Below, one piece after another: positions 1-64,000 of a stretch of DNA of 64,000 nucleotides. The first letter of the stretch is position 1. Each line of letters opens with the position of its first letter. Source of the stretch: Bacteriovorax sp. Seq25_V. Lineage in GTDB: Bacteria > Bdellovibrionota > Bacteriovoracia > Bacteriovoracales > Bacteriovoracaceae. Position numbers and translations under genes: made by a program. The notes below the pieces were generated by a model. The model did not search any database. It was not told the origin of the DNA and saw nothing but the letters and a program-made list of their open reading frames with translations. The stretch is from assembly GCF_000447795.1 (NCBI RefSeq), contig NZ_AUNI01000009.1, forward strand, positions 434,001 through 498,000. The letters are read 5' to 3'.

Positions 1-2
1 TT

Positions 3-161
3 AATTTATTTTTAGTTAAGTATATTATCGGAACTCATGTCGATAAGATTAATTTAAGTGGTGCTAACTTTGGAGGTTTACTTTTTCCTGAAAAGCCTGA
101 GGTGAAGAGTCGGATATTTGTAGGCATTACTTCACTGTCATTCATAATTTTTACATTTTAA
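3..161 (+). CDS. C-terminal end of a membrane-type protein (partial)
   Basis: An open frame enters from outside the window and ends at TAA 159-161, giving 52 codons. The end reads ...GANFGGLLFPEKPEVKSR, followed by a hydrophobic stretch (IFVGITSLSFIIFTF) that looks like a C-terminal membrane segment. The other two frames on this strand are broken by stops, which supports this one. The gene is truncated by the window edge, so no function can be given. It converges on the interrupted membrane gene that follows. Confidence 0.5.
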   Translation, partial: NLFLVKYIIGTHVDKINLSGANFGGLLFPEKPEVKSRIFVGITSLSFIIFTF

Positions 162-180
162 ATTTCATTCATTCATTTAT

Positions 181-843
181 TTAAAAGATCTCATTATCAA
201 TGTCATATTGAGTTGAAGTTAGTATTTTAACTTTATCTTTACAAACTTTTTTGAAAATATTTTCCATTTCTTCTGAAGATAATTTTTTAGGGAAAGGTAT
301 TGAGAAGTATGGGATTCCATTCGTGTTCAAATTTATACTTCTTTTTGCCCGAGCAAAGAGACCTAGGTCTTTTACGACTTCTTTTTTGAAGATAATGACT
401 AAGTGTTTCTTTAGCTTTTGAGTTCCATCTAAATCTCTATCGATTAGAAAGTCGCAAATGATTACTTTATCGATCTGAGGCTACTGGTAAGTTGTTGACT
501 CAGCGACTAGTCCTGCAGAGAGTTCGATAAAAGTGTCGCTTGCAGTCAGAATATTATCACCTGTTTTTGAATGAATGAGTTTCCTCGTTCTTGGAAATAG
601 TCCTACTATTACGATTAGACCAGCAAGCGAGAAGAAAGTACCAAAATAGACCGAAACTTGTTCATTGACCTTTTCGTGTCCTACATAGATGAATATCAAA
701 CCCATTATAAGAAAAGCGAGACCAAGGAATAATTGGTATAGAATAACGCCCCATTTTTCTCTGAAGATAACAATTTGGTCAGAATATGTCTTAATTCTAA
801 CTTGCATAGGATTTATTATCAGAGAAAACCAACTTCTACTCAA
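181..843 (-). pseudogene. Membrane protein interrupted by an in-frame TAG
   Basis: The first part (843 to 484) encodes about 120 residues: a basic N-terminus, then two membrane segments at about residues 34-54 and 66-82, then a soluble stretch ending ESTTYQ. A TAG at 481-483 stops it. The same frame then runs on for 99 further codons to TAA at 181-183, with protein-like sequence (hydrophobic beta-like IICDFLI and HLVIIF, basic and acidic helices) and no other stop. Together they would make one protein of about 220 codons. No ATG, GTG or TTG lies soon after the TAG, so independent translation of the second half is unlikely. The first codon is TTG at 843; ATG at 807 is an alternative. The family is not recognised; the two-helix hairpin followed by a soluble domain resembles PH-like membrane proteins, which is only an impression. 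Confidence 0.6.
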
Positions 844-917
844 GAACCTTTTTTGTATAAGTTAAAAAATATTGCTTTGGAAAATGGCAGTACATTTCTT
901 CCTTGCACAAAATTCGC

Positions 918-938
918 AATTTTGGACAGGCCAAAATT
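918..938. promoter_or_regulatory. Perfect inverted repeat, candidate AraC-family operator
   Basis: The sequence is AATTTTGG-N5-CCAAAATT: two perfect 8-bp arms around ACAGG. It lies between the divergent membrane gene and the AraC-type gene, 25 bp before the preferred start at 963. A palindrome in a divergent promoter next to a regulator gene is a typical autoregulatory site. Binding by this regulator is inferred. Confidence 0.45.
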
Positions 939-962
939 TTAAGCTTTTGCTACAATTTAATA

Positions 963-1835
963 ATGGCAAAATTAGTACAAGAACACTTCCATAAAATGCA
1001 GCTCGCGAGAGCTAAGAAATTCATTAATTCAAATCTTGAGTACAAGTTAACTCTTGATGCTATCGCAAAATCTTCGGGAGCATCTAGTTATCACTTTATT
1101 CGCATTTTTTCCGCATACACAGGAGAGACTCCATTTGGCTATATTCGCCGAGAACGAATCGTAAAGTCTTTGAGGCTCCTCGAAAATGACTTAAGTATCA
1201 CAGAAATTGCACAACAAGTTGGATTTGAAACTTCGAGCTCTTTTAATAAGGCATTCAAAAAAGAAGTTAAGATCTCTCCAAGTGATTTCCGCAATCTCGG
1301 ACAGGCCAAGAGATCAGAAATATTTAATAATCTTCTTATGGGACCTAATCTAAAGGAGATTATTATGAATGTACAAATGGAACTAAAGCCGGAAATTATT
1401 ACAAGATCAGAAACTGTAATATATGGCCACAAGGCACAGAATGACTCAATTAAAGATGCTGCTCAAATTGCATGGCAGGAGTTTTTACAAATTATTACAA
1501 CAGTCAAAGAAGATCTCTCTCAGTCTGAATTTCTTGGAGTAGGGGATATGGTTAATGAAGAGTGCTCTTATAGTGCAGCGATTTCGCTACCAAGCAATGA
1601 AAATGCCGTTATACCAGGATTAGAAAGAGAGATTATCCCAGCATCAAAGTATGCTAAATTTTTATTAAAAGGTCCTTATGAAGGCATTTGGTATGCTTTT
1701 GATCAGGCGTTCAAATTTATCAACGAAGGTGATTTTGAAATTGGTGATGCTCCATCTTTAGAAGTATATCTTAATGACCCAAGTATTACTCCTGAAGCGG
1801 AATTACTTACAGAAATTTTAATTCCAATTAAATAG
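963..1835 (+). CDS. AraC-family regulator with GyrI-like effector domain
   Basis: A transcription factor of 290 residues. Residues about 10-110 form the double helix-turn-helix AraC DNA-binding domain (KFINSNLEYKLTLDAIAKSS, YHFIRIFSAYTGETPFGYI, then the conserved second helix QQVGFETSSSFNKAFKK and SPSDFR). Residues about 135-290 form a GyrI-like small-molecule binding domain, in the arrangement of E. coli Rob and SoxS-like multidrug sensors. ATG 963 is preferred over a TTG at 903, because the intervening 20 residues look non-coding and overlap the palindrome at 918-938. No good ribosome binding site precedes 963, but a strong one lies inside the gene at 1353-1358. The ligand is unknown. Confidence 0.88.
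   Translation: MAKLVQEHFHKMQLARAKKFINSNLEYKLTLDAIAKSSGASSYHFIRIFSAYTGETPFGYIRRERIVKSLRLLENDLSITEIAQQVGFETSSSFNKAFKKEVKISPSDFRNLGQAKRSEIFNNLLMGPNLKEIIMNVQMELKPEIITRSETVIYGHKAQNDSIKDAAQIAWQEFLQIITTVKEDLSQSEFLGVGDMVNEECSYSAAISLPSNENAVIPGLEREIIPASKYAKFLLKGPYEGIWYAFDQAFKFINEGDFEIGDAPSLEVYLNDPSITPEAELLTEILIPIK
1290..1309 (+). repeat. Intragenic copy of the upstream operator-like sequence
   Basis: This 20-bp stretch matches 915-934 at 18 of 20 positions (CGCAAT, three variable bases, GGACAGGCCAA). The two copies lie exactly 375 bp apart, so both read in the same frame (RNLGQAK here, RNFGQAK upstream). The intragenic copy lies just after the DNA-binding domain and about 56 bp before the internal start at 1365. 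Confidence 0.5.
1353..1367 (+). promoter_or_regulatory. Internal ribosome binding site and in-frame ATG
   Basis: AAGGAG at 1353-1358 is followed, with six bases between, by ATG 1365-1367, in frame with the AraC-type gene. Translation from here would give a free GyrI-like domain of 156 residues. The signal is much better than anything before the gene's own start. Confidence 0.45.
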
Positions 1836-1842
1836 TTATTTG

Positions 1843-1865
1843 CAGGAGAATTTGTCATTCTCCTG
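1843..1865 (+). terminator. Stem-loop after the AraC-type gene
   Basis: CAGGAGAA and TTCTCCTG form a perfect 8-bp stem around a 7-base loop, starting 7 bp after the stop codon. No clear T-tract follows, so it may be a weak terminator or an mRNA-stabilising hairpin. A second possible stem (GACTAG 1893-1898 with CTAGTC 1925-1930, followed by six T) lies downstream but has a long 26-base loop. The rest of 1866-2048 holds nothing I recognise. Confidence 0.45.
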
Positions 1866-2048
1866 AATACTTATTATGTAATAATTCTTGTTGACTAGAT
1901 TTAATGTTATTTCCTTGGCAGTAGCTAGTCTTTTTTGCATAATAGCCCTAGAACCAAAAGGCCTTCAATCTTTCGGTATTTCCTATGTTCCAGGCCTCTT
2001 GATTCTTATGCTTTTTATTGTAAAAACGACAGAACAAAGGTCTACGTC

Positions 2049-3284
2049 ATGAAGAAACACTACCCAACAGTTATTATTGGAGCTGGGTTTGGTGGCTTAA
2101 ATGCGGCCATTAAACTTGGAAAAAAGAAAAAAGAAGCTCTTATCATTGATCGAATGAATCATCATTTATTTCAACCACTCTTGTATCAAGTAGCAACGGC
2201 AGCACTATCCCCAGCAGATATTGCGGCACCAATTAGAGAAGTCCTAAAAAAGTACTCTTCGCTTTCAGTTATTATGGATGAGGTTAGTATAATTGATAAG
2301 AATGCAAATAGTCTTGAAACAAAAAGTGGTCTGGTTATCACTTTTGATAATCTCATTATTGCGACCGGTGCAAGACATTCATATTTTGGAAAAGATGAGT
2401 GGGAGTCGCTCGCACCAGGGCTTAAAAGCTTAGAGGACGCACTTCATATTCGTGAGAATATACTACGCAGTTATGAATTAAGTGAGATGGCAACAAATAT
2501 AGAAGACGTAAAAGCTCTTACCACTTTTGTTGTTATCGGTGGTGGACCTACTGGAGTTGAGATGGCCGGAGCAATTGCAGAGATTGCTTCTAAAACGATG
2601 GTTAAAAACTTTAGTCATGTTAATACTCGCGATTCGAAGATTTATCTACTTGAAGGTGGTCCTCGTGTGCTTAATGCTTTTAAAGAAGAACTTTCAGCTA
2701 AGGCGAAGAGCGATCTTGAAAGACTTGGTGTTAATGTGAGAGTGAATACTTTGGTGACAAATATAACTCAAGATGGAGTTTATATTGGAAACGAATTTAT
2801 CCCGTCAAAAAATATAATATGGGCAGCTGGCAATAAGGCGAGTCCACTTTTAAAAGTTTTAGATGTTAAGGTTGATCGTATGGGACGTGCAATCGTCGAA
2901 TCAGATTGTAGTATCGAATCTCATCCTAATATATTTGTTATTGGTGACGCCTGCGCGTTTGCTTCTGGACAAACATATCTCCCTTCTCTCGCACCTGTAG
3001 CCGCACAACAAGGAAAGTATGTCGCAGGGTTGATTGTGAAGAACTTAAGTAAAGGAAAGAGAAATTCTTTTAAGTATCTCGATAAAGGAATTATGGCGAC
3101 AATTGGAAAGAGTAAGGCGGTGTTACAAGTTGGCGCCTTGAAGCTGTCGGGGTTCTTTGCTTGGATAGCATGGTCACTTGTTCATGTCTTATTTTTAGTT
3201 CTTTTTAGAAGTAAAATTTCTATCCTCTTAAGTTGGGTTTATAACTACTTCACTGAACAGCGTGGGGCGCGAATCATAAAATAG
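2049..3284 (+). CDS. ndh: Type II NADH dehydrogenase (NAD(P)/FAD oxidoreductase)
   Basis: A 411-residue flavoprotein of the NDH-2 family, which passes electrons from NADH to quinone at the inner membrane without pumping protons. The FAD-binding Rossmann motif IIGAGFGG is at residues 8-15; the family-typical NHHLFQPLLYQVATA follows. The NAD-binding motif VIGGGPTGVEMAG lies mid-protein, and the FAD-closing segment IFVIGDACAF is near residue 300. The C-terminus, with a hydrophobic stretch and YNYFTEQRGARII, is the NDH-2 membrane anchor. ATG 2049 is chosen because it starts exactly at the usual NDH-2 N-terminus; an earlier in-frame start would add 38 unrelated residues. It stands alone, convergent with the giant surface protein. 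Confidence 0.93.
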   Translation: MKKHYPTVIIGAGFGGLNAAIKLGKKKKEALIIDRMNHHLFQPLLYQVATAALSPADIAAPIREVLKKYSSLSVIMDEVSIIDKNANSLETKSGLVITFDNLIIATGARHSYFGKDEWESLAPGLKSLEDALHIRENILRSYELSEMATNIEDVKALTTFVVIGGGPTGVEMAGAIAEIASKTMVKNFSHVNTRDSKIYLLEGGPRVLNAFKEELSAKAKSDLERLGVNVRVNTLVTNITQDGVYIGNEFIPSKNIIWAAGNKASPLLKVLDVKVDRMGRAIVESDCSIESHPNIFVIGDACAFASGQTYLPSLAPVAAQQGKYVAGLIVKNLSKGKRNSFKYLDKGIMATIGKSKAVLQVGALKLSGFFAWIAWSLVHVLFLVLFRSKISILLSWVYNYFTEQRGARIIK

Positions 3285-3292
3285 AGCATCTT

Positions 3293-6200
3293 CTAATCGA
3301 GAAGATACTCTGCTACTCCATAGAGACCATTTTGGTGAAAACCAAAAACTACTGAGTTTCGTGAGTCACTATAAATAACTTTTGAGCTTGAACAAGTAAT
3401 TGTACTTGAACTCCAAGTTAATTGAGTTTCTGTTGATGTGTTGTAAACATATTTATAGAGCTTACTTCCTGAACAGTAGAAAAACTCAAGGTTGCCATCT
3501 TTGTATCTATAATCAAAACCACCAATTCCTCTTGGAAGAGTTCTAAAAGCTGTTAGAGGACCACCATTGAGGGATGTATAAATTGTATCAGAACCAGAAT
3601 TTGTAAAAAACTCTTTTTCTATCCCATCATTAGGGTCGACGATCTTTCTAAACTTTGTAAATGTTCCACTTGTGGATAAATCACGTAAGTTAGTCCCCGT
3701 GGTCATCTGTAAAGAGCAGGTTGCACTAGAGTTACCCATGACGTGAGATTGTCGATACGAATCGGTCGTGTCATAAGCTTTCAATGTACAACCGTAGTTA
3801 CTGCCAGAGGCCCATGAGTGCTTACGGTAGTATAGCTTACCATCAATAAATCCAGCCGTTTCATTGTTATAACCTGAGATTAAGTTAATCGAAGAACCGA
3901 TGACACCATCTGTTGTTGAAAGGTGATACTGGCTTGAGCCGCCACCGACGACATAAGTTTCAGTGTTGGTTCCTCCTTCAATTTTTCCAATTCTCGAACC
4001 TCTAGGGATATAGATATCTCCAGTTGATTTATCAGTTTCAAAACCATAAGGACCATGCCATGAAGCGCCTGCGCTCGCGATATTTGTAATATTCCCGTCT
4101 ACTTCAAATTCTCTAACTTTATTAGTTAAGTTGTCCATCAGAACAAAAGTATTCGGAGCAGATGACTGTCTCAGCTGAATATCTGTTACGTTAGCGATAC
4201 GAGCACTCGTTGCAAGGACTCCATCTCCATATCCCGAAAATTGACCAAATATCGTTACAACTTTTCCATCGCCATCAATAGTTCTCAGTAGCCCATTATC
4301 CATGAAATAGTAGTTTCCTGTTTTTGTGACAAACGCAGTTTCAATATCAACCTGACAAGAAGTTGCAAGAGTCCCATCAGCACATGGAGTTGTTGAGTAG
4401 CTTCCCGTTCCTATAACATAATCCATCGTATTTGTCGCCGGATCATATTTTCTTAGACCTTGTCTAAAACGTTGAATGAGATAAAGCTTACCGTCCATTC
4501 CTGTCATTGCGACAGAATAAATGAATGGTAAATCATATGGCGCCACAGCAGGGTAGTCAGAGTTTTCACCTCCGGCCGTGTAATCAATTCTTGCAGGAAG
4601 TGGGTAAGAGTCTCCTGTGAAAGACTTGTGAATGTTTTGCGCCATAAACTCAAATGCCGAACTTGAAGTGTTATATGAGAACATCAGGTCGTGTTTTGAT
4701 CTCGATGTCCAATCATAAGTAGAGTCACTTGTCACACCCTGTCCAGTAACATTGATTAATTCGATTTTATTGTCGCTTGCACGATATCTTCGATGGTGTA
4801 ATGAACCCGTTGGCGCAGTGAAAATAATATCTCCATTTGGAAGAGGTACTAGTGTACTTCTATAGGCATCAAAGCCTCCAAGTGAAATGTCTGATGAGTT
4901 AACTGTTGTTAGTGGATCAGTTTGAGCTCCACCTCCAATAATTGTTTCAATAATTCCTGTGCTGATATTGACACGTCTTACAAGATTAGAGTCCCAAATT
5001 AAAAGCCTATTTTGGTGATCAAGAGCAATTGCACTAGGATGTTTTAGCGTTGCACTTGTAACGTTGCCACCATCGCCAGAGCTTGTTCCTGTTTTTTGAA
5101 TATAGACTTCCAGGTTTCCGTTTGATGGATTAACCCAAAGTAAGCCCCTCGAAGGATCGATGTAGAAAAACTTACCGTCATCACTGACGACTAGTTTATT
5201 CTTATATCCGTAGGCGTTAGATACTGCAGAACCGAATCGATAAAATACAGCAGTACGAGCTGAACCATTAAGTCCGTGTTCTGTATTCCCAGCAAGAATT
5301 CTAAGTTTTGATTCATTTAGCACTGGGGTGTTGTAGAAAACTGTTGTTCCTTCATTATCAGCAGCAATAACTCTAACCTTGAAATAACCACTTGTTGGAG
5401 CAGCAACCATCTTGCAGCCTGTGTATGAACCGTTTAATGTACAGCCTCCATTAGAAGCATTTAGTAAATTCTGACCACCTGGTAAGTCGACAAAGTTAAC
5501 GTCGTCAGTACTATATTTTAAACTTATTGGAGTCGCACTTAATCCTTCAACGTCGGATGCGATCCACGACACATATAAATTTGCCCCCGAAGCAACGATA
5601 AACTCACTTTCTACTGGTGGATTTGAAGGTACATCTACGTTTACCGCAAGAGCATCAGAAACGGTTGGAGGATTATCTGGTATAAAGTTAATTGCAAAGT
5701 GATCAGTGTTTATAGTCCCTGTGTTGTCTGATACGTTCCCGGCCTCATCCATTACCCAAGCATAGATGTCGTAGTTACCACCAGCAAATCCTAATAGTAT
5801 ATAGTAGTTAGAAAAAGAAATGCTTTGAGCTGGAGAAATTCCTGGTGATGAAGCATCGACTCTAATCCAACATTTGTCAGCATCTGCAGGCAACGTATTA
5901 TCACCAATTTTTAAACAAAATTTTATAATCTTTGAAACGCTATCAGATGCACTAAGAGAAGATGTCACGTTTCCTGAGTTTGTCGTTGTTACTCCACTGT
6001 TTAGGCTTAGAGATGTTAACGTCGGCTTCGAAATATCTGTGGTGAGGTTAGCTGTTGAAACGGTTTGGTTACCAGCTAAGTCAGTAAAAGTAATTTTAAA
6101 TTGTAGAACTTGTCCATTTGTATTTGGGGTTGTTACTTGCTCAAGATATGGCCTTTGAATTAATGGACCATTTGAAGCCGCAATAGTTGTTGTCGCCCAA

Positions 6201-7780
6201 GAAGTTCCATTGTGATATTCAAAAGTAATACTCTGTGAGCTTGAAGCATTTTTCTCTGTCAGTTTAAATTTAACATCTGCGACACTTCCACCCTTGATGA
6301 AAGACTCCATGTCAAACTCAATAGTAGGGTTTGTCACATCGTAATAAACGATTAAGTCATTAGACGTTGCTGAAACATTTCCATGGGAATCTTTTGACCA
6401 GGCCTTTAGAGTGTGTGTGCCTTCTGTAGAGTTTTCTAAAGTATGAGTGATTGCCCCTGCTGTTGTCGAACAAGCCTGCCAATTAGCATCGCCCGCTAAT
6501 GGTTGAGATCCCTCATTAATAAGTACTTCACTAATGTCTGAACACGCTGATACTGTTATTGCTTGTCCTGTTACATTTCGATATTGTGTGTGCGCTAGCG
6601 AAACTGTTGGTGGGGCAGATGGTGTTTTGTCTGTCACGTTAATCGTTATTGTCGCCGTACTTGCAGCATCGGCAGTGCCATCATTTGCGATATAAGTGAA
6701 TGAATCACTTCCGTGATAATTAGTATTTGCCTGATACGTACAAGTTAAATCAGAGCCATAGCTTCCTGTAACAATACAGTTCGATAAAGTCCCATTTGAT
6801 GGTGTTGTAACTAATTTGTAGCTTAGCGAGTCACCATCAATGTCGAATGCATTTGTAATGGTGAAGTTAAGAGGTGCATTGTCGTCAGCTGAAAAAGTTT
6901 GGTTGCTCGCCATCACTGGGATGTCGTTGATTGGATTTATAGTGATGTTCACCGTCGCTATATTTGAATCTGCTGTTCCATCATTAACCTTGTATGTGAA
7001 TGATGTCGATCCATTAAAATTTGCTGTTGGGGTATAGGTACAGGCCGTAGAGTTTCCTCCTGTACAAGAGAGAGTACCGGAAGATGGATCTGTCACTTTA
7101 ATATATGAAAGAGTATCTCCTTCAATATCTGAACCTGTCGCAAGATTGAAGTTTAATACTGTGTCTTCATTTGTAGCAAAGGATTGAGGAGATGTCAGTG
7201 TTGGTGCATCGTTAACAGAATTTACAGTGATATTAACAGTCGCTGTGTTTGAGTCAAGCGCCCCATCATTAACTTTATAAGTGAACGAAACAGATCCATT
7301 GTAGTTTGCCGCTGGAGTGTATGTACAAGCAGTTGAAGTTCCGCCTGCACATGTAAGAGTTCCGGATGCTGGGTCTGTGAGTTTTGTGTATGTTAAAGTA
7401 CTGCCCTCAATGTCGCTACCCGCTCCTAGACTAAAGTTTAAGACTGTATCTTCATTTGTAGCATAAGACTGTGGCGTAACTAGTGTTGGAGCATCATTAA
7501 TAGGATTTACTGTAATATTTACGGTTGCAACATTTGAGTCAAGAGAGCCATCATTAACTTTATATGTGAATGAGACCGATCCGTTATAATTTGCCGCCGG
7601 TGTGTATGTACAAGCCGTTGATGTTCCGCCAGTACATGTAAGTGTTCCAGAGGCCGGATTTGTAAGTTTAGTGTAGGTAAGAGTGTTGCCTTCGATATCT
7701 GATCCCGTAGCGAGATTGAAATTTAGTACCGTGTCTTCATTTGTCGCAAAAGACTGTGGCGTCGTCAAGTGTTGGTGCAT
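3293..7780 (-). pseudogene. Giant cadherin-repeat surface protein, C-terminal part after frameshift
   Basis: This frame holds the last 1,495 codons of a gene that begins at 11459. Residues 1-385 are four tandem cadherin-like/bacterial Ig repeats (units 5-8), each starting with a PQSFATNEDTVLNF-type strand and ending VNDGxxDSxxATVNITV-NDAPTL. Residues about 390-740 are further Ig-like modules (DSHGNVSATSND, FTDLAGNQTVSTAN). From about residue 820 the sequence changes to a beta-propeller-like region with NHL-style blades (ILAGNTEHGLNG, YIDPSRGLLWVNPSNG, FGQFSGYGDG), ending at the C-terminus. The apparent ATG at 7780 is internal to a repeat and is an artefact of the shifted frame. The likely role is a secreted or surface adhesin-like protein; the propeller may bind a ligand. 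If translation really stops at the frameshift, this part is not made. Confidence 0.75.
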
Positions 7781-8950
7781 CGTTAACAGAGTTTACTGTG
7801 ATATTAACAGTAGCCGTGTTGGAATCAAGTGAGCCATCATTAACTTTATACGTAAACGAAACTGAGCCATTGTAATTTGTCGCTGGAGTGTATGTACATG
7901 CCGTTGATGTTCCGCCTGTACATGTAAGAGTCCCAGAGGCCGGATTCGTAAGTTTTGTGTAGGTAAGGGCATTGCCTTCGATATCTGATCCCGTAGCGAG
8001 ATTGAAATTTAGTACCGTGTCTTCATTTGTCGCAAATGATTGTGGTGTCGTAAGTGTTGGAGCATCATTAACAGGAGCAATATTAATTGTTACAGTTGAA
8101 TATGTTGCTGAGTCCACAATGCCATCATTCACTCTATAGGTAAATGAATCTGTGCCAAAGAAGTTAGCATTTGGTGTGTAATCGCACGTTACATCTGTTG
8201 AATATGAGCCTGTTGTTATACAGTTAGTTAAAGCCCCATTCGTTGGTGCAGATACAATTTTATAACTAAGTGTCTGTGAAGGTATATCGATATCACTACC
8301 ACCATTTAGGGTGAATGATACTAGCGTGTCTTCGTTTGTCGATACCGATTGATCTGCGAGCATTGTTGGAGCATCATTTGTATTGCTGATGTTTAGAGTA
8401 ACCGTTGCCTCGCTTGAATCCAAGGCCCCATCATTAACCTTATATTTGAATGTGTAAGTATTAATATCGTTACTTGCAGGAGAGTAAGTACACGCATTTG
8501 ATGTTCCGCCTGTACACGACAGTGTTCCAGCAGCAGGGTTCTGAGTAATGATATAAGTTAGAGTGTCCCCATCAATGTCAGAACCAAGATTGAGACTAAA
8601 ATTTTGTGCTGTATCTTCTATAACTCCTACAGTTTGAGTTGATGAAAGTGTTGGTGCATCATTTACTGCAGCAATATTAATAGTGACAACAGTAGTAGTT
8701 GCAGAATCAGAAAAGCCATCATTTGTTTTATAAGTGAAGCTGTCCGTACCGTTGAAGTTTAAGTCTGGCGTGTAGAGACAAGAGAGGTCATTGTCTGATG
8801 ACATACAATTGGTAAGAGTTCCATTTGATGGTGCCGTAACAATTGAATAGGTCACAGGATCTGAGTCGATATCAGTTCCAGCCGTCGCAGTAAAATTTAG
8901 TGGCGTATCTTCATTCGTTGAAATTGCGTAGTCACTAGGAGAAATAGGAC
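6620..8950 (-). repeat. Eight tandem cadherin-like repeat units, about 285-300 bp each
   Basis: Eight units of 94-101 residues lie head to tail. Each has an ED dipeptide in the first strand, a D(I/E)D/DIEG calcium-type turn, a pair of cysteines flanking a GTL(S/T)C or NC...C hairpin, a Y(N)GxxSFTYKVNDG strand and an NDAPTL linker. Units 4 to 7 (about 6915-8060) are the most alike. A 65-bp stretch is identical at 7686-7750 and 7972-8036. The PF17963/PF17892-type fold assignment is from pattern recognition. Confidence 0.85.
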
Positions 8951-11459
8951 TATTATTAGTAGAAGTAAAAGATAGATTGATACTTGCTGAATCCAGTCCA
9001 CATGTCCAAGTAAGTGTCGATGATTTTGCGCCTTTCGTTACTGGTTTAGGACGAACAGAAACTTGACAGTTGCTTCCTGCTGCAAGTGTGCTTGAAGCGC
9101 ATCCATCTGTAGTAATTTCAAATTCACTAGAATTCGTCCCACTCAGACTCGGTGGAGAACAATCTTTTGTTGCCGTATTTCCTGTGTTTAAAATCGTTAG
9201 CGCCGTGGCACTTGGAGTTGAACTATTTAGTACGCCTCCAAAGTCAAGGGATGAAGGAGAAAACCCTAAGATCGGTCTTTGTATGTCAATTTGTGATGTT
9301 TCTTGAATCGTGTTGTTTCCAATTGAGTCAGTCAGGCTAACTCTAAATTTACCATTAGTTGTCGCGATATTTGGTAAAGTATATGTTGTACTAAAACTTT
9401 GATTATTAAGCACTCCATCTGCCGATGAGACAGCTGGCAATGAGACCCAAGTCGACCCGTTGTAGTATTCAATTGAATGCTGATTACTAGAAGTCTGATT
9501 ACTCTCGGACACTGTCCAGCTAAGAGTAAATAATGTGTCAGCTCGTGCTGACGATGGTACACCTACAAAATTAATGACTGGTCCCGCAGTGTCATAGTTA
9601 ATTGTGAAACTTTTCTTTGCACTGATATTCCCATTGATATCTTTTGCCCATATGTTGATGTCAATATCACCATTACTATTAGTGAGTGTATAAGGAATTG
9701 TTTGTATGTTCGCTGTTGTACAAGAGTAAGTAAAATCACTATTACTTGGAATATCATTGTTCTCAGTTATTGCAAAAGAAGAAAATGATTCACAGTTTGT
9801 ATAATAGCTTCCTTGATCTGTTCCTGTTGATAGATCAATATTGATATTGGCCGTAGGCGTAGGGTTTGTTGAAGAAGCATTTAGGCTGATATTTGGTGCT
9901 GTCGTAGCTATGTCGTCAGATATTGTTATGTTGTAGGTCAGTTCATGATATGGGAAGTTACGGTCTACATCGCTGCCTGCACCGCTGACGGCCTTACCAA
10001 TATAAAGTTTGATAGTCTCTGCTCTCTTCGAATTAGCCGAAGGTGAATAGTTCCATGTTGCGAGGTTTGATTTCTTTACATTGTCTGCATGCCATTCAAA
10101 TGCTGTTGTATAACTAGAACTCCAGTGTTGAGTATTTACAATGAATGAACTCGCCACTTTCTCTTGTAGAACTGAAGGTATTATCAGGTTTGTAATGTCA
10201 GGTGCTGAATCTGCTAGAATTGAATACGGCTCTCCTTCGAAAGCGTCAGAAAATTTATTTTGAATTGCTGAATCATTCTCTACTTCAGAGTAAGACACCT
10301 CAAAATCATCAGTAGGATTTATTCTATTGTCTACTTCTGTGATTATTGCTTCAACTTTTGTCCCTTCAATATTTTCAATATCAACAGTCGCAGAAGTTTT
10401 GATAATTTTAGATACTAGAGTCGATGTTGGAGTCAAGTTTTGGTCAGTGTAATAACTCGTGATGATCCTCTCATAATTTACATCACAACCGGAAGTCTTT
10501 AATAGGTATTTAGTAGGTTTGCTCAAATCTAAGTCAAAGACAGCTGGATTAAATTCAAACCGCGTTGTCGAAGAGAGGGATTCTATCGTAATCGGATTGT
10601 CTGCAAGAGGCGTCATTGTCTTAATGTCAAAAATTGTTATTTTTGGACTCGTGCATGTTGATGCAGAGTAAGCTTCATTGATGAAAAATGATTTTGTTCT
10701 CGATGCAATTATTCCATTTAATGGTGGAACACTTCCTTTAATCATTGGAGTCGAAGCGACTTCAATCGGATCTGTTCGTGACGAACTCCCTGATGATGAA
10801 CCTTCTGAAGAAGAAGATGTTGATTCATCAGAGCTTGAGTTAGCGCTAGAATTTTGACTACTGCTAGGACTTGATAAATCTGACGCAATAGAGCCTGCTC
10901 CTGTCAATGCTGAAGCCTCACTCTGTGTTGCTGAATCTCCAGTATTTACAGAATTGCTAGATTCTTGAATATTTGAAAGAGTTCCATCGGCCTGATCGTA
11001 ATAAGCACTAGGTGATCTTTGGAGTGAATTATTTGAAGAGAACGAGTTATTTGTATTACTAGAAGCTGTAGAAAATGGATTACTACGTACCTCTCCATAA
11101 TAATTGTCGTTATCTTCTTCAGTTCTTTTTGCCGAGTAATTTCTCTTAGTATCTGAATCTGGCTGGGTATTATTAAAGTTTCTATTAGAAACACTTTGAG
11201 AAATAGAGCTTGGTTCTCTCTTTGTTGCTCGAGAATCGGAGGTGCTGTTAGAAACGACTTTTTTTGAGGCAGCTTTACCTTTGTTAAAACTATAAGTTGA
11301 ACTTGGAGTTATATTAACGGGCTCAATAGAATTATCTAAGTTATACTTAACAGCTATCGAAACCGCCACGATTGTTAAACCGAATAAGGAATATTTAAAA
11401 TAAGAAACCATTAATAAAACCCTTGTCGCTAACGTTCTGTATCGGATTTTTATACTCAT
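7737..11459 (-). pseudogene. Giant cadherin-repeat surface protein, N-terminal part before frameshift
   Basis: This frame holds the first 1,240 codons. Residues about 12-38 form a hydrophobic signal or membrane anchor, with a possible alternative start at ATG 11411 behind AAGGG. Residues about 55-235 are low complexity, rich in Ser, Asn and Thr. Residues about 620-725 are an Ig-like module (SASWTVSES-type, EYYNGSTWVSLP). Residues about 730-835 match a choice-of-anchor/ASPM-like domain (SSLDFGGVLNSSTPSATALTI, with four cysteines). Four cadherin-like repeats follow. In unit 5 one extra C at 7766 (plus strand) moves the frame, so the protein ends in nine foreign residues (DDATVFCDK). Removing that base gives a single frame of 2,722 codons from 11459 to 3293. 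Function is inferred as a cell-surface adhesin or matrix protein. Confidence 0.78.
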
Positions 11460-11690
11460 ATATTAGTGTATTTTCATGGACTTTTAGGTGTGATTCTTGA
11501 GAAAACTTTAAGTCGTTGAATATCTTGATTTGTTGAAAAATATTTAAACTACCTGAATTTAAAAGTGCCAATTATTTTGGTCTTTTTAGATGATTTCTCA
11601 TTAAAATAGAGAAAAAGTTGTTCTGACCATTTTTCTGGAACTCATGTGATAAATGGATTAAGCTATATTTATTTATTAGTAAGGAATAGT

Positions 11691-13001
11691 ATGAACTTTG
11701 AGAAGCCCGAAGAAGCAATCTACTTAATACAGAAAATTTTTAATATTGATCAGAAGTTTTCAGGAAAAGAGTATGTTAAAGCTCTTGTGCAAAATATATC
11801 AGAAGGCCTAGGGATTGAGTACCTTCTTGTTGGCATGCCCAAGTCAGATTCACCACAGGTTATAAAAACTGATATAACTTGGGCCGGTGGTAAATTGGTA
11901 GATAATATTGAATATAACTTAAGTGGGACTCCGTGTTCGAATGTGATCACGGGAAGAAGAGTTTGTATTCATTCAGAGAAAGTTGCTGCCGATTTTCCTG
12001 ATGATGTACTTCTTCAAGAGATGGGGGTTGAGGCTTACGTTGGAAGTCCAATCATTCTTCCAGATGGTGAATTGTTAGGTCTCTTCGTGTTGTTGGATAC
12101 AAAAAAATTTGAAAATTCAGCCTTTCTCGAAGCTGCTATTGAAATCTTCGCAAGTCGTATTGGTGTCGAAATTGCTCGAGAGCGAGCTGATCAGAGAATT
12201 CTCGACTTGAATGATGAGGTCAAAAGCCAAGTTAGTGAGAAAGAGTTGATTATCAAAAAAACTCACCAGTCACTTCTTGAACAAGAAAAACTTGCTTCTT
12301 TAGGAAAGCTTGTAGCCGGGGTTGCGCATGAAATGAGAAATCCTCTTAATCTCGTTCTTAATTCTTCTATTATCGCAACAGATATGGTGAAGGAGTTAGA
12401 GAAAAAACTTGATCATGAAGATGACATCGTTTCTGAACTTAGAGAATGTTTAGATATAATTCATCTTCATAGCAATCGGATGTACAATACTCTTAAGATT
12501 ATGCTTGATCATGAGGTGGAGCCAGAAAGTATAGGGACTGAACGCGATCTTATTCAAATTGTTGATGAGTCTATAAGATATGCATATCATGCTTCAAAAA
12601 TTAAAGAAGCTGGAGTTGTCGTTGATTTGCAAAAAAAGTTTTCTTCTGAGTCTTTGAAATTGGAGTTAACGGCAGATATTCAATCGGTTTTTTTAAATAT
12701 TATTGAAAATGCACTATTCTCCATATACACAAAATATATGAATCAAAAGTACTCAGCGAAACTTTCTATCGACGTATTAAAATCTGAGAATGGAGTAAGA
12801 GTAATTATTGAAGATAATGGAATGGGTATACCTGAAGGTATTTTATCTTCGATTTTTGATCCATTTTTTACAACCAAGAAAGGGGCTAATGGGACAGGTC
12901 TAGGCCTTTCTTTAACTAAGAAAATAATTGATAAAAATAATGGAAGGATCTCTGTTGAATCAGTAGAAGGTGAGGGGGCTAAATTCACAATAGAGCTTTA
13001 G
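11691..13001 (+). CDS. GAF-domain sensor histidine kinase (orphan)
   Basis: A 436-residue cytoplasmic kinase with no membrane segment. Residues about 10-165 form a GAF-type sensor domain; a coiled-coil (about 170-205) leads to the HisKA phosphoacceptor region ASLGKLVAGVAHEMRNPLN with His213. The ATPase domain has the N box (NIIENALFS), G1 box (IEDNGMGIP), F box (FDPFFTTK) and G2 box (GTGLGLSL). ATG 11691 has AAGGA five bases upstream; a GTG 45 bp earlier is less likely. No response regulator is adjacent, so the partner is elsewhere. The GAF signal is unknown. Proximity to nrfHA, in the same direction, could suggest a redox or nitrogen-oxide role, but the 134-bp gap and separate promoter signals make this a guess. 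Confidence 0.9.
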   Translation: MNFEKPEEAIYLIQKIFNIDQKFSGKEYVKALVQNISEGLGIEYLLVGMPKSDSPQVIKTDITWAGGKLVDNIEYNLSGTPCSNVITGRRVCIHSEKVAADFPDDVLLQEMGVEAYVGSPIILPDGELLGLFVLLDTKKFENSAFLEAAIEIFASRIGVEIARERADQRILDLNDEVKSQVSEKELIIKKTHQSLLEQEKLASLGKLVAGVAHEMRNPLNLVLNSSIIATDMVKELEKKLDHEDDIVSELRECLDIIHLHSNRMYNTLKIMLDHEVEPESIGTERDLIQIVDESIRYAYHASKIKEAGVVVDLQKKFSSESLKLELTADIQSVFLNIIENALFSIYTKYMNQKYSAKLSIDVLKSENGVRVIIEDNGMGIPEGILSSIFDPFFTTKKGANGTGLGLSLTKKIIDKNNGRISVESVEGEGAKFTIEL

Positions 13002-13033
13002 TATGACCTCTTTGCTCTGAGTCTTTGAGTATG

Positions 13034-13047
13034 GTGATATAAATCAT
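13034..13047 (+). promoter_or_regulatory. Candidate FNR/Dnr-type site upstream of nrfHA
   Basis: GTGAT-ATAA-ATCAT contains the core TGAT-N4-ATCA of the FNR consensus (TTGAT-N4-ATCAA), with both outer bases changed. It lies about 90 bp before nrfH, a usual distance for anaerobic activation. Sequence match only. Confidence 0.4.
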
Positions 13048-13135
13048 GTTATTTGGGCCTCGATCTTTACTCTAATTCTTAAACTTATAAACTATTCTAT
13101 CTTTCTTATTTTTGATATGTTAGAAGCTTCAAAAA

Positions 13136-13636
13136 TTGAGAATATTGTTTGGGAATAGGGATTCTTTGAAGCTATATAAAATTTTAATTTCAACTCTGAC
13201 TTTGAGTGGAATCGCAACATTTATTTGGTTTGTCATATTTACTGCGCCCGTAAGTTTTGTAGTTTCAACAATGATTTATTCTAAGGGATACTCTTATTTG
13301 TCAGATGATCCGAAAGCTTGTGTGAACTGTCATGTTATGCAAGATCATTTTTATGCGTATGAGAAATCATCACATCATGCTGTCGCAAATTGCAATAGCT
13401 GTCATACCCCGGAGGGATTTCTTCCGAAATATCTTTCAAAAGCAGTGAATGGCTGGAATCATGGGGTCGCATTTACGACTGGGGATTATCCATGGCCATT
13501 AAAAGTAACACAATTCAATAGGAATATTACAAATAAGGCATGCTTGAAATGCCATAGCGATCTTGTACATAATATAAATATCAAGTCAGAGACAAACTGT
13601 ATCCAATGTCACTCTGAAGTGGGGCACATGAAATGA
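13136..13636 (+). CDS. nrfH: Cytochrome c nitrite reductase, small tetrahaem subunit NrfH
   Basis: A NapC/NirT-family quinol dehydrogenase that feeds electrons from membrane menaquinol to NrfA. Of 166 residues, about 17-46 form the single membrane anchor. Four haem-binding motifs follow: CVNCH (62-66), CNSCH (86-90), CLKCH (136-140) and CIQCH (155-159). Length and motif count match NrfH. The start is TTG 13136; another TTG at 13166 behind AGGG is possible, and no ATG precedes the membrane segment. The gene overlaps nrfA by four bases (ATGA), so the two are translationally coupled. A candidate FNR-type box lies upstream at 13034. Confidence 0.92.
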   Translation: MRILFGNRDSLKLYKILISTLTLSGIATFIWFVIFTAPVSFVVSTMIYSKGYSYLSDDPKACVNCHVMQDHFYAYEKSSHHAVANCNSCHTPEGFLPKYLSKAVNGWNHGVAFTTGDYPWPLKVTQFNRNITNKACLKCHSDLVHNINIKSETNCIQCHSEVGHMK

Positions 13637-14967
13637 AAAATTTTACTAAGAGAAGAGTACTACTAGCTTTAATATCAATTTTTGTAACAACAAGTTGTAT
13701 TCTCTTAGTACTGAATATTCTTGAAAGAAAAACTGAGGGAAAATTTCAAACCGTGCACTTGAAAGATATAGGTGAGCTAGAAGATGATCCGGCCGTTTGG
13801 GGAGTTAATTTTCCTTACCAATATGAAGATTACTTGAAAAATGTAGATCAAGTTAGAACACGTTATGGTGGTAGTGAAGCAGTTAAGAGGGTTTCTGATA
13901 GTTCTGATCCTAGGGAGATTGTAAGCGAAGATAAACTAAAAATTGACGAGCGCTTTGTCACGATGTGGTCAGGTTACGCATTCTCTAAAGATTTTAGAGA
14001 GGAGAGGGGCCATGCGTTTATGCTGATTGATCAGCTATACACGAAAAGACAAAATGTTGGTCAACCAGGAACTTGTATTAATTGTCACGCTTCTACATAT
14101 TCTGCAATGATGAAGCTCGGTGATGGTGATATTAATAAAGGCTTTCATGCTCTTAATAAATTACCATATTTTGAAGCTGCTAAAAACGTAAAGCATCCTG
14201 TTAGTTGTATTGACTGTCATAATCCAAAAGATATGAGTTTGAGAGTTACACGTCCTGCTTTTGTTGAGGGAATAAGGGAATTCAAAAAAAGTGTTGGCGT
14301 CCATGAGTACGATGTGAACAAGATGGCCTCGAGACAGGAAATGAAAACTTTTGTGTGTGCTCAATGTCACGTTGAATATTACTTTAAGGGCAAAGATAAG
14401 ACACTAACTTACCCATGGGGTAAGGGGCTTAAGGGAGATGAGATTCTTAGCTATTATAATGAAATCGATTTTAAAGATTGGACCCATAATCTTACTAAAT
14501 CTGCAGTGCTCAAGGCACAGCACCCAGAGTTTGAAACATACTCTCAGGGGATTCATGCGCGAAGTGGAGTGAGTTGTGTTGATTGTCATATGCCTTACAA
14601 AAAAGTAGGAGCGATGAAAATTACTGATCACCATATCAATAGTCCAATGCTTAAAGTGAATCAATCTTGTCGTACTTGTCACAATATCTCTGAGGACAAA
14701 CTACTTGAGCGTGTGGCCGTTATTCAAGATAATAATCATGAGATGAAAGATACCGTTTTTAATGCTCTTGTATCTTTCATTAAAAAAATTGAGGCAAATT
14801 CAAATCATCCAAAAATTGAAGAACTTCGAAAAGCGCAAAGGGATGCGCAATTTCTTTTCGATTTTGTTGAGGCCGAAAACTCAAATGGTTTCCATGCCCC
14901 TCAAGAGTCGGCGAGAATATTGCTAAAGTCACTTGATATAATTAGAAAAGGGGAAGAGCTTCTGTGA
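13633..14967 (+). CDS. nrfA: Ammonia-forming cytochrome c nitrite reductase NrfA
   Basis: Catalyses six-electron reduction of nitrite to ammonium in the periplasm; it can also reduce NO. The 444-residue protein has an N-terminal hydrophobic export or anchor segment (residues 9-28) and five haem motifs: CINCH (148-152), CIDCH (192-196), CAQCH (242-246), CVDCH (315-319) and CRTCH (346-350). The first, active-site haem uses CxxCH rather than the CxxCK of E. coli; CxxCH forms are known from Campylobacter and several NrfA clades. The Lys-Ala-Gln-His motif (294-297), which supplies the calcium ligands and catalytic His, and the Tyr after haem 3 are present. No assembly genes such as nrfEFG are adjacent, consistent with CxxCH needing only the standard lyase. 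Confidence 0.94.
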   Translation: MKNFTKRRVLLALISIFVTTSCILLVLNILERKTEGKFQTVHLKDIGELEDDPAVWGVNFPYQYEDYLKNVDQVRTRYGGSEAVKRVSDSSDPREIVSEDKLKIDERFVTMWSGYAFSKDFREERGHAFMLIDQLYTKRQNVGQPGTCINCHASTYSAMMKLGDGDINKGFHALNKLPYFEAAKNVKHPVSCIDCHNPKDMSLRVTRPAFVEGIREFKKSVGVHEYDVNKMASRQEMKTFVCAQCHVEYYFKGKDKTLTYPWGKGLKGDEILSYYNEIDFKDWTHNLTKSAVLKAQHPEFETYSQGIHARSGVSCVDCHMPYKKVGAMKITDHHINSPMLKVNQSCRTCHNISEDKLLERVAVIQDNNHEMKDTVFNALVSFIKKIEANSNHPKIEELRKAQRDAQFLFDFVEAENSNGFHAPQESARILLKSLDIIRKGEELL

Positions 14968-15100
14968 ATTCACAGTTAGCTTTTTACTTCCTTAAAGTTT
15001 TCTAAGTTTATGATATTATTCATTTTTTATGGTTTTGATTGAGATGTTCTAAAAAACTTGTCACTGTTCAGTTTCTGCAGGTTTCTCCGATAAGTGATAT

Positions 15101-17536
15101 ATGTTTACTAGGATTAATCTCTTTAGAATAGTTTTAAAAGGACTCACTTTTCTTAGTTTGAGCTCATGCCTCAATCCTCTCGTTGATGTTCAGATTGATA
15201 AAGACGGTAGTGCTATCTCATTTGGTGGATCAGGTAGCTCTCTTTCCTTTGCGACTTCATCTATTTCTGTAATGGCCGGCGACGATATTATTATCACGTC
15301 GTCTAATGGAACAATTCCATACTCTGCTACGACAATAAATTATGGATCATTTAATGCTGGAACATCGACATATTCTGCACCTTCAAGTCAAGGACCTGTC
15401 AATCATGTTATTAGCCTCGATGATTTTCTTGGGGTGAGTGGAGATCTAACTGTTAACATTTTAGGTTTTGGTGAAGAGGCTCTTGTTGATTTTGAAATGG
15501 GAGCCTCGTGGCAAAATTACCCAATGAGTTTAGTTCAAACGACTGATGGTTCAATCTATCTCTCTGCTATTTTTGGAGATGGAGGTCTTGGTTGGGAAGG
15601 AGCTGCTATCTATAAAAGTATAGATAATGGCGCAAGCTGGTCACGCTCCGATACATATTTTATGTACATTGAAGGTGAGTCTCATTCGCTTCAACTGGCA
15701 GCTAAAGATAACGATGTTTATTCATGTGGATACACCTTTGGGAGCGTAACTTGGAATACAGAATGGTATATAAGAAAAACTTCGAATGGGGGAAACTCCT
15801 GGAGTACAATTGATCATTACATGCCAATTAGTGGAGATATTTCTTGTTCTGCAATTGCAGTCGCACCAAGTGGTGATATCGTCGCCGCAGGAAATGATGA
15901 AAATGATGATGTCTATATTAGGACAAGTAATGATGATGGTGTAACTTGGACAACTATCGAACAGCTATCAGGTATTGGTGAGCTTTATGATATGAAGATT
16001 TCTCCAAGTGGGGATATTTGGTTATTAGTAAGCGATAAAATCTATGTCGGCTCATTCTCTGGAAGCTGGAGTTGGAGTGGCCCACATCAAATTTCTGCTC
16101 TTACATTTAGTTGGGTTGCATATCAAAAAAGAGGAAAGATAGAATTGGTTTCTGATTCTGAAGCTTACTATGTAGGTCGAGTTGGAGGGAAGTGGCAAAT
16201 CTTTAAAACCACTGATGGGGGAGTGTCTTGGACAGGTGTTTACGACTACGGAGCGACCTCGGAGGGGGTCGATGTCATTGTTCTCTCTACAGGGGAGATA
16301 ATATCATCTGGAAATAATGCCACTAGTACTCACAATCATATGGTGGAGAAGAGTATTGACAATGGACTAAGCTGGACTCAGACCTTAAATGTTGGGGGGA
16401 CTACTTCGGCAAAGTATGAGGGTAATTATTCTTTTGAACTTCAAAATGGTGATGTTCTAACAATTAGTTCAGATTATAATACCGACGGGATGAAGATTTA
16501 TAAATCCTTTGATAAGGGAGATTCCTGGAATCTCACCTCTCATATCTATTATTCATCTTACACATACTCAAGCCTCGATGATTATGCAGAGGATGCAAGT
16601 GGAAATATGTATGCAGTTTCCTACATTGCACCTCAGGGAGATGCTGATCCAACTTCTCCTTTTGCCATTTCTAAATCTGCTGACAATGGTAACACTTGGA
16701 CGACCATTGGTTATGAAAGAACTCCTGGTGCACATCTTTGGTGTTCAGAGCTTGAAATAACAAACCTAGGTCATTTGTTTGCGATTAAAAAGAAAGACGT
16801 TAAAGAAATACGATACTCTATTGATAATGGAGTTTCTTGGAGCAATATTGCTGCTTCAAATAGTGTAAACGAGCTTCATCACTTGAGAGCAGTTAGCAGT
16901 GGAGAGCTTTATTATCTCGAAAACGAGGTTTTGAAGAAAGTCTCAGCAGACGGGTTAACAGTTACGGATGTTTATACCTTCGCTATTGCCAGTGGGCAAT
17001 CATCACTTGAAGCTAAACTGAGACTGGAAGTTATGAGTGATGACACACTCGTTGTTAACGTAAGGTATCGTGATGGGGGAATCACAGAAACGATGTCAAT
17101 TTTTACCTCAACTGATGGTGGGGGAACTTGGAATGAAAAATTAAAAATTGCTTCATCTACTTTTGCAGCTCCATATCTGTTTACAAATGGAACTAGTGAT
17201 ATTTACTATATCTTAAGCGGAAAGATTTACGAGAGTAAAGATCGGGGCAATAGTTGGAATGAGATCTACGATGGCTCATTAGGTAGTGCAAGACACATAG
17301 TATTTTCTTCAGATAATCAGCTCTTCTTCTCTGCTGGAGATAATGTAATTACTTATTCAAACGTTAAAGCAAGTTGGTTTGTCGTTTGGAGTTCTGCTGT
17401 CGCTATCACACCTGATTATGGCAGTGAAATAGCAAATCTCATCAATTGTAAGTTAAGCTCTAAAAGAGTTTGTGTTGTTGCTGTAAACTATAATAAGGGA
17501 CTGGATAGTGCGAATTATATTTGGCCGTTAAATTAA
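15101..17536 (+). CDS. Asp-box (BNR) repeat lipoprotein
   Basis: An 811-residue surface protein. The N-terminal signal ends in a lipobox LSSC with Cys23, so it should be lipid-anchored. About ten Asp-box motifs (S/T-x-D-x-G-x-x-W) are spread at roughly 45-100 residue spacing from residue 170 to 720, for example KSIDNGASW, KTTDGGVSW, KSFDKGDSW, TSTDGGGTW and ESKDRGNSW. This pattern marks beta-propellers of the sialidase/photosystem-assembly (BNR) type. No sialidase catalytic Arg/FRIP motif is evident, so a binding rather than hydrolytic role is more likely. The stop codon abuts the next gene's ATG directly, so the two are probably cotranscribed. Confidence 0.82.
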   Translation: MFTRINLFRIVLKGLTFLSLSSCLNPLVDVQIDKDGSAISFGGSGSSLSFATSSISVMAGDDIIITSSNGTIPYSATTINYGSFNAGTSTYSAPSSQGPVNHVISLDDFLGVSGDLTVNILGFGEEALVDFEMGASWQNYPMSLVQTTDGSIYLSAIFGDGGLGWEGAAIYKSIDNGASWSRSDTYFMYIEGESHSLQLAAKDNDVYSCGYTFGSVTWNTEWYIRKTSNGGNSWSTIDHYMPISGDISCSAIAVAPSGDIVAAGNDENDDVYIRTSNDDGVTWTTIEQLSGIGELYDMKISPSGDIWLLVSDKIYVGSFSGSWSWSGPHQISALTFSWVAYQKRGKIELVSDSEAYYVGRVGGKWQIFKTTDGGVSWTGVYDYGATSEGVDVIVLSTGEIISSGNNATSTHNHMVEKSIDNGLSWTQTLNVGGTTSAKYEGNYSFELQNGDVLTISSDYNTDGMKIYKSFDKGDSWNLTSHIYYSSYTYSSLDDYAEDASGNMYAVSYIAPQGDADPTSPFAISKSADNGNTWTTIGYERTPGAHLWCSELEITNLGHLFAIKKKDVKEIRYSIDNGVSWSNIAASNSVNELHHLRAVSSGELYYLENEVLKKVSADGLTVTDVYTFAIASGQSSLEAKLRLEVMSDDTLVVNVRYRDGGITETMSIFTSTDGGGTWNEKLKIASSTFAAPYLFTNGTSDIYYILSGKIYESKDRGNSWNEIYDGSLGSARHIVFSSDNQLFFSAGDNVITYSNVKASWFVVWSSAVAITPDYGSEIANLINCKLSSKRVCVVAVNYNKGLDSANYIWPLN

Positions 17537-18016
17537 ATGAGTAAGATACTATTAACAACTGATCGAACTGTAGTAAGAAGAATCGAAACAAGTGATCTCG
17601 GTATTCTTACAAAAATGATGACTGATTCTGAGACAATGAAGCACACTGGATTTCGTGTTCCTCAAACAATCGAAACTATCAATGAAAAAGTAAAAGTATG
17701 GACGACTGATAACAGAGTGTGGGGAGTCCAAGAAAAAACTACTGCCGATTTTATTGGTTGGTTTATGCTTAAAGATACAGGACTTGGCTTTCCTGAACTT
17801 GGGTTTATGATTACTAAAGAGAAGTGGGGAATGGGCCATGCTTCTGAAGTCGCTCGAGCCATTTTAGATTACGCTTTTGATGAACTTAAAATTGAAAAAG
17901 TCGTCGCGAGAGCCGATCGAACAAATATTGCATCTATTAAGGTGTTAGAGAAGATTGGGATGCACCTTGAACCTCTAAAGTCCAATGAAAAGAGCGTATT
18001 CTTTTCCAAGTCTTAA
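17537..18016 (+). CDS. GNAT N-acetyltransferase, RimJ/RimL type
   Basis: A 159-residue acetyl-CoA dependent acetyltransferase. The N-terminus (TDRTVVRRIETSDLGILTKMM) and the sequence LGFMITKEKWGMGHASEVARAILDYAF, with the acetyl-CoA loop WGMGHA, match the Acetyltransf_3 subfamily, which acetylates protein N-termini or small amines. The closing VVARADRTNIASIKVLEKIGM is also typical. The substrate cannot be read from sequence. It begins on the base after the stop of the Asp-box lipoprotein. Confidence 0.9.
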   Translation: MSKILLTTDRTVVRRIETSDLGILTKMMTDSETMKHTGFRVPQTIETINEKVKVWTTDNRVWGVQEKTTADFIGWFMLKDTGLGFPELGFMITKEKWGMGHASEVARAILDYAFDELKIEKVVARADRTNIASIKVLEKIGMHLEPLKSNEKSVFFSKS

Positions 18017-18106
18017 TACTTGTAATCATTACATACCTTTTAAATTATCTAGTAATAATGTTAACAATATTTTATCTCTAACTTGTTTAATAAGCCGGAG
18101 ATTTAT

Positions 18107-18562
18107 GTGAAAACTATTTTTGTTGGATTAATTTTATCGTTGTTATCAATAACTAGTTCTGCTGCTACTAAAGAGCAGGTTTTTAATTGGTTTGAATCTC
18201 TTCAGGATCAATCATATACATTGAAGGGGTCTGAAGGCTGTGGTGAGATTTCAATTTCAAAAGTAATGTATGACTTCGGAGCTGGGCCAAACACTCCAAT
18301 GATCGTTATTAAGTCTGAAGAGTTAGGTGAGGAAATTCACCTGGCCGGAAGTAAATTCCACGATAAGAATAGAAGCATAAGTGCTGATAAGTATACTTTT
18401 AAAATGAAAGGTGGTTGCGAAGGTGACTTCTTCAATGGCATGTGCGAAACAAAATTTGAGATTACTAAAAGTGATGATACAGTTCTTTCTTTGAAGCTCA
18501 TCAAGAAGAAAAGTAAATTTCTTTTGCCTGTTTCAAAAACAGTGATGAACTGTTCTTTGTAA
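18107..18562 (+). CDS. Small secreted protein of unknown function
   Basis: A 151-residue protein with a clear signal peptide (MKTIFVGLILSLLSITSSAA). GTG 18107 is chosen because GGAG lies five to six bases upstream and the signal peptide begins there; an earlier TTG would add eight polar residues. The mature part contains four cysteines (two near CGEI and CEG, then MCET and NCSL), suggesting two disulphides. The family is not recognised. It ends 40 bp from a convergent gene, with a hairpin between them. Confidence 0.75.
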   Translation: MKTIFVGLILSLLSITSSAATKEQVFNWFESLQDQSYTLKGSEGCGEISISKVMYDFGAGPNTPMIVIKSEELGEEIHLAGSKFHDKNRSISADKYTFKMKGGCEGDFFNGMCETKFEITKSDDTVLSLKLIKKKSKFLLPVSKTVMNCSL

Positions 18563-18572
18563 AAATTAAAAA

Positions 18573-18594
18573 TGGGAGAATACTACTTCTCCCA
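18573..18594 (-). terminator. Terminator between convergent genes
   Basis: TGGGAGAA and TTCTCCCA form a perfect 8-bp stem with a 6-base loop. On the minus strand it is followed by TTTTTAATTTTT, a good intrinsic terminator for the S30AE-like gene. It may also stop plus-strand transcripts. Confidence 0.75.
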
Positions 18595-18601
18595 ACTTCG
18601 A

Positions 18602-18955
18602 TTAGGCATAGGCATGTTTTATGCTTTCATGATTTTTCTGATTATTGAATCTTCGCTTCTTCCAATCCATTAGCTGTTCTTCGATATCTGCTTCCATATG
18701 CAAATAGCAGTGATAGGGATTGTGTGCTATTTTTCTAGAATAAAAAGTTTCTGTTAATGATTTAACCATAATTTCGCCAATGTATCTAGATTTTCGTTTT
18801 ACAAAGTTTAAGGCAATAGAACAATGAGCAGGACATTTTTCTTTGAGGATGTCCATGCGTTTTCTAATCTGTTGATATTGAGTTTGACTAAGTTCAATAC
18901 CAAAATAATTAACATTCGGTTCATGTGAGATTTGTAAGTCTCTTTCAAATAACAT
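18602..18955 (-). CDS. S30AE/HPF-like ribosome-associated protein (divergent)
   Basis: A 117-residue protein whose layout fits the ribosomal hibernation factor fold: an N-terminal strand and helix (QTQYQQIRKRMDILKEKCP), then strands SIALNFVKRKSRYIGEIMVKS, then LHMEADIEEQLMDWKKRRF, as in HPF/RaiA proteins where the last helix ends in basic residues. Family membership is inferred from pattern, not a strong motif. AAGGAGG precedes ATG 18955 at good spacing, so expression is likely high. It diverges from a second S30AE-like gene and an Hsp20 gene, which suggests shared stress control. Confidence 0.6.
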   Translation of the reverse strand: MLFERDLQISHEPNVNYFGIELSQTQYQQIRKRMDILKEKCPAHCSIALNFVKRKSRYIGEIMVKSLTETFYSRKIAHNPYHCYLHMEADIEEQLMDWKKRRFNNQKNHESIKHAYA

Positions 18956-19307
18956 ACTGCCTCCTTGTTAATGTTGAAGGTCAAAGTGTTTCTAAATCTT
19001 TAATGAATTAGTCAGATATATAAGATCCTGAAATTAGAACTCTTTGACCGTGACATATAAAAAATAATATCAAAAATATGAACGTCAATATTTCAAGGAA
19101 ATTTTTTTTTAGTTTCTAACCTTGACACTATTCCTTGCGATACCAGATTAAAATAAATAGATCGACGGAGGGTCTTAAGTTATTACGTTTGAAGATAAAT
19201 ACTTAATTTTTCTAATTTAAAAGCCAAACACTTTTAGGTAGCAAAGAGAGAACTAGGTAGATATTTTTGAAGTGTTTCTCTTTGCAATATGTGACAAGGA
19301 GATGCAT
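18956..19307. promoter_or_regulatory. 352-bp divergent regulatory region of the stress locus
   Basis: This gap between divergent genes holds a perfect -35 hexamer TTGACA at 19122-19127 pointing rightward; the -10 that should follow is weak (AGATTA or GATTAA near 19145-19151). It also holds an inverted repeat GGTCAAAG/CTTTGACC (near 18975 and 19036), and two overlapping hairpins next to the start of the rightward operon. A transcript starting after the -35 would have a leader of roughly 140 bases. No small gene is evident. Confidence 0.45.
19226..19285 (+). promoter_or_regulatory. Candidate structured leader with two competing hairpins
   Basis: Two perfect stems interlock. AAACACTT (19226-19233) pairs with AAGTGTTT (19270-19277), and GCAAAGAGA (19241-19249) pairs with TCTCTTTGC (19277-19285). 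The 3' arms share one base, so the stems compete or form a pseudoknot. The element ends 10 bases before the AAGGAG of the downstream gene. A switch or thermosensor role is inferred from its position before a small heat-shock operon. Confidence 0.4.
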
Positions 19308-19637
19308 ATGATAAGTCCATTAAGTGAATTAAATGTCCTAGGAAATGTACGTTTTTTCAATCTCAGAATAAATGAGGATGATGAGCAAGAGATTTACTCG
19401 ATTCTCTCTCCTGTTAACTCATTATTTCGCGCTCATAAAAATAACTCGATTTATATTTTTAAAGATGGTGAGAACGTTCATGCCGAGGCCCTTATTAACA
19501 TCAATGGAATTTTAAGAAAATCCCAAGCAATGGGGCAATCCGCAGTCGATGTTTTGAAAAAACTTGTTCCTCGTATTTTGAAGAACACTTCAATGATGGC
19601 TCGAGTATATGAAAGAAATTATGAACTAGTGGGGTAG
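19308..19637 (+). CDS. Second S30AE/HPF-like small protein
   Basis: A 109-residue protein. ATG 19308 is chosen because AAGGAG ends seven bases upstream; the ATG at 19302 directly abuts that site. The core YIFKDGENVHAEALININGILRKS, then SAVDVLKKLVPRILKN, has the strand-strand-helix pattern of S30AE ribosome hibernation factors (a strand with an alternating A-E-A pattern, then a helix pairing subunits of the fold). This is a structural guess without a decisive motif. It is the first gene of an operon with the membrane Hsp20 (stop TAG directly before the next ATG) and a CxxC membrane protein. Confidence 0.55.
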   Translation: MISPLSELNVLGNVRFFNLRINEDDEQEIYSILSPVNSLFRAHKNNSIYIFKDGENVHAEALININGILRKSQAMGQSAVDVLKKLVPRILKNTSMMARVYERNYELVG

Positions 19638-20192
19638 ATGATGGATAAGACAAAAAATAATATCTTACTTATTGCTGCTGCATTTATTTTTGGAGGACTT
19701 CTTACTTACTTCATTACTGACTACATCAGATTGAAACAAGGCGATCTGAATAGAGACAGGGTAAGATCAACTAGAAATCTTGAATTAAATGATCCTTTCT
19801 CACAAATGGATAGGCTTCACCAACAAATGCAAAATAGAATGAATAGCTTTTTTAGTTCGTCCCTGTCCGATATAGGGTCATTTGAGAGTATGGTGAGTGA
19901 TGACATTAAAGTCGAAGAATTTGAAGATGATAAATTTAAGTATGTGAATATCATCACTGATGGAATTGATAAGGACTCCCTAAAAATGGATATTGCTAAT
20001 GGAATGATATCTATATCCGGACAAATATCGAAAACAAATAATAGTCAGTCACCAAATTCTACTGCAATCTCTAGCTTTACATCAAGTTTTGCTCGTAGCT
20101 TCACAATTCCAGATGGTGTAGCTGAAGACAAGGTTGTTGTTGATACAGACGATGATAAAATTATAATCAAGTTTCCTAAGGTTAATAGTTAG
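19638..20192 (+). CDS. Membrane-anchored Hsp20/alpha-crystallin protein
   Basis: A 184-residue small heat-shock protein with an unusual N-terminal membrane segment (residues 8-26, LLIAAAFIFGGLLTYFITD). The region DPFSQMDRLHQQMQNRMNSFF resembles sHSP N-termini. The alpha-crystallin domain follows (VEEFEDDKFKYVNIITDGIDKDSLKMDI, GMISISGQI, SFARSFTIPDGVAEDKVVVDTDDDKIIIKFPK). Most sHSPs are soluble; this one would be tethered to the inner membrane, with the domain probably in the periplasm. It begins on the base after the preceding stop. ATG 19641 is an equal alternative. It sits in an operon with an HPF-like protein, implying a stress role. Confidence 0.82.
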   Translation: MMDKTKNNILLIAAAFIFGGLLTYFITDYIRLKQGDLNRDRVRSTRNLELNDPFSQMDRLHQQMQNRMNSFFSSSLSDIGSFESMVSDDIKVEEFEDDKFKYVNIITDGIDKDSLKMDIANGMISISGQISKTNNSQSPNSTAISSFTSSFARSFTIPDGVAEDKVVVDTDDDKIIIKFPKVNS

Positions 20193-20206
20193 AAGGAGGT
20201 TGAAGT

Positions 20207-20626
20207 ATGAATGAGAAAGTTAGTCGTCAAACCACAACTCAAGTAAGAGATTTGCTCTTTTTTTTAACAGCACCTGTAATATATCTTCAAGTTCTACCGG
20301 CACTTCTTATTGATGTATTTGTGACAATATATCAAAAGATATGCTTTCCCATTTATGGAATTCCGCTTGTCGAGAGGAAAGATTATGTTAAGTTTGATCG
20401 ACATTTGATCAAATTTTTAAATCCTATTCAGAAATTAAATTGTCTGTATTGCCGTTACTTTAATGGGGTAATTGCTTATGTGAAGGAAGTTGCCGCACGT
20501 ACCGAGGTTTTTTGGTGTCCTCTTCGCAATCTGAAGAGAGTTGGAGAACATGAGTATTATAAGAATTTTGCACATAGGGATGATCATAATGAGTTTAGAA
20601 AACGCTATAATCGCTGGAGCTCTTAG
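20207..20626 (+). CDS. Conserved membrane protein with CxxC, stress operon
   Basis: A 139-residue protein behind AAGGAGG. It has one or two hydrophobic segments (residues 15-50, LLFFLTAPVIYLQVLPALLIDVFVTIYQ), then VKFDRHLIKFLNPIQKLNCLYCRYFNGVIAYVKEVAARTEVFWCP. The CLYC and later Cys could form a redox or metal site facing the cytoplasm. I recall similar unnamed proteins in other proteobacteria but know no function. It is the last gene of the operon starting at 19308. Confidence 0.7.
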   Translation: MNEKVSRQTTTQVRDLLFFLTAPVIYLQVLPALLIDVFVTIYQKICFPIYGIPLVERKDYVKFDRHLIKFLNPIQKLNCLYCRYFNGVIAYVKEVAARTEVFWCPLRNLKRVGEHEYYKNFAHRDDHNEFRKRYNRWSS

Positions 20627-20774
20627 GGTGTAAAGTATCAGCTTTAAAATGGATTTTACTGAGAAAAAGTGTAAACTTTTTTGACAGTATTCATAAAAAT
20701 TACATTCTGTTCATTGTTACTCATCTGATCGGTTACTATATTACCAATTATTTAAAACTGATTACGGAGTCGAT

Positions 20775-21188
20775 ATGAAGAGATTATTATTAGGTTTTCT
20801 AATCTTAAGTGGCGTTCTAGCCTCAATTTCAGATGCAAATGCAAATGGAAGTTTTGAAGAGTATGACATTGCATGTATCAAAAAAATGAAATGTTCTGAG
20901 TATAATGATGGAAAATCTAATTTACTAAGAGCCATCGTCGCAGATCATCAGGTTTCAGCGACAATCCCTGATCGTGTATTTATAAAAATCGCTTTTCGCA
21001 ATAGCGCTGGTCAAGATATCGTTCTTACAGGAAAGAATGACTTCTATGGAATAAATATAAATTCAAGATTTTTGAGAGCAACTCCAGCTCAGCATAATAA
21101 ATCGAGAATGAATCAGTATGAAGTAGCAGTTAAAGAATGTAATAATATGATTGAAAATCTCGAATTTATGTATGACAAGTGTGAATAA
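20775..21188 (+). CDS. Secreted protein of unknown function
   Basis: A 137-residue protein with a signal peptide (MKRLLLGFLILSGVLASISDANA) and four cysteines in the mature part (ACIKKMKCS, ECNNMIEN...KCE), probably two disulphides. GGAG precedes ATG 20775. The family is not recognised. Its 3' end overlaps the next gene by 17 bp. Confidence 0.72.
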   Translation: MKRLLLGFLILSGVLASISDANANGSFEEYDIACIKKMKCSEYNDGKSNLLRAIVADHQVSATIPDRVFIKIAFRNSAGQDIVLTGKNDFYGININSRFLRATPAQHNKSRMNQYEVAVKECNNMIENLEFMYDKCE

Positions 21189-21579
21189 GGGATCATGCCT
21201 TTGCGGTGTAGTTAAATTTGAAGTAGTTGGAGAGTTAGAATCTTTCTTCCTTTGTCATTGTAAGTATTGTCAGAAGGATACTGGGTCTGCCCATGCTGCC
21301 AATATCTTTACTTCTAAGGCTACTCTGACTTGGTTAAATGGAGAAGATAAAGTTAAGACTTTTAATCTCCCAAATACAAGGCATGTAAAAAACTTTTGTT
21401 CGAATTGTTCTTCTGCTCTTCCTGTAAAGGTTTCTGATTCTAATATGATTGTCATACCAGCTGGTTCACTTGATACTAATGTTAGTATCGTTCCTAGTGC
21501 TCATATTTTTACAGCAAGCAGAGCAGGATGGGATAAAGATCTTGAACAGGTTTGTGAATTTGAATCTTTTCCTAAATAA
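21172..21579 (+). CDS. GFA-family zinc protein (glutathione-dependent formaldehyde-activating-like)
   Basis: A 135-residue member of the GFA/DUF636 family, whose members bind zinc and some of which join glutathione to formaldehyde. Zinc ligands are seen as CLCG near the N-terminus, CHCKYCQ, and FCSNCSS. The order and spacing match the family. ATG 21172 lies inside the end of the preceding gene; the in-frame GTG at 21181 is an alternative. Many GFA proteins have unknown substrates, so formaldehyde is not asserted. Confidence 0.88.
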   Translation: MTSVNKGSCLCGVVKFEVVGELESFFLCHCKYCQKDTGSAHAANIFTSKATLTWLNGEDKVKTFNLPNTRHVKNFCSNCSSALPVKVSDSNMIVIPAGSLDTNVSIVPSAHIFTASRAGWDKDLEQVCEFESFPK

Positions 21580-21662
21580 TACTATGTAGAAAGTTCACAC
21601 TATCTTTTCTATCAGCACGTCTATTTATAAGTTTCACATAGATCTTTTCAAAGGATAATGTG

Positions 21663-22736
21663 ATGCTTAGATATCTTCTTTTACTCCTACTTGTTCAAAG
21701 TTCTTTCGCGGTACCGTTCCCAAAAATTCAGGGGCAGTATGAAGTAGGTCTAAAGCATTATACATTCAAAGATTTTTCACGGCGTGAAGATTTTAAGCAC
21801 CAAGCAAGAAACTCGTTTGAGTGTAATGTTTCAGGGAGTTATCGCTCTATTGCCGTTGATGTTTATTATCCTGCTTCTCAAACGATAGGTTTTGCAAAGT
21901 CATCTTATTTACCTCAGGCCGTAGCAAAGTTATTTGGTCTTCCCGATGATGTTACTAGAATGGAAAAGCAAAGCTTTTTAAATGCCACACCTTTAAATGA
22001 AAAATTTCCTTTGATTTTCTTTTCTCCAGGTCTTGGAATTTCGAGTTTATTCTACACAGCACTACTTGAAGAGGTTGCGAGTCATGGTTATATTGTTGCA
22101 GCATTTTCTCATCCATTCATGTCTGGAAATGTTTATCTTTCAGATTCTCAATGTGCAATTCCAATGATTGATCTTCCAACAGAGAGAGAAGAGCTTGTTG
22201 TGCTACTTGATAAGTTAATTTCAAAGAACCTCGGCGATTTTGAGTTTGTAAGAAAGAAGCTTGCTTCACTGTTTAATTATTCAAAACTCTTTGTGATGGG
22301 ACATTCTGGTGGTGGAATGAGTGCAACAATGTATTGTGATAAACCTTTTACAAAATGCGACGGAGTCGTGAACTTAGATGGTGGTGACTTCACGGGAATT
22401 GGCGTCGAGGTCCCTGGAGCATGGCCTAAGAAAAAATCAACTTCCTATCTTAAAATACATTCTGCAAGTTTTCCTGACATTGATAAAATTCCTGGCTCTG
22501 AATTTGGTAATAAGCAATACTTGGTTGATGTTGATAAAATCGATCATCAAACTTTTAGTGACAAGGCTTTTTTCCCAGGTCTTATTCCAGGAGATTATCT
22601 CGCTCCAGATGATTCTCACTTTATTATTGTCTCAAATGTACTTAGTTTCCTTAAAGCTCAAAACACTGGAAATCCTGTTAGATGGCCACATTTTGGGGAC
22701 TATCGCGATGAGCTTTTTCATCTGAAGAAGCCGTAG
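21663..22736 (+). CDS. Secreted alpha/beta hydrolase, PAF-acetylhydrolase-like
   Basis: A 357-residue esterase or lipase-like protein with a signal peptide (MLRYLLLLLLVQSSFA). The fold markers are AVDVYYPAS, PLIFFSPGLG (oxyanion region), VASHGYIVAAFSHPF, and the nucleophile elbow GHSGGG. An acidic residue follows in VNLDGGDF, and His in DDSHF closes the triad. This layout matches the platelet-activating factor acetylhydrolase/plasma-type family, which cleaves oxidised or short-chain phospholipids. AAGGA precedes the start; a GTG one codon earlier is equally close. The decayed protease gene follows directly. Confidence 0.85.
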   Translation: MLRYLLLLLLVQSSFAVPFPKIQGQYEVGLKHYTFKDFSRREDFKHQARNSFECNVSGSYRSIAVDVYYPASQTIGFAKSSYLPQAVAKLFGLPDDVTRMEKQSFLNATPLNEKFPLIFFSPGLGISSLFYTALLEEVASHGYIVAAFSHPFMSGNVYLSDSQCAIPMIDLPTEREELVVLLDKLISKNLGDFEFVRKKLASLFNYSKLFVMGHSGGGMSATMYCDKPFTKCDGVVNLDGGDFTGIGVEVPGAWPKKKSTSYLKIHSASFPDIDKIPGSEFGNKQYLVDVDKIDHQTFSDKAFFPGLIPGDYLAPDDSHFIIVSNVLSFLKAQNTGNPVRWPHFGDYRDELFHLKKP

Positions 22737-22775
22737 TCTTGGCACAGACATTGCTTTAATTTACTCATATCGTGA

Positions 22776-23543
22776 ATAACAACACTTAAATTTGTTGGAA
22801 AAAGTACTGTCCTAACGGCTGCACATTGTCTCTTCAGACAAGAAAAGGGTAATGAAGTAATAAAAAATATGTATTTCTATCCCGGCGATAAAAATGCAAC
22901 TCAGCACTATCAAGATAATTGTCGTTTATGGCAAGTTTCTGAGAGAGTTGTTCAGTATGATTGTGACATATTCAAGGGGCAAAGAGGATCTGCACTAATT
23001 AGATATAGTGAGGAATTTAAACTTTACTATATTCTTGGTGTCATTACTTCTGAGCATATTTATAAGAACTTGGGAAGTCGACTAACTCCTGAAGGACAAA
23101 AAATAATTAGGGCCATAAGTGATGAGACATATAATGCCTCAAATTTTAATGAGCAGTTTGTAACGCTTGATCATTCGCTCTCTAAAGAAATAAATATCAT
23201 CGTAAAAAATGACTGCTCAAAGCCTTTACTCTTGGCCACCTACTATAAAAATTTAGATCAAGGTTGGCTAATAGATGGTTTCTACACTCTTGAAGGTGGT
23301 GAAACAAAGGTCTTTCATAAAACGGAAAATGGGATTTTCTATTTTGCTGGCACTTACAATCGTGGACAAACATATGCGAATAGATATGATTTAACTCGTA
23401 ATCTCGATAATGGAAATGGGAAAACGTTAAATTTGAAAAGAGTAATACAAAAGTTTGGGGTGATTATATCAAAACTTTTAAATGTAACTAGAAGAGGTTC
23501 TTCTAGTTACTTTCTTAATACGCTCTTGCTACAAATTTTTTGA
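22776..23543 (+). pseudogene. Decayed trypsin-like protease with DUF1036-like C-terminus
   Basis: The frame opens after a TGA at 22773 and encodes VLTAAHC at 22809-22829, the catalytic His motif of chymotrypsin-fold proteases, before any start codon; the first ATG is 22869. Only about 60 residues separate it from the Ser motif region, too few to hold the catalytic Asp domain. The expected G-x-S-G is GQRGSAL, with Arg in place of the nucleophile. Only 40 bp separate it from the previous gene, so the signal peptide is also missing. The second half (NDCSKPLLLATYYKNL... DGFYTLEGGETKVF) resembles DUF1036-type domains. The frame runs into a terminator hairpin and overlaps the convergent gene. This looks like a deletion remnant. 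Confidence 0.72.
23484..23510. terminator. Bidirectional terminator hairpin
   Basis: GTAACTAGAAGA and TCTTCTAGTTAC form a perfect 12-bp stem with a GGT loop. On the plus strand TTTCTT follows. On the minus strand the stem begins four bases after the stop codon of the PLP enzyme gene. Confidence 0.75.
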
Positions 23544-25260
23544 ATACTTCTTTATGTTTTGGTAGATCAAAGTCAGCGGCAACCGAAACTCGAACAATAT
23601 AGTCTTTATCGCTCTCTTTTGTCGTTCCTTGGGTTGATGTAGCTGGTACTGTCCAGTAACACCCTTTTAGTTGTCCGTAGCTCACACAGTGCTTACTTTC
23701 AGTAGGAATTGCCTCTATCATCATACGAATAAGTTTATGATTAAGCTCGCGCTTATGTTCTTCGTTGTTAGCTGGAAGATCTAATGAAAAAACCGAAGGC
23801 GTGAAAGTTGCATTTGCAAGCTCATGTGATACAAAATTAATTTTCGCCTTTGGTAGCAATTCGTGAATATAGTCAACAAAAGCACGAGTGTTTGTATAGG
23901 CCTTTGCAATTCTTTCATTCATTCCAGGCATTTCTCTTGTTAGTATTTGTAGTTGTAAATTTGTCGCAGTATTATCACATAGGGTAAGGTGATCGATGAT
24001 ATAATCCATATAATCACTAGCGCTATCACTTGCTAGCGCATAACCTGCAGTACACAATCCACCACTTGGAAATTTAGAACCACTGACATAAGAGATAACT
24101 TTCACGTCATGAAGATATCCATTGTCTCCGAAGAACTTCACGTTTGGACAGAAAGTCTGATCGAGATTAAAGACCGCCTCAATAGCAGTTTTTCCATCTT
24201 TTGTTTGTCTTGGCTTTTTAAGTGTTTCACGAAGTTTAATAAGATCAGGGATCTCAACGCGTGGGTTTGTCGGGATCTCTCCAATAATAAATGGTACAGC
24301 ATCAGCGTGAGCTACATCTGTGAGGATGCGCTCAAGCTCTAGAACCATGTCTTTACCACTATCAACTGGAAGATCGATAATTTCAACATTGTTAATTACC
24401 GCAGCAACACGTCTTGCTTGATCATTTGTACCACCATAGCAATTTGGTGGAACAATAAATTTAATATCTTTACCAGCATGCTTCTTATTTGCGTAATGAA
24501 CTTGGCCCATCATAATTGCATATTGTGCTGAAAGACCACAGTTACTAAAAGCGACTTTCGTCTTTGAACTTGTAATTTCTTGGATAGTTCTTGTGAGATC
24601 ATTTGCATTCACAGTTTCAATTGCACGAGCACTCTTTTCTAATATCGCTTTGATCACAGTTAGACAATTTTGTGGTGTCATTGCGATCGACTCGCGACGT
24701 CTCACGTGTTGTATTTCTTTTATATACTCGGCACTATTATCATTAACACAGATAACACTTCCAAGTCCTGGATAGAGAGCGACGTTAATATCGCCCTTTT
24801 CTGTACCATCAATTACAATTGATGTGCCTTCGAAATTCTTATCAAGAGTTTCATTTTGTATAAAGTCATACTGATATACACTTTTAAACAATTCGGACAG
24901 TGGGGAAGCAGAGACAATTTGCGTTTGCTTACCATTTAACTTATTCGCTCTCAGGACAGCAAGTACTGGCATAATCTGTGACGAAAATGCAATGACACTT
25001 TCTGGATTAAGTCCTGATTCCTTCGCAATAACCCATTCAAGTACGCAAGATAGAGGATGACCTAGGCGAATATAGTCGTATGCTGTCGGAAGCTCATCGA
25101 GTTCAACTCCACTTTCTAATTTATTAAGAAACTCAACCTTGGCCAGTGACTCATTATAGATATCAAGCCTGTGAGTCGTTAAGCGCAACCAATCGGAAGG
25201 CATATTGTCGATGATTTTTGCGAGTGTTTGTTTAATGTTATTATCCATATAGAGGTCCAT
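23515..25260 (-). CDS. Cys/Met-metabolism PLP-dependent enzyme (long form)
   Basis: A 581-residue PLP enzyme. The fold-type I signature is seen in FIIGEIPTNPRVEIPDL (the ESPTNP motif of cystathionine gamma-synthase relatives), EAVFNLDQTFCPN (PLP Asp) and VISYVSGSKFPSGGLCTAGY, where the Lys should bind PLP. Such enzymes act on sulphur amino acids or their precursors. Family members are usually about 400 residues, so this carries an N-terminal region of some 150 extra residues; the exact reaction is uncertain. ATG 25248 (MDNNIK) is a possible alternative to 25260. It stands alone on this strand and ends in a strong hairpin. Confidence 0.8.
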   Translation of the reverse strand: MDLYMDNNIKQTLAKIIDNMPSDWLRLTTHRLDIYNESLAKVEFLNKLESGVELDELPTAYDYIRLGHPLSCVLEWVIAKESGLNPESVIAFSSQIMPVLAVLRANKLNGKQTQIVSASPLSELFKSVYQYDFIQNETLDKNFEGTSIVIDGTEKGDINVALYPGLGSVICVNDNSAEYIKEIQHVRRRESIAMTPQNCLTVIKAILEKSARAIETVNANDLTRTIQEITSSKTKVAFSNCGLSAQYAIMMGQVHYANKKHAGKDIKFIVPPNCYGGTNDQARRVAAVINNVEIIDLPVDSGKDMVLELERILTDVAHADAVPFIIGEIPTNPRVEIPDLIKLRETLKKPRQTKDGKTAIEAVFNLDQTFCPNVKFFGDNGYLHDVKVISYVSGSKFPSGGLCTAGYALASDSASDYMDYIIDHLTLCDNTATNLQLQILTREMPGMNERIAKAYTNTRAFVDYIHELLPKAKINFVSHELANATFTPSVFSLDLPANNEEHKRELNHKLIRMMIEAIPTESKHCVSYGQLKGCYWTVPATSTQGTTKESDKDYIVRVSVAADFDLPKHKEVFKKFVARAY

Positions 25261-25407
25261 TATTTAGTAAATATTTCCCGTCATTTTACGCTAGAATTGG
25301 TAAAAAGTCCCAACCTAAGTGTGCCATTTCACTCAAGTGGTTTAAGAAAGGAGCTTTTTCACCGATAAGTAGTTGAATTATGCAGTGACTATTTTGGAAA
25401 CTTTAAT

Positions 25408-25947
25408 ATGAAGCTTTGTAAATTCTTGTTCATTTCTATAATCGGCCTTGCTACTTTAGCCGAGAATATCGATTTAAATTCTCTTACAATACGAACTTCA
25501 GTGGATCAAAGTAAGACATATAAAATAAAGAAAATAACTATCTCTAGACCCGGTGCTAATGAATCAAAAGAAATTACCATTGAAACATATGGGAGTGAAA
25601 AGTGTGTTATTCCTATCGATCAAATTATTAAGACACCAAGACCAAGTTATCAGGGTTGTACTCACTGCTTAAAAGATGATGTTGAGGTTGAAGATTATTA
25701 TGTGCAACTTTTCCTAAATAGTATAAATCCAAGTATCTCATGTGATGTTAAAGATGGCGTGACAACAGGATTTAATTTCGCGGGGGGAACGACAATTAAC
25801 GGTAAATCGAGTTTTTCAATGGTTGGTCTTATCTTTAACATGGCCGTGTATACAGATGGAGAGTTCGAATCAAAACCGTATGAAAAGGATTCTGTTGATA
25901 AATTTCTCGATGATGCTGCAGATATCTTACTTCGAATGGCCTTTTAA
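25408..25947 (+). CDS. Secreted protein of unknown function
   Basis: A 179-residue protein with a short signal peptide (MKLCKFLFISIIGLATLA). The mature part has beta-rich sequence and CTHC at the centre (YQGCTHCLKDD), plus two more cysteines. The family is not recognised. Its end overlaps the convergent thioredoxin-like gene by 21 bp. Confidence 0.7.
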   Translation: MKLCKFLFISIIGLATLAENIDLNSLTIRTSVDQSKTYKIKKITISRPGANESKEITIETYGSEKCVIPIDQIIKTPRPSYQGCTHCLKDDVEVEDYYVQLFLNSINPSISCDVKDGVTTGFNFAGGTTINGKSSFSMVGLIFNMAVYTDGEFESKPYEKDSVDKFLDDAADILLRMAF

Positions 25948-26418
25948 GAAATTTTCTGCACTATAGATTCCTGTTAAACTAATTCCTGTGCTTGCTGATT
26001 TAATTTTTCCATTGTCGAGAAAAAGTACTGTTGGGGTGGCCTTGACTTCAACTTCAAAAGCGGTGTCAGGATCATTGATAAATGTGAAAGGAAAATTCTC
26101 TTTCTTAAGAAAAATTCTAGTCGTGTTCTCAGCTTCAAATGGATTTATTGCAAAAATTTGATCTTTAGAAATCTTGCCTGCCTTAACTGAATTTTTTAAT
26201 CTCATCATCTCAAGCTTGCATGGGCCACAGGTTGTCGTCCAAAAAATTGCAATTGCCCGCGACTTAGGAGGGAAGCTCATCTTTTCCCTTGTCTCTATTA
26301 CTTCAACAGTTTTATTTTGAATCACTTTGTCGGCTAACTTGAAGTTATTTGCGATGATAGGTGCTTTTGAAAACATAAAAAATAAAATGAGGAGAATAAA
26401 AACAATATTGCTTTTCAA
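25927..26418 (-). CDS. Periplasmic thioredoxin-like protein (TlpA/ResA type)
   Basis: A 163-residue protein with an N-terminal signal or anchor segment (residues 5-22). The active site is CGPC in AIFWTTTCGPCKLEMM, and the cis-proline loop is ATPTVLF. The inserted region (INPFEAENTTRIFLKKENFPFTFINDPD) matches TlpA/ResA-type proteins, which reduce disulphides on the outside of the inner membrane, for instance in cytochrome c maturation. A link to the c-type haem proteins NrfHA is possible but only inferred. It starts 3 bp after the stop of mgsA and is probably cotranscribed with it. Confidence 0.88.
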   Translation of the reverse strand: MKSNIVFILLILFFMFSKAPIIANNFKLADKVIQNKTVEVIETREKMSFPPKSRAIAIFWTTTCGPCKLEMMRLKNSVKAGKISKDQIFAINPFEAENTTRIFLKKENFPFTFINDPDTAFEVEVKATPTVLFLDNGKIKSASTGISLTGIYSAENFLKGHSK

Positions 26419-26421
26419 GAA

Positions 26422-26865
26422 CTAACCCTTAAAGTTTTTTCGAGTACTGAGATAGTGATCAAGTAGCTTCGATGATCTTTGATAATCAGACTCCATCAAA
26501 GTTGAATTAATGAAAAAATCAGCGCTCGTTTGATTACATGCCATTGGAATATTGTAGAGTGTTGCAATTCGAAGTAGTGCTTTAATATCTGGATCATGGG
26601 CCATCGATTCTAATGGGTCCCAGAAAAATATTAGCATGTCGATTTTACCTTCAACAACTGCTGTCCCGATCTGAAAGTCGCCACCAATAGGTCCACTTAA
26701 AAAACGTTGGACTTTAACTCCAAGCTTTTCCTCAAGCAGTCTTCCTGTTGTGCCTGTTGCACAGAGATTATGCTTAGCTAGCTTATCTTTATGGTCGATA
26801 CACCATTGGATGAGGTCTGCTTTGCGATGGTCGTGGGCCACGAGGGCGATAGTTTTCTTTTTCAT
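26422..26865 (-). CDS. mgsA: Methylglyoxal synthase
   Basis: Converts dihydroxyacetone phosphate to methylglyoxal and phosphate, a bypass that frees phosphate. The 147-residue protein shows the family motifs IALVAHDHRKADLI, LCATGTTGRLLEEKLG, SGPIGGDFQIG (catalytic Asp) and IFFWDPLESMAHDPDIKALLRIATLYNIPMACNQTSADF. Length is normal for the family. It is followed at 3 bp by the thioredoxin-like gene. Confidence 0.95.
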   Translation of the reverse strand: MKKKTIALVAHDHRKADLIQWCIDHKDKLAKHNLCATGTTGRLLEEKLGVKVQRFLSGPIGGDFQIGTAVVEGKIDMLIFFWDPLESMAHDPDIKALLRIATLYNIPMACNQTSADFFINSTLMESDYQRSSKLLDHYLSTRKNFKG

Positions 26866-26923
26866 AAATTAATTTTAAACCTAAGATATAATGAAGTATA
26901 GGTTTTTTTAGGGGGATATTTTA

Positions 26924-27076
26924 ATGAGTTGGAAAGTAGATCTCAATGGAAAATCAAAGCTTCTTTATTTCCTTCATTGATCACTCCTAGATTCTGTCGA
27001 TTATCGTAGTACCTATTTTAAATAGTATATGAGGCTTCGGGAAGATTATGTGGCAAGGTTTGAAGAGAGGGAATAA
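26924..27076 (+). pseudogene. Short reading frame with two in-frame stops
   Basis: AGGGGG then ATG 26924 starts an 18-codon peptide (MSWKVDLNGKSKLLYFLH) ending in TGA 26978. The same frame continues with protein-like, charged sequence (SLLDSVDYRSTYFK), a TAG at 27023, then YMRLREDYVARFEERE to TAA 27074. This could be a decayed 50-residue gene, or a real 18-residue peptide with a strong ribosome site. No other gene lies in 26866-27106. Confidence 0.3.
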
Positions 27077-27079
27077 AAA

Positions 27080-27102
27080 AAAGCCAGGTGTTGCCTGGCT
27101 TT
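27080..27102 (-). terminator. Strong intrinsic terminator of the zincin gene
   Basis: AAAGCCAGG and CCTGGCTTT pair over 9 bp around a 5-base loop. On the minus strand a run of eight T follows. The hairpin begins 4 bp after the stop of the gene at 27107. Confidence 0.88.
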
Positions 27103-27106
27103 ATAT

Positions 27107-28249
27107 TTACTTAATGATAAATTGATCAAAGGAATCACTCAAAACAGGAAAACACTTTTTTGAAATCATAATTAATTCATTTAAATTTCTAGCGACTTCT
27201 TCACTAATACTTTTCATCTCGCTGTGATCCGCATCACCAATCCATTGCATTTGATAATCGATTTTGTTTGTAAGTTTCATTAACTGATTTCTAAAATCTT
27301 CAAGATGCTCATTAAAACTTACTGCATATGATCCTGGGTAATTTTTCACTGGTAGTAAAAGTAATGTTGTTCTAAGCATTGCACTTCCTGTCGAAATTTT
27401 TGCAATTATCTCATCGTTATACTTCCACGTATCTCTTTCAAAGTTTAGATCAATTGAACTCTTCGCGTAGTAAAGGTTACTAATCGCATTTAGTATAATT
27501 GAGCTCATCTGAAATTCAAGTTGAGATGAAGTCATCATTGGTCTTGCATACACTTCATATGAGAAAGCATGGTATAAAGCTTCTGCTCTCTCGGCATCTT
27601 CCTCATTCATTCCTGCTAAGTGTGCTGTCTCATGAATTATCACACCCATAATATGATTTTTAAGATCGTATGGAGCTATAACGGTTAGCGCTTCAAATGA
27701 AATACAAATTCTACCTGTAATATCAAAACTAGTAACTCTTGCAACTCTTGTGGAGTGATTGTCATCTGCCCCTAGTGAAAGGCAAGGACTCTCATCGTGA
27801 AAGAGAAATCTATCATCAGCATAAAGTTTGTCTTTATTAATCGCTAGATCAACGTAATCTTTTATTACATTTGCGAGTCTAAGACTTTCTTCCATTAATT
27901 CCATCCACTCGCCTGAGTCGATATCTGTTTGATCGAGCAGAATATTGATTTCCTTAATTCTTTTGCTCGCATCTTCAGACTCTTGTGAGTAAGGCTTTAA
28001 GGCCTGAATAAAAAATTTTGAATCTTCATGGCGATTGTTTTCTTGTAATGCTATGTTGATAACTTCAAACGGGTGATTAGTACCTTTTTTTGTTCTTATG
28101 TCATTAAGAACGCTATCAAATGCAGCTCGTACTTCTTTCACTGTCGAAGTAGGTTGATCTGTTCCACCAACGTGACCAGCACCTTCGCCTGCCCAAATGT
28201 TCACATTTAATAAAATACTCGAAACTGCTAATAGTAATGTCTTTTTCAT
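27107..28249 (-). CDS. Secreted putative metallopeptidase (HExxH)
   Basis: A 380-residue protein with a signal peptide (MKKTLLLAVSSILLNVNIWA). The motif IIHETAHLAGMNEEDAERAE has HExxH plus a downstream Glu, the zincin arrangement (gluzincin-like), at about residue 210. The rest is mostly helical and unrecognised. Two cysteines (SPCLS, RICIS) precede the motif. A role in degrading extracellular or prey protein would fit a predatory bacterium, but this is inferred. It has its own terminator at 27080-27102. Confidence 0.75.
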   Translation of the reverse strand: MKKTLLLAVSSILLNVNIWAGEGAGHVGGTDQPTSTVKEVRAAFDSVLNDIRTKKGTNHPFEVINIALQENNRHEDSKFFIQALKPYSQESEDASKRIKEINILLDQTDIDSGEWMELMEESLRLANVIKDYVDLAINKDKLYADDRFLFHDESPCLSLGADDNHSTRVARVTSFDITGRICISFEALTVIAPYDLKNHIMGVIIHETAHLAGMNEEDAERAEALYHAFSYEVYARPMMTSSQLEFQMSSIILNAISNLYYAKSSIDLNFERDTWKYNDEIIAKISTGSAMLRTTLLLLPVKNYPGSYAVSFNEHLEDFRNQLMKLTNKIDYQMQWIGDADHSEMKSISEEVARNLNELIMISKKCFPVLSDSFDQFIIK

Positions 28250-28375
28250 ATCTCTCTCCTAACACAAAGTTATTTTGTTGCTAGAGAAAGTAGCCTTCAG
28301 TGAAAATTTTATCAATACTATATTAATTAATTATTAGGCATGTTATTAACTTTATAGTTAATAAAGGTGTGCTAA

Positions 28376-29176
28376 GTGAAAGTAATCTTTGAATTTGATG
28401 ACTATAAACAATATGTTAGAGATCTTATACTTCTCATGCCCAAGAAGGGGAGAGGACAATATAAGCTTTTAGGAGAATATCTTAATATCGGAAGTGTAGT
28501 GACTTCTCAGGTGTTTAATGGAGATAAAGAATTAACTCCTGATCAGGCCTTTCTATGTGCTGAGTTCTTAGGTTTAAATGATCTTGAAAGAGAGTTCTTT
28601 ATCCTTTTGGTTAATTATTCCAGAGCTTCTCATTACAAGTTAAAAGATTTTTATTCTGATCAAATAAAAGAACATCGAAAGAAAGCGTTATCTCTTTCTA
28701 GTCATATGAAAAAAAGCACGGTTATAAGTGATGAGGCAAAACAGATATTCTATTCAGATTGGTCTTATAGCGCTATTAGCTTGGCAACCTGTATTGATAA
28801 AATAAAGAGCGCTGATGATGTAGCCAGATATCTGAAGCTTGATCTAATTGAAGTAAAATCGAAACTCAATTTTCTCCTCCAGCATAATCTCGTCGTTGAG
28901 AAAGAGGATGGGTTAGCCCTCGGGACGGGAACAACATTTCTTGATAAGAAGTCACCTCTTCTTAATTCACATCGTAAGAACTGGAGAATAAAAGGAATGG
29001 AGGACTTGTCAAGAAAGGATAGCCTTTTCTTGGTTGCTCCACTTTGTCTATCTAAAAAATTACGAAAAAAACTACACGCTAATCTTCTCAAGGTAATTAA
29101 TGAGACTTTAGAGGATATATCTAAAGAGGATGCGGAAGAGCTCGTTTGTCTAAATATCGATTTGTTTCCTGTTTAG
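28376..29176 (+). CDS. TIGR02147-type (DUF4423) regulator-like protein
   Basis: A 266-residue protein matching the TIGR02147 family, which is expanded in Bdellovibrio-like and Fibrobacter genomes. It has an N-terminal YKQYVRDLI, a helix-turn-helix-like region with GQYKLLGEYLNIGSVVTSQVFNG, LTPDQAFLCAEFLGLNDLEREFFILLVNYSRAS, then a winged-helix-like middle and a C-terminal DUF4423-type region. It is taken to be a DNA-binding regulator; targets are unknown. The start is GTG 28376 behind AAAGG. Confidence 0.82.
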   Translation: MKVIFEFDDYKQYVRDLILLMPKKGRGQYKLLGEYLNIGSVVTSQVFNGDKELTPDQAFLCAEFLGLNDLEREFFILLVNYSRASHYKLKDFYSDQIKEHRKKALSLSSHMKKSTVISDEAKQIFYSDWSYSAISLATCIDKIKSADDVARYLKLDLIEVKSKLNFLLQHNLVVEKEDGLALGTGTTFLDKKSPLLNSHRKNWRIKGMEDLSRKDSLFLVAPLCLSKKLRKKLHANLLKVINETLEDISKEDAEELVCLNIDLFPV

Positions 29177-29253
29177 CTTACTTTTTTACACGTTTTTAAG
29201 AAAAATTGAGATAGATGTGGTACAGATAACATCTATAAATAAAGGATAGTTTA

Positions 29254-29754
29254 ATGATTCAAGACGTATATGATAAAATATTGGAAAATGTCGATGTTAC
29301 AGCAATGGATAAGTTTAAAAACTTATTACAAAAATCGATTACCGTCGCAATCATTCCAGAAAATGATCCGAAACCATATATTGAAACTCTTTCATTTAAA
29401 TTTGGGCCTATGCTTGAAGGACTTGAATCTTTAGCCGGATCGAAAGGAAAAGATAAGACTTTAATTGTCGGAACTCAAATGCTGGCCGCAATTTTTAATG
29501 GCCTAGAATTAAATGTTGATGATGCTGAATGTTTCCTTTTATTCCAACTACGCAAACTTGGACGTTTTAGAAAAAGAGAATCTGATCTATTGGCTGAACT
29601 AAAAAGGCTATGGAAGGATTATCCTGAATATGAACTAAGTGATATCGATTTTTCTAAGGCACTCAAGTCGCTAATGAGAGAAAAACTACTTCTATATCGC
29701 AAAGGAAATATTCAATTAAATACTTCCTTTGTGATTAGATACCGTATCGATTAG
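29254..29754 (+). CDS. Hypothetical cytoplasmic protein with winged-helix-like C-terminus
   Basis: A 166-residue protein, no signal peptide, behind AAAGGA. The first half (SITVAIIPENDPKPYIETLSFKFGP) is unrecognised. The second (CFLLFQLRKLGRFRKRESDLLAELKRLWKDYPEYELSDIDFSKALKSLMREKLLLYRKGNIQLN) has the helix-helix-wing pattern of winged-helix proteins. It may work with the TIGR02147-type gene 77 bp upstream. It shares its stop codon region with the convergent porin gene (TTAG). Confidence 0.6.
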   Translation: MIQDVYDKILENVDVTAMDKFKNLLQKSITVAIIPENDPKPYIETLSFKFGPMLEGLESLAGSKGKDKTLIVGTQMLAAIFNGLELNVDDAECFLLFQLRKLGRFRKRESDLLAELKRLWKDYPEYELSDIDFSKALKSLMREKLLLYRKGNIQLNTSFVIRYRID

Positions 29755-30830
29755 TAGAAGGCGAGAGTCGCAGCAAATTTGACGGCCCTTTCTTTCGTTT
29801 CAGTTCCATCGATAGCAGTGTTGTCGCCATGAATATATTCCGCCGCGAAATTAAAGCTCTTTATATCTATAGAGTATGAAGCATAGTAGTAATCAAGGTT
29901 GAATTTTCCTGACTCTGATCTTGTTTGATGATTGTATCCCAACATCAAACGCGAATCTTTATGTATATTATAACCTAAGATCGCCTCTGTTCCATCTGAG
30001 TGTACAAATTCGTTCTTTGAATTTAACTCTAAATCCTTCGCTCTCGTATAAACACCTGTTAAGAAAAAGTTCTGAATATTGATTCTTGCTCCATATGAAA
30101 GAGTGAGTTGCGATTCACTTTTTCCATTATTGTCGAACATGAGATTAATTGCTGAAATACCAAGAACTAGTGATGATGTTTCATACTGAATTGAACCAGC
30201 TTGAACTTGTTTATAAACTAAAGTTGAGTCAGCTGTTCCATCTTCATTAAAGTCATACTCAACAGTTTCTTTTCCCGTCAGCTTAGTTTGAATTCCAAAT
30301 TTCCAATTTCCGTATTGGTAACGGGCCTGGGCTAACTCTGAGCCACGGTAGGTTCCATCGACTTCACCTGTTCTCGTGTAAACGGAAGATGCTCTTGCTC
30401 CGTCAGTGTAGAAAAGGTCAGTGTAAAATGGAATATCAGCAAAGACAGACCATTGCTTTCCAAATGATAATTCAAGGTTTCCTTTCTTAAACCAAAGGTA
30501 GCCAAGTCTATTTCCAAAGGGACCATTATTCGAAACAACGTCGTACCTTTTTCCTGCAAAGTTTGATGAACCAAAACCACTGTTGTTGCGATTAGAGTTG
30601 ATTGACCATTCTCCTCTAAGTCCAATAGTCCATCCCTCGATAATATCATTTCGTTGATACTTAATTCCAAGGCGAGAAGAATTATCTCCAAGTCCTTGAG
30701 AGCCATTTGTGAGGTCAATAGTTGATACAAGTGCAACTTTTCCGTAAAGAGTTAGTTCTTTAGGAGTCTCTGCCATTACATTTAACGAAGTTAATAGTAA
30801 TAGCAATGATAAAGAAAATTTTTTTGTCAT
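29751..30830 (-). CDS. Outer-membrane porin-like protein
   Basis: A 359-residue beta-barrel with a signal peptide (MTKKFSLSLLLLLTSLNVMA) and a mature N-terminus ETPKELTLYGKVALVSTID. The strands have porin features (GWTIGLRGEW, GNLELSFGKQWSVFADIPFYTD, WKFGIQTK, SRLMLGYNHQT), and the protein ends in Tyr within FAATLAFY, as Gram-negative porins end in an aromatic residue. ATG 30830 is chosen for the signal peptide and the upstream GGCGAG; an earlier start would add 15 polar residues. Passive diffusion of small solutes is the likely role. Confidence 0.85.
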   Translation of the reverse strand: MTKKFSLSLLLLLTSLNVMAETPKELTLYGKVALVSTIDLTNGSQGLGDNSSRLGIKYQRNDIIEGWTIGLRGEWSINSNRNNSGFGSSNFAGKRYDVVSNNGPFGNRLGYLWFKKGNLELSFGKQWSVFADIPFYTDLFYTDGARASSVYTRTGEVDGTYRGSELAQARYQYGNWKFGIQTKLTGKETVEYDFNEDGTADSTLVYKQVQAGSIQYETSSLVLGISAINLMFDNNGKSESQLTLSYGARINIQNFFLTGVYTRAKDLELNSKNEFVHSDGTEAILGYNIHKDSRLMLGYNHQTRSESGKFNLDYYYASYSIDIKSFNFAAEYIHGDNTAIDGTETKERAVKFAATLAFY

Positions 30831-30909
30831 TGAAATCTCGCCGTTTTTGTTTATGTTGTAAACAAATTTTAGCACGGCGTTTTGTCAGGTGCAAGGTATG
30901 CGCTATGAG

Positions 30910-31563
30910 TTAAATAGATTTTGAAATCTGCTCGTAGGCTTTTGGATCAAGTTTTTTAAAGAGATCAATCTCGGCCGGAGTATTACGAGTTGTATGCTTG
31001 AGAGATTTTTCTATAAGAATTTGTCCTTTGTTAATTGAGAATAAACTTGAATGCTTATCTAAAAATGCTAACCAGTTAACATCAAGTGTATATGGCCCTC
31101 GCTCAAGATTATTGAAAACTAAAACTTCAAGTTTTACTTTATTCTTAGCGACCTTATTTCCCACAAATAACATTCCATTGAAGATGAACTTGAACCCATC
31201 TTTTGTATCTTGTAATGTATGATAATTGTTTGTCGTAAAGAATTTTTTAATTGAGTCTTTTTCTTTTGACGTCATCGAATTAAATAAGTCAAAAAGTCCT
31301 GGTTCGTATTTTTGAAAATACTTTCCATTATAAATAAATCCTTTGTCGATATCTTCCCTAATTTTCTTGGATCTTTCACTTGGGTCAACTGACATCCATC
31401 CGCCAAAGTAGCTAATAACTTCAGCCTTAGCCGTTTCAAGTGAAAGGTCGTAAGATTTGTCTTGGACAGCTGTGGCAAGCCTCTTCTGCTCGTTTATAAG
31501 TTTTGTTATCGAAGAACAACTCGTGATAAACGATAGTAATATAAACAGTGAAAGAGTTTTCAT
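30910..31563 (-). CDS. Lipoprotein of unknown function
   Basis: A 217-residue protein with a lipobox (LSFITSC, Cys16), predicted to be lipid-anchored. The mature part is basic and mixed alpha/beta, with GGWMSVDPSERSKKIREDIDKGFIYNGKYFQKYEPGLFD. The family is not recognised. It starts 3 bp after the yebC stop and is probably in the same transcript. Confidence 0.72.
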   Translation of the reverse strand: MKTLSLFILLSFITSCSSITKLINEQKRLATAVQDKSYDLSLETAKAEVISYFGGWMSVDPSERSKKIREDIDKGFIYNGKYFQKYEPGLFDLFNSMTSKEKDSIKKFFTTNNYHTLQDTKDGFKFIFNGMLFVGNKVAKNKVKLEVLVFNNLERGPYTLDVNWLAFLDKHSSLFSINKGQILIEKSLKHTTRNTPAEIDLFKKLDPKAYEQISKSI

Positions 31564-31566
31564 CTT

Positions 31567-32289
31567 TTATTCCTCAACTTCTAGGTTGTGATAAACTTGT
31601 ACTACATCGTCATCTTCCTCAAGGAGAGTGATAAGGCGGTCAAATTGTTTCATTGTATCTTCATCAGTGATTGCTTTGTAATTTAGTGGTAATCTCTCTA
31701 GCTGGGCTTCTTCTGGAGTGATACCTAGCTCTTCCAGTTTCTTTTGAATCGCGCCAAAATATTCGACTTCACTTGAAATTTCATAGAGATCATCTTCGAA
31801 ACTAATATCTTCAGCACCTGCGTTGATCATTTCCATTTCAAACTCATCACCATCCGAAACACTACTTCCATTAACTAAGAAGATTGCTTTTCTTTCAAAA
31901 ACAAACTCGAGTGAACCAGTTGTTCCAAGAGAGCCTTGGACTTTATTGAAGTAGCTTCTAACATTCGCTACAGTTCTGGTATTATTATCAGTCGATGTTT
32001 CAACAAAGATCGCCACTCCTCCTGGGCCATAACCTTCGTAGTTAATATCAGAGAAACCAACACCATCGCTACCTTGACCTTTTTTAATGGCCTTATCGAT
32101 ATTGTCTTTTGGAACGTTAAACTTCTTACAACGATCGATTGCTACTTTTAGCAAAAAGTTTGTCGAAGGATCAGGGCTCCCATTTTTTGATGCCATGAAT
32201 ACATCTTTAAGAGCACGAGTATAAATTTGGCCTTTCGCCTTGTCTGCGGCGCCTTTTTTAGCCGCAATTTTTGCAGATTTTCTTCCCAT
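31567..32289 (-). CDS. yebC: YebC/PmpR-family regulator
   Basis: A 240-residue YebC protein. The signature is clear: MGRKSAKIAAKKGAADKAKGQIYTR at the N-terminus, NFLLKVAIDRCKKFNVPKDNI, GPGGVAIFVETSTDNNTRTVANVRSYFNK, GTTGSLEFVFERKAIF. YebC-family proteins bind DNA as regulators, and some relieve ribosome stalling at proline runs. The first residues MGRKSAKIAAKKG differ slightly from the common MAGHSKWANIKH form, indicating a YebC2-like subgroup. It is cotranscribed with the lipoprotein gene. Confidence 0.94.
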   Translation of the reverse strand: MGRKSAKIAAKKGAADKAKGQIYTRALKDVFMASKNGSPDPSTNFLLKVAIDRCKKFNVPKDNIDKAIKKGQGSDGVGFSDINYEGYGPGGVAIFVETSTDNNTRTVANVRSYFNKVQGSLGTTGSLEFVFERKAIFLVNGSSVSDGDEFEMEMINAGAEDISFEDDLYEISSEVEYFGAIQKKLEELGITPEEAQLERLPLNYKAITDEDTMKQFDRLITLLEEDDDVVQVYHNLEVEE

Positions 32290-32459
32290 ATATACACCAT
32301 TGAATTTAATTGAATGAAGATGATTCTAAGGCAATTTCTTTTAGATGAAAATACAAGAATGATCTAATTTTACTGATCTAAATTATAGAAAGCTTGCAAA
32401 TTAAATGTTATTGATGTTCTAGCAGCGAGTTAAGTGTTTATAAATATTTAGAGGTAATC

Positions 32460-33446
32460 GTGAAAGTACTTTTCTTTTCAACAATGGCTTTTGAGCGTGA
32501 ACAGTTTAATAAATTTAATGAAAATAAATATGATATTCATTTTACTGATGCCGAGCTTAATGATCTCAATATTTCTCTCGCAGAAGGATTTGATGCTATC
32601 TGTATCTTCGTTAACGATAAGCTCACTGAATCAATCGCCAAAAAGCTTCATGACTATGGGATCAAAATCGTAGCCCTTCGTTGTGCAGGATTTAATAATG
32701 TAAATCTCCAAGCCTGCAAAGAAAATGGAATATGTGTAGTGCGAGTTCCAGAGTACTCGCCATATGCTGTAGCGGAACATACAGTTGCACTCCTTCTAGG
32801 ACTTAATAGAAAGATTCATAAGGCCTATAATCGTGTGCGTGAGGGGAACTTTAGTCTTAATGGGCTCATCGGTTTTGATATCCATGGCAAAACAGTTGGT
32901 GTTATTGGTACGGGAAAAATTGGAAGAGCTTTCTGCCATATCATGAAAGGCTTTGGAGCACATGTAAATTGCTTTGACTTAAATCAAGATGAAGAGCTTA
33001 AAAAGCTTGGCGTGAACTATACGAGCTTAGAAGAGATTTGGAAGACTTCAGATATTATTTCTCTCCATGTTCCACTTAATAAATCAACGCATCACCTGAT
33101 TAACGAAGATACAATTAATCAAATGAAAGAGAATGTGGTCGTTGTTAACACAAGTCGTGGTGGTCTTATTGATACAAAGGCCCTCATTACAGCACTAAAA
33201 CTTAAGAAAATTAAAGGTGCAGCTCTTGATGTTTATGAAGAGGAAGACAAGCTCTTCTTCCATGATTTATCTGAATCAGTGATCCAAGATGATGATATTA
33301 TGAGGTTAATGACTTTTCCAAATGTATTAATTACTGCTCACCAAGCATTCTTAACGAATGAAGCGCTAGAGGCGATTGTAAAAACAACATATTCAAACAT
33401 ACAAGCCTTCTTTACGGGCAGTGGAGAGTTACACAAAGTTAACTAG
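32460..33446 (+). CDS. ldhA: D-lactate dehydrogenase (2-hydroxyacid dehydrogenase)
   Basis: A 328-residue NAD-dependent enzyme reducing pyruvate to D-lactate. The N-terminus (VLFFSTMAFEREQFN) and YSPYAVAEHTVALLLGLNRKIHKAYNRVREGNFSLNGL closely match E. coli-type LdhA. The NAD motif is GVIGTGKIGRAF; catalytic residues lie in NTSRGGLID (Arg), DVYEEEDKLFF (Glu) and ITAHQAF (His). The start is GTG 32460 behind GAGG. A fermentative enzyme near nrfHA suggests the cell copes with low oxygen, which is an inference. Confidence 0.93.
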   Translation: MKVLFFSTMAFEREQFNKFNENKYDIHFTDAELNDLNISLAEGFDAICIFVNDKLTESIAKKLHDYGIKIVALRCAGFNNVNLQACKENGICVVRVPEYSPYAVAEHTVALLLGLNRKIHKAYNRVREGNFSLNGLIGFDIHGKTVGVIGTGKIGRAFCHIMKGFGAHVNCFDLNQDEELKKLGVNYTSLEEIWKTSDIISLHVPLNKSTHHLINEDTINQMKENVVVVNTSRGGLIDTKALITALKLKKIKGAALDVYEEEDKLFFHDLSESVIQDDDIMRLMTFPNVLITAHQAFLTNEALEAIVKTTYSNIQAFFTGSGELHKVN

Positions 33447-33468
33447 GGCTAAGTTTACACTTAGTCCT
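33445..33468 (+). terminator. Hairpin at the ldhA stop codon
   Basis: AGGGCTAAGT and ACTTAGTCCT form a 10-bp stem with one G-T pair and a 4-base loop, overlapping the TAG stop. Only a short pyrimidine run follows, so it is a moderate terminator. Confidence 0.5.
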
Positions 33469-33545
33469 TCCTGAGATACGATAGAGCTAGATTTAAATCA
33501 CATCATGCTATGGTCCCATGAAAATTTTTATTTCATTGGAGCCTC

Positions 33546-34589
33546 ATGAACCTCATTTTAAAAATTCTAAGAAATCATCATTATAATCCTTCAACTTTCT
33601 CTCCAGCAGAGCTCGCAGATTTGTACACAAAGTCAGCATTGCTTGTCACTGTTATGGGATTTATCAAGGAACAACTTTGGCTGCAACAAAGAGATGATAA
33701 AGAGTGTGGTAGTGAAACTAGTTACCGTGATTTCATTACGCCACTTTTTAAAAATGAGCTGTCCTCAGTTCTTTTCTTAAAAGATTTCCTCATCGAAAGT
33801 GGGGAGGATTCTATTAAGGACATAACTAAGCACTCTCAACAAATTGAGCAGAGCATTCTTTTAGAGATTCCAAACTTATCGATTAACGATCAGAAGATTT
33901 TTTTAGTTGAATCACTCGATGAAATGAGTGCTTACTTCATTCAAGAAGAAGAAAAACAGCAAGGCCAACTGCAAAGTGATGGTCATGTTGGGCCTCGCTT
34001 ATATCGTACATTTGATCGATTAGATGAAATTTTCGATTTAAATTATAATCTTGATTTCAATATGAAAATTGATCATCATGCGAAAGAAAGACTTTATCAA
34101 AACGCTGGAGTCGGTGTTCAGTCGGGTTATTCTACAATTCTCTTGGCCCTTCATAATACAAGCCCAAAAATTGGAGCTACGATGATAGATCTTGGTTCTG
34201 GCTACGGTAGGGTGGGGCTAGTTTGCTCTCTTATTCGTCCAGATGTTAACTTCATTGGATATGAGTATGTTCCACATCGAGTAGATGTCGCGACGAATGC
34301 ATGTGAAGCCTTAGATTTACAAGAGAGTCTTGCCTTTGAAGTTCAAGATTTATCAGTTGAGTCATTTGATATACCTGAAGCAGATATTTACTATTTATAT
34401 GATCCATTTACGGAAGATACATATCATTATGTTCTTGAGCAGATCGTTGAATTTAGTAAGCATAAGAAAATAACTGTTGTGACAAAAGGAAATGCAAATA
34501 CTTGGCTTAGAAGCATTGCTGAAGAAAATAACTGGCCAGCTGCTCAAGTTATTGATGAAGGTAATCTTTGCATTTTTACTTCAGTCTAG
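33546..34589 (+). CDS. SAM-dependent methyltransferase-like protein
   Basis: A 347-residue protein. Residues about 1-190 are helical and unrecognised. From about 195 a Rossmann methyltransferase fold appears: motif I ATMIDLGSGYGRVGLVCS, then VNFIGYEYVPHRVDVA (acidic strand-2 end) and EADIYYLYDPFTEDTY (motif IV area with DP in place of NPPY). The substrate is unknown. GGAG precedes the ATG. The stop TAG overlaps that of the convergent nsrR-like gene in a shared CTAG. Confidence 0.8.
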   Translation: MNLILKILRNHHYNPSTFSPAELADLYTKSALLVTVMGFIKEQLWLQQRDDKECGSETSYRDFITPLFKNELSSVLFLKDFLIESGEDSIKDITKHSQQIEQSILLEIPNLSINDQKIFLVESLDEMSAYFIQEEEKQQGQLQSDGHVGPRLYRTFDRLDEIFDLNYNLDFNMKIDHHAKERLYQNAGVGVQSGYSTILLALHNTSPKIGATMIDLGSGYGRVGLVCSLIRPDVNFIGYEYVPHRVDVATNACEALDLQESLAFEVQDLSVESFDIPEADIYYLYDPFTEDTYHYVLEQIVEFSKHKKITVVTKGNANTWLRSIAEENNWPAAQVIDEGNLCIFTSV

Positions 34590-35014
34590 GGAAGTAGAAT
34601 TTGAGCAAGCTTTGTTTGGTTAGAGACAATATCGGCTAATGTATATTCTTGCAGAGTTTTATAAAAACTTTGTTCTGCTTGCATAAGTGCCTTTTTAAGT
34701 TTGCATGTCGGATTGATAATACAACTACCATCACTACCAAAACACTCAACAAGTTTAGAATCTCTTTCAAGTTTTCTGACTAAATCGCCAATATTAATCT
34801 TATCTGCGGGAACAAGTAGGGCGATTCCTCCACCTTTTCCTTTATATGACTTGATGATTTCCATCACAGATAAATTGTGTACAACTTTTACTAAATGATT
34901 GCGAGATATTTGATACTTATCTGCAATTTCGGCAACAGTAGACAGCTCTTCCTCTTTAATTGCAAGGTAGATAAGAACTCGTAGGCTATAATCAGTGAAA
35001 CTAGCTAATCTCAT
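34586..35014 (-). CDS. nsrR: Rrf2-family regulator, NsrR-like NO sensor
   Basis: A 142-residue repressor of the Rrf2 family. The N-terminal winged helix (MRLASFTDYSLRVLIYLA, ISRNHLVKVVHNLS) and the three cysteines Cys91, Cys98 and Cys104 (ECF, SCI, TCKLK) match NsrR, where they hold an Fe-S cluster that nitric oxide destroys, releasing DNA. Spacing is close to E. coli and Streptomyces NsrR. It diverges from a truncated haemoglobin and a YeaR-like gene across a 25-bp NsrR-type palindrome, so it very likely represses them and itself. Confidence 0.9.
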   Translation of the reverse strand: MRLASFTDYSLRVLIYLAIKEEELSTVAEIADKYQISRNHLVKVVHNLSVMEIIKSYKGKGGGIALLVPADKINIGDLVRKLERDSKLVECFGSDGSCIINPTCKLKKALMQAEQSFYKTLQEYTLADIVSNQTKLAQILLP

Positions 35015-35055
35015 AAATTTCCTCTTTACTTGAATACCATTTTCGATTAGCTTTG

Positions 35056-35080
35056 TAATATGTATTTAAAATATATATTA
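35056..35080. promoter_or_regulatory. NsrR-type operator palindrome
   Basis: TAATATGTATTT-A-AAATATATATTA: 12-bp arms with one mismatch around a central A. The core ATGTATTT-N-AAATAYAT matches the known NsrR box (ATGYATTT-N-AAATRCAT type). It sits between nsrR and the haemoglobin gene, 11 bp before the latter's ATG, where bound repressor would block transcription. Confidence 0.82.
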
Positions 35081-35091
35081 AAGGGGTGAGT

Positions 35092-35457
35092 ATGTCGAGT
35101 TTATTCGAAAAAATTGGTGGTAGAGATGCAGTAAATGCAGCAGTAGACGTATTTTATAACAAGGTCTTAGCTGACAGTCGCATAAATAAGTTCTTTGAAG
35201 GTATTGATATGGCATCGCAGAGGAGAAAACAAATTATGTTTTTGACTTACGCTTTTGGTGGACCAAATAATTATGATGGCGAAAATATGCGTGTGGCCCA
35301 TGAGAAACTTGTTTTGGAAGGTTTAAATGATGAGCACTTCAATGCAGTAGTGGAGAACCTAGGTGCAACATTAAAAGAACTTGGTGTGCCAGATGATCTT
35401 ATCGCTGAAGCTGCTGCAATTGCCGAGTCAACACGTAGTGATGTATTAGGAAGATAG
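35092..35457 (+). CDS. Group I truncated haemoglobin
   Basis: A 121-residue truncated haemoglobin (TrHbN type), whose relatives turn NO and O2 into nitrate or bind O2. Features are the N-terminal LFEKIGGRDAVNAAVDVFYNKVL with Tyr22 (B10), the FLTYAFGGPNNYDG loop, and proximal His70 in MRVAHEKL. ATG 35092 is preferred over GTG 35086 because AAGGGG is well placed for it. It follows the NsrR operator and precedes a YeaR-like gene by 4 bp, forming an NO-detoxification operon. Confidence 0.92.
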   Translation: MSSLFEKIGGRDAVNAAVDVFYNKVLADSRINKFFEGIDMASQRRKQIMFLTYAFGGPNNYDGENMRVAHEKLVLEGLNDEHFNAVVENLGATLKELGVPDDLIAEAAAIAESTRSDVLGR

Positions 35458-35461
35458 TTTA

Positions 35462-35737
35462 ATGGAAAAGCTTCCTTCGAATATTAGTCGCTATAAGCAA
35501 ACTGAAATTTTTGATGAGTGTAGTATCCCTAAGGGATTACTTCAAGATCATCAGACAAAGGCGGGGGTTTGGGGCGAAATTATAGTACTTGAAGGAAAGC
35601 TTTTGTATACAATACAATCGCAACCTCCAGAGGAAATTATCTTGTCCCCTGATTATTGCGGAGTTGTTGCTCCAGAGGTCTTACATAATGTAAAACCTCT
35701 CGGGCCAGTTCGCTTTTGTGTTTATTTTAATAAGTAG
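35462..35737 (+). CDS. DUF1971 (YeaR/TehB-like) cupin protein
   Basis: A 91-residue cupin-like protein of the DUF1971 family (YeaR of E. coli and the N-terminal part of TehB-like proteins). The sequence runs IPKGLLQDHQTKAGVWGEIIVLEGKLLYT, EIILSPDYCGVVAPEVLHNVKPLGPVRFCVYF, with the conserved PxxxHN at the end. E. coli yeaR is controlled by NarL and NsrR and is induced by nitrate and NO; its chemistry is unknown. The gene lies 4 bp after the haemoglobin and shares its operator. Confidence 0.88.
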   Translation: MEKLPSNISRYKQTEIFDECSIPKGLLQDHQTKAGVWGEIIVLEGKLLYTIQSQPPEEIILSPDYCGVVAPEVLHNVKPLGPVRFCVYFNK

Positions 35738-35743
35738 TTATTG

Positions 35744-36100
35744 CTATTTTTTTGAGAGCACTAGGGCCTTTGCCTTGACTTCATTACAGATATTAACAGA
35801 TAGTGGAAAATAAAAATTCATCCTATTTGTAATTTCAACATTTCCAAGGGAATGAATATTTTCTTTTTTTACAATTTCTTCTATTGTTTCCGTCAGATTT
35901 GATACGGAATAATTTCCGACAGGAATAATTCCTAGAATCATATAGAGACATGTTTCTTCATTTATATCTCTATTGGTGTTAACGAGAATATCACCTGGCT
36001 TTACATCATTTGTTGAAATGATACCGTAGTTATTTGTTTTAGACATTATCGTACATGATGAAACAATCAAAGTAAAAAGAAGAGTGATGATTCTATTCAT
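35744..36100 (-). CDS. Small lipoprotein
   Basis: A 118-residue protein with a lipobox (LIVSSC, Cys16). The mature part reads NTNRDINEETCLYMILGIIPVGNYSVSNLTETIEEIVKKEN, a pattern seen in TRL-like or DUF4156-type small lipoproteins, but I cannot assign a family with confidence. Its ATG lies 8 bp inside the end of the preceding lipoprotein gene, so the two are translationally coupled. Confidence 0.68.
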   Translation of the reverse strand: MNRIITLLFTLIVSSCTIMSKTNNYGIISTNDVKPGDILVNTNRDINEETCLYMILGIIPVGNYSVSNLTETIEEIVKKENIHSLGNVEITNRMNFYFPLSVNICNEVKAKALVLSKK

Positions 36101-36425
36101 GGCATACTCCTGATATTGTGTGATCTTGAGTTATCCATAAAATTGGAAATGCTTTCGTTTTTAGGCTAGAACTGACGTTTGTCAGTATATCACTCTTTTC
36201 ACATAAAGAATCTGGGATTCGATAGAGATCAGGATTAGAGTAGTCATTGCTTATGAATATGAGCGCCTGCCAACGATTCTTTGTAACACTTTCTATCTCG
36301 GTATTTTTAAGAGTTGGAATCGTGTGACTTTTTTCTATCGGTGAACGTTTTACATAATTTGCTTCTAATAGTTGATGTGTACTACAAGAAGAGAAGAGTA
36401 GTATTGGAATAATTAATTTTTTCAT
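36093..36425 (-). CDS. Small lipoprotein, first of a coupled pair
   Basis: A 110-residue protein with a lipobox (LLFSSC, Cys14), predicted lipid-anchored. The mature part has two further cysteines (SLCEKSD, SGVCHE), perhaps a disulphide. The family is not recognised. It overlaps the following lipoprotein gene by 8 bp. Confidence 0.65.
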   Translation of the reverse strand: MKKLIIPILLFSSCSTHQLLEANYVKRSPIEKSHTIPTLKNTEIESVTKNRWQALIFISNDYSNPDLYRIPDSLCEKSDILTNVSSSLKTKAFPILWITQDHTISGVCHE

Positions 36426-36515
36426 AACTAAATTTTATGATGATTTTTTTAAAAGAGTCCACATAAATATACATTTGTTTTTTGTGATGATAAACTTGAT
36501 AAAAATGGAGAGATT

Positions 36516-36725
36516 ATGAATGAAGATTTAATTGGTTCGTGGGTGACGATTGAGCTCACAAGTGGAAAAACTTGGACAGGAAGAATTGAAGAGTGGGATG
36601 AGGACGCTATCTTCATCAGTAATGGCTTTGAGTTTGGACACAAGAGCCACAAAGGTGCTGAATGTACAAATGATGAGGCATCAAAAGTAACACCAACTGA
36701 TTCTCGAGAGTTTGCTGTCGAATAA
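36516..36725 (+). CDS. Small Sm/LSM-fold-like protein
   Basis: A 69-residue cytoplasmic protein behind GGAGAG. The core LIGSWVTIELTSGKTWTGRIEEWDEDAIFIS has the alternating pattern of the Sm1 motif (hydrophobic strand, G-K turn, strand, G-x-I, then an acidic D-x-I strand) used by Hfq and LSM proteins. The C-terminal half lacks a clear Sm2 motif. RNA binding is only a suggestion. It is a single gene on this strand among minus-strand neighbours. Confidence 0.62.
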   Translation: MNEDLIGSWVTIELTSGKTWTGRIEEWDEDAIFISNGFEFGHKSHKGAECTNDEASKVTPTDSREFAVE

Positions 36726-36730
36726 TTTAG

Positions 36731-36943
36731 TTAATAGTGAGGTGGCTTATCATCAGCAGGATTTCGATCTTGTCCTTCTTGAGAAGATTTCTTTTGCTGC
36801 TCTGACATTTGCTCGAGTATATATCTCATTTGATCGATGGTTTTCTGCTGATCAGCAATCACTAAACTAAGCTCGGCTAGCATATCATCTTGATATGAAA
36901 ACTTTACTTCAAGGTCACTAAGTCTTTGTTCTAATTCATTCAT
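36731..36943 (-). CDS. slyX: SlyX family protein
   Basis: A 70-residue coiled-coil protein. MNELEQRLSDLEVKFSYQDDMLAELSLVIADQQKTIDQM and the C-terminal KPPHY are the SlyX signature. Its function is unknown; E. coli slyX neighbours slyD, but that context is absent here. It ends 5 bp from the convergent Sm-like gene and follows the HTH gene on the same strand by one base. Confidence 0.92.
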   Translation of the reverse strand: MNELEQRLSDLEVKFSYQDDMLAELSLVIADQQKTIDQMRYILEQMSEQQKKSSQEGQDRNPADDKPPHY

Positions 36944-36944
36944 A

Positions 36945-37229
36945 TTAAAAAATCTTTCTAATTAAGAAGAACTGGTTTGCAGTCGTCTTTGATAACGGTT
37001 GAAGCTTAATCATATCGCTAAAAATTTCATTTGAAAACTGATAGGCCGAGAGTAGCTTTTCAATATCCGCATCACTAGCTTTAATGATATCTTTTTCCAT
37101 AAAATCAATATTCTTAGGCTTAAGTCCACTTTTTTGTCCTGCGATTAAAAGTGATAACTTTCTTTTTTCTCGCATAAAGCGTAGAACATGACTTTCTGGA
37201 GACTGAAATTTACTCTTTTTATTAATCAC
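36945..37229 (-). CDS. Small XRE-like helix-turn-helix protein
   Basis: A 94-residue protein. LRFMREKRKLSLLIAGQKSGLKPKNIDFMEKDIIKASDADIEKLLSAYQFS follows the XRE pattern: first helix with RxxRKLSL, a second-third helix turn, then a helix with D-x-x-KLLxAY. It should bind DNA; the target is not known. It is probably cotranscribed with slyX, which starts one base later. Confidence 0.75.
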   Translation of the reverse strand: MINKKSKFQSPESHVLRFMREKRKLSLLIAGQKSGLKPKNIDFMEKDIIKASDADIEKLLSAYQFSNEIFSDMIKLQPLSKTTANQFFLIRKIF

Positions 37230-37258
37230 AATATTTTCCTTTATTCTTTGTTATTTAC

Positions 37259-37708
37259 TTATCTATCATCTTTTGGTGAATCCATCACTACATATGTTGA
37301 AATTGAGCTCACTTGAGGGAGAGTTCCTAGTACGTCTGTGTGAAAGAATTTATATGAAGCTAAGTCTTTGGTTTCAACCCTCAGAAGATATTCAAATGAT
37401 CCTGTCACGTTATGACACTCTCGAACCTCTGGCGATTGTACGATTGCCTTTTCAAAATCACGCTGTGCTTTCTTCGTGTGAACAGAAAGACCAACGGTTA
37501 TATAGGCCTTAAAACCAATACCCAATAGAGAGTAGTCAATAACTGCACGGTATCCTTTAATAACACCAATATTTTCAAGTTCTTGTACGCGGCGTAGGCA
37601 GGCAGAAGGGGAGAGACCAATTCTTGAAGATAACTCCGCATTACTGACTCGTCCATCAATTTCCAATTCTTGCAATATTCTTTCGTTAAATTCATCTAAT
37701 TCGATCAT
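37259..37708 (-). CDS. Lrp/AsnC-family regulator
   Basis: A 149-residue regulator. The N-terminal winged helix (LDEFNERILQELEIDGRVSNAELSSRIGLSPSACLRRVQELENIGVIKGYRAVID) and the RAM ligand domain (VTGSFEYLLRVETKDLASYKFFHTDVL) are typical. ATG 37708 is chosen over a TTG three codons earlier. It diverges from a LysE-type amino-acid exporter, the classic arrangement in which an Lrp-type regulator controls export in response to an amino acid. The ligand is not evident. Confidence 0.93.
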   Translation of the reverse strand: MIELDEFNERILQELEIDGRVSNAELSSRIGLSPSACLRRVQELENIGVIKGYRAVIDYSLLGIGFKAYITVGLSVHTKKAQRDFEKAIVQSPEVRECHNVTGSFEYLLRVETKDLASYKFFHTDVLGTLPQVSSISTYVVMDSPKDDR

Positions 37709-37781
37709 ATGTTGCAAATCTTAAGCTTTTTTTGCTGAGAATAGCAAGATAATAAAAATTAAAATCTGCTATCATCTCAGT

Positions 37782-38381
37782 ATGATAAATGAAACAACAT
37801 TGGCTTTAGCTACTTTCGCACTCGTCTCTTCCATTACTCCTGGACCAAATAATATTATGCTAATGAGCTCTGGTACTAATTATGGTTTTAGACGAACGAT
37901 TCCACATATACTTGGGGTGTGTTTAGGATTTGTTTTAATGGTCGCAGTTGTTGGGCTTGGACTGATGCAGATTTTCACTGTGTATCCGATCATTCAAAAA
38001 GTTTTAAAAATTGTTTGTATGATTTATCTCGTTTATCTGTCTTATAAAATTGCGGTATCTTCTCCCGATTTGAAAGCCGATGAAACAAGTGAAGAAGCTA
38101 GGCCATTTACCTTCTTGCAGGCGGCTCTATTTCAGTGGGTGAATCCTAAGGCAATAGCAATGACACTTTCCGCGATTAGTATTTTTGCTCCATCAAATTC
38201 TATCCAGGAGGTTATGAGCGTGGCGATAATATTTGGCCTAGTAAATCTGCCTTCTGTAAGTCTTTGGGTGGTTATCGGCCAGCAGATTCGTAGGTTTCTT
38301 AACGAGCCGAAAAGACTACGTTTTTTTAATTATGTGATGGCATCTTTACTTTTTGCTACTCTGGGATTCATTCTAGGGTAG
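37782..38381 (+). CDS. LysE/RhtB-family amino-acid exporter
   Basis: A 199-residue inner-membrane protein with about six membrane segments. The N-terminal SSITPGPNNIMLMSSGTNYGFRRTIPHILGVCLGF is the LysE/RhtB signature; the middle has FQWVNPKAIAMTLSAIS. It exports amino acids such as lysine, threonine or homoserine lactone; the substrate is unknown. Its divergent neighbour is an Lrp-type regulator, 73 bp away, probably its controller. Confidence 0.93.
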   Translation: MINETTLALATFALVSSITPGPNNIMLMSSGTNYGFRRTIPHILGVCLGFVLMVAVVGLGLMQIFTVYPIIQKVLKIVCMIYLVYLSYKIAVSSPDLKADETSEEARPFTFLQAALFQWVNPKAIAMTLSAISIFAPSNSIQEVMSVAIIFGLVNLPSVSLWVVIGQQIRRFLNEPKRLRFFNYVMASLLFATLGFILG

Positions 38382-38390
38382 AATAGGGAA

Positions 38391-39005
38391 ATGCTAATTT
38401 CTTTTCTACTTACATTATTAGCCTTTTCTCATCCTGGACGAACAATTGAGTCTGGCGAAAATGTTGGCTGTCATATGGATCGCAAGCGCAATATTATGCA
38501 CTGCCATGGTTCGAGTTCAGGACCTACTAGCAAAAAGGAATCTTACTCCCGCGACCTTTTTGGCGGATGGATTGATAGCGACTCTGACTGTCAAGACACA
38601 CGAGCAGAAATTCTAATTAGTCGCTCATTAGAAAAAGTATTTCTTGATAAGAAGGGTTGCAATGTGACTGAGGGGCTGTGGAATGATTTTTATTATGATG
38701 AAATTCTAACTAAAGCATCCGAAATTGATATCGATCATGTTGTTCCTTTGAAGGAAGCCCATGAGCGTGTAGATAAAAAATGGAGTCGTGAGCAAAGAGT
38801 AAAGTTTGCCAATGATCCTGAGAATCTGGTGATTACAAATCTAAGTTATAATCGGCAGAAAGGTTCGAAAAGCCCACTAGAGTGGCTACCAGTGAATAAA
38901 GCTTATGCTTGTAAGTATGTCACGCGCTGGATCTATATTAAAAATAAGTATGCTATTCCTCTGCACTACGAAGTTGCTAAACTTAAAATAGAACTTTGTA
39001 AATAA
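38391..39005 (+). CDS. Secreted HNH nuclease (DUF1524-type)
   Basis: A 204-residue protein with a signal peptide (MLISFLLTLLAFSHP). It begins with a small Cys-His segment (NVGCHMDRKRNIMHCHG, as in YHxH-type modules of secreted nucleases). The nuclease core IDIDHVVPLKEAH...KFANDPENLVITNLSYNRQKGSKSPLEWLP has the HNH triad (D-H, N, N-x-x-K) of the DUF1524/GmrSD C-terminal family. Six cysteines suggest periplasmic folding. It would degrade external DNA or RNA, perhaps prey nucleic acid (inference). It lies 9 bp after the exporter. Confidence 0.86.
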   Translation: MLISFLLTLLAFSHPGRTIESGENVGCHMDRKRNIMHCHGSSSGPTSKKESYSRDLFGGWIDSDSDCQDTRAEILISRSLEKVFLDKKGCNVTEGLWNDFYYDEILTKASEIDIDHVVPLKEAHERVDKKWSREQRVKFANDPENLVITNLSYNRQKGSKSPLEWLPVNKAYACKYVTRWIYIKNKYAIPLHYEVAKLKIELCK

Positions 39006-39116
39006 AAACTACTTGTTACTATAAAGAATTCTTGATTGATAGGCAGGAAGTATCCTCTTCTTTTCGCTGCAAACTTAATTATAATTTTAAAAATTATTGT
39101 TAAGGAAATAAAGTAT

Positions 39117-39734
39117 TTGAGACCCGTATTCATTCCAATTTTATTCTTACTTACTTCATGTAGTATGAAGTATGGTGTTCTTGTTGGTGGGCAGCGAGAA
39201 ACGCATAAGGAGACATATCGAAAAACATTGGATGGAAGCTCTGATGGAATCCGTGTTCCAGATTTTATCGGCAAAGGTGAGGGCTATCATTTTGGCATCT
39301 CTGAAGAGTCTGCTCACTTTGTAACTAAGATGTTCTACTATCACAATACTTATCCTGAGCAAGAGTACACAACGGCCGGGACGAAGTATAAAACAAATTT
39401 GAAAGAGAAGGGTTTTGCGACGACTCTTGCCCTCAAAATGTGGATCTTCCAGCCCTTTGTTGGATTTAAAACTTACAATACAATACTTACTATCGATAAA
39501 GATTCAGTAAAGGATAATTATAGTATCTTTACCTATGGTTTAAATGTTGAAATTCCTCTTTCTCGACACCTTCGAGTCTATGCTGGTTATTCACTTAATA
39601 AGAAAAAAACTAATACTTATGAAAATATGATGAAGCTTGATCTTGAAAAATCACATAAACAGCTTAGTGCTGGTCTTCGCTGGAACTTTGGGGCAGTAAA
39701 GGCAATTTCAGCTGATGCTACACCTAAAGAGTAA
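39117..39734 (+). CDS. Lipoprotein, paralogue 1 of a pair flanking a cold-shock gene
   Basis: A 205-residue protein with a lipobox (FLLTSC). Start TTG 39117 is chosen because AAGGAA lies 9 bases upstream and the signal peptide begins there. The mature part shares a clear pattern with the gene at 40295: SMKYGVLVGGQRETHKETY, YHFGISEESA, TTAGTKYKTNLKEKGFATTLALKMWIFQPFVGFK, RVYAGYSLNKKKT, and a terminal LRWNFG. Alternating strands and the C-terminal WNF suggest a small beta-barrel. The function is unknown. Confidence 0.75.
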   Translation: MRPVFIPILFLLTSCSMKYGVLVGGQRETHKETYRKTLDGSSDGIRVPDFIGKGEGYHFGISEESAHFVTKMFYYHNTYPEQEYTTAGTKYKTNLKEKGFATTLALKMWIFQPFVGFKTYNTILTIDKDSVKDNYSIFTYGLNVEIPLSRHLRVYAGYSLNKKKTNTYENMMKLDLEKSHKQLSAGLRWNFGAVKAISADATPKE

Positions 39735-39798
39735 TACTTCGACTTTTATCTAAACTATGCTAATCTTAGGAATCAGTACCACTCAAGAGGATTAGTTT

Positions 39799-40200
39799 AT
39801 GAAAGCAAAGCTTTTAAGATATGACATGACAAAAACAAAGAACCGCAAACGTACGGACTTTGAAGTTTCAGAACAAACAGAGTCTGCCGTAATCGCGCGT
39901 CTTGAAAAAATTCACAAGGGCGAAAAATTTGTCGCATTTCATGAACTTGTTTGGAGTGAGGAAGAACCAGAAGAGAAAGTTGAACAGAAGATTGTTGAGG
40001 TGTTTACTGGAGAAGTGAAGTACTTTGATGCTACTAAAGGCTTTGGCTTTATTCGTCCAGATATTGAGGATGCGGAAGATTTATTTTTTCATGTCACAGC
40101 ATTATCAACAAAAGAAATTTCTGACGGAGAAGCTGTTGAGTACGAAATTGGTTATGGCCCGAAAGGTCCTGTTGCGATCAAAATTAAACCACTAGAGTAA
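39799..40200 (+). CDS. Cold-shock-domain protein with N-terminal extension
   Basis: A 133-residue protein. Residues 1-65 are charged and unrecognised. The cold-shock domain follows: GEVKYFDATKGFGFIRPDI with RNP1 (KGFGFI) and DLFFHVTAL with RNP2, ending in a GPKGPVAIKIK strand. Such domains bind single-stranded nucleic acid. Most bacterial Csp proteins have only 65-70 residues, so the extension is unusual; the acidic linker (SEEEPEEKVEQK) precedes the domain. The gene lies between the two paralogous lipoproteins. Confidence 0.88.
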   Translation: MKAKLLRYDMTKTKNRKRTDFEVSEQTESAVIARLEKIHKGEKFVAFHELVWSEEEPEEKVEQKIVEVFTGEVKYFDATKGFGFIRPDIEDAEDLFFHVTALSTKEISDGEAVEYEIGYGPKGPVAIKIKPLE

Positions 40201-40294
40201 GTTAAGAAATCTTATCAGCCAGTTGGGCATTTAATAATATATATTATTTCATAATCTTTTATAATTAAATTTTAATTTTATAAAAGGTTAGGTT

Positions 40295-40891
40295 ATGAAA
40301 AAAATAGTTTTGCTCTTTTTTATTATTATGTGCAGCTCTTGTAGTGTGAAGTATGGACTGTTACTTGGCGGTCAGAAAGAAGAGTACACGGAAACACTTG
40401 AAGCTAGAACTTTCTCATTTGGTTCACCACAAACAATAAACTATCCCCAATATCAAAACTCTACCAATGGCTATCATGTAGGAATCTCTGAGGAATCTGA
40501 ATATCTTCTCACAAAAATAACTTATTTCAGTAATTCCTATGGTGACAAAAAATATGAAGTAGCTGGTAAGTCATATGATACGTCTTTAAAAGAGAGTGGG
40601 GTCAATGCGACGATTGCATGGAAAGTTTGGTGGTTTCAACCATTCATTGGAGTAAAAAAATTCTCTTCTAATTATGTTGTAAATGGTGAAACGACAAAGG
40701 ATAGTTACAATACTTTAGATCTTGGAGTGGACTTTGAAGTTCCTCTAAAGGAAGATCTCTTTATTTATGCAGGTTATGCAACAAGTAAAAGAACTAACTT
40801 TGGATTTATTGGAGGGGCTTCTGTCACTCAAAGTATAAAGCATGATGCGCTTAAGTTTGGACTACGATGGAATTTTGTTTCTCTAAAGTAA
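40295..40891 (+). CDS. Lipoprotein, paralogue 2 of a pair flanking a cold-shock gene
   Basis: A 198-residue protein with a lipobox (IIMCSSC, Cys14). It shares with the gene at 39117 the blocks SVKYGLLLGGQKEEYTET, YHVGISEESEYLLTKITYF, YEVAGKSYDTSLKESGVNATIAWKVWWFQPFIGVK, DFEVPLKEDLFIYAGYATSKR and LRWNF. A shared ancestor by tandem duplication is clear. A small barrel is suggested by the alternating strands. It converges on the DUF5522-like gene with 9 bp of overlap. Confidence 0.76.
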   Translation: MKKIVLLFFIIMCSSCSVKYGLLLGGQKEEYTETLEARTFSFGSPQTINYPQYQNSTNGYHVGISEESEYLLTKITYFSNSYGDKKYEVAGKSYDTSLKESGVNATIAWKVWWFQPFIGVKKFSSNYVVNGETTKDSYNTLDLGVDFEVPLKEDLFIYAGYATSKRTNFGFIGGASVTQSIKHDALKFGLRWNFVSLK

Positions 40892-41302
40892 TCCACTAAT
40901 TGTATCAATATCTAGTCCTTGATCTTCAAAGTGTTTAACATGATAGAGTTCGAGGACTTGAAAGTTAAATACTTTTACAAGAGCGCAAGTTTCCCCCTTT
41001 ATCTTAACAAGTCGAAACTTACTCATATTCAAATTAGATAATTTTTCAACTTTCTTAGGTTTGCCAAAAGCTGAAGCGAGGATACTTGAAGCTATTTCTG
41101 GTTCGTCAGGTATATGTATAGTGAAAATCTCAAGGGCCTCTTGAAAATTTGAGTCATCAACAACTTCAAATTGAAGCCCTTCTTTTTTTACTGTGAATCC
41201 ATATGGACAGTGAAGACAGCTGGTTTTACAGCAAGACCCGCGCTTACGTAAGAAGTGCGAGGTCTTAATATCACGTCCATCTTTTGAGTATGTCAGTTCC
41301 AA
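40883..41302 (-). CDS. DUF5522-domain protein
   Basis: A 139-residue protein. The N-terminus MELTYSKDGRDIKTSHFLRKRGSCCKTSCLHCPYGF matches the DUF5522 motif (FLxxRGxCCxxxCxHCPYG), a likely metal-binding cysteine cluster. The C-terminal half is unrecognised. It starts one base after the stop of the PhnA-like gene, so the two are cotranscribed. The function is unknown. Confidence 0.8.
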   Translation of the reverse strand: MELTYSKDGRDIKTSHFLRKRGSCCKTSCLHCPYGFTVKKEGLQFEVVDDSNFQEALEIFTIHIPDEPEIASSILASAFGKPKKVEKLSNLNMSKFRLVKIKGETCALVKVFNFQVLELYHVKHFEDQGLDIDTISGLL

Positions 41303-41303
41303 G

Positions 41304-41648
41304 TTATGCTTTCTTTACAACTGAACATTTAAGATACATTGATCCATGTCCGTCGATTTTACAAGAAATGTCGTGGTCATTAACTGGTTCATCAAGAAGT
41401 CTAATATTCTTTACTTTTGTTCCTGACTTAATTGTGCTCTTTCCTGCTTTAAGGTCTTTTATAACTGTTACTGAATCACCATTAACAAGTTGTACTCCAT
41501 TTGCATCGAGAAATTTTGGTACATCAGATTCTTCTGCTACTGCTTCAAGACTCCATTCATGGAAACACTCTGGGCAAATCCATAGTGAACCGTCAGTGTA
41601 TCCGTACGGTGATTGGCATTTTGGGCATGGTTTGTTGTCATCGCTCAT
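41304..41648 (-). CDS. yjdM: PhnA/YjdM-like zinc-ribbon protein
   Basis: A 114-residue protein. The N-terminal zinc ribbon CPKCQSPYGYTDGSLWICPECFHEW has two CxxC pairs; the C-terminal domain (DANGVQLVNGDSVTVIKDLKAGKSTIKSGTKVKNIRL) is the SH3-like PhnA domain. This is the YjdM/PhnA family. Despite the old name it is not required for phosphonate use; its role is unclear. It is cotranscribed with the DUF5522 gene. Confidence 0.93.
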   Translation of the reverse strand: MSDDNKPCPKCQSPYGYTDGSLWICPECFHEWSLEAVAEESDVPKFLDANGVQLVNGDSVTVIKDLKAGKSTIKSGTKVKNIRLLDEPVNDHDISCKIDGHGSMYLKCSVVKKA

Positions 41649-41672
41649 TTTCTCTTCCTATTAGTTATTATA

Positions 41673-43355
41673 TTATTTAAGTTCTCTTCTTAAAATTTTT
41701 CCTACATTATTCTTTGGTAATTCATTTCTAAATTCAACATACTTTGGTTTTTTGTAACCAGTTAGTTTCTCTCTTAGAAATGCTCTTATTTCTTCTTCTG
41801 TTAGAGACTGATCTTTTTTTACTACGAAAATCTTGATCGCCTCCCCTGAATGCTCGTCAGCAATACCAATCGCACCGGCCTCTGCAACTTTTGGGTGCAT
41901 CATCGCTACATCTTCAAGTTCGTTTGGATAAACATTAAAACCTGAAACCACAATCATATCTTTTAGGCGATCAACGATTGAAACAAATCCTTCATCGTCA
42001 ATAACTGCGATATCTCCAGTCTTAAGCCAGCCATCTTGAGTTAGAACTTTCTCAGTTTCCAAAGGATTTTTATAGTAACCTTGCATAACTTGAAATCCTT
42101 TAACACAAAGCTCTCCTCGAGTATTAAGCCCAAGATCATTTCCGTTTTCATCAACGACTTTAACTTCTGTTGAAGGTAGTGGAAGTCCAATCGTTCCAAG
42201 CTTGTCTCCGCCATCAACTGGATTACAAGAAACAACCGGAGACGCCTCAGTTAGACCATAGCCTTCGATTACTTTTGTTTTTGTTCTCTCTGTCCATTCG
42301 TTTGCAACACTTCTTTTAAGCGCCATTCCACCAGCAACTGAGAATTTTAATGTCGACCAATCAACAGTTTCAAAATCTTCGTTTGCAAGCATACCGGCGA
42401 GTAGTGTGCTTACAACTGTCATCACAGTAGGCTTTGACTCATTGATTGTTTTTAAAAATCCTTTGATGTCACGTGGGTTAGTGATGAGAACATTGTGCAT
42501 ACCTCTTTGGAAAAAACCAAAGCAATTCACTGTTAAGCAAAATACGTGATAGCAAGGTAGAGCGGCAATTGAAATCTCATTCCCTTTTTCAAGTGAGGGA
42601 TTCATCCATGTTGACATTTGTGCTTGATTTGCAAGCATGTTTTGGTGAGTTAGTACTGCTGCCTTCATGATACCAGTTGTTCCACCAGTGTATTGAAGTA
42701 GAGCAACATCATTTCTTGTTACAGGAGCTTGTTGATATACATACTTTGAACCTTTTGAAAGAGCTTCGTTAAATGTATGAAGCGTCGCTTGATTCCTTTT
42801 TGCTGCTGATGCTAAATCAAATTCAGGAATCATCTTTTTTACGTAACGAATAACTGCGTTAGTAAGAGTTTTCTTTACGAACGGAAAGCAATCACCAACT
42901 TCAGTTCTAATGATATGTTTGATCTTTGTCTCTGGTAGAACTTCGCAAAGTTTGTCTGCTATATTCTCAAAAACAACTATTGCAGAAGCTTCAGAGTCAA
43001 CGAGTGACTTCTTCATCTCTGTCAAAGTATATAGAGGGTTTAAGTTAACAGCAATTAAACCAGCTCGAAGAATACCGTATAAAGCTATTGGGTATTGAAG
43101 AAGGTTTGGCATTTGAATAACAACCTTTGAACCTTTTTGAAGCTTCAATTCATTTTGGAGGTAACTAGCAAATTTCTTTGATTCGTGATCAATGTCATTA
43201 AATGACATCTTAATTCCCATATTTGAATAGGCTGTTTTGTCACCATATATTTTGATTGTATCTTCAAGCATTTGATTGAGTGAATCGTACTGGTTAATAT
43301 CTATTTCGTGATCCACACCTGTAGGGTAGCTCTTCAGCCAAGGTTTTGTACTCAT
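41673..43355 (-). CDS. fadD: Long-chain fatty-acid CoA ligase
   Basis: A 560-residue enzyme activating fatty acids with ATP and CoA for beta-oxidation or lipid reuse. The AMP-binding motif LLQYTGGTTGIMKAAVLTH, the A8 motif (DGWLKTGDIAVIDDEGFVSIVDRLKDMI) and the C-terminal catalytic Lys in NELPKNNVGKILRREL are present. N-terminal MSTKPWLKSYPTGVDHEIDINQY matches FadD. The start overlaps the TetR gene by four bases (ATGA), so the two are coupled and likely under the same promoter and operator upstream of the regulator. Confidence 0.95.
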   Translation of the reverse strand: MSTKPWLKSYPTGVDHEIDINQYDSLNQMLEDTIKIYGDKTAYSNMGIKMSFNDIDHESKKFASYLQNELKLQKGSKVVIQMPNLLQYPIALYGILRAGLIAVNLNPLYTLTEMKKSLVDSEASAIVVFENIADKLCEVLPETKIKHIIRTEVGDCFPFVKKTLTNAVIRYVKKMIPEFDLASAAKRNQATLHTFNEALSKGSKYVYQQAPVTRNDVALLQYTGGTTGIMKAAVLTHQNMLANQAQMSTWMNPSLEKGNEISIAALPCYHVFCLTVNCFGFFQRGMHNVLITNPRDIKGFLKTINESKPTVMTVVSTLLAGMLANEDFETVDWSTLKFSVAGGMALKRSVANEWTERTKTKVIEGYGLTEASPVVSCNPVDGGDKLGTIGLPLPSTEVKVVDENGNDLGLNTRGELCVKGFQVMQGYYKNPLETEKVLTQDGWLKTGDIAVIDDEGFVSIVDRLKDMIVVSGFNVYPNELEDVAMMHPKVAEAGAIGIADEHSGEAIKIFVVKKDQSLTEEEIRAFLREKLTGYKKPKYVEFRNELPKNNVGKILRRELK

Positions 43356-43963
43356 AAATCCTGTCTCACTTTATTAAAGCTAAGTGTTTTTAAAAAATTA
43401 TACTCAAGTGCTTCTTCATCTGAGAATGATCCATTCTCAAGAAAGAAGCTAAATCGTTTATCAAGAAGCAATAGGGTGAATCCGTGAATCAAGCTCCATG
43501 TTCGGAGTGCTGTAGCTTCGACTCTACGTTCACTATAATCTGGAAATACCTCTGCAATCATTTCTTCGAGTCGTCCAAAGCATTGCTTCAAGGCGCGATG
43601 AAATTCTGGGTTTTTACTGTCGACTTTTGAACCAAACATCAGTTGGTAAAGAGCTGGATTTCTTTTGGCGAATCCTATATATCCTTTTCCAATTAGCATC
43701 GCTTTTTTTGGGTCTGCCGGATCACAGTCTTTTGCCGAATTCTGAATTTCTTCAGAGAGTTGTTTATAACCTTCAGCTGCTACAGATGCTAGAAAGTTAG
43801 AAGCATTCTTAAAGTGATGTGAAGGTGCTGTTGCCGAAACTCCAGCACGGGCTGCACACTTTCTAAGTGTTAAGCCTTCATATCCTTGTTCATCAAGAAT
43901 TTCTTGTGCAGCAATAAGGAGGGCCTGTCGTAGGTCCCCGTGGTGATAGTTCGTATTTGGCAT
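43352..43963 (-). CDS. TetR-family regulator of the fadD operon
   Basis: A 203-residue regulator. NYHHGDLRQALLIAAQEILDEQGYEGLTLRKCAARAGVSATAPSHHFKN is the TetR helix-turn-helix; the C-terminal part (FAKRNPALYQLMFGS) is the TetR_C ligand domain type common near fatty-acid genes. ATG 43963 is preferred over a TTG three codons earlier. A perfect palindrome lies just upstream. It is the first gene of the operon with fadD, which suggests that acyl-CoA or a fatty acid relieves repression (inference). Confidence 0.93.
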   Translation of the reverse strand: MPNTNYHHGDLRQALLIAAQEILDEQGYEGLTLRKCAARAGVSATAPSHHFKNASNFLASVAAEGYKQLSEEIQNSAKDCDPADPKKAMLIGKGYIGFAKRNPALYQLMFGSKVDSKNPEFHRALKQCFGRLEEMIAEVFPDYSERRVEATALRTWSLIHGFTLLLLDKRFSFFLENGSFSDEEALEYNFLKTLSFNKVRQDL

Positions 43964-43971
43964 AGGGATCA

Positions 43972-44003
43972 ATTATACCAATCTATCTTTACAGTGTAAA
44001 GAT
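43972..44003 (-). promoter_or_regulatory. tetR-fadD promoter with overlapping operator, near-leaderless
   Basis: On the minus strand, TTTACA (43995-44000) and TATAAT (43972-43977) are spaced by exactly 17 bp, an excellent housekeeping promoter. The perfect palindrome ATCTTTAC-AGT-GTAAAGAT (43985-44003) covers the -35 and spacer, a typical TetR operator. The -10 ends only 8 bases before the ATG, so the transcript should start within a base or two of it. Confidence 0.78.
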
Positions 44004-44132
44004 GAGTTAATTGAATAAACTTTTTGTCACGCTTGTGGCCACCCTTTTTAATATTATATAAAGTGAATACACTTAGGAATATTGATGCAAGAGGTCTAGT
44101 CGGTAACTACGTACCTAAGTTAAGTTAACAAT

Positions 44133-44759
44133 ATGGACATTAAAAATATTTTAGAACGTAACAAGAGATGGGTGGAAGAGAAACTTGGTGAAGATGTTGA
44201 TTTCTTCAAGAAGCTAGGTGAGGGACAGAACCCGAATATTTTATACATTGGTTGTTCAGATAGCCGTGTGACGGCGGAAGAGCTAATGGGTGTTGGACCA
44301 GGCGAAATCTTTGTTCACCGTAATATTGCCAATATGGTTATCAGTATTGATCTTAATGCAATGAGTGTAATCGAATATGCTGTTAACTATCTTAATGTTG
44401 ATCATATCATCGTTTGTGGGCACTATGGTTGTGGTGGTATTAAGGCGGCAATGGAGAGTAAGGATCTTGGTGTTCTTAACCCATGGCTTAGAAATATTCG
44501 CGATGTTTATCGCCTTCACCGTCGTGAACTCAATGAAATCGAAAATGAAGATGCTCGCTACGAAAGGCTTGTTGAACTGAATGTTCAAGAGCAATGTATC
44601 AATGCGATTAAAACGGCAGCTGTTCAAAAAGCAAACCGTTCGCGCGGGTTAAAAGTTTACGGTTGGGTATTCGATGTTCACACTGGACAGCTGAAAGATC
44701 TTAATATCGACTTTGATCTTGTACTAAAAAACATCAGAGAGATTTATCATCTCGACTAA
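44133..44759 (+). CDS. can: Beta-class carbonic anhydrase
   Basis: A 208-residue zinc enzyme interconverting CO2 and bicarbonate. Zinc ligands are Cys41, His97 and Cys100; Asp43 and Arg45 form the gating pair ([21 protein letters not shown]). Length and motifs match E. coli Can. Upstream, a -10 like TATATAA lies near 44056, and ACTTAGG (44071) and CCTAAGT (44114) could pair in the leader. The 3' end overlaps the convergent flavin oxidoreductase gene by 36 bp. Confidence 0.95.
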
Positions 44760-45725
44760 AAGTTTTAGTGAGTGAATTCTCTTTTCAATATCGTATATTG
44801 AAGTCACTACCATTAATTCATCGGCCTGAGTTTTTTGAAGAAATTCTTTAAGCTTAGGTGCGACTGATTCAGGTGTTCCTACAAAAGAATATTTCAACAT
44901 GTGCTCGGCCATGAGTTTTTCATCATGGCTCCAGTATGATTCAATATCATCGATTGGTGCTTGAAACTTCATCTTTGCTCCTCGACGAAGATTTGCAAAT
45001 GACTGTTTCTGGCTAGTCGCGAGGTACTCCGCTTCTTCCTGTGTATCAGCTAAAATAATATTCACCCCTACCATCGCATAAGGCCTGTCTTGCTGTTTTG
45101 AAGGCCTAAATTCTTCGCGATATAAACTAAGCGCATGATAAAGGGCATCAGGTGCGAAGTGAGAGGCGAAGGCATAAGGTAAACCATAGTATGCAGCAAG
45201 CTGAGCTCCAAATGTACTTGATCCTAAAATCCAGAGAGGAATTTCAAGACCTGAGCCAGGTGTCGCTTGGATTGGATTTTGCGCATACTCTTTTGAAAAG
45301 TATGCTTGTAGCTCTAATACATCTTGCGGGAAGTTATTGGCAGCATTAGCGTCAGTTCGAAGAGCACGAAGTGTTTGTTGGTCGGTACCTGGTGCTCGAC
45401 CAAGTCCTAAATCAATGCGACCAGGGTATAATGATTCAAGGGTTCCAAATTGTTCTGCGATTGTGAGCGGTGAGTGATTTGGAAGCATTATTCCACCGGC
45501 GCCAACACGAATCATTTTTGTATGTGCAGCGATATGACCGATACAAACTGAAGTTGCAGCACTTGCAATGGCCTGCATGTTGTGATGTTCAGCAACCCAG
45601 ATACGATGATAACCAAGTTTTTCCGCGGCCTGTGCAGCCTTCACACTATTATCAAATGCATCTTTTATTGTTTCACCTTCATTTACGAAAACGAGGTCGA
45701 GAATCGATAGTTTTATTTTCTTCAT
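44724..45725 (-). CDS. LLM-class (luciferase-like) flavin oxidoreductase
   Basis: A 333-residue FMN-dependent oxidoreductase of the bacterial luciferase-like family. [72 protein letters not shown] is the characteristic block. The substrate is unknown (alkane, nitro or other monooxygenation). It ends inside the carbonic anhydrase gene's 3' end on the other strand. Confidence 0.92.
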
Positions 45726-45846
45726 AGGGCCATTGTATGCCCATTATGACTGTCTTCCAAGGATTTTTAAAGTAAAGAAAGTTAACGTTAAGTTAACTTT
45801 GACGATGGTCAAAGAAATAAAATTTAAGACATGTTATGTTGATGAA

Positions 45847-46230
45847 ATGAAAGCTATTGAATATATCACAATTTTTGTTGTAATCTTTTTAGTTTATGGA
45901 TTTGTAACGCGATCTTTTTTTTCTGTGGCAAAACTACAGGAAGAAATGAAGGCCGGCCGAGCTGTGGTTATTGATGTTCGTGAAAAGGATGAGATTGAGC
46001 AAGGAATGCTAAAGGATGCCCTTTGGCTGCCTCTGTCAAAACTTCGTTCTGAAGATGTTAGTCAAGAACTCCAAAAGCTGAAGGAGAAATATCCGTCTAA
46101 AACATTTTATCTCTATTGTCGCTCGGGAAATCGATCGGGAATTAGTAAATCGATTTTTGAAAAGCATGGTCTGCCGACAGAGAATATTGGCGGTTTTAAC
46201 TCACTCTCAAGAATTCTTCCAATCAAGTAA
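45847..46230 (+). CDS. Membrane-anchored rhodanese-like protein
   Basis: A 127-residue protein. One membrane segment (MKAIEYITIFVVIFLVYGF) is followed by a rhodanese domain: AVVIDVREKDEIEQGMLKDALWLPLSKL, and the active-site loop YLYCRSGNRSG with catalytic Cys, then FNSLSRI. It transfers sulphane sulphur to thiols or cyanide. ATG 45847 begins directly before the membrane segment; a much earlier in-frame start is unlikely. The gene diverges from the luciferase-like gene. Confidence 0.86.
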   Translation: MKAIEYITIFVVIFLVYGFVTRSFFSVAKLQEEMKAGRAVVIDVREKDEIEQGMLKDALWLPLSKLRSEDVSQELQKLKEKYPSKTFYLYCRSGNRSGISKSIFEKHGLPTENIGGFNSLSRILPIK

Positions 46231-46267
46231 TTAATCGTACATTGTGATACGTTGGTCACTACAAATC

Positions 46268-46687
46268 TTAATGGATTTTTCTTTGTAGAAAATTTACACA
46301 GTCATCAGCAGTTGTTTCAGATTCCTTGTCCAGACTTAACAATTGTAAGACACTTTGATCAGCCCAAAAAATATTAACAGGCATCTCTGCTTCGCTATCA
46401 AAGATATCAATGATCTCAAAGTATTTATTTATAGTAATATTTTTTGCTTCTAATTTTAGCATACAATTTTTTATTATCTTATGGGCCTTTCTAATTCTTC
46501 TATATTTAGCGATATCAAATTTTTGATTATCTATGTAGACAGAGCCAAGTTCAATTCCTCTGAAATGGAAAAATGTACTAGTATCCTTAATTAAACGATT
46601 AAGCTTCTGTTCTAAGTTTGCTCCTGCAAAAACCTGAAATGTGAAATTGGTAATTAAAAAAATAATTATATACTTCTGTAATTTCAT
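46268..46687 (-). CDS. Small secreted protein
   Basis: A 139-residue protein with a signal peptide (MKLQKYIIIFLITNFTFQVFAG). The mature part is mixed alpha/beta, with two cysteines (NCMLKL, DCVNFL) and no recognised domain. The 239-bp stretch upstream (46688-46926) holds no feature I can name. Confidence 0.62.
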   Translation of the reverse strand: MKLQKYIIIFLITNFTFQVFAGANLEQKLNRLIKDTSTFFHFRGIELGSVYIDNQKFDIAKYRRIRKAHKIIKNCMLKLEAKNITINKYFEIIDIFDSEAEMPVNIFWADQSVLQLLSLDKESETTADDCVNFLQRKIH

Positions 46688-46926
46688 ATTAACTCCAATT
46701 ATTTCCGATGATTCAGTTTGATTTTAAAGTAGCCTCAGAGAGTTGGCAAAATTACAGCTAAACTAGTACGAACTTTGGATTAAATATGTGCTCATTTTTT
46801 AACTCTAATTATGTGAATATCCTATTCGTGTGAGTTTTATTTGTTGGGCCTTACGTTTAAAAGGTTGTCTTTGTTGCTCGAATCTATAGTCTAGGAGGGG
46901 CTTTGAGCGTTTCGAGGAGAAGAGGA

Positions 46927-47508
46927 ATGTATTTTATTAGAAGAGTGAGAGGGCTAGAAATGGCTAGGGTCTATCAAAAGGCTACGGCAGAATATATAGG
47001 GATCGAATTTCCTTTATCTTATTTTCGAAGAAGTAAAATTTTTGGAATTTATGACTCGCAAGGGAAGCTTTATGGTGGTTTTTTGATTGTAATGGAAGGT
47101 CCATTGAGATCTTTTGAATCACTACCATCATTAACATATTTGCCAAAAAAAGTGGACCGCTGGGATGTGGCAGAAGTAAATGCCCTGTGGCTTGCATCAG
47201 AACTCAGGGGAAGTGTTTATTCTGTAGTGTTCTGGCTTTTTGTTTTGTCCCAATTACTGCTTTCAGGGAGAAAGCATTTTACATATACATATGCGTCGAA
47301 CAAATATCGTTTAAAAAATTTTTATGCCAAGGCCAGGCCTACTACTATTTATGAAGGAGAAACAAAAATTCTTGAAGGCATGTTTGAAGCTGAGATTGAA
47401 TCAATCGATATTGTTTCTCGGGTAAATATATTTTTGGCACCTTTTCGCAATATGAACATTATTTTCGGTCGTCTCCTTAGTGGAGGGTTAAGGAAAAAGA
47501 AAGTTTAA
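46927..47508 (+). CDS. Basic protein of unknown function, possibly GNAT-like
   Basis: A 193-residue protein rich in basic residues. ATG 46927 is chosen because AGGAG lies seven bases upstream; a TTG at 46903 behind AGGAGG is an alternative. KIFGIYDSQGKLYGGFLIVMEGPLR, ... AEVNALWLASELRGSVYSVVFWLFVLSQLL, and TYTYASNKYRLKNFYAKA follow the strand-helix order of GNAT folds (for example FeeM-like acyltransferases), but no acetyl-CoA loop is clear. A hydrophobic segment lies near residues 100-117. The function is unknown. Confidence 0.62.
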   Translation: MYFIRRVRGLEMARVYQKATAEYIGIEFPLSYFRRSKIFGIYDSQGKLYGGFLIVMEGPLRSFESLPSLTYLPKKVDRWDVAEVNALWLASELRGSVYSVVFWLFVLSQLLLSGRKHFTYTYASNKYRLKNFYAKARPTTIYEGETKILEGMFEAEIESIDIVSRVNIFLAPFRNMNIIFGRLLSGGLRKKKV

Positions 47509-47606
47509 GGGATAGGGGATTGTGTGCTGTGTCGTCGTTTGCGCACCTTATGGACGACACCCGCGTTTAATGCTATCTTGAAGCATAAATTTTCAGAAAA
47601 GGATGA

Positions 47607-49832
<2,226 letters not shown>

Positions 49833-49840
49833 TTAAAGTT

Positions 49841-49865
49841 GGCCCTACTTTTGTGGGGCCATTTT
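49841..49865 (+). terminator. Terminator of the isocitrate dehydrogenase gene
   Basis: GGCCCTAC and GTGGGGCC form an 8-bp stem with one G-T pair and a TTTT loop, followed by ATTTT. It begins 8 bp after the stop codon and also reaches the end of the convergent gene. Confidence 0.85.
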
Positions 49866-50397
49866 AAATCCTTGCTATTACTCTTTCTCTTTGAACACTA
49901 TCGAGGTATCTCACGTTACCGATACGATGGATTTTTGTAACCTTAATCCCACAAAAACCAAGAATATCTCTTTTTAAAGATATCGCTGCAGGGTCTCGTA
50001 ATATATATTTTCGATACCATGCTGGCGCATCACTTAGTAAGTATAGTTCTGCTGTTTTTCCTTGAAGTAATTTCTCTTGAAATGGGGAATCCTTCTTATA
50101 TCGAAAAGCAAAATTAGGCAGAAGCACTCTATCAAAAAAACCTTTCAATAAAGCAGGGTAGGTAGACCACCAGATAGGGGAGGTGATGATTATATGATCA
50201 GCATCTCTAATTTCATTTTGTACAATTTTAAGGTCTTCTTCTAGTTCTGATTGATCGCTAAATCCCTCAAAAATAGGATTGAAATTTAGCTCAGAAAGAT
50301 TAATGAGCTTGGCGTTCTTCTTTATTTTGAGTTCGTTGGCAATTTTTGACGTGAAACTCTCTAGGTTAGGATGACCATTTAGTATTAGTATTTTCAT
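49864..50397 (-). CDS. NAD(P)H-dependent flavin oxidoreductase (flavodoxin-2 fold)
   Basis: A 177-residue protein of the NQO/MdaB-KefF family. LILNGHPNLESFTSKIANEL is the FMN/FAD phosphate-binding start; ADHIIITSPIWWSTYPALLKGFFDRVLLPNFAFRY is the quinone reductase signature; DILGFCGI follows. It reduces quinones or electrophiles with NAD(P)H. It diverges from a LysR regulator, with the two starts 86 bp apart, so it is probably the regulated gene. Confidence 0.9.
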   Translation of the reverse strand: MKILILNGHPNLESFTSKIANELKIKKNAKLINLSELNFNPIFEGFSDQSELEEDLKIVQNEIRDADHIIITSPIWWSTYPALLKGFFDRVLLPNFAFRYKKDSPFQEKLLQGKTAELYLLSDAPAWYRKYILRDPAAISLKRDILGFCGIKVTKIHRIGNVRYLDSVQRERVIARI

Positions 50398-50483
50398 TTA
50401 TCCACCTCTTAGTTAATATTTTTAATTTAACAGAGAAATAGTTATTAAAATAATGAATAATTTAAATTATAATTATTAACATT

Positions 50484-51392
50484 ATGAATATAGCAAATAT
50501 CGATTTAAATCTCTTAGTTATCTTCAAGGCAATTTATGAGAAACGTAATATTTCAAAAGTGGCCATTGATCTTGGACTTTCTCAACCGACGATAAGTCAT
50601 GCCTTGAATAGATTAAGAGATACCTTTGAAGATGAACTTTTTATTCGTTCCGGTCGTTCGATGATTCCAACATCTAAAGCAAGTAGCCTTGGTCCATTTG
50701 TATCAAAGCAGCTGATCGCACTTGAGCAAGGTCTATTTTCTAATCATGATTGGGATGCAAAAAAATCAAAGAAGAAATTTATTCTTTCCGGGACAGCTTA
50801 TGATGTGAATGTATGCTTTCCTAAACTCATCAAAGATATTAAACATGAAGCGCCTGGGATGCGTTTTGAATTTAAAGGAATTGTTTATGAGGAATTTCTA
50901 AAGCGCATGAGCAATGGTGAGGTCGACTTGAGCTTTGCTGCAAACTTAGATCAGATTCCAAATTTTACTATCATGGAGCTAGCGAGGCGGGATCTTGTTC
51001 TTATTGCGAAAAAAGGTTCTCGAAGATATTCGAAAAAAGTTTCTATTGAGTCGTATCTAGAGTCTGATCATATTGTGTATGCGCCAACTGAAAAACCAGG
51101 AAGTCCAATTGATACAATGCTTAAAGGAATGGGAAAGAGAAGGAAAATAGCTATCAGTACTTCCTACTTAAGTTCAATCCCTTTAATTGTGTGTGAGAAC
51201 GACTGTCTTGCTTATGTCCCAGATTTTTTTGCAGAACAGATGAAAAATTATTTTCCAATTAAAATCATCGATGGTCCAATTGAGGTGCCAAAGTTTAATC
51301 ATCAGATGATTTGGCACAATAGTCAGGAATCTTCTGTTGAGCACCAGTGGCTGAGAGAAAGATTTTTAAAGATTTATAAAAAAATAAAATAG
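50484..51392 (+). CDS. LysR-family regulator
   Basis: A 302-residue regulator. The N-terminal helix-turn-helix (NIDLNLLVIFKAIYEKRNISKVAIDLGLSQPTISHALNRLRDTFEDELFIRS) is the LysR signature, and the rest is the periplasmic-binding-like ligand domain. The 86-bp divergent region contains AT-rich symmetric sequence (TAATTTAAATTA near 50460) that could hold its T-N11-A site. It probably controls the divergent quinone-reductase gene, the usual arrangement for LysR proteins. Confidence 0.94.
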   Translation: MNIANIDLNLLVIFKAIYEKRNISKVAIDLGLSQPTISHALNRLRDTFEDELFIRSGRSMIPTSKASSLGPFVSKQLIALEQGLFSNHDWDAKKSKKKFILSGTAYDVNVCFPKLIKDIKHEAPGMRFEFKGIVYEEFLKRMSNGEVDLSFAANLDQIPNFTIMELARRDLVLIAKKGSRRYSKKVSIESYLESDHIVYAPTEKPGSPIDTMLKGMGKRRKIAISTSYLSSIPLIVCENDCLAYVPDFFAEQMKNYFPIKIIDGPIEVPKFNHQMIWHNSQESSVEHQWLRERFLKIYKKIK

Positions 51393-51401
51393 GAGTAAAT
51401 A

Positions 51402-51995
51402 GTGTCACACTTCAATCATGCGGCGAATACTTGGGATTCAGAAGAAAAAATTAGTATGATGGGAGAGCTTGCGAGTAAGACTCGTGAAAAGTTAGCTCTT
51501 TCTTCAAAGGTTGATCTACTTGATGTTGGTTGTGGGACAGGACTTTTTAGTTTTGAGTTTATTGATCAAGTAAAAAGTATTACTGGAATAGATACTTCAG
51601 AAGGAATGCTTGAAGTATTTAATAATAAGGCCAAGGGGTTTGATAATATTAAATCTATTAATATTGATCTCGAAAGAGATGGCCTTGAAATGAAGTTTGA
51701 TCTTATTATTAGTTCAATGGTTTTTCACCATCTCGATCAACCTCAAAAAATGCTCTCGAAATTAGCTTCGATGCTTAATGAAGGCGGACAGATTGCTATT
51801 GTTGATCTTGAAACTGAAGATGGCTCTTTTCATCCTCGTCCTAAAGAGATGGGAGTGAAGCATTTTGGTTTTTCAAATGAAGAAGTTGAGTCCTGGGCCG
51901 ATAGTGCTAAATTAAAAGTCTCGATATCTACAATAAGTACTAGAGAGAAAAACGGAAAAAGTTACGCGCAATTTTTAGCAGTCTTCACTCGTTAA
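51402..51995 (+). CDS. Class I SAM-dependent methyltransferase
   Basis: A 197-residue enzyme. Motif I VDLLDVGCGTGLFSF binds S-adenosylmethionine; GIDTSEGMLEVF and LIISSMVFHHLDQPQKMLSKLASMLNEGGQIAIVDLE complete the fold (UbiE/Methyltransf_11 type). The substrate is unknown. The start is GTG 51402 with AGGAG six bases upstream. It lies 9 bp after the LysR gene, probably cotranscribed, and overlaps the convergent gene by 11 bp. Confidence 0.92.
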   Translation: MSHFNHAANTWDSEEKISMMGELASKTREKLALSSKVDLLDVGCGTGLFSFEFIDQVKSITGIDTSEGMLEVFNNKAKGFDNIKSINIDLERDGLEMKFDLIISSMVFHHLDQPQKMLSKLASMLNEGGQIAIVDLETEDGSFHPRPKEMGVKHFGFSNEEVESWADSAKLKVSISTISTREKNGKSYAQFLAVFTR

Positions 51996-53337
51996 TATCT
52001 CGCTCTTTACTTATGTGATTGAACTTACCTTTGTTCGTTGTATTGTAGTTATTAAAGATCTTCATCAGATTTAATAGTTCTTGTGAGACGTTGCCATCAG
52101 CTGCAGCTTCTACTAGCATTTTTGGTACTTTAAGTTCAATGTGCATTTCTTCTTTATCTGATTTTGGAGATTTTTTAGTGGAGTACTTCATTGCCTCAAG
52201 GGGAGTGAGAAAATTTCCTTTGCTATCATAAGTTGAGCGTACACCCATTTCATAATCAAATGTTGTCTGAACTCGAACAGTTCGACCTTCGATTTGATCA
52301 GGAATTTCAACTTCAAAAGCATAACGACGATATTCGGTTGCTCCTCGAGAAAAGAGGAATTCTGAATCATTTTGGCTTGCCTCGTTGAGAATTTTAAAAA
52401 TAATATTAGTACGCTCTAAGGCATTTTTCTCATCTTTTAAAACTTTCTCTTTTAATCTCAAAAGCTTTCTGGTCATATTATCTTTATCCGCATTTGTGGC
52501 AAAGAGGAGGCTTATATCTTCAGGGGAAACATTGACACTAAGTTTTTGAACATAATTTTTCCCAAGAAGTTTTGCATAGTCTGAGGTCAATACTTCATCA
52601 TGAGGACGCGTTTTAACCTCAAGCTTAAATTTCTTACTATGAGGGTAGGCGTAGAAGCTTAGGGTATTTCCAAGCTGTTTTTTAAGCTGGCGAAGATTGA
52701 GCTTTTGGATCTTGTTTTTTGTTGTGAATTCAAAAATACTCGGGCTAATTTTTGTAATGCTAATTTCACTTCCTGGAATAAAACCTCTTATTGGCTCACC
52801 AATTGGCATTTCCGCAGGAATAAGAGTTCTTACATATGAACGAAGACGTACTTGGTGTTTGGCCCCTGTTCCATCTGTAATCACTTTTGTGTAGTAGGTG
52901 AAAGTTCGATCAAAACTTCCCTTTGGAGCTGGAGGGTCACGCATACCAATAAAACCTAAGTGTTTCTTTTCTTTTAATAGGCTTACGAAGTAATCAATAC
53001 GCTCTTTACCAACTCTTCCTTGGAAATTAATTTTTTCACCATTTCCAAAGTTATTGATGAGGTCAGTGAGGTATGCACTTCCTGAACCATAGTTTTCTTT
53101 TGCTTTCCATTCACTTCTAAAAACAGTGGCCAGATTACCACTAAGAGTATCGTTAAGAGCATTGTAATAAGAGAGAAATGACTTCTTATCAATTTCAAGA
53201 AAATTCTGATTAAACTCTTTAATGACAAGAGTGCAGCTCTTCCCTGTTTCAATAGAAGAGGGGCTTCTTGCTATAAATGTTGAACAAGAAGTTAATAGAA
53301 GGGAAATGAGTATAAAAAGTATGTTTAATATCTTCAT
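51985..53337 (-). CDS. Large lipoprotein of unknown function
   Basis: A 450-residue protein with a lipobox (LISLLLTSC, Cys18). The middle region (HQVRLRSYVRTL, KLEVKTRPHDEV) and later RVQTTFDYEMGVRSTYDSKG contain the basic-alternating strands seen in VTC/CYTH-type phosphate-binding tunnels, but the pattern is weak and the assignment is tentative. C-terminal residues are helical. It stands alone on this strand, with its 3' end inside the methyltransferase gene on the other strand. Confidence 0.68.
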   Translation of the reverse strand: MKILNILFILISLLLTSCSTFIARSPSSIETGKSCTLVIKEFNQNFLEIDKKSFLSYYNALNDTLSGNLATVFRSEWKAKENYGSGSAYLTDLINNFGNGEKINFQGRVGKERIDYFVSLLKEKKHLGFIGMRDPPAPKGSFDRTFTYYTKVITDGTGAKHQVRLRSYVRTLIPAEMPIGEPIRGFIPGSEISITKISPSIFEFTTKNKIQKLNLRQLKKQLGNTLSFYAYPHSKKFKLEVKTRPHDEVLTSDYAKLLGKNYVQKLSVNVSPEDISLLFATNADKDNMTRKLLRLKEKVLKDEKNALERTNIIFKILNEASQNDSEFLFSRGATEYRRYAFEVEIPDQIEGRTVRVQTTFDYEMGVRSTYDSKGNFLTPLEAMKYSTKKSPKSDKEEMHIELKVPKMLVEAAADGNVSQELLNLMKIFNNYNTTNKGKFNHISKERDINE

Positions 53338-53473
53338 CAGTATAATTTTATCGGATGTTTAATTTACTAACTTTCGAAGAAAGTGCTTGAGTAAATGTGT
53401 CGGGCTTAACATAGTCCTAATCAAAATAAGTTGCTATCCGATAGGCTAAATATCAAAAATAAAAGGATAATTC

Positions 53474-55144
53474 GTGGAAGTATTTAAATTAATTTACTCG
53501 GTACTTGGTGGCCTTGGTATTTTCTTTTATGGCATGAAGTCAATGTCGGAAGCGCTCCAGCAGATTGCTGGTGATGTTATTAAAGATGTTATCAATAAGT
53601 TAACAAAGAATCGCGTATTTGCTGTTATGGTTGGTATTGTTGTAACGATGCTTGTTCAGAGTTCATCTGTTACCACGGTTATGGTTGTAGGTTTTGTTAA
53701 TGCGAGTTTGATGCAACTTAATCAGGCTATTGGTGTTATCTTTGGGGCCAATATTGGGACAACGGTTACTGGATGGATTATTTCTATTAAGGTTGGAAAG
53801 TATGGACTACTTCTTATTGGACTTGGAATTTTTCCACTTCTTTTTGGAAAGTCAAATAAGTGGAGACAGATAGGACGTATTATATTTGGAATAGGGATGA
53901 TATTTTTTGGACTTAAAATCATGAGTGACTCATTTAAACCACTCCGTGAAATGCCCCAGTTTTTAGATTCAATTAGTTATTTCTCAGGTTTAAATTATGG
54001 ATCATACTTTGCAAGTATCATTGTCGGATGTATTTTGACAATGGTTGTACAGTCTTCATCGGCGATGCTTGGTATTACAATTGCTCTTTCAACAACAGGA
54101 GTTATTCACTTTCACACGGCTGCCGCTCTCGTTCTTGGAGAAAATATCGGAACGACTATTACGGCGCTCCTCGCAGGTGTTGGCGGTAATGTTAATGCCA
54201 AGAGAGCCGCTAGAGCACACGCCATTTTTAATATGATTGGGGTTCTTACTATATTCAGTGTCTTTCCTTATTATATCGAATTCATCGATTGGATTGTTCC
54301 TGGGGACGCAAATTTTATGAATCCTGAAGGAGAGTTTTCAAATATTGCAGTTCACATTGCAACAGGACACACTATCTTTAATGTTGCTGCTACAATATTA
54401 TTTCTCCCTTTTCTTCCAAAACTTGCAAATCTGGTAACAAGGATTACTCCGGAAACGGGGGGACCAACTGGTCATCATTTGATTATGCTGGGCGAGCCAC
54501 GAGACATGATTCCTGCTGCGGCTATTGCACAAGCAAAGGCAGAAACAGATAAGATGAAAGACATTGTTGATAGAATGTATCGTCTAACGAAAGGTCTTCT
54601 TACAAGTAAGATCGAGAAGAAAAAAATAGAGTCAGCTCTTTTAAAAGTGAATGATTACGAAAGGATTACAGATAACATTCAAAAAGAAGTTACGGTTTTT
54701 CTTATTAAGGTTCAAGAGGTTGCTTTATCCGCTAAACAAAGTCATGAAGCTCAATCAATTATTAAAGTCGTAGATGAATTGGAGTCTGTTGCTGACTATA
54801 TTGCGAATCTTGCAAATTATACGAAACGAACTAATCTTCAGGAGCTCTTCGCTGCTGGAGCAGGGGAAGACTTCTTTATGTTCTTTGATGATGTTCAAGA
54901 ATATTATAAGGATGTCACTTCACACGTTATTGAAAATAGGAAAGTAAACTTTCAAACATTGAAAGAAAAGTCAGAAGCATTAAGAGTTGAGGCAAATACA
55001 ATCAGAGACCGACATCTAGAGAGGGTATCAAAAGGTGACTATCCTGCCCTCACTGCTTTAACGTACTCTGATATGATTGTAGCCTTGAGAAAAATTAGAA
55101 GTCACTCTGAAAATATTGCTGAGGCACTTGAAGATAGTAAATGA
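53474..55144 (+). CDS. Na/Pi cotransporter with PhoU-like C-terminus
   Basis: A 556-residue NptA-type sodium-phosphate symporter. Two inverted repeats carry the QSSS motif: VQSSSVTTVMVVGFVNASLMQLNQAIGVIFGANIGTTVTGW and VQSSSAMLGITIALSTTGVIHFHTAAALVLGENIGTTITA. Residues about 355-556 are a helical PhoU-like domain (LTKGLLTSKIEKKKIESALLKVNDYERITDNIQKE, DYIANLANYTKR). Start GTG 53474 follows AAGGA. It brings inorganic phosphate in with Na+; the PhoU-like part probably regulates it. Confidence 0.94.
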   Translation: MEVFKLIYSVLGGLGIFFYGMKSMSEALQQIAGDVIKDVINKLTKNRVFAVMVGIVVTMLVQSSSVTTVMVVGFVNASLMQLNQAIGVIFGANIGTTVTGWIISIKVGKYGLLLIGLGIFPLLFGKSNKWRQIGRIIFGIGMIFFGLKIMSDSFKPLREMPQFLDSISYFSGLNYGSYFASIIVGCILTMVVQSSSAMLGITIALSTTGVIHFHTAAALVLGENIGTTITALLAGVGGNVNAKRAARAHAIFNMIGVLTIFSVFPYYIEFIDWIVPGDANFMNPEGEFSNIAVHIATGHTIFNVAATILFLPFLPKLANLVTRITPETGGPTGHHLIMLGEPRDMIPAAAIAQAKAETDKMKDIVDRMYRLTKGLLTSKIEKKKIESALLKVNDYERITDNIQKEVTVFLIKVQEVALSAKQSHEAQSIIKVVDELESVADYIANLANYTKRTNLQELFAAGAGEDFFMFFDDVQEYYKDVTSHVIENRKVNFQTLKEKSEALRVEANTIRDRHLERVSKGDYPALTALTYSDMIVALRKIRSHSENIAEALEDSK

Positions 55145-55188
55145 ATTTTGCTTGATAAAGTTGATTGGTTTTTAACCGAATAGAGTTT

Positions 55189-57240
55189 ATGAAGTCTATT
55201 ATTATTTTCACACTCTCTGTTCAACTATGCTTTGCTAATGATTTTACGCCTGAGATTTCAATGATCAGGCAAATTAATAAAAGTCTTTATGCTATCCCTA
55301 AGATAGGAGATCGTCTCAATTGTGGAGAACAAATTGAAACTAGTGGTGAGTGTTCAAAGGTTTTGTCAGACTATATTGAGAATGTAGAGAGCCAAGGATT
55401 GTTCAAACTATTTATTGAGGACAGTCCTCGTGAAATGTGCTCAGGTGTCGTTTTAAATGATGATTTTTTTACTGAACCTAGTAAGCTAGATAACTATTTT
55501 CAAAAGTATACTTCAAACTTAGTTCCAAGTTTCTTTCAAACTAACTCCGGTTGTTTATCCAATGATAAAATTGGATTGACGGGAATTCGTGATCAACGAG
55601 ACTTAATCTCGTATTACTATTATGCGAATATGAGAATTTTAAATGATTCCATATTATCGTTGAATTCATTGGCCGCATTAGATAAAAGTCTTGGCCGACC
55701 AATTCTTTCGGACGTCGATTGCAAAGAGTTGGGAGAAGTTGGAGAGTATTGTAACTTCTTAAAAAAATGTCCAAATACTGGAAAAGATGACTTAGACTCA
55801 TTGGTTGTTGAATCTTCTCTTGCTTTAGATGTTGTTGCGAGTTTAAAAGACAAGACCTCTGAAGAAGAGATCGAACAAATAGAAATTGGACTTGAGAGAT
55901 TATATCCATGGCTCAATGGAAAAGAATTTAAAAAATCTCTCATGGAAAAGGATGATAAGTACACTGTTCAAAGTATAAAAACAGGTCTTAAAAATCAGTT
56001 TGAAGTAAGTCGTAAAAAAACACTTGAAAGACTAAGAAAGCATAAGAAGCTAAGTGGATGTGTAAATGCAAACACCTTAGATTGTGATAATTTCCAACAA
56101 GATCTTAATGAATTAGTAGAGCATACTCCGATCTCTGATTTTGAGTCAGTGCCAGGTTTAATTGCGAGATCATACGAGAATCGACAGAGTTGTATCAATA
56201 ATCAAACTGTTTATAGAGATAGTGCAAACGCTTCAATAAACGACCTCTTAATTGGTTCAGGCTTAACAATTGCAACAATGGGGCTCGGGTCAATTGCTGT
56301 TGGAAGTGGCCATCTTTTTAAGTCTGCGTTACTAAGCTCTAGGGTAACCTCAACTTCTGTGCGAGCAGCTCCTTATGTAAAAAGTGGTGCTAAAGTTCTT
56401 GGTGCATCAATCGCTGGATCAATGGCAATTAAAGGGATTAATGATGCGATCTCCAATTGTGACAAGTATCTCAACCATCTAGAATATATTACAAATATTT
56501 CACCCCCAAATGAATCATTTTGTCCTATGAAGTCATCAGATCCGCACATGCAAGTGATGGCCGATTATAAAAGTTGTATAATCGAAAGTGCTCTAGTTTC
56601 AATTGATTTTATTCCTGGAGTAAGCTTGAAGGTTCCAGAGTTTATGAAAAAGATTCGTCTATCAAGAAGTGAAGAAACGTATAATCAGATATTGAGTGAT
56701 GATGTGCTGATGCAGATAGATCCTGACAATATGAAACTACGTTCATTGAGAGAAGAATATGAACTAGAAGAAGTAGGGGATTCTATGATGAACCTCGGTA
56801 CGAGAAAAAACGGGAAGGGAGAATTAGTTCGAAGTCGCACTTTTTATATAAAAACAGATAAGCGTCGCGAACCTTATCGTGCATTTATAAAGGATGGAAA
56901 ACTTTACGCTTCAAATGGAAAACTTTTCAATAGTTCTACTACAATGTTAGATAAAGAATTCACGCTAAGAACAACTTTCGTCATCGATAAGAATGGTCGT
57001 TTATTTCTTCATCCTAAGCCTGATGTTGGTCGAATACATCACTCAACAATTGTGGGAGGAGAAGATGTTTTGTCCGCTGGTGAATTGATTGTAAAAGATG
57101 GCGTAGTTTTAGAAATATTCAATCGAAGTGGTCACTATAAACCAGAGGATGTTCACTTCTATCAAGGAATTTATCTGATGATGAAAGAGGGGCTAGACTT
57201 CTCAAAACTTAAAAAATATCCAGACCCTAATGTCAGATAA
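55189..57240 (+). CDS. Large secreted protein with a distinctive C-terminal domain
   Basis: A 683-residue protein with a signal peptide (MKSIIIFTLSVQLCFA). ATG 55189 is chosen over a TTG eight codons earlier. Residues up to about 360 are helical with many cysteines (CGEQ, ECSK, MCSG, GCLS, DCKE, YCNF, KCPN). A hydrophobic Gly/Ala-rich stretch (about 355-415) could be membrane-active. The C-terminal part TFVIDKNGRLFLHPKPDVGRIHHSTIVGGEDVLSAGELIVKDGVVLEIFNRSGHYKP is a compact module seen at the ends of unrelated secreted proteins, possibly an effector domain. No function is assigned. It abuts the convergent TonB receptor with no gap. Confidence 0.7.
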   Translation: MKSIIIFTLSVQLCFANDFTPEISMIRQINKSLYAIPKIGDRLNCGEQIETSGECSKVLSDYIENVESQGLFKLFIEDSPREMCSGVVLNDDFFTEPSKLDNYFQKYTSNLVPSFFQTNSGCLSNDKIGLTGIRDQRDLISYYYYANMRILNDSILSLNSLAALDKSLGRPILSDVDCKELGEVGEYCNFLKKCPNTGKDDLDSLVVESSLALDVVASLKDKTSEEEIEQIEIGLERLYPWLNGKEFKKSLMEKDDKYTVQSIKTGLKNQFEVSRKKTLERLRKHKKLSGCVNANTLDCDNFQQDLNELVEHTPISDFESVPGLIARSYENRQSCINNQTVYRDSANASINDLLIGSGLTIATMGLGSIAVGSGHLFKSALLSSRVTSTSVRAAPYVKSGAKVLGASIAGSMAIKGINDAISNCDKYLNHLEYITNISPPNESFCPMKSSDPHMQVMADYKSCIIESALVSIDFIPGVSLKVPEFMKKIRLSRSEETYNQILSDDVLMQIDPDNMKLRSLREEYELEEVGDSMMNLGTRKNGKGELVRSRTFYIKTDKRREPYRAFIKDGKLYASNGKLFNSSTTMLDKEFTLRTTFVIDKNGRLFLHPKPDVGRIHHSTIVGGEDVLSAGELIVKDGVVLEIFNRSGHYKPEDVHFYQGIYLMMKEGLDFSKLKKYPDPNVR

Positions 57241-59151
57241 TTAGAATTTAACAGTAGCTTTTAATATGAAATTTCTGCCCATTTTATGTGGTATCGTATT
57301 TATTTTTGAAGTCGAGATGTCAGGTTGGTATACACTATCTTTTTCAAAAAGATTATTTATCTGAAATAGAATATAGAAATTTGTGAAGAAACTGTTTTTC
57401 ATTTCTTTGTTATAGTCAATATTTAATCTGAAATCATGATAAGCTTTACTTTCGGGGTTTAATTTATTCGTTGACTCGGACTTTATTTTTGAAAAGTATT
57501 GATCATATAGTCCAATCGATACCTCTTTGTTGAATTTATAATTACCACCGAATTTAATCATGTAGTTGGGAACTTTTTGTGTATCTTTGACATTGCTAAA
57601 ATTTTTATTCTCTTGATAGGAACTATTGAAATAAAAATCAAATAGAGTATATTTCTTTTGGAATTCTAGTTCGATTCCATTGTAGCTTGATTTTCCAGAA
57701 TTTTTAAAGTCGTCGTCATTTGTTAGGGTCGGATCAAAGAAAACTCTAATCGAATTCTTTTGCTTACTCGTATAGATTGTAACTGCTCCAATTGTGTCCA
57801 TGTTTTGATAGTTAAGGCTAAGAGAACTTGTTTCAATTTTCTCAGACTTAAGGTTAGGATTCCCGTCGAGTCCTCCTGTTCCAATTCTTAGCGATATTGA
57901 TCTTTCAAATCCACTAGGCGCTCTGTAGGCTTGACCATACAAAGCTTTAAGAGCAAAATTTTCATTCATTCGATATACAAGTCCGACACGTGGTGAAAGG
58001 TCGTTCGGTTGCTGCTCGGTTTTATGATACTGAGCACCTGCTTGTAACTTTAGAGACCTTGAAAATTCGATATCAAATTGTGTGTAATAATTGTTCGCGA
58101 CATCATGAAATTTTCTCGTTTCAGCATTGTCGCTTTTGTTACTCCCTGAAACATAGGATATTGAACCACCGAGAATAAAAAAGAATTTATCAGTAAGTTG
58201 ATTTTTGTATACAAATTCACCAAGTATATCTTCTGCTTTTGAATGACGTTCTTGTTCGTGGTTTGTATCAATAGTGTTTAAAGTAGAGTTGAACTCTATC
58301 GAACTAGTTTCATTTAGATCTATTTTATGTCCAAGATTTACGAATTTTCTTCTGTGGTCAATTAAATACGACTTAAATGAGTTGTCTCCTCCTAGTGTAA
58401 CATCTTTTGATTCTGTTAACATTACAGTTAGTTTAGTATTTTTGTAGTCTGTATCGAGGAGAAAACTTTTGTTTTGAGTATCTTGATCATATGTACCGTA
58501 TGAAAGGGAGTCATCGTATATATCGTCTTTCCAGTCTGTTCTATTGTCGAATCTTGCTGATATATTAAGGTTCCCATCATTAAAGTTTTTAGCAGTTAAG
58601 ACTTCAATTAAATTTTGACCAAATTGTCCTTTTGCAACTGAAAGAATATTTTCTGAGATATTCTTTTTAAGCTTTATATTAATTACCCCTTCAAATGCAT
58701 TAGAACCATAAAGTACAGATGAAGGTCCACGGACAACTTCAACTCTCTCTATTACTTCAACTGGAAATCCATTGAATAGGTCGTTATTAAGGCCTGATGA
58801 GTATGATTCTCTAATTGGTCTGTTATTTATTAGTATTAAGATGTGTTTATCTATAGACGAAGAGTGTTGTCCTCTAATTGATGCTGAACCAGAGTCTCGA
58901 AAGTCACTCGAAGTAAGACTGTATATACCGGGAATGAATGAAAGAATATCTTTTAAAGATCTTGCACCAAAATTTTTAAAATCTTTTTGTGTTAGAATCG
59001 ATAGAACCGCAGGTGCTTCGATTAGTGTTTCTTCCTTCAGTGAGACAATGTCAATTTTTAGAATTTCTTCTAGTGATTTATCAAATAAGTCATTGGTCTT
59101 AGCGAATGTAGCAGTCGCGAGTACGAATAGGGGAACTAGTCTTTTTACCAT
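57241..59151 (-). CDS. TonB-dependent outer-membrane receptor
   Basis: A 636-residue receptor. After the signal peptide, residues about 35-150 form the plug (VSLKEETLIEAPAVLSILTQKDFKNFGARSLKDILSFIPGIY, GSASIRGQHSS, IERVEVVRGPSSVLYGSNAFEGVINI). The rest is a 22-strand-type barrel ending FILKATVKF, with an aromatic end. The ligand is unknown; vitamin B12- or siderophore-type receptors have similar plugs. No TonB, ExbB or ABC transporter genes are adjacent. Confidence 0.93.
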   Translation of the reverse strand: MVKRLVPLFVLATATFAKTNDLFDKSLEEILKIDIVSLKEETLIEAPAVLSILTQKDFKNFGARSLKDILSFIPGIYSLTSSDFRDSGSASIRGQHSSSIDKHILILINNRPIRESYSSGLNNDLFNGFPVEVIERVEVVRGPSSVLYGSNAFEGVINIKLKKNISENILSVAKGQFGQNLIEVLTAKNFNDGNLNISARFDNRTDWKDDIYDDSLSYGTYDQDTQNKSFLLDTDYKNTKLTVMLTESKDVTLGGDNSFKSYLIDHRRKFVNLGHKIDLNETSSIEFNSTLNTIDTNHEQERHSKAEDILGEFVYKNQLTDKFFFILGGSISYVSGSNKSDNAETRKFHDVANNYYTQFDIEFSRSLKLQAGAQYHKTEQQPNDLSPRVGLVYRMNENFALKALYGQAYRAPSGFERSISLRIGTGGLDGNPNLKSEKIETSSLSLNYQNMDTIGAVTIYTSKQKNSIRVFFDPTLTNDDDFKNSGKSSYNGIELEFQKKYTLFDFYFNSSYQENKNFSNVKDTQKVPNYMIKFGGNYKFNKEVSIGLYDQYFSKIKSESTNKLNPESKAYHDFRLNIDYNKEMKNSFFTNFYILFQINNLFEKDSVYQPDISTSKINTIPHKMGRNFILKATVKF

Positions 59152-59285
59152 GTAAATAAATATCCTTTTTATAAAAGGATAAATTTAAATTGTAGTTAGG
59201 TCATCGAGGAATTATTTTCTATGTGGGTGAGTTGTTGATCTATTTGATTTGAATAGTCTTGTATTTAAGTTTAGTAATGGCCCAG

Positions 59286-59471
59286 TTATGAGCCACACCC
59301 TACACATTCAATTATACTTTCTGGCGGTCTAACACCATCAATTTTCATTTTAATATTATGAATTTTACCTCTGATATCCATATCATTCATCATATTCCCA
59401 GTTAGTTGTGATTCTAGGTTTTTGATTTCAGCAAGAAGCTCGTTCTTCAATTCTTCCGTTAATGCAGTCAT
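59286..59471 (-). CDS. Small coiled-coil protein with a C-terminal CxxC
   Basis: A 61-residue protein. GGAG precedes the ATG at good spacing. The first part (LTEELKNELLAEIKNLESQL) is a likely coiled coil, and it ends ECVGCGS with a CxxC motif, perhaps metal or redox binding. The family is not recognised. The gene sits alone between the TonB receptor and the YgjP-like peptidase; 59472-59640 upstream holds nothing else I can name. Confidence 0.6.
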   Translation of the reverse strand: MTALTEELKNELLAEIKNLESQLTGNMMNDMDIRGKIHNIKMKIDGVRPPESIIECVGCGS

Positions 59472-59640
59472 TAAGTCTCCATGTTTTGTTGTGTGTTTTC
59501 ACATTGTGCAGGATTTTTTGGACTGATGCAAAAGCTCAATTCTAACACTTTCTTACGATGTCTTTTCAGCAGTTTACCCCTCGCTTGTCTTAATAATTTG
59601 GCACGTTTAGAATATTTACAGTTTTAACGAGTGAGCATAA

Positions 59641-60162
59641 ATGAATGATGTTGATAACGATCCTCTAAGATATTTCCAGGGCTACCCAGAAGAGCTCAAA
59701 GAAAAGGTAGCTTTTCTGGTAAGTGATGAGGAGAACTTCAAAAAGTTTTTCTTGAATAAATATCCAACAGGTCATTCGATAAATACTGATAAGCAACTCT
59801 ATGAATATGTGAATAGAATCAAGCAAGAGTATTTAAAGAATACGCCCACTATCAGTCGTGTTATCTATGAGAAGCAAAAAGATCTTTTAAAAAATACACT
59901 TGGAACGCATACTTTTGTGAGTAGAAATCACGGAGGGAAGTTAAAGAGTAAACACGAGATCAGAATTGCGAGCTGCTTAAAAGAGGCTCCAGAGCCACTC
60001 CTAAATATGCTAGTTGTTCACGAACTCGCGCATTTTAAAGAAAAGGATCATAATAGGGCTTTTTATAATTTATGTGAACACATGTTGCCTGACTATCATC
60101 AGCTAGAGTTTGATTTACGGCTATTTTTAATTTTTGTCGATCAGAAAATTACTATTTATTAA
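59641..60162 (+). CDS. YgjP-like zinc metallopeptidase
   Basis: A 173-residue protein. VVHELAHFKEKDHNRAFYNLCEHMLPDYHQLEFDL has HELAH (His127, Glu128, His131) plus His137, the zinc site of YgjP/DUF45 and WLM metallopeptidases. The N-terminal 90 residues (helical) are not recognised; the usual YgjP strands before the motif are short here. The substrate is unknown, and no signal peptide is present, so it acts in the cytoplasm. Confidence 0.87.
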   Translation: MNDVDNDPLRYFQGYPEELKEKVAFLVSDEENFKKFFLNKYPTGHSINTDKQLYEYVNRIKQEYLKNTPTISRVIYEKQKDLLKNTLGTHTFVSRNHGGKLKSKHEIRIASCLKEAPEPLLNMLVVHELAHFKEKDHNRAFYNLCEHMLPDYHQLEFDLRLFLIFVDQKITIY

Positions 60163-60186
60163 GTTGAAGTGCATGTATAATGGGCT

Positions 60187-60852
60187 ATGCGCTTAAGCTC
60201 TATTATCCCTATATTCTTTCTCGTTGTATTACTTCAATCTCTACCTTCATGTAAAAGTGATGTGGTAATAGATATAGAAGAGTCTTCTTCTTATACTGTT
60301 AACTTCGATGGAACACAGGCCTATGGGGTACTTGATACTCTCTGGCGACCAGTTGGAGCAAATTGGGAGATTGAAATTGTTCTTATTTGGGACTCTTCTA
60401 AAGCTGCAAATACTTATCCCATCGCAACAGGCTCTTCTGCTACCTCTATCTATATTGATTCTTCTGGGCTGCCTTTGTTTAAATATGAAAATCAATATAT
60501 CACAGCAAATGTGACTAGACTCACTCATGGAGTTGAGGCGGTGATAAAGTTTTCAGTGTCAGCAACTGAGGTAAAGCATTATATGAATAATGTGCTTGAG
60601 GGCACAATTGCGACGACAAAGACTTTATTGAATGACTGGGAAGTTGTGGGGGCGCATTCAAGTTTAAGTTTAAACTACAAAGGAAAAATCAGGAAAATTG
60701 TATTAAGAGATCTAGATTCACCTTCAAATACAAGAACTATCGATCTAATATTTAGTGGAAAAGAATTGAATAATCTTAGTTCTAGTTTTGTTAGAGCGAA
60801 AACCGCTGTTAATTTTAATTTAAATACAAACTCAAAATTTATTACTTACTAG
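60187..60852 (+). CDS. LamG-like lipoprotein
   Basis: A 221-residue protein with a lipobox (LQSLPSC, Cys22). The mature part reads YTVNFDGTQAYGVLDTLWRPVGANWEIEIVLIWDSS, ... HYMNNVLEGTIATTKT, ... NYKGKIRKIVLRDL, the strand order of LamG/concanavalin-like lectin folds that bind sugars or laminin. It starts 24 bp after the YgjP-like gene; the M14 peptidase follows 8 bp later, so these are probably one transcript. Confidence 0.76.
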   Translation: MRLSSIIPIFFLVVLLQSLPSCKSDVVIDIEESSSYTVNFDGTQAYGVLDTLWRPVGANWEIEIVLIWDSSKAANTYPIATGSSATSIYIDSSGLPLFKYENQYITANVTRLTHGVEAVIKFSVSATEVKHYMNNVLEGTIATTKTLLNDWEVVGAHSSLSLNYKGKIRKIVLRDLDSPSNTRTIDLIFSGKELNNLSSSFVRAKTAVNFNLNTNSKFITY

Positions 60853-60860
60853 GAATAGTT

Positions 60861-61745
60861 ATGTGGGGAACAACTGAAATAAATGAATGGCAAAATAAGC
60901 AAGAGAAGAAGAGATCTTATAGAGTTGATGTTATTTCTGGTCTTGAACATTTATCGGAAAAGTTTAAAAAGAAGGAGTATGGGATAGTTTCATACGAAGA
61001 TGAACAATATCCTTTATACTTATTTTCTTCGAAGAATATTGATAAGTCTAAGTCTAGTATTCTTGTGACAGGAGGAGTTCATGGTTATGAAACAAGCGGT
61101 GTTCGTGGAGCTCTTGATTTTTTAGCTGAAATCTCTGACGAATACTTAAATGAGTTTAATTTTATTGTAGCCCCTTGTGTGAGTCCATGGGCATATGAAA
61201 CAATTAACCGTTGGAACTATAATGCTATTGATCCTAATAGATCGTTTTATGAAAACTCACCGGCCGAAGAGTGTCGTCTTCTTATGGATGCAGTAAAGTC
61301 ATTTGATCTTAAGTTTCTTGCACACTTTGATTTACACGAAACAACGGATACAGATAATACTGTCTTTCGACCAGCTCTCGAAGCGCGTGATGGCGTGAAG
61401 CAAGAAGTCTGGGATATTCCAGATGGATTCTATGTCGTGGGCGATAGTGAGAAGCCTTGTCATGAATTTCAAAATGCCGTGATTGATTCAGTTAGAAAGG
61501 TTACGCATATTGCTCCATCTGATAAGCAAGGAAAGATTATTGGTGAAGATACAACGGGGGAAGGAATCATTAATTATCCCGTTAAGAAACTTTTCTTGTG
61601 CACGGGATTCAGTGATGCTGAGTACACAACGACGACAGAAGTTTACCCAGATAGTCCAAAAACTAATCCCGAGGAATGTGCAAAGGCTCAAGTTGCAGCA
61701 ATTTTCGGTGGCCTAGATTATCTTAGAGGAATTAAATCTTGTTAA
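60861..61745 (+). CDS. M14-family zinc carboxypeptidase
   Basis: A 294-residue enzyme of the M14/AspA family. The zinc ligands are His74 and Glu77 (GVHGYET) and His159 in HFDLHET. Asn126-Arg127 (IDPNRSF) binds the substrate carboxylate, and a Glu in TTEVYPD near residue 261 is the general base. No signal peptide is present. It trims C-terminal amino acids or deacylates amino acids. AGGAA precedes the ATG. It overlaps the next gene by 7 bp. Confidence 0.88.
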   Translation: MWGTTEINEWQNKQEKKRSYRVDVISGLEHLSEKFKKKEYGIVSYEDEQYPLYLFSSKNIDKSKSSILVTGGVHGYETSGVRGALDFLAEISDEYLNEFNFIVAPCVSPWAYETINRWNYNAIDPNRSFYENSPAEECRLLMDAVKSFDLKFLAHFDLHETTDTDNTVFRPALEARDGVKQEVWDIPDGFYVVGDSEKPCHEFQNAVIDSVRKVTHIAPSDKQGKIIGEDTTGEGIINYPVKKLFLCTGFSDAEYTTTTEVYPDSPKTNPEECAKAQVAAIFGGLDYLRGIKSC

Positions 61746-62797
61746 AGCTTAAAATAATACTCGTTCTTTTATTTCTTAGTACTGCTTATGGACAAATGGC
61801 AAGTAGTTCATTCTTCTCTGAGATGAAATCTATAAATCCGGCTGTTATCAATGGAAGAGCTTACGGACAGTATAGTGCTTTCTATGGGAAGGATTCGATT
61901 AAAAAAAATCAAGTCGTTGATGAATTCTATGATGAAAAAAGTACAACTGATATTGAAGTTGATTCACTATCTTTCTTTCGAGGAGGGAAAGGTGGAGGAC
62001 TCTTTACCTCTGAGGCAAGTTACATAAAGAATGATGGAACAAGACTTATCATGTTAACCTCTCCAACAACTGACGATACCAGTATTTCAAATGGTGTTAA
62101 GTTCTCTCATATGGAAATAGGTTTTGGTATTGGCCGATTTTTCGGATTCGGTGTGGCAAAGCAAAATTATGAATTTGAATCTAAGTTTGAGTTTACATTT
62201 TCTGGAAATGATTTTTCTGAAGATAAGAAAAAAGTAATTGATACAACAATATTGAAAGTAGGAGGGGTTTTACCCTTTGGTAATATGCGCTTCTCGTCTT
62301 ACTATGAAAGTGCATCGCTTGATATAGAAACAAAAGAATATCTTATTATGTCTGGTTATGAAGAGAAGACATCTAAAGATAGCACTGCAATCTTTGGAGT
62401 TGCCTTTGGTTATGTTTCAAAGACTCTTCACTGGGAATTTGGATATGAGAAAGGCATGAGTGGAGCGCCTGGCTCTCGTCTTTCAGCAACTGCCGAACTT
62501 AATTTTTGGAAGTTGGCCCTCGGGTATACAGGACGCTCCTATAAAGATGGCTTTCAAGATAATGATAAACTTGTTTATAATCAGCTTGTTTATTTGGAAG
62601 CTCCAACCACTGCACGTCTCGAGCATATATTTAATTTCTCATATGGGGCTTCTGGAGGGTTTTCTGTCGGTGGGTCAGCAAGCTTTTCAAATACTGAGAC
62701 TAAAGAAACAAACCCACTTACAAGTGAAAAATTAGGAAAGTTGCCAACTAAGACAAAAACCATGGCCTACAGCCTGAAGGTTGGTTATGTGTACTAG
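61739..62797 (+). CDS. Outer-membrane beta-barrel-like protein
   Basis: A 352-residue protein starting at TTG 61739, behind GAGGA, with a signal peptide (MLKLKIILVLLFLSTAYG). The mature part starts MASSSFFSEMKSINPAVINGRAYGQYSAFYG, close to the INPA motif of FadL-like and OmpP1-like barrels, and continues with Gly- and Phe-rich alternating strands, ending YSLKVGYVY with an aromatic residue. No exact family is assigned. It overlaps the M14 peptidase gene by 7 bp, so the two are coupled. Confidence 0.75.
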   Translation: MLKLKIILVLLFLSTAYGQMASSSFFSEMKSINPAVINGRAYGQYSAFYGKDSIKKNQVVDEFYDEKSTTDIEVDSLSFFRGGKGGGLFTSEASYIKNDGTRLIMLTSPTTDDTSISNGVKFSHMEIGFGIGRFFGFGVAKQNYEFESKFEFTFSGNDFSEDKKKVIDTTILKVGGVLPFGNMRFSSYYESASLDIETKEYLIMSGYEEKTSKDSTAIFGVAFGYVSKTLHWEFGYEKGMSGAPGSRLSATAELNFWKLALGYTGRSYKDGFQDNDKLVYNQLVYLEAPTTARLEHIFNFSYGASGGFSVGGSASFSNTETKETNPLTSEKLGKLPTKTKTMAYSLKVGYVY

Positions 62798-62814
62798 TTT
62801 TCAATACTCTGTTT

Positions 62815-63303
62815 TTATGAGTTAATTGTTTTTAAAACGGTTTGAATAAATAACTTCTTTGATTGCTCGTAGATTTCGATTGGTCCTTTATGTGCCAATT
62901 TCATTCTTTCATATTCTTTAGCAACCTCTGGTTCAGCATTGAGATATTCTTTGAAGTCAATCATATCCAAGGCCATTTCATTCGTTCCTTCCAGGATTGT
63001 TACTTTTGTTAAAATATTTGAACTACTTGCGCCATGGCGGTAGAAGTTGATTCTTTTCTCATCATTTGAATCTTGAATTGAAAATCCTGCCTTCTTAAAT
63101 TCATTTTGAAAAATTGAAATCCCATCAAGTGTATGAACAATACATAGGATATCCATGCATGGAACTGCCTTGATAGATGGTATTGCTGTCGACCCAATAT
63201 GATGACACTGGATAAGATTACTCTTTAAGAGCTTCATTAAACTTTGCATTTCTTTTTCGAAAATCTTTGTCCAAATTGGATCGTAATCAACAAATTCAAT
63301 CAT
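62815..63303 (-). CDS. GrpB/UPF0157 family protein
   Basis: A 162-residue protein matching GrpB/UPF0157 (nucleotidyltransferase-like fold). The signature HHIGSTAIPSIKAVPCMDILCIV, preceded by VDYDPIWTKIFEKE, is clear; the later LDMIDFKEYLNAEPEVAKEYERMKLAHK is also typical. Its function is unclear; some relatives act as nucleotidyltransferase-like toxins or CoaE fusions. Confidence 0.92.
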   Translation of the reverse strand: MIEFVDYDPIWTKIFEKEMQSLMKLLKSNLIQCHHIGSTAIPSIKAVPCMDILCIVHTLDGISIFQNEFKKAGFSIQDSNDEKRINFYRHGASSSNILTKVTILEGTNEMALDMIDFKEYLNAEPEVAKEYERMKLAHKGPIEIYEQSKKLFIQTVLKTINS

Positions 63304-63370
63304 AACTTTACCTTTGAATATTAGATATTCGCCATTCTTATCACAAATGGTCGCTGCATAAAATAGAAAA

Positions 63371-63531
63371 TATAAACTGATCCAGTTAAATGGGGACAGA
63401 ATTCTTGATTACTCAATGATTACATAACAATAGATGCAGCTATTTATGGCCGTTCGAGTATTAAACTAATAAATAGTTAATATCCTAGGAGAATTTCCAA
63501 AATTATCCCCATTTAACTGGAGCAGTTTATA
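63371..63531. repeat. REPIN-like inverted repeat element (161 bp)
   Basis: The two ends are 26-bp inverted repeats differing at one base: TATAAACTG-x-TCCAGTTAAATGGGGA at 63371-63396, and its reverse complement at 63506-63531. Each end also has a small internal hairpin AACTG-N3-CAGTT followed by AAATGGGGA. This two-headed arrangement matches REPIN or MITE elements moved by RAYT/IS200-like transposases. Ends like TTAAATGGGGACAG are familiar near such transposases. The 375-bp gap 63304-63678 holds no gene besides this element and the leader of the following gene. Confidence 0.6.
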
Positions 63532-63678
63532 GAAGTTATAATTGTAGGCAAAATAAATACTGTTCATATGGGCTTGATTGGAAGTTGAAGATACTCTAGT
63601 TCACTGTTTTTACTAAGGATCCAATTTCAAATCGTCCAATCTTATTAAATAGGTCTAAGATGAAGTACGGGAAAAAAC

Positions 63679-64000
63679 ATGAAAAAGAAAATTTGGCCAT
63701 TCCAAATTCCTTTCATTATTTTGCTGTCATTTTTGATGATAGTTTACAAGTATGGTGAAAATGGACGAATTGAAAATAATTTCATCAGAGAGCATATTTA
63801 TCCAACGACACAATTAATATCGAGAAACTTTACAGATTTAAAATTCAAACTAACTCCGCAGAGAAAACCAATCAATAAGATAGTCATCGTGGGAATTGAT
63901 AGTAACTCCCTCGAAGCAATCGGGCGGTGGCCCTGGTCGCGAGACTATATGGCGCTTTTACTTGAAAGTATTATGCGACATGATCCTAAGGTTGTTGGGC
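63679..64000 (+). CDS. CHASE2-domain membrane sensor protein (partial, N-terminus)
   Basis: The frame begins at ATG 63679 (GGGA six bases upstream) and runs to the window end with 107 codons. A membrane segment (residues about 10-24, IPFIILLSFLMIVY) precedes NKIVIVGIDSNSLEAIGRWPWSRDYMALLLESIMRHDPKVVG. The block IVxVxIDxxSLxxxGRWPWxR is the CHASE2 extracytoplasmic sensor signature. Such proteins usually end in an adenylate cyclase, kinase or GGDEF domain, which lies outside the window. Confidence 0.85.
   Translation, partial: MKKKIWPFQIPFIILLSFLMIVYKYGENGRIENNFIREHIYPTTQLISRNFTDLKFKLTPQRKPINKIVIVGIDSNSLEAIGRWPWSRDYMALLLESIMRHDPKVVG

Follow-up and report, generated by a model that had tools for sequence, protein, structure and literature searches.

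A divergent Bacteriovorax locus combining two predicted S30AE-fold proteins with a membrane-anchored Hsp20

Described systems and organization of the locus

Ribosome hibernation is known from few factor families. Small heat shock proteins, in which an I-x-I motif of the C-terminal tail serves oligomer assembly, are mostly described as cytoplasmic. The accessible part of PMC10490939 describes no periplasmic Hsp20, and the accessible part of PMC10901736 reports Balon stress operons in which hibernation-factor genes adjoin Hsp20 and RaiA genes. The locus described here lies in the window, a stretch of 64,000 nucleotides from Bacteriovorax sp. Seq25_V, and resembles the Balon operons in placing hibernation-type genes beside Hsp20. 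In contrast, Balon itself is aeRF1-like, whereas the window carries two proteins of predicted S30AE fold, with a membrane-anchored Hsp20 in the operon. The original prediction had called the arrangement unfamiliar; it is not confined to this genome, since relatives show similar ones, and other bacteria too have hibernation genes next to Hsp20 (PMC10901736, same part).

Gene A (18602–18955, minus strand; 117 aa) is preceded by AAGGAGG. It faces gene B (19308–19637, plus strand; 109 aa; full ORF 19272–19637), which encodes a second, more diverged protein of the same predicted fold. The start codon of B is likely the ATG at 19308, with AAGGAG six bases upstream and with several relatives starting M-I or V-I, and on this assignment exactly 352 bp separate the start codons of A and B, the distance claimed originally and in agreement with the ORF positions and strands. 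The ORF of gene C (19638–20192, plus strand; 184 aa) begins directly after the B stop codon, and gene D (20207–20626, plus strand; 139 aa) starts 14 bp past C, behind AAGGAGG. The further claim that B heads an operon with an anchored Hsp20 and a CxxC membrane protein agrees with the PF00011 match and hydrophobic N-terminal segment of C and with the hydrophobic N-terminal half of D, in which two of four cysteines form C-x2-C. D, an accessory only loosely tied to the locus, had no family above cut-off in Pfam or NCBIfam (GtfA_EBD was set aside as weak and below cut-off), was matched in 5 of 126 genomes of the class, and stood in different contexts at loci L235, L236 and L237.

Among relatives, the operon extends into a Pfam-confirmed ABC transporter of the GldA/GldF/GldG type, names that come from gliding motility. 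An ABC ATPase, an ABC-2 permease and a PF09822/DUF7088 protein follow directly downstream in L043, L044 and L060, while L078 has the permease and the GldG-like gene and L070 the ATPase. In contrast, no such transporter occurs in the window, and one further gene with PF09822 lies elsewhere in the genome, at L129.

Two small proteins with a predicted S30AE fold

The original prediction held that A and B are both S30AE-like and would have been refuted by a fold prediction showing that neither is; predicted structures and fold searches uphold it for both proteins, and sequence profiles do so for A. The AlphaFold model of A (pLDDT 86.6) has the topology b-a-b-b-b-a, and its Foldseek rows 1–33 against the PDB were all hibernation-factor chains (best E 2.7e-6), a few of them presumably so, being assigned by chain name. 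The top VIA match was the hibernation factor 6h4n_x (Z 14.1). Likewise, the model of B (pLDDT 88.6; A-type rows were included in its alignment) matched hibernation-factor structures in 12 of 12 Foldseek hits at E<=0.001 and had 8fmw_W, again a hibernation factor, as its top VIA match (Z 10.9); its lowest-ranking hibernation-factor rows fall in the same score range as a dsRNA-binding-domain row (Z 7.8). Both proteins share the predicted b-a-b-b-b-a fold over the whole domain with the S30AE factors, that is, the short form of HPF, RaiA/YfiA and the N-terminal domain of RafH. Compared with long HPF, A and B have only 109–117 aa, and therefore its second domain has no room.

At the sequence level, A is the one detectable by profile. 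Its family profile matched ribosome factor Y/HPF structures among PDB sequences with a best E of 0.003, unrelated proteins appearing from E 0.05 on, and aligned with 19 standard S30AE domains at a probability of 96.2 (hhalign, E 2.4e-9). The profile of B found no HPF among PDB sequences and matched standard S30AE weakly (probability 37); when the profiles of the two families were compared, that of B aligned with that of A (hhalign probability 94.2, E 1.1e-7). Unlike the S30AE factors, A and B gave no PF02482 match at E<=1 and nothing above cut-off in Pfam or NCBIfam; MU2_FHA was set aside for B as weak and below cut-off. PF02482 was matched at E<=0.01 by 4 of 35 A-family members (best 5.6e-5), and most tested members are missed by Pfam. 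Matches to B were found in 6 of 129 genomes of the class, one of them solely through an unrelated AAA protein, and the B-like gene of L060 was detected by profile alone. B-type matches inside a 436-aa ORF of genome G046 and, as a second hit of that genome, in a 437-aa frame of G045 were dropped, the G046 ORF being an MgsA-type AAA protein.

When considering distribution, a search within Bdellovibrionota found A-type genes in about 185 of 368 genomes, a count that is approximate because no more than 12 candidates per genome were scored, and in which some hits of weak E-value could be standard S30AE proteins. A search for related loci with six A proteins returned five records (Bacteriovoracaceae bacterium UBA3083, Bacteriovorax sp. 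BSW11_IV, Halobacteriovoraceae SAT1401 and two Halobacteriovorax sp.), and none of 25 stretches obtained with a single A protein was a relative. One tblastn query each, with the A protein of L165 and that of the window, gave no match in plasmids and phages. In the literature, with few subscription journals covered, no work was recognised on this protein family or on anchored Hsp20 in these bacteria.

Residues were compared among 35 A sequences from the host's family and 39 from the phylum, 6 B sequences and 19 standard S30AE domains of the same class; three weak matches (L031, L071, L081) and the long L077 ORF were kept out of the A alignment. Few of the near-invariant residues of standard S30AE (the helix-1 lysines, and the Tyr-Lys and Lys of helix 2) are kept in the A family. 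For instance, K/R at position 39 occurs in 19/19 standard domains versus 0/35 family and 3/39 phylum sequences, K/R at position 90 in 19/19, 7/35 and 16/39, and Tyr 81 in 19/19, 3/35 and 1/39, the window's A being among the three. The window's A also keeps a basic residue at 33 and Gln 94, and does not keep 36, 39, 82, 90 and 97. The family has residues of its own, namely P42 and W98 (74/74), R102 (72/74) and K/R99 (69/74), the 39 phylum sequences having been chosen with a profile that already contained all four. On its modelled structure, A is a member of a Bdellovibrionota family that is marked by W-K-x-x-R and retains the S30AE fold.

This replacement of residues speaks for the reading of A and B as proteins that keep the fold but have been repurposed: instead of sitting in the decoding cleft, they would bind another RNA, such as stress mRNAs, or another protein, such as one that works with the chaperone next door. 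Four Pfam-detected S30AE genes besides A and B in the same genome, and the resemblance of both folds to dsRNA-binding domains in the lower rows of the structure search, point the same way. In contrast, the end of helix 2 still carries the basic residues K99 and R102, A has on average a positive net charge (+3.1 and +3.9), and the Hsp20 linkage described below fits a stress role as for other hibernation genes; we consider repurposing rather unlikely.

Hsp20 linkage and the heat-shock-type promoter

The A-type gene had an Hsp20 gene within 1.5 kb at 10 of 36 loci of the family, in 8 genera, and at 5 of the 39 loci outside it, these five falling in families f3, f4, f6 and f8. Conservation across Bdellovibrionota had been proposed for checking, and the pairing recurs to this extent. 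The outside sample comprised 40 places, one per genome, picked from the highest-ranking hits with some skipped, of which 39 had an A-type ORF above 45 bits. The linkage count includes L077 and leaves out L187, where an anchored and a cytoplasmic Hsp20 are followed by an A gene truncated by the contig end. About 0.003 Hsp20 per locus would be expected by chance, and the computed linkage is well above this. The background was estimated in 16 genomes of the family from PF00011 matches (E<=0.001) and the observed count from a more sensitive profile of our own, so the tails were repeated at three- and fivefold density; at fivefold density, the binomial tails were 9e-11 (family) and 3e-4 (other families). 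PF00011 was matched at E<=0.001 by 18 of 19 linked Hsp20 proteins; that of L044 had an E of only 0.0053, and that of L060 scored slightly below the cut-off.

Upstream of B, the sequence CTTGAC-N16-CCAGAT (19121–19148, plus strand; 159 bp 5' of the B start codon) is a relaxed fit to the sigma32 promoter type CTTGAAA-[N11/16]-CCCCAT given in the accessible part of PMC545781. The pattern CTTGA-N17-CCAKNT has 26 sites in the genome versus 6 for the reversed pattern. Eight sites read CTTGAC: one precedes B-C-D, five precede genes for FxsA, Hsp20, HtpG, a ClpB-like protein and FtsH, one is found some 0.3 kb ahead of a Clp_N/AAA gene, and one falls within an ORF. A slightly looser pattern precedes only 4 of 20 tested genes, and the promoter pattern occurs in 6 of 36 A upstream regions, in three of them oriented toward A. 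The genome encodes an RpoH-like sigma factor (E 8.6e-76; TIGR02392 at 255.4 bits, under the curated cut-off of 323.1); the accessible part of PMC3464611 judges a Bdellovibrio factor with BLAST hits labelled RpoH unlikely to be RpoH. A stress role, as first proposed, is supported by the sigma32-like promoter and the recurrent A-type/Hsp20 linkage. The window's A is not itself preceded by the promoter pattern.

A hairpin (19241–19285, plus strand) lies in the untranslated leader of B, and L044 and L078 have hairpin sequence resembling it. An RNA thermometer was not supported for B, the fold energy z-score of the leader being only -1.67. The Shine-Dalgarno sequence was more open in the real leader (mean unpaired 0.91 versus 0.52) and at least as buried in 95 of 100 shuffles, the L044 and L078 start codons being set three bases late in this computation. 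The consensus fold of the three leaders gave a structure different from the B hairpin, and the leader matched no Rfam family, with one chance match at E 0.15.

Under another reading, A, B, C and D would merely cluster in a general stress island and share heat-shock control at most, with no joint mechanism. This accords with the unrelated contexts of D, the missing ABC genes in the window, the rarity of B (6 of 129 class genomes) and the 26 of 36 family A loci with no Hsp20 within 1.5 kb, and is opposed by the recurrence of A-Hsp20 linkage in eight genera of the family and in four other families; we regard it as a rather unlikely account, about on a par with repurposing.

Compartment of the anchored Hsp20 and meaning of the locus

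C has the alpha-crystallin domain of Hsp20/IbpA (PF00011, E 6.5e-7; 29.8 bits versus a cut-off of 20.8); glutaredoxin models were set aside as weak and below cut-off. It differs in its N-terminal anchor, a hydrophobic segment from residue 9 with a mean Kyte-Doolittle value of 2.29 over 19 residues, in its probable periplasmic location, and in having hardly any tail beyond its last strand: judged by eye from sequence only, the protein ends five residues past K-I-I-I-K-F, with no space for a separate tail. Relatives of the C type bear either an anchor or, by eye, a signal-peptide-like N-terminus (L060, L053 and L126:1746-2243 of the same genome), and because such copies bear signal peptides in place of the anchor, the chaperone domain of C probably faces the periplasm. 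The reading of C as a membrane-bound Hsp20 facing the cytoplasm, which would share a compartment with A and B and shield the inner membrane from inside, is quite unlikely, since these signal-peptide-like N-termini and a FastTree phylogeny placing anchored and secreted Hsp20 apart from cytoplasmic forms except L053 (several nodes poorly supported) stand against it, although charges on either side of the anchor are about balanced and some Hsp20s linked to A-type genes look cytoplasmic, with neither anchor nor signal, while others carry one or the other. Of the earlier proposal that the locus protects membranes, the membrane-tethered Hsp20 stands, and its role is recast as that of a probable envelope chaperone, given the signal peptides on relatives.

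With the periplasmic orientation preferred, the locus would be a heat-shock module that pairs ribosome silencing with envelope protection in two compartments, a reading to which we give a probability of roughly 0.48. On heat or envelope stress, B-C-D would be transcribed from the promoter at 19121–19148, a heat induction that we infer. B, together with A from the facing gene, would most likely bind the decoding cleft of the 30S subunit like HPF/RaiA/YfiA and park ribosomes. C, tethered to the inner membrane by its N-terminal anchor and most likely exposing the chaperone domain to the periplasm, would hold unfolding envelope proteins there, and the GldA/F/G-like transporter of relatives could be a client or partner of C. 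Since the pairing recurs in related bacteria, it may serve to park ribosomes and guard the cell envelope under stress.

More broadly, and tentatively, there may be a large Bdellovibrionota family of W-K-x-x-R proteins with the S30AE fold, mostly missed by standard annotation and genetically tied to Hsp20, including an envelope-targeted class. It could silence ribosomes or RNA specifically in heat shock, through a new mode of binding, and form a two-compartment module with periplasmic Hsp20, joined in some genera by a Gld-like transporter. The predatory life of these bacteria includes non-growing attack cells. If true, an S30AE-fold family present across a phylum and mostly missed by Pfam would widen the set of ribosome hibernation factors, its tie to Hsp20 and the heat-shock-type promoter would join translation shutdown and protein holding in one locus, and the anchored or secreted Hsp20 class would represent an unusual envelope chaperone.

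Locus layout and fold of the facing proteins

In the 3.45 Mb genome of the host, gene A (18602-18955, minus strand), encoding a 117-aa protein with a W-K-x-x-R motif, faces genes B, C, and D (19308-20626, plus strand), which encode a second small protein of 109 aa, an Hsp20 with an N-terminal membrane anchor, and a 139-aa protein with a hydrophobic N-terminal half and four cysteines; these four genes make up the finding. The A and B start codons are 352 bp apart, and the gene calls agree with the original prediction of two genes facing each other across this distance, one leading an operon with an Hsp20. Since C starts directly past the B stop codon and D begins 14 bp past C behind a strong ribosome-binding site, B-C-D reads as one operon. 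D matched in 5 of 126 genomes of the class, with other gene contexts in three of the five; D-type cysteine-containing membrane proteins were seen in unrelated contexts at L235, L236, and L237. Elsewhere in the window, two very long ORFs (3293-11459; 1495 and 1240 aa), each with several Ig/cadherin-like domains, are perhaps surface adhesins. They are followed by an NrfH/NrfA-type pair (13136-14967), composed of a NapC/NirT-like cytochrome and a cytochrome c552 (PF02335, E 9.8e-123), and an 811-aa protein with BNR-repeat matches (15101-17536).

Neither Pfam nor NCBIfam gave a family for A or B. A was matched in 32 of 129 class genomes, and a profile of 35 relatives found ribosome-associated factor Y as its top match among PDB sequences (E 0.003); the top seven matches were factor Y, YfiA/RaiA, or HPF, with unrelated proteins from E 0.05. 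In the AlphaFold model of A (pLDDT 86.6), strands and helices run b-a-b-b-b-a, and Foldseek rows 1-33 in the PDB were hibernation-factor chains (best E 2.7e-6), a few of them titled only "ribosome" and presumably the factor, judging by the chain. VIA-align superposed A on the hibernation factor of the E. coli 100S ribosome with Z 14.1 (rmsd 1.9, 95 residues), while dsRNA-binding domains and other rows scored 8.8 or lower. A profile comparison between the A family and a set of 19 standard S30AE domains from the class gave a probability of 96.2 (E 2.4e-9), and PF02482 was matched at E<=0.01 by 4 of the 35 relatives. Together, these results lead us to assign the S30AE fold to A with high confidence. 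B was matched in 6 of 129 class genomes, the match in G046 arising only through an unrelated AAA protein, and no HPF was found by sequence with its own profile. Its model reached pLDDT 88.6, possibly aided by A-type rows in the underlying alignment, and all 12 Foldseek matches at E<=0.001 were hibernation-factor structures. VIA aligned B with the factor in the Lyme-agent ribosome (Z 10.9, rmsd 2.2, 93 residues), the lowest factor rows (Z 7.7) overlapping one dsRNA-binding-domain row (Z 7.8). The B family compared well with the A family (probability 94.2, E 1.1e-7) and weakly with the standard set (37%), and an S30AE fold is predicted for B with good confidence. The proposed resemblance to ribosome hibernation factors is therefore borne out for A by profile and structure searches and for B by Foldseek, VIA, and the B-A comparison; it was to be dropped should fold prediction find neither protein S30AE-like, and both models came out S30AE-like.

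A as a separate family

The A profile matched at E<=0.001 in 185 of 368 phylum genomes, with at most 12 candidates per genome scored and weak rows possibly being standard S30AE. Forty places fetched outside the family yielded 39 A-type ORFs above 45 bits. P42 and W98 occur in all 74 A sequences (35 family, 39 phylum), R102 in 72, and K/R at position 99 in 69, the phylum sequences having been chosen with a profile that already contained these residues. The near-invariant positions of the standard set are mostly lost in A sequences, which favours the main rival explanation, namely that A and B retained the S30AE fold but switched target. K/R at 39 is present in 19/19 standard domains versus 0/35 family and 3/39 phylum A sequences, K/R at 90 in 19/19 versus 7/35 and 16/39, Tyr 81 in 19/19 versus 3/35 and 1/39, but Gln 94 in 18/19 versus 28/35 and 32/39, and K/R at 33 in 19/19 versus 22/35 and 7/39. 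The window's A retains Tyr 81, Gln 94, and a basic amino acid at 33. In RafH, 16S rRNA contacts are made by basic residues located in the sheet and in helices 1 and 2 (PMC10799931); A has the basic helix-2 end, but its helix 1 departs from the standard basic pattern, so ribosome binding by this S30AE fold is only putative.

Pfam detected four S30AE genes in the host genome, one directly following a sigma-54 gene. Several genomes carry, immediately behind A or close to it, small S30AE-like ORFs of a third kind (L048:5535-5855, L049:5547-5828, L050:5743-6024, L057:5602-5889, L070:7068-7370, L077:5225-5527), the one in L049 matching PF02482 only at E 0.049.

Linkage to Hsp20 genes and neighbouring transporters

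Among loci all found via A, 10 of 36 in the family, spanning eight genera, and 5 of 39 in other families (f3, f4, f6, f8) have an Hsp20 gene no more than 1.5 kb from the A-type gene. PF00011 matches (43 in 16 family genomes) set a chance of ~0.003 per locus and binomial tails of 1e-17 and 1e-7, respectively, which are not strict probabilities, as the loci are related, the family Hsp20 density was applied to both groups, and the observed Hsp20s came from a custom profile more sensitive than the Pfam search behind the expected rate. At fivefold density, the tails become 9e-11 and 3e-4. PF00011 was matched at E<=0.001 by 18 of 19 linked Hsp20 proteins and at 0.0053 by the remaining one (L044).

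With signal peptides and anchors called by eye and hydrophobicity, the linked Hsp20s fall into two kinds. Those with neither are found facing A, ahead of it, or after it (L049, L050, L051, L057, L070, L077, L185, L193, L196), and those with an anchor or signal peptide lie beside B or A (the window, L044, L053, L060, L070, L165, L181), with further cases in L078, together with B, and L187, left out of the count. In a FastTree phylogeny, the anchored or secreted Hsp20s, except that of L053, split from the other kind, several nodes being poorly supported. Given this grouping and two Hsp20-type genes of the host genome, one with a signal-peptide-like N-terminus (L126:1746-2243) and one with an N-terminal anchor (L128:5194-5670), we infer that the chaperone domain of C is on the periplasmic side.

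Genes for an ABC ATPase, an ABC-2 permease, and a PF09822/DUF7088 protein, which we take to be the make-up of a Gld-type transporter, follow C in L044 and L060 and D in L043. Pfam confirmed the permease and PF09822 protein in L078 and the ATPase in L070, where the remaining transporter genes fit by order and size. These genes are absent from the window; the host genome has one other PF09822 gene, adjoining ORFs named by eye as ATPase-like and permease-like. In L043, A faces D and the transporter, with B and C absent, which shows that parts of the locus are exchanged.

Promoter pattern and reading of the locus

The words CTTGACA and CCTTGAC occur in 12 and 11 of 29 regions upstream of A genes versus 0.85 expected. 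Six of 36 regions upstream of A genes contain CTTGA[ACT]-N15-17-CCANNT (mean 0.39, maximum 3, in 300 shuffles), three sites pointing at A and three at the facing gene. In the window, CTTGAC-N16-CCAGAT (19121-19148) is directed toward B, and A has no site of this pattern of its own. A related pattern gave 26 sites genome-wide versus 6 for its reverse. Of the eight with CTTGAC, five stand before FxsA, Hsp20, HtpG, ClpB-like, and FtsH genes and one before B-C-D, a seventh is ~0.3 kb upstream of a Clp_N/AAA gene, and the eighth falls within an ORF; 15 of the other 18 are inside open frames of >=150 codons. The delta-proteobacterial sigma32 signal has been given as CTTGAAA-[N11/16]-CCCCAT (PMC545781). 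The genome encodes an RpoH-like factor scoring under the curated cut-off, and a Bdellovibrio study questions the RpoH label of one factor (PMC3464611). A slightly looser pattern precedes 4 of 20 tested genes, including the window's B, versus 0.12 in shuffles, so most relatives are without it. A leader hairpin upstream of B (19241-19285) has similar internal sequence in L044 and L078, thus in three genera, and burial of the ribosome-binding site was not found in these three leaders.

In Balon operons, hibernation genes adjoin Hsp20 (PMC10901736), which gives the idea of combining hibernation with Hsp20 a precedent; no paper describing a pair of facing S30AE-fold genes alongside an anchored Hsp20 was recognised in the literature searched. 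The original suggestion of ribosome silencing with membrane protection is partly supported: the S30AE folds stand as predictions, ribosome binding is putative, and C probably acts at the envelope. In the best-supported reading, the locus would act as a heat-shock module, with A and B parking or protecting ribosomes and C holding unfolded envelope proteins.
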